Source of the DNA: Bordetella sp. | GTDB lineage: Bacteria > Pseudomonadota > Gammaproteobacteria > Burkholderiales > Burkholderiaceae_B | Length of the DNA stretch: 16,458 bases | Direction: 5' to 3' | NCBI GenBank assembly: GCA_027450125.1 | Contig: DAIDKG010000339.1 | Coordinates: forward strand, 1-16,458 | In this document: positions 1 through 16,458 of the stretch, piece by piece | How the letters are laid out: the number at the start of each line of letters is the position of its first letter | Numbering within the stretch: the first letter of the stretch is position 1 | The notes under the pieces: model-generated | Database searches by the model: none | The model's input: only the letters and a program-made list of their open reading frames with translations | What the model was told of the DNA's origin: nothing | Program-made: the position numbers and the translations under genes

Positions 1-144
1 GGCGGCCATGGCCGTCCTGCCCAGCCGCAAGGCGACCGCCGCGAAAGCGGCCCGGCCCGCGCGCCGGCTCGCCGGCCCGAAGGTTCGCGCCCGCAGCAGA
101 CCGGCGGCCAGGCCCGGCGCGGCGGCGCGCTGCTGGGCAAGTAA
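1..144 (+). CDS. C-terminal tail of an Arg/Gly/Pro-rich protein (partial)
   Basis: Frame 1 is open from the first base to a TAA at 142-144, giving 47 residues that end in ALLGK. The tail is low-complexity and rich in Gly, Arg, Pro, Ala and Gln, without a folded motif. Such basic tails occur at the C-termini of DEAD-box RNA helicases (RhlE type) and of some pseudouridine synthases (RluB type), where they bind RNA. That assignment is inference from composition only. The gene lies 30 bp before prfC on the same strand, so the two may be co-transcribed. The start and all catalytic domains lie upstream of the window, so the product cannot be named. Confidence 0.6.
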   Translation, partial: GGHGRPAQPQGDRRESGPARAPARRPEGSRPQQTGGQARRGGALLGK

Positions 145-174
145 ACTGCGAGCCCCTGCCCTCCCGTACGTACC

Positions 175-1782
175 ATGAGCATCCCCCAGGAAGTCGCGCG
201 GCGACGCACCTTCGCCATCATCTCCCACCCCGACGCGGGCAAGACCACGCTGACCGAAAAGCTGCTGCTGTTCGCAGGCGCCATCCAGATCGCCGGCAGC
301 GTCAAGGCGCGCAAGGCCTCGCGCCATGCCTCGTCGGACTGGATGGAGATCGAGAAGCAGCGCGGCATCTCGGTCGCCTCGTCGGTGATGCAGATGGAAT
401 ACCGCGACTGCGTCATCAACCTGCTCGACACCCCGGGCCACCAGGACTTCTCGGAAGACACCTATCGCGTGCTCACCGCGGTGGACGCGGCGCTGATGGT
501 GATCGACGCGGCCAACGGCGTGGAGCCGCAGACCATACGCCTGCTGCAGGTCTGCCGCGCGCGCAATACGCCCATCATCACCTTCATCAACAAGCTCGAC
601 CGCGAAGTGCGCGAGCCGCTCGAACTGTTGACCGAGATCGAGTCGCATCTGGGCATGGACACCGTGCCCTTCTCCTGGCCCATCGGCATGGGCAAGAGCT
701 TCGGCGGCGTGTTCGACATGCGCCGCGACCGCATGCGCGTGTTCCGCCCCGGACAGGAGCGCCTGTCCGACTCGGACGACGTGATCGAAGGCCTGGACAA
801 CCCGGTAATCGCCGAGAAATACGGCGATGCCTTCGCCAAGGCCCGCGAGGAAATCGGCCTGCTCACCGACGCCGCCCCCGCCTTCGATCACGCGGCCTTC
901 CTGGCCGGCAGGCAGTCGCCGGTACTGTTCGGCTCGGCGATCAACAACTTCGGCGTGCAGGAAGTGCTGGACACCCTGGTCGAACAGGCGCCGCAGCCCG
1001 GCTCGCGCCAGGCGCTCGAGCGCGAAGTCAGGCCGGAAGAACCCAGGTTCAGCGGGGTGGTGTTCAAGGTGCAGGCCAATATGGATCCGGCCCACCGCGA
1101 CCGCGTGGCTTTCCTGCGCGTGTGCTCCGGCAAATTCGAGCGCGGCATGCGCATGAAGGTCGCCCGCACCGGCAAGGAAATCAAGCCCAACAACGTGGTC
1201 ACCTTCATGTCGCAGCGGCGCGAACTGCTCGATGACGCCTACGCCGGCGACATCATCGGCATTCCCAACCACGGCGTGCTGCAGCTGGGCGACGTGCTCA
1301 CCGAGGGCGAGAGCCTGCGCTTTACCGGCCTGCCTTTCTTCGCCCCCGAGCTGTTCCAGGCCGTCGAAGTGAAGGACCCGCTGCGCACCAAGCAGCTACG
1401 CACGGGCCTGACCCAGCTGGGCGAGGAAGGCGCGATCCAGGTGTTCCGCCCCGAGGCGGCCGGCGGTGCGCTGTTGCTGGGCGCGGTCGGGCAGCTGCAG
1501 TTCGAAGTGGTGGCCCATCGCCTGAAGACCGAATACGGTGCAGACGCGCGCATGATGCCCTCGCGCTACACCATGGCGCGCTGGATCACTTCCGACTCGC
1601 CCGCAGCGCTGCGCAAGTTCATGGATGCCAATGCCGCCCATATCGCCTATGATGTGGTCGACGCGGCGGCCTTCCTGATTGGCTCGCCGGCGCAGCTGCG
1701 CGTGGCCCAGGAGCTCTACCCGGACATCGTGTTCCACGCCATGCGCGAACACGGCGGCAAGGTGTTCTCCGGGAAGGCCTGA
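175..1782 (+). CDS. prfC: Peptide chain release factor 3 (RF3), GTPase
   Basis: This cytoplasmic translational GTPase recycles RF1/RF2 from the ribosome after peptide release. The 535-residue product has the normal full RF3 length. The G1 P-loop is SHPDAGKTTL at residues 17-26, G3 is DTPGHQDF at 85-92 and G4 is NKLD at 139-142, all intact. The RF3-typical stretch between G1 and G3 (DWMEIEKQRGISV, 55-67) separates it from EF-G. Domains 2 and 3 follow from about residue 290 to the end. The ATG at 175 is chosen because the protein begins directly before the GTPase domain as in the family. Its Shine-Dalgarno sequence is weak. The stop codon abuts a four-cysteine unknown gene 32 bp downstream on the same strand, probably one transcript ending at the terminator near 2508. 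Confidence 0.97.
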   Translation: MSIPQEVARRRTFAIISHPDAGKTTLTEKLLLFAGAIQIAGSVKARKASRHASSDWMEIEKQRGISVASSVMQMEYRDCVINLLDTPGHQDFSEDTYRVLTAVDAALMVIDAANGVEPQTIRLLQVCRARNTPIITFINKLDREVREPLELLTEIESHLGMDTVPFSWPIGMGKSFGGVFDMRRDRMRVFRPGQERLSDSDDVIEGLDNPVIAEKYGDAFAKAREEIGLLTDAAPAFDHAAFLAGRQSPVLFGSAINNFGVQEVLDTLVEQAPQPGSRQALEREVRPEEPRFSGVVFKVQANMDPAHRDRVAFLRVCSGKFERGMRMKVARTGKEIKPNNVVTFMSQRRELLDDAYAGDIIGIPNHGVLQLGDVLTEGESLRFTGLPFFAPELFQAVEVKDPLRTKQLRTGLTQLGEEGAIQVFRPEAAGGALLLGAVGQLQFEVVAHRLKTEYGADARMMPSRYTMARWITSDSPAALRKFMDANAAHIAYDVVDAAAFLIGSPAQLRVAQELYPDIVFHAMREHGGKVFSGKA

Positions 1783-1814
1783 TGACGCGTCGGCAGGTAG
1801 AAGAGGCTAGAACG

Positions 1815-2486
1815 ATGTCTTGGCGGTTCCTGATTGCAATACTCATAGTGGCGGCCGGCGCCTCCGCCTGGGGCGGCATCCAGTTGGGCAACTGGATGAT
1901 CCGCCATGCGCCCCCGGCCAGTTCCAATGCATCGGCCCAGGGCAGCGACGAATCCAATCTGCCCATGCTCGATGCCAACGGGCTGCCCTATACGGCCCAG
2001 CCGCCGCAGCCGCTGGTCAACGGCACGTTGGGTGTACCCGAGAAGCCGACAGCCCAGGACTGGTCCACCCGTCCGCCGTCGCTGTTCGACAACACCGATC
2101 CCAATGTGCAGATCTCGCGCGACAGCGTCACGCCAGACCAGGCCCAGGCCGCGGCCGATGCCAGCAATGCCGCGTTGCCGGCCGGCACGTCCGACATCGC
2201 CACGCTCGACCTCGAATCCAAGCCGTCCGCATCGCAGTCCGACAGCCAGACGCCGCCGCTGCCTTCGGGCGGCTACAACCAGACCCCGCTGACCGCCCAG
2301 CTTGGGGCTCAGGGTCAGCAGGCGCCAGCCAGCTGGCAGACTGCCTTGCACAAGGCGATCGAGCAATGTTCCAACCTGGGTTTCTTCCAGCGCCCATCCT
2401 GCATCTGGGCCGCCCGCAACAAATATTGCGCCCCGAACAACGCCTGGGGCTCGATCAGCGACTGCCCGGCGCAGTCGAACAACTGA
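1815..2486 (+). CDS. Membrane-anchored unknown protein with C-terminal four-cysteine domain
   Basis: I do not recognise a named function. The 223-residue product starts with a single hydrophobic segment (residues 4-20, FLIAILIVAAGASAWGG), either an uncleaved anchor or a signal peptide. A long Pro/Ala/Gln/Ser-rich linker without predicted fold covers about 31-170. The compact C-terminal domain carries Cys185, Cys196, Cys205 and Cys217, with aromatic positions FF190-191, W198, Y204 and W211. This suggests a small disulfide-stabilised or metal-binding periplasmic domain. Start choice: ATG 1815 has an AAGAGG ribosome binding site at 1801-1806 and leads straight into the hydrophobic segment. An ATG at 1782 overlapping the prfC stop would add 11 polar residues and lacks such a site. 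It probably shares a transcript with prfC. Confidence 0.85.
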   Translation: MSWRFLIAILIVAAGASAWGGIQLGNWMIRHAPPASSNASAQGSDESNLPMLDANGLPYTAQPPQPLVNGTLGVPEKPTAQDWSTRPPSLFDNTDPNVQISRDSVTPDQAQAAADASNAALPAGTSDIATLDLESKPSASQSDSQTPPLPSGGYNQTPLTAQLGAQGQQAPASWQTALHKAIEQCSNLGFFQRPSCIWAARNKYCAPNNAWGSISDCPAQSNN

Positions 2487-2507
2487 GGCCAGGCACGACG
2501 CAGCCAA

Positions 2508-2537
2508 AAAGGGCGCCCATGGGGCGCCCTTTCCTTT
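2508..2537. terminator. Bidirectional intrinsic terminator between the prfC operon and bfr
   Basis: An 11-bp perfect stem, AAAGGGCGCCC (2508-2518) with GGGCGCCCTTT (2522-2532), encloses a 3-nt loop. It is followed by CCTTT on the plus strand and preceded by A-rich sequence that reads as a T-run on the minus strand. It lies 22 bp after the four-cysteine gene and 29 bp after the bfr stop on the opposite strand, so it can end both convergent transcripts. Confidence 0.92.
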
Positions 2538-2566
2538 GATGCCGGCGCCGCAGCGCGCACCGGCCT

Positions 2567-3043
2567 TCAGTCCTCGGCGCGGACCTGGCTCTGCAGATAG
2601 TTCTGCAGGCCCATCTTGTCGATCAGTTCGATCTGGGTCTCCAGATAATCGATGTGGTCCTCGGTATCGTCCAGGATCTCGCGCAGCAGGTCGCGCGAAA
2701 CGAAATCGCGCACCGTCTCGCAAAAAGCGATTGCCTCTTTGAGCACGACCTGCGACTGCTCTTCCAACTTCAGGTCGCAGGCCAGGATCTCAGGCACGGA
2801 CTCGCCGATCAGCAGTTTGTGCAGGTCCTGCAGATTGGGCAGGCCGTCGAGCATGAAGATGCGCTGGATCAGCTTGTCGGCATGGCCCATTTCCTCGATG
2901 GATTCCTGGCGCTCGTGCTTGCCCATTTTCTCGAAGCCCCAGTGATCCAGCATGCGGGCATGCAGGTAATACTGGTTGATGGCCGTCAGCTCATTGGTGA
3001 GCTGCTTGTTCAGATACTGGATGACTTGCTTGTCGCCTTTCAT
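2567..3043 (-). CDS. bfr: Bacterioferritin
   Basis: Bacterioferritin forms a 24-subunit cytoplasmic iron store with heme between subunit pairs. The 158-residue product has the usual length and the opening [12 protein letters not shown]. Heme ligand Met52 is present. Ferroxidase-centre residues Glu18, Glu51, His54, Glu94 and His130 are in their canonical E. coli positions, but the position of Glu127 is Thr (DDTEDHID, codon ACC). Glu128 lies next to it. The C-terminal [10 protein letters not shown] is typical. A GGGAG ribosome binding site precedes ATG 3043. The EamA gene lies 136 bp upstream on the same strand, so bfr probably has its own promoter. A TATGCT hexamer at 3110-3105 is a weak -10 candidate without a good -35. 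Its partner ferredoxin gene bfd lies 2.1 kb away. Confidence 0.96.
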
Positions 3044-3179
3044 GGTGCGCTCCCGATTGCATGTCGCGGTCCGTGCCGCGATCGACTCGATGCCGGACAG
3101 TCAGAGCATACCCCGGCATGCCCGCCGGCGATCCGGACCTCCCGCATCGGGCCGCGTGCTCCCGGCACCGCCGCAGGCG

Positions 3180-4124
3180 TCAAGCCCCGCGCCGCGTGGC
3201 CAGCCAGATGCCCAGGCCGATGGGCACGATGCCTGCCATGTCCAGCCACGACACCGGCTCGCGCAGGATCAGCCAGCCGAACATCAGGCCCAGCGGCGGC
3301 ATCAGAAAATGCAGGGCGCTGGCCGAGGTCGCGCTCTGGCGCTTCAGGATCGTGTTCCACAGGGCATAGCCGCCCACCGAAACGCCCACGATGATGTAGA
3401 CCATGTTCCAGAACAGACTGGCGGTCAGGCGCACATGGTGCAGCGACTCGTAATGCGCGGCAAACGGCAGCAGCACCGTGCCGCCGGCCAGTGCCTGCAC
3501 GCCCGTGGTGACCCATATGGTGGTCCTGGGCGCCAGTCGCTTGTACAGCAGCGTGCCCGCCACCAGGCCCAGCAGTCCGCCCGCCACCAGCAGCGCGCCG
3601 TGCGGATCCTCGTGCATGCCGGTAAAGCGCGAGCGCAGCACCAGCGCCACGCCGGCCAGGCCCAGGCACAGGCCGGCGTACTGCCGCCATCCCAGGCGTT
3701 CGCCCAGTATCGGCCCGGCCAGCAGGCCGGTCAGAAGGGGATTGGTGCTGATCAGCACCGCCGTGAACGCCGAGGACACCGTCGTCATGCCGATCCAGCT
3801 CAGGCCCAGATACAGCGCGTTGTTGCACACGCCCAGCACCACCAGGCACCCGAAGTCGCGCCAGCCCATGCGCCGCGGACCGCGCTTCATGCCGCCCGTG
3901 AACACTGCAATGATCATCATCAACGCGCCGGCCACCAGAAAACGGATGGTGAGCAGGATCAGCGGCGGGCAATCTTCCAGCGCCATCTTGGCCGCGGCGA
4001 AGGCCGAACTCCACAGGACGCAGAAGACGGCGATCATGCCCCAGGCCGTGCGCTGCCGCGCATCCGGGCCGGTCGCGTGCAGCGGCGCGCAGGGACTCAG
4101 GGCGGGGGCGAGGGACGATTTCAT
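3180..4124 (-). CDS. EamA/DMT-family transporter (10 TM drug/metabolite exporter)
   Basis: The 314-residue integral membrane protein shows two EamA repeats of about five membrane segments each, with the family hallmark WSSAFAAAK in the first segment. The second repeat begins near LLVAGGLLGLVAGTLLYKR and includes FLMPPLGLMFGWLILREP, the typical late signature of the family. EamA proteins export amino acids, metabolites or drugs across the inner membrane. The substrate cannot be read from sequence. It is divergent from a LysR-type regulator across 158 bp, the classic arrangement for a regulated exporter, so that regulator is its likely controller (inference). The first 28 residues are polar and lie before the first membrane segment. 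The ribosome binding site is poor (GGTAG), so the start is moderately certain. Confidence 0.9.
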   Translation of the reverse strand: MKSSLAPALSPCAPLHATGPDARQRTAWGMIAVFCVLWSSAFAAAKMALEDCPPLILLTIRFLVAGALMMIIAVFTGGMKRGPRRMGWRDFGCLVVLGVCNNALYLGLSWIGMTTVSSAFTAVLISTNPLLTGLLAGPILGERLGWRQYAGLCLGLAGVALVLRSRFTGMHEDPHGALLVAGGLLGLVAGTLLYKRLAPRTTIWVTTGVQALAGGTVLLPFAAHYESLHHVRLTASLFWNMVYIIVGVSVGGYALWNTILKRQSATSASALHFLMPPLGLMFGWLILREPVSWLDMAGIVPIGLGIWLATRRGA

Positions 4125-4214
4125 GGGTGGCTACCGGCAGTGGATAAAGCGGGAACGGCGCCGGCCCTTCGTCGGCCGGATCTGGAGCAGCGATTCTGCG
4201 CCCGCTCTCATTCA

Positions 4215-4257
4215 TTGACAAATTCTTTGTTTAGATCAAAAGTATTTGAAATTCGAA
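4215..4257. promoter_or_regulatory. AT-rich divergent control region with LysR-type operator candidates
   Basis: Between the divergent EamA and LysR genes lies an AT-rich patch in otherwise GC-rich DNA. It holds a perfect TTGACA (4215-4220), an inverted repeat TCAAA-AGTA-TTTGA (4236-4249) and a TTCGAA palindrome (4252-4257). The inverted repeat resembles the short dyads bound by LysR-family proteins. No -10 at the proper 16-18 bp distance from TTGACA is convincing, which would suit an activator-dependent promoter. The assignment is inference. Confidence 0.5.
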
Positions 4258-4282
4258 TGATTTGCCCCGGGAAGACCGCTCC

Positions 4283-5128
4283 ATGGACCTGGATCTGCTC
4301 CACAGTTTCGTTTCCGTCGTCGACGCCGGCGGGTTCACCCGCGCGGGCGAACGCGTGCATCGCACCCAGTCCACCGTCAGCCAGCAGATCCGCAAGCTCG
4401 AATCCGACCTGGGCTGCGCCCTGTTCCGCCGCATCGGCCGTCAGGTCGACCTGACCGAGGATGGTGAAAGACTGCTGGGCTACGCCCGCCGCATGCTGGC
4501 CCTGTCCACCGAGATCCGCGAAACCGTCAGCGGCAAGCCCGGCGTGGAGATTGTCCGCCTCGGCGTGCCGGACGATTTCGCCGTATCGCAATTGACGGCC
4601 CTGGCGGCCGACTTCGCCGCCTCTCATCCGCGGGCCCGCATCGCCATGCGCTGCGACCTGAGCGTGCAGTTGGGCCGCGCGCTGGACCGCGGCGAGCTCG
4701 ACGTCGCGCTGGTCAAGCGCGAGCCCGGCGCCGGTGCATGCCTGGCCGCCTGGCCCGAACGCCTGCGCTGGCTGCGCGGCCGGCAGGGGTCGGACAGACC
4801 GCTGCCAGATCCGATACCGCTGGTGGCCTTTCCGCAGGGCTGCGTCTACCGCAACCGTGCCATCCATGCCCTGGAAAGCGCCGGCCGGCGCTGGCGCATT
4901 GCATACGAAAGCCCCAACATCCACGGCCTGCAGGCCGCGCTCGAAGGCGGGCTGGGCATCGCGCTGCTGGCCGAGCGTTGCATGACGCCCGGGACCCAGG
5001 GCTGCGACGACCTGCTGCCGCCCCCCGCGCCCGGCGAGCTGGCCTTGTGCCTGAATCCCATGGCAGGCGCAGCTGCGCGCGAGCTCGCGCAGGCCGTACG
5101 GCAGTTCTGCCGTGACGCGATCAAATGA
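4283..5128 (+). CDS. LysR-family transcriptional regulator
   Basis: The 281-residue protein begins with a LysR winged helix-turn-helix (residues 2-60), including AGGFTRAGERVHRTQSTVSQ and the following QIRKLESDLGCALFRR. A linker helix leads into a substrate-binding domain (about 89-280) with the family late signature AALEGGLGIALLAE. ATG 4283 is chosen, with GGGAAG upstream. A TTG at 4262 would add seven polar residues not expected in the family. It is divergent from the EamA exporter and most likely regulates that gene and itself, sensing an exported compound (inference). Downstream it converges with bfd, ending 30 bp before the bfd stop. Confidence 0.93.
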   Translation: MDLDLLHSFVSVVDAGGFTRAGERVHRTQSTVSQQIRKLESDLGCALFRRIGRQVDLTEDGERLLGYARRMLALSTEIRETVSGKPGVEIVRLGVPDDFAVSQLTALAADFAASHPRARIAMRCDLSVQLGRALDRGELDVALVKREPGAGACLAAWPERLRWLRGRQGSDRPLPDPIPLVAFPQGCVYRNRAIHALESAGRRWRIAYESPNIHGLQAALEGGLGIALLAERCMTPGTQGCDDLLPPPAPGELALCLNPMAGAAARELAQAVRQFCRDAIK

Positions 5129-5136
5129 ATCCCGGG

Positions 5137-5160
5137 AAAAGAAAGGGCCGTGCCGGCCTT
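5137..5160 (-). terminator. Intrinsic terminator of bfd
   Basis: Read on the minus strand, AAGGCCG-GCA-CGGCCCTT forms a hairpin that starts within the bfd stop codon and is followed by the T-rich TTTCTTTT. The stem has one bulged base. It lies in the 30-bp gap between convergent bfd and the LysR gene. In the plus direction no T-run follows. Confidence 0.65.
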
Positions 5161-5440
5161 ACGCTGCCACGGCGGCAGGGGCGGGGGCGGGCGAGCTGTT
5201 GGCAGCCTGGCCTTGTTCGGCCAGGATCTCCGCCGGTTTTACCGGCCGGGTGACGTCGCGCACCTCGCATACGCTGGAAGCGCGGCCACCGGGCAGGTAT
5301 TCGCAAGCCGTGCTGGCGCACCGGCCGCAGCACGAGGCGACGCCCAATTCGAACTGCAGGTCGTCCAGCGATGCGGCGCCTGCGTCGACGCAGGCGCGGA
5401 CCTGGCGTTCGGTGATGGCATTGCAGATGCAAATATACAT
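5159..5440 (-). CDS. bfd: Bacterioferritin-associated ferredoxin
   Basis: Bfd is a small [2Fe-2S] ferredoxin that binds bacterioferritin and passes electrons to its heme so that stored ferric iron leaves as ferrous iron. The 93-residue product opens with MYICICNAIT and has all four cluster ligands at the family spacing: Cys4, Cys6, Cys38 and Cys41 (CCGRC at 37-41). Residues from about 50 onward form a longer Ala/Pro-rich tail than in the roughly 64-73-residue classical Bfd proteins and are probably disordered. The start is fixed by the conserved MYICIC opening. No Shine-Dalgarno sequence is present, and a promoter places the likely transcription start on the ATG itself. The gene is separated from bfr by the EamA and LysR genes. 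Confidence 0.95.
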   Translation of the reverse strand: MYICICNAITERQVRACVDAGAASLDDLQFELGVASCCGRCASTACEYLPGGRASSVCEVRDVTRPVKPAEILAEQGQAANSSPAPAPAAVAA

Positions 5441-5476
5441 GCGAATTATTATCGTCTCTGCAAACTGCACGGACAA
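5435..5476 (-). promoter_or_regulatory. bfd promoter with Fur-like box, probably giving a leaderless mRNA
   Basis: Reading the minus strand, TTGTCC (5476-5471) is a -35, then 17 bp, then GATAAT (5453-5448) as -10. Seven bases, AATTCGC, then lead to the ATG at 5440, so transcription should begin at or beside the start codon. From 5453 to 5435, the 19-mer matches the Fur consensus GATAATGATAATCATTATC at 11 of 19 positions, including the first six. Iron control of bfd by Fur is known in other bacteria. The box here is inferred from this partial match. Confidence 0.65.
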
Positions 5477-5625
5477 GGGGCAGGCGGCCAAAATATGTAA
5501 TGCGATGTGACAAGGGTGCGGAGCCGGGCTCGGACGCAATGCCCGCCAGATCCGGCATGCCGCCTTCCATGCCGCGCCGCAAAGAACCTCCTTGCAGACA
5601 GGAGACCGCTGGCGGCAGCGGCACA

Positions 5626-6747
5626 TCAGCCCTGCCGTGGATCGATCAGGAATTTCTCGCCGGTCGCCTTGCGCTCGACGGCGCGCAGCACCTCGGGCCG
5701 CAGCACTTCGGCCAGGCCGATGGTGCGCGTGTAATGGCTGGCGAAGGTCGTGGTCAGCTCGTCGGCCACGCGCTGGCGAAGGCGCTGCGCGGCATCGGGG
5801 CCTATCTTGGACAGGTAGTGAAAGAGCAGCCACGCCGACACGCTCCACGCATAGCCCAGCGGAGCGCGATCCAGCATGATCGGCGCGGGATCGAGGCTGC
5901 CGTAAATGTAGAGCTGTTTGAAAACGGCAGTGCCATATCGACTGTAGGCGCCCGGGCGCCGGGCGACGGCGCGTTCCATGGCCAGCAGGATGTCGCTGCC
6001 GAGCTTGCCGCCGCCGATCGCATCGAAGGCAATGGTAGCGCCTGTCTGCGCGACCGCGTCGGTCAGGCGGGCGGCGAAGTCCTCGTCCTTGCTGTTGAGC
6101 ACGTGAGTCGCGCCGATGCCTCGCAGCAAGGCGGCCTGCTCCTCGGAACGCACGATATTGACCAGCGCGATGCCATCGGCCAGGCAGATCCGTTGCAGCA
6201 TCTGGCCCAGATTGGACGCGGCCGGCGCGTGGACGATGGCCTTGTGGCCTTCCCGGCGGGCGGTGTCGACAAAGCCGAGGGCGGTCAAGGGGTTGATGAA
6301 CATGGAGGCGCCGTCCGCGGCATTGGCGCCCGGGGGCAGAAGCATCACATCGTGCATGCCGATCCTGCGGTAGTCGGCGTACATGGCGCCGCCGGACATG
6401 CCGACGCGCTTGCCTTCGAGAGCGGCCGCATTCCTTCCCGCCGCCACAACCAGGCCCGCGCCCTCGTTGCCGACGGGTAGCGACACGCCCAGTCGGCCGG
6501 CGACCGCCGCCAGGCGCGTCGGCGGCACGGCAAACGCGATGCGTGCGCCGGGAGCATCGGACACGATGCGGGACAGGTCCGCCGGACCCAGCAGCAGACC
6601 GATATCGCTGGGATTGAGCGGCGTCGCCTCGATGCGGACAATGACCTCGTCATCGCCGGGTTCTGTCAATTCGGTTTGTTCCAGCGACAGGACGAGCGTG
6701 CCGTCCTCGTTGATCGTGGATCGCAATTCGCGTCCGGTCCAGGCCAT
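5626..6747 (-). CDS. MDR-superfamily zinc-less alcohol dehydrogenase / quinone oxidoreductase-like protein
   Basis: The 373-residue protein has the two-domain layout of medium-chain dehydrogenases. A GroES-like N-terminal domain includes NPSDIG at 45-50 and GNEGAG at 93-98. It is followed by a Rossmann nucleotide-binding domain with IVHAPAASNLGQM (171-183), in the AxxSxxG style of quinone oxidoreductases. The catalytic and structural zinc cysteines are absent, so a zinc-independent NAD(P)H-dependent reductase is expected. The substrate is unknown. ATG 6747 has a good GGAGGTGGG ribosome binding site. Upstream in-frame codons as far as 6960 overlap the divergent regulator and are unlikely to be coding. 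It is divergent from an XRE-cupin regulator and likely controlled through the palindromes at 6914-6943. No clear terminator was seen in the 185 bp before bfd. Confidence 0.9.
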   Translation of the reverse strand: MAWTGRELRSTINEDGTLVLSLEQTELTEPGDDEVIVRIEATPLNPSDIGLLLGPADLSRIVSDAPGARIAFAVPPTRLAAVAGRLGVSLPVGNEGAGLVVAAGRNAAALEGKRVGMSGGAMYADYRRIGMHDVMLLPPGANAADGASMFINPLTALGFVDTARREGHKAIVHAPAASNLGQMLQRICLADGIALVNIVRSEEQAALLRGIGATHVLNSKDEDFAARLTDAVAQTGATIAFDAIGGGKLGSDILLAMERAVARRPGAYSRYGTAVFKQLYIYGSLDPAPIMLDRAPLGYAWSVSAWLLFHYLSKIGPDAAQRLRQRVADELTTTFASHYTRTIGLAEVLRPEVLRAVERKATGEKFLIDPRQG

Positions 6748-6913
6748 ATTCCCACCTCCGATACAGGTATCCATGCGTTCATCTGCCAGACGATACATTC
6801 GGTTTGAACGGGAATGATCGAAAACATGCAATGCCATGCAGGCAAAAGCCGGCTCGGGCGCAGCGCACGCCTCGACGGGCAGACGGTCCGGGGCCAATAA
6901 GCATCCCAGGTTT

Positions 6914-6943
6914 TCCCATATATGGAATATATTCCCATATATG
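6914..6943. promoter_or_regulatory. Palindromic operator and divergent promoter core of the XRE-cupin regulator
   Basis: TCCCATATATG occurs twice (6914-6924 and 6933-6943), 19 bp apart, about two helical turns. The perfect 12-bp palindrome GGAATATATTCC lies between them (6924-6935). The second copy contains the regulator's start codon. The palindrome carries TATATT on both strands (plus 6928-6933, minus 6931-6926), so it can serve as back-to-back -10 elements. On the plus strand, 7 nt separate this -10 from the ATG. No good -35 was seen. An autoregulatory operator is inferred from position and symmetry. Confidence 0.7.
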
Positions 6944-7501
6944 AATGAACCCAAAATCAATCAAAACCGTTCCCTCGCCGAGCATCTGCGCACCTTGCGC
7001 ATGGACCGCGGGCTGACGCTGCAGGATCTGGCCGCCCGCAGCAGCGTCAGCCGGGCCACCCTGTCGCGGATCGAAAACGGCGAAGTAAGCCCCACGGCGC
7101 AAACGCTGGGCCGCCTGGCATCGGCCTTCGTCCTGCCTCTCTCGCAATTGCTGGCTCCGCTGGAGGCGGACTTTCCGCCGCTCGTGCGCCATGCCGAACA
7201 GAGCGTCTGGCAGGACCTCGAACACGGCTACTCGCGGCGCTCGCTCTCTCCCCCCAACCGCCAGCTGCAGCTCGAAATGATCGAGTGCACGATCGAACCC
7301 CGCCAGCGCATTGCCTACGAACACCCGGCCTTCGTGGGCCATGAACACCATCTCGTGCTTTTGTCCGGCGCGCTCGTACTCACTGTCGACGGCGTCCGGC
7401 ACGAGCTGGCTCCCGGCGACTGCCTGCGATACCGGCTGCGCGGCGCGTCGTGCTTCGAGACCGGCGACGAGCCCGCCCGCTACCTCATCGCCATGACCTG
7501 A
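6941..7501 (+). CDS. XRE-family regulator with C-terminal cupin domain
   Basis: The 186-residue protein has an N-terminal XRE helix-turn-helix (about 12-66), with the core LQDLAARSSVSRATLSRIENG and the following PTAQTLGRLASAF. A cupin_2 domain follows at about 110-184, including EHHLVLLSGALVLTVDG and LAPGDCLRY. Such proteins usually repress a small operon and sense a metabolite with the cupin. ATG 6941 is preferred because the helix-turn-helix begins shortly after it. In-frame codons further upstream would translate the operator region. There is no Shine-Dalgarno sequence, and the ATG sits inside the operator. A GNAT gene follows 13 bp downstream, its ribosome binding site overlapping this stop codon, so both form an operon. 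Confidence 0.93.
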   Translation: MNEPKINQNRSLAEHLRTLRMDRGLTLQDLAARSSVSRATLSRIENGEVSPTAQTLGRLASAFVLPLSQLLAPLEADFPPLVRHAEQSVWQDLEHGYSRRSLSPPNRQLQLEMIECTIEPRQRIAYEHPAFVGHEHHLVLLSGALVLTVDGVRHELAPGDCLRYRLRGASCFETGDEPARYLIAMT

Positions 7502-7514
7502 GGAACCGACTTAC

Positions 7515-8039
7515 ATGCAACCGCAAATCATCGAGCTCGACGGCCCCGCGCTCGAACAAAGACTGGCCGCGCTTGCGCGAATACTCGCCGACAGCGTCGC
7601 GCTGGGCGCGGCGATCGGCTTCATGGACACGCTGACCCGGGACGACGCAGCCCACTTCTGGCGTGACAGCGTCCAGCCCGAGGTCATCGCCGGAAGACGA
7701 ATCCTCTTCGTCGCGCAGCGCGACGAAGAGGTTCTCGACACCGTGCAGCTCATCACCGGCATGCCGCTCAATCAGCCCCATCGCTGCGAGATCGCCAAGA
7801 TGATCGTCCATCCGCGCGTGCGCAGACTCGGCATCGGCAAGGCGCTGATGAATCGCGCCATCGACCGCGCCCGCGAGCTCGGCAAGACGCTCATTACCCT
7901 GGACACGCGCACCGGCGACGTCGCCGAACCGCTATACGCCTCGGTCGGCTTCGAGGCCGCGGGCGTGATCCCCGATTACGCATGGGACCCGGACGGCAAG
8001 GCCCGGCACGCGACCACTTACATGTACCGCAGGCTCTGA
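7515..8039 (+). CDS. GNAT-family N-acetyltransferase
   Basis: The 174-residue protein has the acetyl-CoA binding motif A, VHPRVRRLGIGKALM at 98-112 (RRLGIGKA pyrophosphate loop), and motif B, LYASVGFEAAG at 140-150, followed by Tyr154. These features place it in the GNAT acetyltransferases. It would transfer an acetyl group from acetyl-CoA to an amine of unknown identity. GAGGAA before ATG 7515 overlaps the stop codon of the XRE-cupin gene, so the two are translationally close and probably co-regulated. The MDR oxidoreductase on the other side of the shared operator may act on the same compound class (inference). It converges with the next EamA gene, with only 7 bp between the stops and no room for a separate terminator. 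Confidence 0.93.
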   Translation: MQPQIIELDGPALEQRLAALARILADSVALGAAIGFMDTLTRDDAAHFWRDSVQPEVIAGRRILFVAQRDEEVLDTVQLITGMPLNQPHRCEIAKMIVHPRVRRLGIGKALMNRAIDRARELGKTLITLDTRTGDVAEPLYASVGFEAAGVIPDYAWDPDGKARHATTYMYRRL

Positions 8040-8046
8040 ACGGACC

Positions 8047-8889
8047 TCACTGCTGCCGGAACACCAGCACCAGTCCGGCCAGTATGGCCGCCATGCCGGC
8101 CAGCGCCAGCCCGGGCAGGGCATTGCCCAGCACCAGGTAATCCAGCAGCACCGTCACCACCGGCACCAGGTAGAACAGGCTGGTGACGTTGACCAGGTTA
8201 CCCGAGCGGATCATCCGGTACAGCAGCAGCTGCGCCACGACGGAAATCACCAATCCGAGCCAGAGCACCGGCACGAGCAGGCCCCAGGTCCATTCGATCG
8301 TGAAGGGCTGGAAGGGCACGCACAGCAGGTAGAGCGCCAGGCTGACCGCATATTGCAGCGGCAGAACCTGATCTGGCGCCTGGTCGATGCGCTTCTGCAT
8401 CAGCGCGCCCACCGTCATGCAGCCCAACGCAGCCAGGCCGAAGAGAATGCCGGCAAGCGAAAACCGGGCGACGGCCAGGCTCTCCCAGACCACCAGCGCC
8501 AGCCCGCCCAGCGCGAGCAGCAATCCGACCAGGCGCCAGGGAGAAAACCGCCGTTCGGTGAGCAGCAGGGTCAGGATCGGCTGAATGCCGAGCAGGGTGG
8601 CCAGCAGCCCCGGCGTGACGCCGTACGCCATGGATTGGAAGTAGCACAGCGAATAGCCGCTGATCAGCAGCAGGCCCGTGAGCGCCACGCGCCCGCTTGT
8701 GCCGGGCGCGGGAAGCCAGCGGCGACGGCCGCGCAACGCGGTCAGAAAGATCAGGGCCAGTCCGAACCGCAGGACCAGAAACGCCATGGGCGAACCGTGA
8801 TCCAGGCCCCAGCGCGTGAAGATGGCGCCGCTGCCCCACAAGAGAACGAAGAGGGCCATAGTGGCCCACGATGAATGTCGAGATGTCAT
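8047..8889 (-). CDS. EamA/DMT-family transporter (second copy)
   Basis: The 280-residue product has ten hydrophobic segments in two EamA repeats. The first shows LLWGSGAIFTRWGLDHGSP, the family's opening signature. The second ends with SLFYLVPVVTVLLDYLVLGN, the family's late signature. It is an inner-membrane exporter of unknown substrate and only distantly similar to the EamA protein at 3180-4124, so not a recent duplicate. ATG 8889 is chosen because it starts directly before the first membrane segment. An in-frame reading back to 9111 has an arginine- and serine-rich composition unlike the family. A promoter 290 bp upstream implies an unusually long leader. It sits downstream of rpoN on the same strand but 341 bp away. 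Confidence 0.9.
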   Translation of the reverse strand: MTSRHSSWATMALFVLLWGSGAIFTRWGLDHGSPMAFLVLRFGLALIFLTALRGRRRWLPAPGTSGRVALTGLLLISGYSLCYFQSMAYGVTPGLLATLLGIQPILTLLLTERRFSPWRLVGLLLALGGLALVVWESLAVARFSLAGILFGLAALGCMTVGALMQKRIDQAPDQVLPLQYAVSLALYLLCVPFQPFTIEWTWGLLVPVLWLGLVISVVAQLLLYRMIRSGNLVNVTSLFYLVPVVTVLLDYLVLGNALPGLALAGMAAILAGLVLVFRQQ

Positions 8890-9230
8890 GTCTGGGACTC
8901 GTCTGTCGAATGATGATGACGAACTCCGCCAGGCCGGGTGCTCACCCGGCAACAAAGAATCAGGCTGGAGTCGCGAAAACGGCCGTGTCAGGCCGCAACA
9001 GTCATGCTCGGCGGCGGGTGCGCGCCGGAAACCGTCGGAGGTGCGACAGACGAGGGAGGGGGCATGGCCGCCCGCGCGCCAATGCCCGCAGTCTTGACGA
9101 GAGACGGGCAATCAACATGAGAGGCGCTGGATTTCATGGCGTGTGCGTGCCGTGCCGAAGTAGGATGTATTTACCGAGCGACTATACCTGCGTCATGCAC
9201 GAAAGCCAACGCGACAAGCGGCGCTGCGCA
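8890..9230 (-). other. 341-bp gap between rpoN and the EamA gene, with hairpin and long leader
   Basis: No gene is supported here. Beside the promoter at 9209-9181, it contains a perfect 7-bp hairpin with a 4-nt loop at 8933-8950 (GCCGGGT and ACCCGGC), 44-61 bp ahead of the EamA start. A second, weaker stem lies within about 9085-9115 (GCCCG with CGGGC). No known riboswitch class was recognised. No terminator with a T-run follows rpoN, so readthrough is possible. Confidence 0.5.
9181..9209 (-). promoter_or_regulatory. Sigma-70-type promoter upstream of the EamA gene
   Basis: On the minus strand, TTGGCT (9209-9204), a 17-bp spacer and TATAGT (9186-9181) form a good sigma-70 promoter. Transcription would start near 9174 and leave a leader of about 285 nt before the EamA ATG at 8889. 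It is the best promoter match in this gap. Confidence 0.55.
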
Positions 9231-10667
9231 TCAACGCAGCACCTGCGCCTGCGCCTTGCGCACCGCCGCCGGCGCGATGCGCAGCGCCTCGCGGTATTTG
9301 GCCACCGTGCGGCGGGCGATCACGATGCCGCGCTCGGACAGGCACTGCATGATCTGGTTGTCGGACAAAGGCTTGCTGCGGTTTTCCTCGGCCACCATCT
9401 TGCGGATGTGCTCCTGCACCGCCGTGGCCGAAGCAGCGTCGCCGGTGTCGGTGGCCACGCCTGTGCCGAAAAAGCGCTTGAGCTCCATGGTGCCAAACGG
9501 TGTGAGCATGTACTTCTGTGTCGTAGCCCGTGAAATCGTGGACTCATGCAAGCCAAGCTCGCTGGCGATGTCCTTCAGGATCAGCGGACGCATGGCCGCG
9601 GCGCCATGGGTGAGAAAGTCTGACTGGTGCGCCACGATGGCCTGCGACACCCGCAGGATGGTGTCAAAGCGCTGCTCGACGTTGCGTATCATCCAGCGCG
9701 CCTGCTGCAGCTGGGCCTGCAGGGCGGCGTGGCCGCCCTCGCGCCGGTTGCCCAGCATCTGGGCATAGACGCCGTTGACATGCAGGCGCGGCACTACCGC
9801 GCTGTTGAGCACGGCCTGCCAGCCCAGGCGGGACTTGCGCACCAGCACGTCGGGCACGGCGTAGTCGGCCGCGGGCACGGTCCAGGCGCGCCCCGGGCGC
9901 GGATCCAGCCGCACGATCAGCGCATAGGCAGAGCGCAAGGTGTCGGCATCGCACTGCAGGGCCTCGCGCAGCCGCGCCGGGTTGCCCGCCGCCAGCAAGG
10001 GCAGGTGCTGCAGGCATATCTGGCGCGCGCAGGCCAGCACCTGCGCATCGGCCGCCTCCGGCAAGCGCGAGACATCGGGATTGCGCAGCTGCAGCCGCAA
10101 GCAGTCGGCCATGTCGCGCGCGCCGATGCCGGGCGGATCGAACGATTGCAGCAGCATGAGCGCGGCGCGCAATTCGTCGGCGTCGACATCGAGCTCGGGC
10201 GGCAGCCAGGTCAGGATCTCGTCCAGCGGCGAACCCAGATAGCCGTTGTCGTCGAGCTCGTCGATCAGCACGCGCACCAGGGTCTGATCGCGCGCCTGGG
10301 CGCGCGTCAGCGCGAGCTGGCCCAGCAGATGCTCGCGCAGCGTGTCGGTGTGCGCGGCCTGCGGCATGCCGCCGTCGTCGTCGGGATACACGCCGCCCGC
10401 GCCGGGCATTTCCTCGGCGCGCGACTCGGCCAGGTCGGACAGCGCGTCGCCCTGCTCCATGGAATCCTCGCGCTGCGGATCGGCCGCCTCGGCAGCGGGA
10501 GCCGGATCGTCGTCGCGCTCGAGCAGGGGGTTTTCGATCAGCGCCTGGGAAATCTCCATGTCGAGCTCGACGGACGACAGCTGCAGCAGCCGGATGGACT
10601 GCTGCAGCTGCGGCGTCAGGGCCAGGTGCTGGCCTTGACGAATTTCCAGGGCGGGACGGTTGCTCAT
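9231..10667 (-). CDS. rpoN: RNA polymerase sigma-54 factor
   Basis: The 478-residue protein has the standard sigma-54 length. Region I (about 5-48) has the Gln/Leu-rich LTPQLQQSIRLLQLS needed for activator response. An acidic linker (about 50-110) is region II. Region III contains the core-binding part, a helix-turn-helix at 367-386 (LGLHESTISRATTQKY) and the diagnostic RpoN box ARRTVAKYRE at 451-460, which reads the -24 element. All key parts are intact. MSNRP at 10667 is chosen. An alternative ATG at 10679 would overlap a candidate -10. The gene stands without the usual lptB/hpf/ptsN neighbours, and a membrane protein diverges only 39 bp away. Sigma-54 typically serves nitrogen, flagellar or stress genes driven by ATPase activators. 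Confidence 0.97.
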   Translation of the reverse strand: MSNRPALEIRQGQHLALTPQLQQSIRLLQLSSVELDMEISQALIENPLLERDDDPAPAAEAADPQREDSMEQGDALSDLAESRAEEMPGAGGVYPDDDGGMPQAAHTDTLREHLLGQLALTRAQARDQTLVRVLIDELDDNGYLGSPLDEILTWLPPELDVDADELRAALMLLQSFDPPGIGARDMADCLRLQLRNPDVSRLPEAADAQVLACARQICLQHLPLLAAGNPARLREALQCDADTLRSAYALIVRLDPRPGRAWTVPAADYAVPDVLVRKSRLGWQAVLNSAVVPRLHVNGVYAQMLGNRREGGHAALQAQLQQARWMIRNVEQRFDTILRVSQAIVAHQSDFLTHGAAAMRPLILKDIASELGLHESTISRATTQKYMLTPFGTMELKRFFGTGVATDTGDAASATAVQEHIRKMVAEENRSKPLSDNQIMQCLSERGIVIARRTVAKYREALRIAPAAVRKAQAQVLR

Positions 10668-10670
10668 AGG

Positions 10671-10680
10671 TACAATCATA
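10671..10680. promoter_or_regulatory. Overlapping divergent -10 hexamers between rpoN and the membrane protein gene
   Basis: Within ten bases lie TACAAT on the plus strand (10671-10676) and TATGAT on the minus strand (10680-10675), each matching five of six -10 positions. The minus hexamer is 7 nt before the rpoN ATG at 10667. The plus hexamer is about 30 bp before the ATG at 10707. Neither has a convincing -35. The two promoters could not be used at the same time. Confidence 0.4.
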
Positions 10681-10706
10681 AAGGTCAATCGGGCACTGCC
10701 CCTCGG

Positions 10707-11357
10707 ATGCCCAACTTTCCCGTGACCTACATGCCAGCCACTCCCGACCGCATACGCCAGGACCGCCGCCTCGTCGGCCAGACCCTCTTGAAGCTGTCGC
10801 TGACGCGCCTGGCCATCCTGGCCGTGGGCATCGCCGTCGCCGCGGGCATCTGGATCTACATCGCCTCGTGGATCCTGAACGATGCATCCCCCTGGATCCA
10901 GGGCCTGGACCAGGGAATCGGACTGAACTGGCAGCGCATCCTGGGTCCGACGGCCGTCAGCCTGCTCAACGGATTCATCAACCCCTGGCTGTGGCGCATC
11001 CTGGCGCTCATCTGGTCGCTCATCGTCTTTTATTCGCTCAAGGGCTGGATACGCTCCAGCCTGGCCGCCGGCCGCCTCTACACGGTTGACAGCCGCGTGC
11101 TGGCCCAGCTGCGCCCCAATTTGTGCGAGGAAGTGGTCGATGTTTTGCGCTGGGTCTGGCAGGACCGCAGCGAGCCCTTCACCATCGGCGACCTGCAGCG
11201 CGCGCACCGGGAGCTGCGCAGCAACCGCATCGGCAAGATCGCCCTGGCACGGGCGCAAGACGCCATTCTCGAACAGGGCGGCGGCGACGCCGCACTCGAC
11301 GACTCGCCACGCGCGGCGCGGCGCCAGGCCGAACCCACGCTCAGCCGGACGCGCTGA
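10707..11357 (+). CDS. Membrane protein of unknown function
   Basis: I do not recognise the family. The 216-residue product has two clear hydrophobic stretches: about 32-57 (LAILAVGIAVAAGIWIYIASW) and about 86-115 (the WLWRILALIWSLIVFYSL region, perhaps with an amphipathic lead-in). A cytoplasmic C-terminal half is rich in Arg and charged residues, with LYTVDSRVLAQLRPNL and repeated Trp. The ATG at 10707 follows weak ribosome binding sequence. Another ATG at 10731 is possible and would shorten it by eight residues. It sits between divergent rpoN and the leuL leader, 77 bp before leuL. Codon use is normal for the region, and the sequence shows no sign of transfer. Nothing seen points to a role. 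Confidence 0.75.
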   Translation: MPNFPVTYMPATPDRIRQDRRLVGQTLLKLSLTRLAILAVGIAVAAGIWIYIASWILNDASPWIQGLDQGIGLNWQRILGPTAVSLLNGFINPWLWRILALIWSLIVFYSLKGWIRSSLAAGRLYTVDSRVLAQLRPNLCEEVVDVLRWVWQDRSEPFTIGDLQRAHRELRSNRIGKIALARAQDAILEQGGGDAALDDSPRAARRQAEPTLSRTR

Positions 11358-11434
11358 TCCGCAGGCCTCGCGTGGCCGGGCCGCTTCGGGGCAAAAGGTT
11401 TGCGCTGCAGCGAAAAATATGAAAGACTAGAAAA

Positions 11435-11587
11435 ATGAACGCGCAATGCACCTTTGCACACGCCACGGCCTCGGGCAACGCCCGCGCCGGGTTTGCTGCC
11501 GCGCGTCTTTCCCGCATCGCCTTCCCCCTGGCCGCCTCGGCCGCGCTAGCGCTATCCCTAGACCTAGCGATCGGTTGCCGAGCCTAG
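11435..11587 (+). CDS. leuL: leu operon leader peptide (Leu-codon attenuator peptide)
   Basis: A 50-codon reading frame runs from ATG 11435 to TAG 11585-11587, upstream of leuA. Near its end, four leucines encoded by the rare codon CTA fall within seven codons: CTA-GCG-CTA-TCC-CTA-GAC-CTA (11546-11566). The surrounding genes overwhelmingly use CTG or CTC, so CTA clustering is far from background. Such runs slow ribosomes when leucyl-tRNA is scarce. It is followed by mutually exclusive RNA stems at 11576-11635. This is the arrangement of amino acid operon attenuation known from enteric leu, ilv and his operons. The promoter is unclear, but a -10 such as TATGAA (11418-11423) would give a very short 5' leader. 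The ribosome binding site is weak. The peptide itself is expected to have no enzymatic role. Confidence 0.8.
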   Translation: MNAQCTFAHATASGNARAGFAAARLSRIAFPLAASAALALSLDLAIGCRA

Positions 11588-11635
11588 CGTTCGTGGTGTT
11601 CGGCAGCCTTCGGCCCGCGGCGCATCCTGCCGCGG
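11576..11635 (+). promoter_or_regulatory. leu attenuator RNA region with competing stems
   Basis: Four segments can pair in alternative ways. A (11576-11583, TGCCGAGC) pairs with B (11598-11605, GTTCGGCA), eight pairs with one G-U. C (11615-11621, CCGCGGC) pairs with D (11629-11635, GCCGCGG), seven G-C pairs with a 7-nt loop. B can instead pair with D (CGGCAG 11601-11606 with CTGCCG 11627-11632). A ribosome stalled on the CTA codons would mask A and free B to capture D. A ribosome finishing at the stop codon would favour C:D. C:D is not followed by a clear T-run, so intrinsic termination is not certain. The structure is inferred by eye from complementarity. Confidence 0.5.
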
Positions 11636-11782
11636 CGCAGCTTGCCACAGGCCCGTTTACTGCTTAAAAATCAGAATCCAGCCCGCACTACCTTGCGGAC
11701 TGATGTCGGCACCGCTCTACCCCCTGGCCGCCACCCTGGCCAATCGCCGGCACAACGGATTCACGAGACCCGAGGCCCCGAA

Positions 11783-13495
11783 ATGATGTTCGCCAACCCT
11801 GCTACCAAATACGTCCCTTTCCGCCCCTTCACGCGCGACTATTCCGAGCGCACCTGGCCCAGCAAGCGCATCACCCATCCCCCCATCTGGATGAGTACCG
11901 ATCTGCGCGACGGCAACCAGGCCCTGATCGAACCCATGAGCGTGGAGCGCAAGCTGCGCTTCTTCGACCAGCTGGTGAAGATCGGCTTCAAGGAAATCGA
12001 GGTGGGCTTTCCCTCGGCCTCGCAGACCGATTTCGATTTCGTGCGCAAGCTCATCGACGAGAAGCGCATTCCCGACGACGTCACCATCATCGTGCTCACG
12101 CAGGCGCGTGAAGAACTGATCAGCCGCACGGTGGAATCGGCCGCCGGCGCCAAGCGCGCCATGATCCACCTCTACAACGCCTGCGCGCCGTCCTTCCGCA
12201 AGATCGTCTTCAACATGAACAAAGACGAAGTGAAGAACGTCGCGGTCACCGGCACCAAGCTGGTCATGAAGTACATGGCGCAGCATCCCGACACCGACTG
12301 GCGCTACGAATACTCGCCCGAAGTCTTCTCCACCACCGAACCCGAGTTCGCGCTGGAAGTGGCCAATGCCGTGGCCGAGACCTGGGGCGCCACGCCCGAG
12401 CGCAAGCTGGTGCTCAACCTGCCCGCCACCATCGAGGCCACGCAACCCAATCTGTACGCCGACCAGATCGAATGGATTTGCAAGAACCTGGCGCGCTGCG
12501 ACAGCATCATCGTCAGCCTGCACCCGCACAATGACCGCGGCACCGCCGTGGCCGCCGCCGAGTTCGGCGTGATGGCCGGCGCCGACCGCATCGAAGGCTG
12601 CCTCTTCGGCAGCGGCGAGCGCACCGGCAACGTCGACCTGGTGACGCTGGCGCTCAACCTTTATACCCAGGGCATCCACCCGGGGCTGGATTTCTCCGAC
12701 ATCGACGAAGTGCGCCGCACCGCCGAATACTGCAACCAGATCCCCGTGCATCCGCGCCACCCCTATGCGGGCGACCTGGTGTTCACGGCCTTCTCCGGCT
12801 CGCACCAGGACGCCATCAAGAAGGGCTTTGCGGTGCAGAAGCCCGATGCCGTGTGGGAAGTGCCCTACCTGCCCATCGACCCGGCCGACCTGGGCCGCAG
12901 CTACGATGCGGTCATCCGCGTGAACAGCCAGTCGGGCAAGGGCGGCGTGTCCTACCTGCTCGAGCAGGAGCACGGCCTGGTCCTGCCGCGCCGCCTGCAG
13001 ATCGAGTTCTCGCGCGCCATCCAGCGCGTCACCGACGAAACCGGCCGCGAAGTGACCTCGGGCGACGTGTACGGCATCTTCGACAGCGAATACCTGTCGC
13101 AGACCTCGCCCTGGACGCTGATCAGCCATCGCATCGAAAGCAATCCCTCGGCCGGCGAGGGCAAGCACTACACGGTCACGGCCGAACTCGAATACGACGG
13201 CAAGCGCCGCACGGTGCAGGGTAGCGGCGACGGCGCCCTGGCGGCCTTCGTCGCCGCCGTGGGCGAACCGATCCGCATCATGGACTACACCGAGCACGCC
13301 ATCGGCACCGGCACCGACACCCGCGCAGCCTGCTACGTGGAAACGCGCGTGGGCGATTCGCCCACCGGCTTCGGCGTGGGCATAGACGGCGACATCGTCA
13401 CCGCCTCGTTCCGCGCGGTGCTGAGCGCGGTGAACCGTCGCGTGGCCGCGCGCAGCATGATCGCCGAAACCACCGAAGACGAAGCCATCGCATAA
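11783..13495 (+). CDS. leuA: 2-isopropylmalate synthase
   Basis: LeuA condenses acetyl-CoA with 2-ketoisovalerate, the first committed step of leucine synthesis. The 570-residue product is the long, Corynebacterium-like LeuA type. The catalytic TIM barrel (about 34-310) carries [11 protein letters not shown] at 42-52, with the catalytic Arg-Asp and the metal Asp43. It also has HPHNDRGTA (247-255), which gives metal histidines His247 and His249, and GSGERTGN (276-283). The C-terminal regulatory domain (about 430-570) should bind leucine for feedback inhibition, with [17 protein letters not shown] present. ATG 11783 is chosen. Reading frame upstream to 11642 lies in the leader RNA and begins with TTG, so is not supported. 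The stop is followed by a strong terminator, so leuA is transcribed alone with leuL. Confidence 0.97.
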
Positions 13496-13542
13496 AACTT
13501 CAAAGCAGCCCCCGGGACGATCTTCCGGCGCGGGCTTGCCCC

Positions 13543-13579
13543 AAAAGCCAACCCTTACCCGGGTTGGCTTTTTTTATTT
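13543..13579 (+). terminator. Intrinsic terminator of leuA
   Basis: AAAAGCCAACCC (13543-13554) and GGGTTGGCTTTT (13561-13572) form a perfect 12-bp stem with a 6-nt loop, followed by TTTATTT. This is a classic Rho-independent terminator 47 bp after the leuA stop. Confidence 0.95.
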
Positions 13580-13621
13580 CCCATGCTGCACCGCAGCTAG
13601 CCTTGCCGGCGCATTTGCCCT

Positions 13622-13647
13622 ATAAATTCGACATACAGAATATTTAT
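13622..13647. promoter_or_regulatory. Near-perfect dyad and promoter region upstream of the cupin operon
   Basis: An AT-rich stretch holds ATAAAT (13622-13627) and ATTTAT (13642-13647) as arms, with ATTC (13626-13629) and GAAT (13638-13641) nested 8 nt apart. The dyad is offset by one base. TTGCCC (13615-13620) and GAATAT (13638-13643) at 17-bp spacing are a weak promoter candidate. TTCGAC (13627-13632) with CATAAA (13652-13657) is another, at 19 bp. The symmetry suggests a regulator site ahead of the cupin gene. No regulator gene is visible in the window. Confidence 0.45.
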
Positions 13648-13698
13648 TCACCATAAAAAATTATGCCTGGCCAAACCGGCCACCGGAGCAGGCAAGCC

Positions 13699-14091
13699 AT
13701 GTCCCGCAATCCTCCCGTCTATTTCGTGTCCACCACCGACACGCCGGGCTACCACCCCGCCAATCACCTGGGCACGCTCAACCGCCGCCTGATCGGCCCG
13801 GAAACCGTCGGAGCCAGGCACCTGGAGGTCATCCACGGCACGATCGAAAAAGGCAAGGGCGCCTTGCCCCATGCCCATCCCGGCATCGAACAGGTCTGCT
13901 ACGTGATCAGCGGCCGGGCCATGGCCGAGGTGAACGGACAGCGCAAGGAACTGGGCCCCGGCGATTGCTGCTTTTTCCCGCCGGACGCCATGCACGTCTT
14001 CACCGTCGTCAGCGACGAGCCGGCGCAGATCCTGGTCATCTATTCCCCGCCGTATGAAGAATCCCCCGAACGCGTGGTGCGCCCCGCCTGA
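13699..14091 (+). CDS. Cupin-domain protein
   Basis: This 130-residue single-domain protein is a compact cupin barrel. Its metal-ligand set is His58, His60, Glu64 and His99, in HAHPGIEQ and DAMHVF, with GPGDCCFF between. A dioxygenase or isomerase-like or sugar/acid-binding role is possible, but the substrate is not evident. ATG 13699 is chosen because GGAG lies 11-14 bp upstream and the protein begins properly there. An ATG at 13663 would add 12 polar residues. The gene is 39 bp ahead of an acyl-CoA dehydrogenase, suggesting a shared catabolic operon with the CoA-transferase. It may act on the free acid or provide substrate for the CoA step (inference). Confidence 0.85.
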   Translation: MSRNPPVYFVSTTDTPGYHPANHLGTLNRRLIGPETVGARHLEVIHGTIEKGKGALPHAHPGIEQVCYVISGRAMAEVNGQRKELGPGDCCFFPPDAMHVFTVVSDEPAQILVIYSPPYEESPERVVRPA

Positions 14092-14130
14092 AGGCGGCCG
14101 CGCCGCGACACGAGCTCAAAGGAAGCGTGC

Positions 14131-15297
14131 ATGAATTTCGATCTCACCGAAGATCAAACGTCCATCGTCCAGGCCGTCCAATCGGTCTGCTCCCGGTTCG
14201 ACATGGAGTACTGGGATCGGCTCGATGTCTCCGGCACCTTTCCGCACGAGTTCTACGAGGCCGTGTGCGAGGGCGGATGGCTGGGCGTGGCCATGCCCGA
14301 AGCCGTGGGCGGCGCGGGACTGGGCATCGTCGAGGCGGCGCTGGTGATGCAGACCATCGCGCAGTCCGGCGCGGGCATGAGCGGCGCGTCGGCCGTGCAC
14401 ATGAACATATTCGGCCTGAACCCGGTCGTGGTCTTCGGCACCGAAGAACAGAAGGCGCGCTTTCTGCCGCCGCTCATCGCCGGCCAGGAAAAAGCCTGCT
14501 TCGGCGTGACCGAACCCGACGCGGGACTGGACACCACCAAGCTCAAGACCTTCGCCCGCAAAGTGCCGGGCGGCTATTCGGTCAGCGGCCGCAAGATCTG
14601 GATCTCGACCGCGCAGGTCGCAGATCGCATCCTGCTGCTGGCACGCACCCAGCGCCTGGACGAGGTGAAAAAGGCCAGCGAAAGCCTGTCGCTCTTCTAC
14701 ACCCGGCTGGACCGCAGCAAGGTCGAAGTGCGCAAGATCGACAAGATGGGGCGCGCGGCGGTCGACACCAACATGCTGTTCATCGACGACCTCTTCATTC
14801 CCGATGAAGACCGCATCGGCGAGGAGGGCAAGGGCTTCGAATACATCCTGCACGGCCTGAACCCGGAGCGCGTCCTGGTCGCCGCCGAAGCCGTGGGCAT
14901 AGGCCGGGCCGCCCTGGACATCGCCACACGCTACGCCAGGGAGCGCGAGGTGTTCGGCCGCCCCATCGGCATGAACCAGGGCGTGCAGCATCCGCTGGCG
15001 CAGGCCTGGATGCAGCTGGAATCGGCCAACCTCATGATGCTCAAGGCGGCTTCGCGCTACGACGCCGGTCAGCCGTGCGGCGCCGAGGCCAACGCCGCCA
15101 AGTACCTGGCGGCCGAGGCCGGACACAACGCCTGCCAGACCGCCGTCATGACACTGGGCGGCATGGGCTACTCGCGCGAGTACCGCGTCGAGCGGCTGCT
15201 GCGCGAGTCCTACATCCCCCGCATCGCACCTGTGAGCCCGCAGCTCATCCTGTGCTTCATCGCCGAGCGCGTGCTGGGCCTGCCCAAGTCATACTGA
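14131..15297 (+). CDS. Acyl-CoA dehydrogenase family protein
   Basis: The 388-residue flavoenzyme has the three acyl-CoA dehydrogenase domains: helical N-terminal (1-115), beta middle (about 116-225) and helical C-terminal (226-380). FAD and substrate motifs are FGVTEPDAGLD and YSVSGRKIWIS, with GGMGYSREYRVERLLRES near the end. It should oxidise an acyl-CoA at the alpha-beta position, passing electrons to ETF. At the usual catalytic EGT position the sequence reads RIAPVSP (364-370), with Pro367 where Glu is normal. Glu246 in LNPERVLVA is the likely replacement base, at the position used by isovaleryl-CoA dehydrogenase. AAGGAAG lies before ATG 14131. It is followed 10 bp later by a CoA-transferase, likely feeding it substrate. 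Confidence 0.93.
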   Translation: MNFDLTEDQTSIVQAVQSVCSRFDMEYWDRLDVSGTFPHEFYEAVCEGGWLGVAMPEAVGGAGLGIVEAALVMQTIAQSGAGMSGASAVHMNIFGLNPVVVFGTEEQKARFLPPLIAGQEKACFGVTEPDAGLDTTKLKTFARKVPGGYSVSGRKIWISTAQVADRILLLARTQRLDEVKKASESLSLFYTRLDRSKVEVRKIDKMGRAAVDTNMLFIDDLFIPDEDRIGEEGKGFEYILHGLNPERVLVAAEAVGIGRAALDIATRYAREREVFGRPIGMNQGVQHPLAQAWMQLESANLMMLKAASRYDAGQPCGAEANAAKYLAAEAGHNACQTAVMTLGGMGYSREYRVERLLRESYIPRIAPVSPQLILCFIAERVLGLPKSY

Positions 15298-15307
15298 AAA
15301 AACCGCC

Positions 15308-16458
15308 ATGATGAATCCGGATGCCAAACCCACAGGCCCCCTGGCCGGCGTGCGCGTCGTCGATATGACCTCGGTGGGCATGGGCCCTTACGCCACGCAG
15401 ATCCTGGGCGACATGGGCGCCGACGTGCTCAAGATCGAAGCCCCCGCCGGCGACGTGTTCCGCTATGCCGAACCGGCGCTGCACACCGGCATGGGCGCGG
15501 CCTTTATCAACCTGAACCGCAACAAGCGCTATCGCGCGCTGGACATCAAGCGAGAAGCCGACCTGGCCGAGCTCAAGACGCTGATCGCCGAGGCCGACAT
15601 TTTCATATCCAATGTGCGGCCACAGGCGCTACGCAAGCTGGGCCTGGACTACGAGTCGCTGCGCGCCGACCATCCGCGCCTGATCTACTGCGGCGCCTAC
15701 GGCTACGCCGAGTCGGGCCCCTACAGCGGCCAGCCGGCCTTCGACGACATCATCCAGGCGCGCTGCGGCATGGCGCAGTTCCAGGGCGCCAACGCGGGCG
15801 AGCCGCAATACGTCAACACCATCCTGGTCGACAAGGTGTCGGGCCTGACCGTGACCTATGCCCTGGCCATGGCCCTGTACGAACGCGAGCGCTCGGGCAA
15901 GGGACAGGCCCTCGAAATACCGATGTTCGAGACCATGGTGTCGTTTCTCGCGCCCGAACAGCTGGCCGGACAGACCTTCGTGCCGCCCCAGGGACCGGCC
16001 GGGTATCCGCGCGTCATGACGCCGCATCGCAAGCCCTATCGCACCGCCGACGGCCACATCGCACTGCTGCCCTACACCACGGCCCAGTGGATGCGCTTTT
16101 TCACCCTGGCCGACCGGCCCGACCTGGTGGCCGATCCGCGCTACGCGGATCTCGCTTCGCGCAGCGCCAACATCGTCGAGCTCTATGCCACGTTGGCCGA
16201 TATCGTCAGCGGTCGCACCACGGCGCAATGGCTGGCCTTGCTCGCCGATGCCGACATCCCCCTCAGCGAAGTGCCGCGTTACGAGGATGTGCTGAACGAC
16301 CGGCATCTGCGCGAGACCGGCATGGTCTTCGAATACGATCACCCCACCGAAGGGCGCCTGCTCGCGGTCGGCATCCCGACGCGCTTCTCGCGCACGCCGG
16401 GCAACATCCGGTCATGGCCGCAGGCGCTCGAACGCGACGCGGCGCACCCGGGCAAGGA
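15308..16458 (+). CDS. CaiB/BaiF type III CoA-transferase (3' end beyond the window)
   Basis: The frame is open from ATG 15308 to the window end, giving 383 residues without a stop. The product starts with GVRVVDMTSVGMGPYATQ and GADVLKIEAPAGDVFR, the hallmark N-terminus of type III CoA-transferases. Further on come NLNRNKR and ANAGEPQYV. Asp146 in AFDDIIQARCG is the expected catalytic Asp that forms the acyl-enzyme anhydride. Such enzymes move CoA between a donor thioester and a carboxylate. The start is ATG 15308 or the adjacent ATG 15311, 10 bp after the dehydrogenase stop and without a clear ribosome binding site. Together the pair would activate an acid and desaturate it. The substrate is unknown. 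About 10-30 residues probably remain beyond the window. Confidence 0.93.
   Translation, partial: MMNPDAKPTGPLAGVRVVDMTSVGMGPYATQILGDMGADVLKIEAPAGDVFRYAEPALHTGMGAAFINLNRNKRYRALDIKREADLAELKTLIAEADIFISNVRPQALRKLGLDYESLRADHPRLIYCGAYGYAESGPYSGQPAFDDIIQARCGMAQFQGANAGEPQYVNTILVDKVSGLTVTYALAMALYERERSGKGQALEIPMFETMVSFLAPEQLAGQTFVPPQGPAGYPRVMTPHRKPYRTADGHIALLPYTTAQWMRFFTLADRPDLVADPRYADLASRSANIVELYATLADIVSGRTTAQWLALLADADIPLSEVPRYEDVLNDRHLRETGMVFEYDHPTEGRLLAVGIPTRFSRTPGNIRSWPQALERDAAHPGK

Follow-up and report, generated by a model that had tools for sequence, protein, structure and literature searches.

The leuA gene of Bordetella sp. is preceded by a conserved leader element, and leucine is very probably sensed through translation of this leader. 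The element was studied in a 16,458 nucleotide stretch of DNA (contig DAIDKG010000339.1), here called the window, and in the corresponding regions of related genomes. Its conserved parts are a small open reading frame, the leucine codons near the end of that frame, a covarying RNA helix (S1), a second helix (S2) and the geometry of stop codon and linker. A response of leuA to leucine through these control codons is predicted from the leader. For the full model, a cis-acting switch in which the ribosome senses leucine and transcription termination is the output, we consider the chances to be evenly balanced.

An earlier note on this DNA had described a 50-codon frame with CTA at codons 38, 40, 42 and 44 and had called CTA the rarest leucine codon of the region. 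Translation and a check of the coordinates bore out the frame, whose C-terminal end reads ALALSLDLAIGCRA, with the CTA codons starting at positions 11546, 11552, 11558 and 11564 (Table 1). The rarity of CTA was confirmed as well: it accounts for 2 of 169 leucines across six coding regions of the window and for 2 of 1109 in leuA genes. At the coding rate of the window, the chance of finding at least four CTA among the six leucines of the leader is 2.9e-7; the cluster is therefore unlikely to have arisen by chance. Between the leader frame and the leuA start there are 195 bases. Upstream of the leader, on the minus strand (9231-11258), lies a frame with all three sigma-54 (RpoN) domains.

Table 1. 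Features of the leuA leader region (window positions)
Feature	Position	Strand	Basis or remark
-35-like TTGCGC	11400..11405	+	TTGCNN 19 bases before GACT in relatives
GACTA, -10-like block 5 bases before leader ATG	11425..11429	+	GACTN-to-ATG spacing in relatives
Leader peptide frame, probably leaderless	11435..11587	+	50 codons, TAG stop; ATG placed by promoter-like block
Four CTA leucine control codons (codons 38, 40, 42, 44)	11546..11566	+	conservation of positions -2 and -4 in relatives
Helix S1, 5' arm GGTTGCCGAGC	11573..11583	+	11-bp helix, covaries
TAG stop codon, starts 1 nt past S1 5' arm	11585..11587	+	equal offset in 115 of 120 leaders measured
Helix S2, 5' arm GTGGT, immediately before S1 3' arm	11593..11597	+	alignment, geometry
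Helix S1, 3' arm GTTCGGCAGCC	11598..11608	+	11-bp helix, covaries
Extra G+C-rich hairpin between S1 and S2 3' arms	11613..11638	+	spacing compared with relatives, predicted fold
Helix S2, 3' arm GCCAC	11644..11648	+	alignment
GAGG, Shine-Dalgarno-like sequence of leuA, without pairing to CTA run	11772..11775	+	pairing tests
leuA, 2-isopropylmalate synthase	11783..13495	+	Pfam domains; TIGR00970 786 bits, cut-off 697

LeuA is present in 149 of the 151 genomes of the window's GTDB family. A DNA search with positions 11358-11785 gave matches in 103 of the 151, mainly over 11541-11609; a few of the matches listed sit elsewhere than at leuA. From the family 146 leuA upstream regions were gathered (G069, G079 and G147 have a LeuA match but were left out), and a sequence pattern located the leader in 127 of them. 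The covariance model R2 recovered it in five of the remaining 19, including G009, where a looser pattern (count 128) had given one misplaced match. Altogether the leader is present in 132 of 146 regions, with CTA as its last control codon in 126 of 127. The earlier note would have been refuted by a lack of conservation of the frame or its CTA codons in relatives, and this refutation fails. The 14 regions in which neither pattern nor model found a leader belong to seven genomes smaller than 1 Mb (G007, G039, G048, G078, G101, G121, G140), to two genomes of genus g24 with 1.6-1.7 Mb (G023, G058) and to five genomes of genus g35, whose LeuA identity is 55-57%.

The note had further called the attenuator lineage-specific, a description that did not survive the wider searches. 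The core pattern occurs in at least 118 stretches of named genomes, and the 80 named loci include Achromobacter, Bordetella, Castellaniella, Pusillimonas, Cupriavidus, Ralstonia, Massilia, Herbaspirillum and Rugamonas, among others. In 76 of the 80 named loci listed leuA lies downstream of the pattern; the remaining four reach only 62-256 bases downstream. Searching the order with covariance model R1 detected the element in 18 of 300 genomes; nine of the 18 do not belong to the window's family, and all nine copies precede leuA. With model R2 over the class it was detected in 6 of 274 genomes including the window's own; the other five, all outside the order, carry it before leuA. In family f7 it was detected by covariance model in 63 of 116 genomes, and of 20 loci retrieved 15 were tested by BLAST, all 15 being located before leuA. 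A search of the phylum gave 2 of 200 genomes, both belonging to the order. Since the filters of these searches were strict, absences are weak evidence. Genome G045 has a second match (L298, G045:C6:215665-215757, E 3.3e-4) with S1- and S2-like arms; it stands directly upstream of another copy of leuA, whose LeuA hit is at 173.

For comparison of the control codons, positions were counted backwards from the codon directly before S1 in the 127 family leaders. Position -2 is the nearly invariant CTA mentioned above, and position -4 is leucine in all 127, encoded by CTA (79), CTG (36), CTC (7) or CTT (5). Preservation of this leucine through four synonymous codons speaks for translation of the leader. 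Over the last eight leader codons 374 of 586 leucines are CTA, compared with the 2 of 1109 mentioned above, which come from 30 leuA genes (Fisher p about 1e-217, relatedness ignored). Position -3 is leucine in 96 of the 127 leaders, so that the spacing of the CTA codons by other residues in the window is one variant, and the suggestion of the note that the leucines are spaced rather than adjacent was not upheld.

In the two codons that separate the last CTA from S1 (window 11567-11572) the third bases are fixed (NNG in 126 and NNC in 127 of 127 leaders) and the first bases variable, and no helix found accounts for the fixed third bases. The ending IGCRA was considered as an arrest peptide and rejected because of this third-base constraint in the codons before S1; the S1 arm explains the remaining conservation.

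Helix S1 was evaluated on two alignments. On 106 family sequences 99.2% of the cells were paired, with two pairs (six cells) changed on both sides. On 84 sequences including distant families the values were 99.0%, five pairs and 32 cells, and none of 500 shuffles reached S1 on any of five measures, although this alignment (A2; 83 distinct sequences) was model-guided and fitted to S1 and thus biased towards it. On the same 84 sequences S2 was paired in 99.5% of the cells, with U-A replaced by C-G, both sides changed, in three sequences; 71 of 500 shuffles equalled S2 on two of the five measures. On the first MAFFT alignment S2 was paired in 94.3% of the cells and did not rise above the shuffles in any measure; on four of the five measures all 500 shuffles were as high. 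Shifted arms in some rows are part of the reason. Extending S1 by an inner GCC:GGC pairing was rejected; this pairing holds in 93.1% of the cells and is weaker than the contiguous register chosen by RNAalifold.

The S1 loop contains the 5' arm of S2; of 120 leaders measured, 111 have this arm 1 nt before the 3' arm of S1 (seven of the 127 were omitted from the geometry table, their S1 3' arm not having been located by the script). As read from the sequences, S1 and S2 follow each other in the order of an H-type pseudoknot; they share no bases and could co-exist in such a structure. In predicted folds the S2 segment alone closes GTGG:CCAC in 113 of 127 cases, and S1 wins in 127 of 127 when it is present. 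The distance from GTGG to CCAC is 52 in the window compared with 20-30 in most relatives; the window retains the S2 3' arm despite an extra hairpin of about 26 bases.

Taken in the single sequence, the stems are only mildly unusual: the fold of 11520-11680 has z = -1.75, with 7 of 200 shuffles equally stable, and 34 of 1000 dinucleotide shuffles of 11435-11782 hold a comparable two-helix layout. Since this layout is not rare for one sequence alone, it is the comparison with relatives that supports the stems. The RNA stems that the note had placed just after the frame were sustained in that the fold overlaps the end of the frame and is backed by the comparison. A CGCTAG/CTAGCG hairpin over the CTA codons, seen in the window fold, was rejected, as it is not conserved in the aligned relatives.

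The start of the leader appears to be tied to a promoter-like block. In 87 of the 127 family leaders an in-frame ATG lies 5-7 bases downstream of GACTN, and in 78 of these 87 TTGCNN stands exactly 19 bases ahead of GACT. An ATG picked from the block alone, with no requirement as to frame, proved to be open and in frame in all 87, and a Shine-Dalgarno-like tetramer precedes the leader ATG in none of them. From the conserved spacing between block and ATG, which is the evidence for it, we infer that the start is likely leaderless in the window's family, a property that would not be general across the element. The GACTN-ATG pattern is missing in 40 of the 127; in ten of these the ATG used comes 20 or more bases after the GACT, and this is evidence against a leaderless start in those ten. 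A Shine-Dalgarno-like sequence precedes the leader in 14 of 15 Massilia-type, 3 of 13 Cupriavidus/Ralstonia and 12 of 19 f7 loci, the start in these groups being taken as the first in-frame ATG. By eye, several AT-rich leaders without GACTN-ATG have a TATAAT-like hexamer shortly before the ATG. A generic promoter scan of the window did not report the TTGCGC/GACTA block. Conservation of the block TTGC...AAAATATGNTTGACTA (window 11400-11429, 87 family leaders) exceeds that of an ordinary promoter, and as a -10 sequence GACTA is poor; the block may also be a regulator-binding site.

Other leader-like frames were noticed near leuA. In Massilia, Herbaspirillum and Rugamonas a second leucine-rich small frame with CTA codons, mostly ending in LLLRA or similar, lies upstream of the leader; by a loose criterion it is present in 15 of 15 loci (L163, L172, L173, L190, L192, L199, L202, L208, L210, L213, L219, L220, L224, L226 and L233), the example in L219 being of another kind. 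By their sequences these look like two tandem leaders before leuA. An ending LRLAR or similar followed by a stop occurs before leuA in Acinetobacter (L331), and such an ending is also found upstream of the main leader in several distant loci (L301, L302, L292, L294). The leuA of Sphingomonas (L332) is preceded by a small frame ending in LLLRSLRLIRP, with its TAG stop inside a long perfect inverted repeat; this frame is perhaps another type of leuA leader.

In its layout the window element closely resembles the LEU element known from actinobacterial leuA, and not enteric leuL. PMC1262725 describes the LEU element as consisting of a leader that contains leucine codons, of a pseudoknot, and of a base stem formed by the leucine codons and the leuA Shine-Dalgarno sequence. 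The Streptomyces lividans leader LeuL1, MRFGLLLLSCRGEGL, is reported in PMC8079986 to be leaderless and to have no typical terminator. Four actinobacterial leuA regions were compared, with S1 and S2 arms picked manually from the helix list. Their leaders end in LLLGRRDGV, LLLSCRGGGL, LLLLSCRDESSD and LLLGCRGGV; S1 has 11-12 bp, the stop lies 2-9 nt past the S1 5' arm and the S2 5' arm 0-3 nt before the S1 3' arm. (In the same set of measurements, which was not confined to these four regions, the loop lengths for L294 are an artefact: its S1 is a perfect inverted repeat and was assigned to the wrong strand. The S2 count for L328 sets arms of different length against each other.) Shared with the window are the location upstream of leuA, a leader ending in leucine codons and then Gly/Ser-Cys-Arg (compare LLLPIGCRA), an S1 5' arm formed by the frame end, a stop just beyond that arm and two helices in pseudoknot order. 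The two differ in leader length (40-53 residues in the window's family versus 13-16), in control codons (CTA versus CTT/CTC) and in S2 (5 bp versus about 7). A search with model R2 missed all three actinobacterial loci to which it was applied. Because of this result and because the base stem is missing in the window, the element is called LEU-like and is not filed as a LEU member. Rfam gave no family at gathering score for the window or for 17 related loci.

Enteric leuL likewise has a leader peptide with leucine codons, including the rare CUA. In the Salmonella typhimurium leu leader, changing three CUA to CUG reduced sensitivity (PMC1183508); the use of CTA as control codon is, to that extent, not new in itself. 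The window differs from leuL in having no intrinsic terminator, another helix layout, a yeast-type leuA gene downstream and a probably leaderless start. In the corynebacterial ilvB leader translation also begins at the transcript 5' end, according to PMC5784534 and to a title cited in PMC4046766, but that leader concerns other amino acids and another phylum, and for the leader described here the leaderless start is deduced from the conserved spacing. A literature search of partial coverage, with few subscription journals, gave no report of this leader in Betaproteobacteria.

The following sequence of events can be envisaged. The transcript would start at or a few bases from the leader ATG, and the ribosome would load without a Shine-Dalgarno sequence. 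In leucine shortage it would pause at the CTA codons; if the invariant leucine codon at -4 occupied the A site, the front edge of the ribosome, judged from its footprint, would end just before S1. S1 could then form, with S2 as its pseudoknot partner or excluded, and leuA would be expressed. With ample leucine the ribosome would move on to the TAG close behind the S1 5' arm, opening S1, so that S2 could form alone as a hairpin and leuA expression would fall. In lineages with a T-rich tract behind S2, the lone S2 hairpin would stop transcription ahead of leuA. By its usual footprint, a ribosome at the leader stop would also cover the S2 5' arm, which counts against the model.

For the output step the distribution of T behind S2 is informative. 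At least 5 T in 8 bases were found behind S2 in 68 of the 127 family leaders, compared with 11 of 127 further downstream, and in 13 of 13 Cupriavidus/Ralstonia loci; this enrichment suggests termination. In the window no stretch of 8 bases in the 25 nt after S2 has more than 4 T, and all 15 Massilia-type loci likewise have at most 4 in 8 bases behind S2; the weak or missing tract suggests a possibly translational or Rho-dependent output in these cases. On the + strand of the window no terminator-like site was found in 11200-11900. Of the leu attenuator proposed by the note upstream of leuA, the conserved frame, the leucine control codons, the preference for CTA and the RNA fold stand, whereas an attenuator of the classical termination type was not established: that part is weakened by the lack of a + strand terminator-like site, by the at most 4 T in 8 bases and by a layout that is LEU-like rather than leuL-like.

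The output might instead be exerted on translation, the run of leucine codons pairing with the leuA Shine-Dalgarno region and silencing it unless a stalled ribosome or the S1/S2 pseudoknot frees that region, in the manner expected of the LEU base stem. We regard this as rather unlikely, but as the first alternative to be reckoned with. In genus g4 the pairing is strong (percentile 0 to 0.017 relative to start regions from other genera), in g16 and in g1 with the exception of the window it is fairly strong, and low ranks against shuffles were obtained for G098 (0.000), G068 (0.002) and G132 (0.006); the Massilia-type loci, which have no T tract, fit such an output as well. The pairing is not general, however: of 36 genus means just one does not exceed 0.05 (median 0.51), and over the 127 leaders the own pairing is only slightly better than the swapped one (-18.2 versus -16.8 kcal/mol). 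In the window the base stem was not found (percentile 1.0 against other genera's start regions, rank 0.992 against shuffles). The four actinobacterial controls ranked at 0.018, 0.052, 0.092 and 0.306 in the same test, which is thus not sharp. As a general feature the stem was rejected for the window and kept for some genera. The Shine-Dalgarno-like sequence of leuA in the family is AGGTG in 71 and AGGAG in 5 of 127 regions.

Rho-dependent termination, by which release of the ribosome at the leader stop would expose C-rich RNA ahead of leuA, seems unlikely to us: C-rich stretches do occur behind S2 in the family and an intrinsic terminator was not found in the window, but the T enrichment behind S2 would then need another reason. 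Still less probable is that the RNA fold binds a protein or ligand and the frame is incidental. The 2005 paper on the LEU element (PMC1262725) reported codon mutations in Streptomyces coelicolor that did not agree with attenuation, for which reason the mechanism was left open, and proposed a binding protein; in the family studied here, the -4 leucine kept through four synonymous codons and the 87 of 87 in-frame starts argue that translation matters. That the leader product is a functional small protein and not a control peptide is very improbable, for although a frame of 40-53 residues stays open in 87 family leaders, its N-terminal part varies, NCBIfam has no family for it and its conserved end is accounted for by the leucine codons and the S1 arm.

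Sensing of leucine by the translating ribosome remains the preferred reading. More than 100 diverged betaproteobacterial copies keep the leucine codons, the stop position and both helices, and their joint retention argues for ribosome sensing. Tentatively, and with a little less than even confidence, we propose that the LEU-type element is a cross-phylum regulatory module that accompanies this type of leuA in Actinobacteria and in Beta- and Gammaproteobacteria. It would consist of a leaderless leader with leucines followed by Gly/Ser-Cys-Arg, an 11-bp helix and a pseudoknot with a linker of about 1 nt, its shape kept while its sequence has turned over; translation would sense leucine, the Betaproteobacteria using rare CTA codons for this, and the output would depend on the lineage. 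The element bears on the LEU mechanism left open in 2005. In Betaproteobacteria it would represent a leader peptide with a probably leaderless start, and it offers a natural test case for the choice of one rare synonymous codon by an attenuator.
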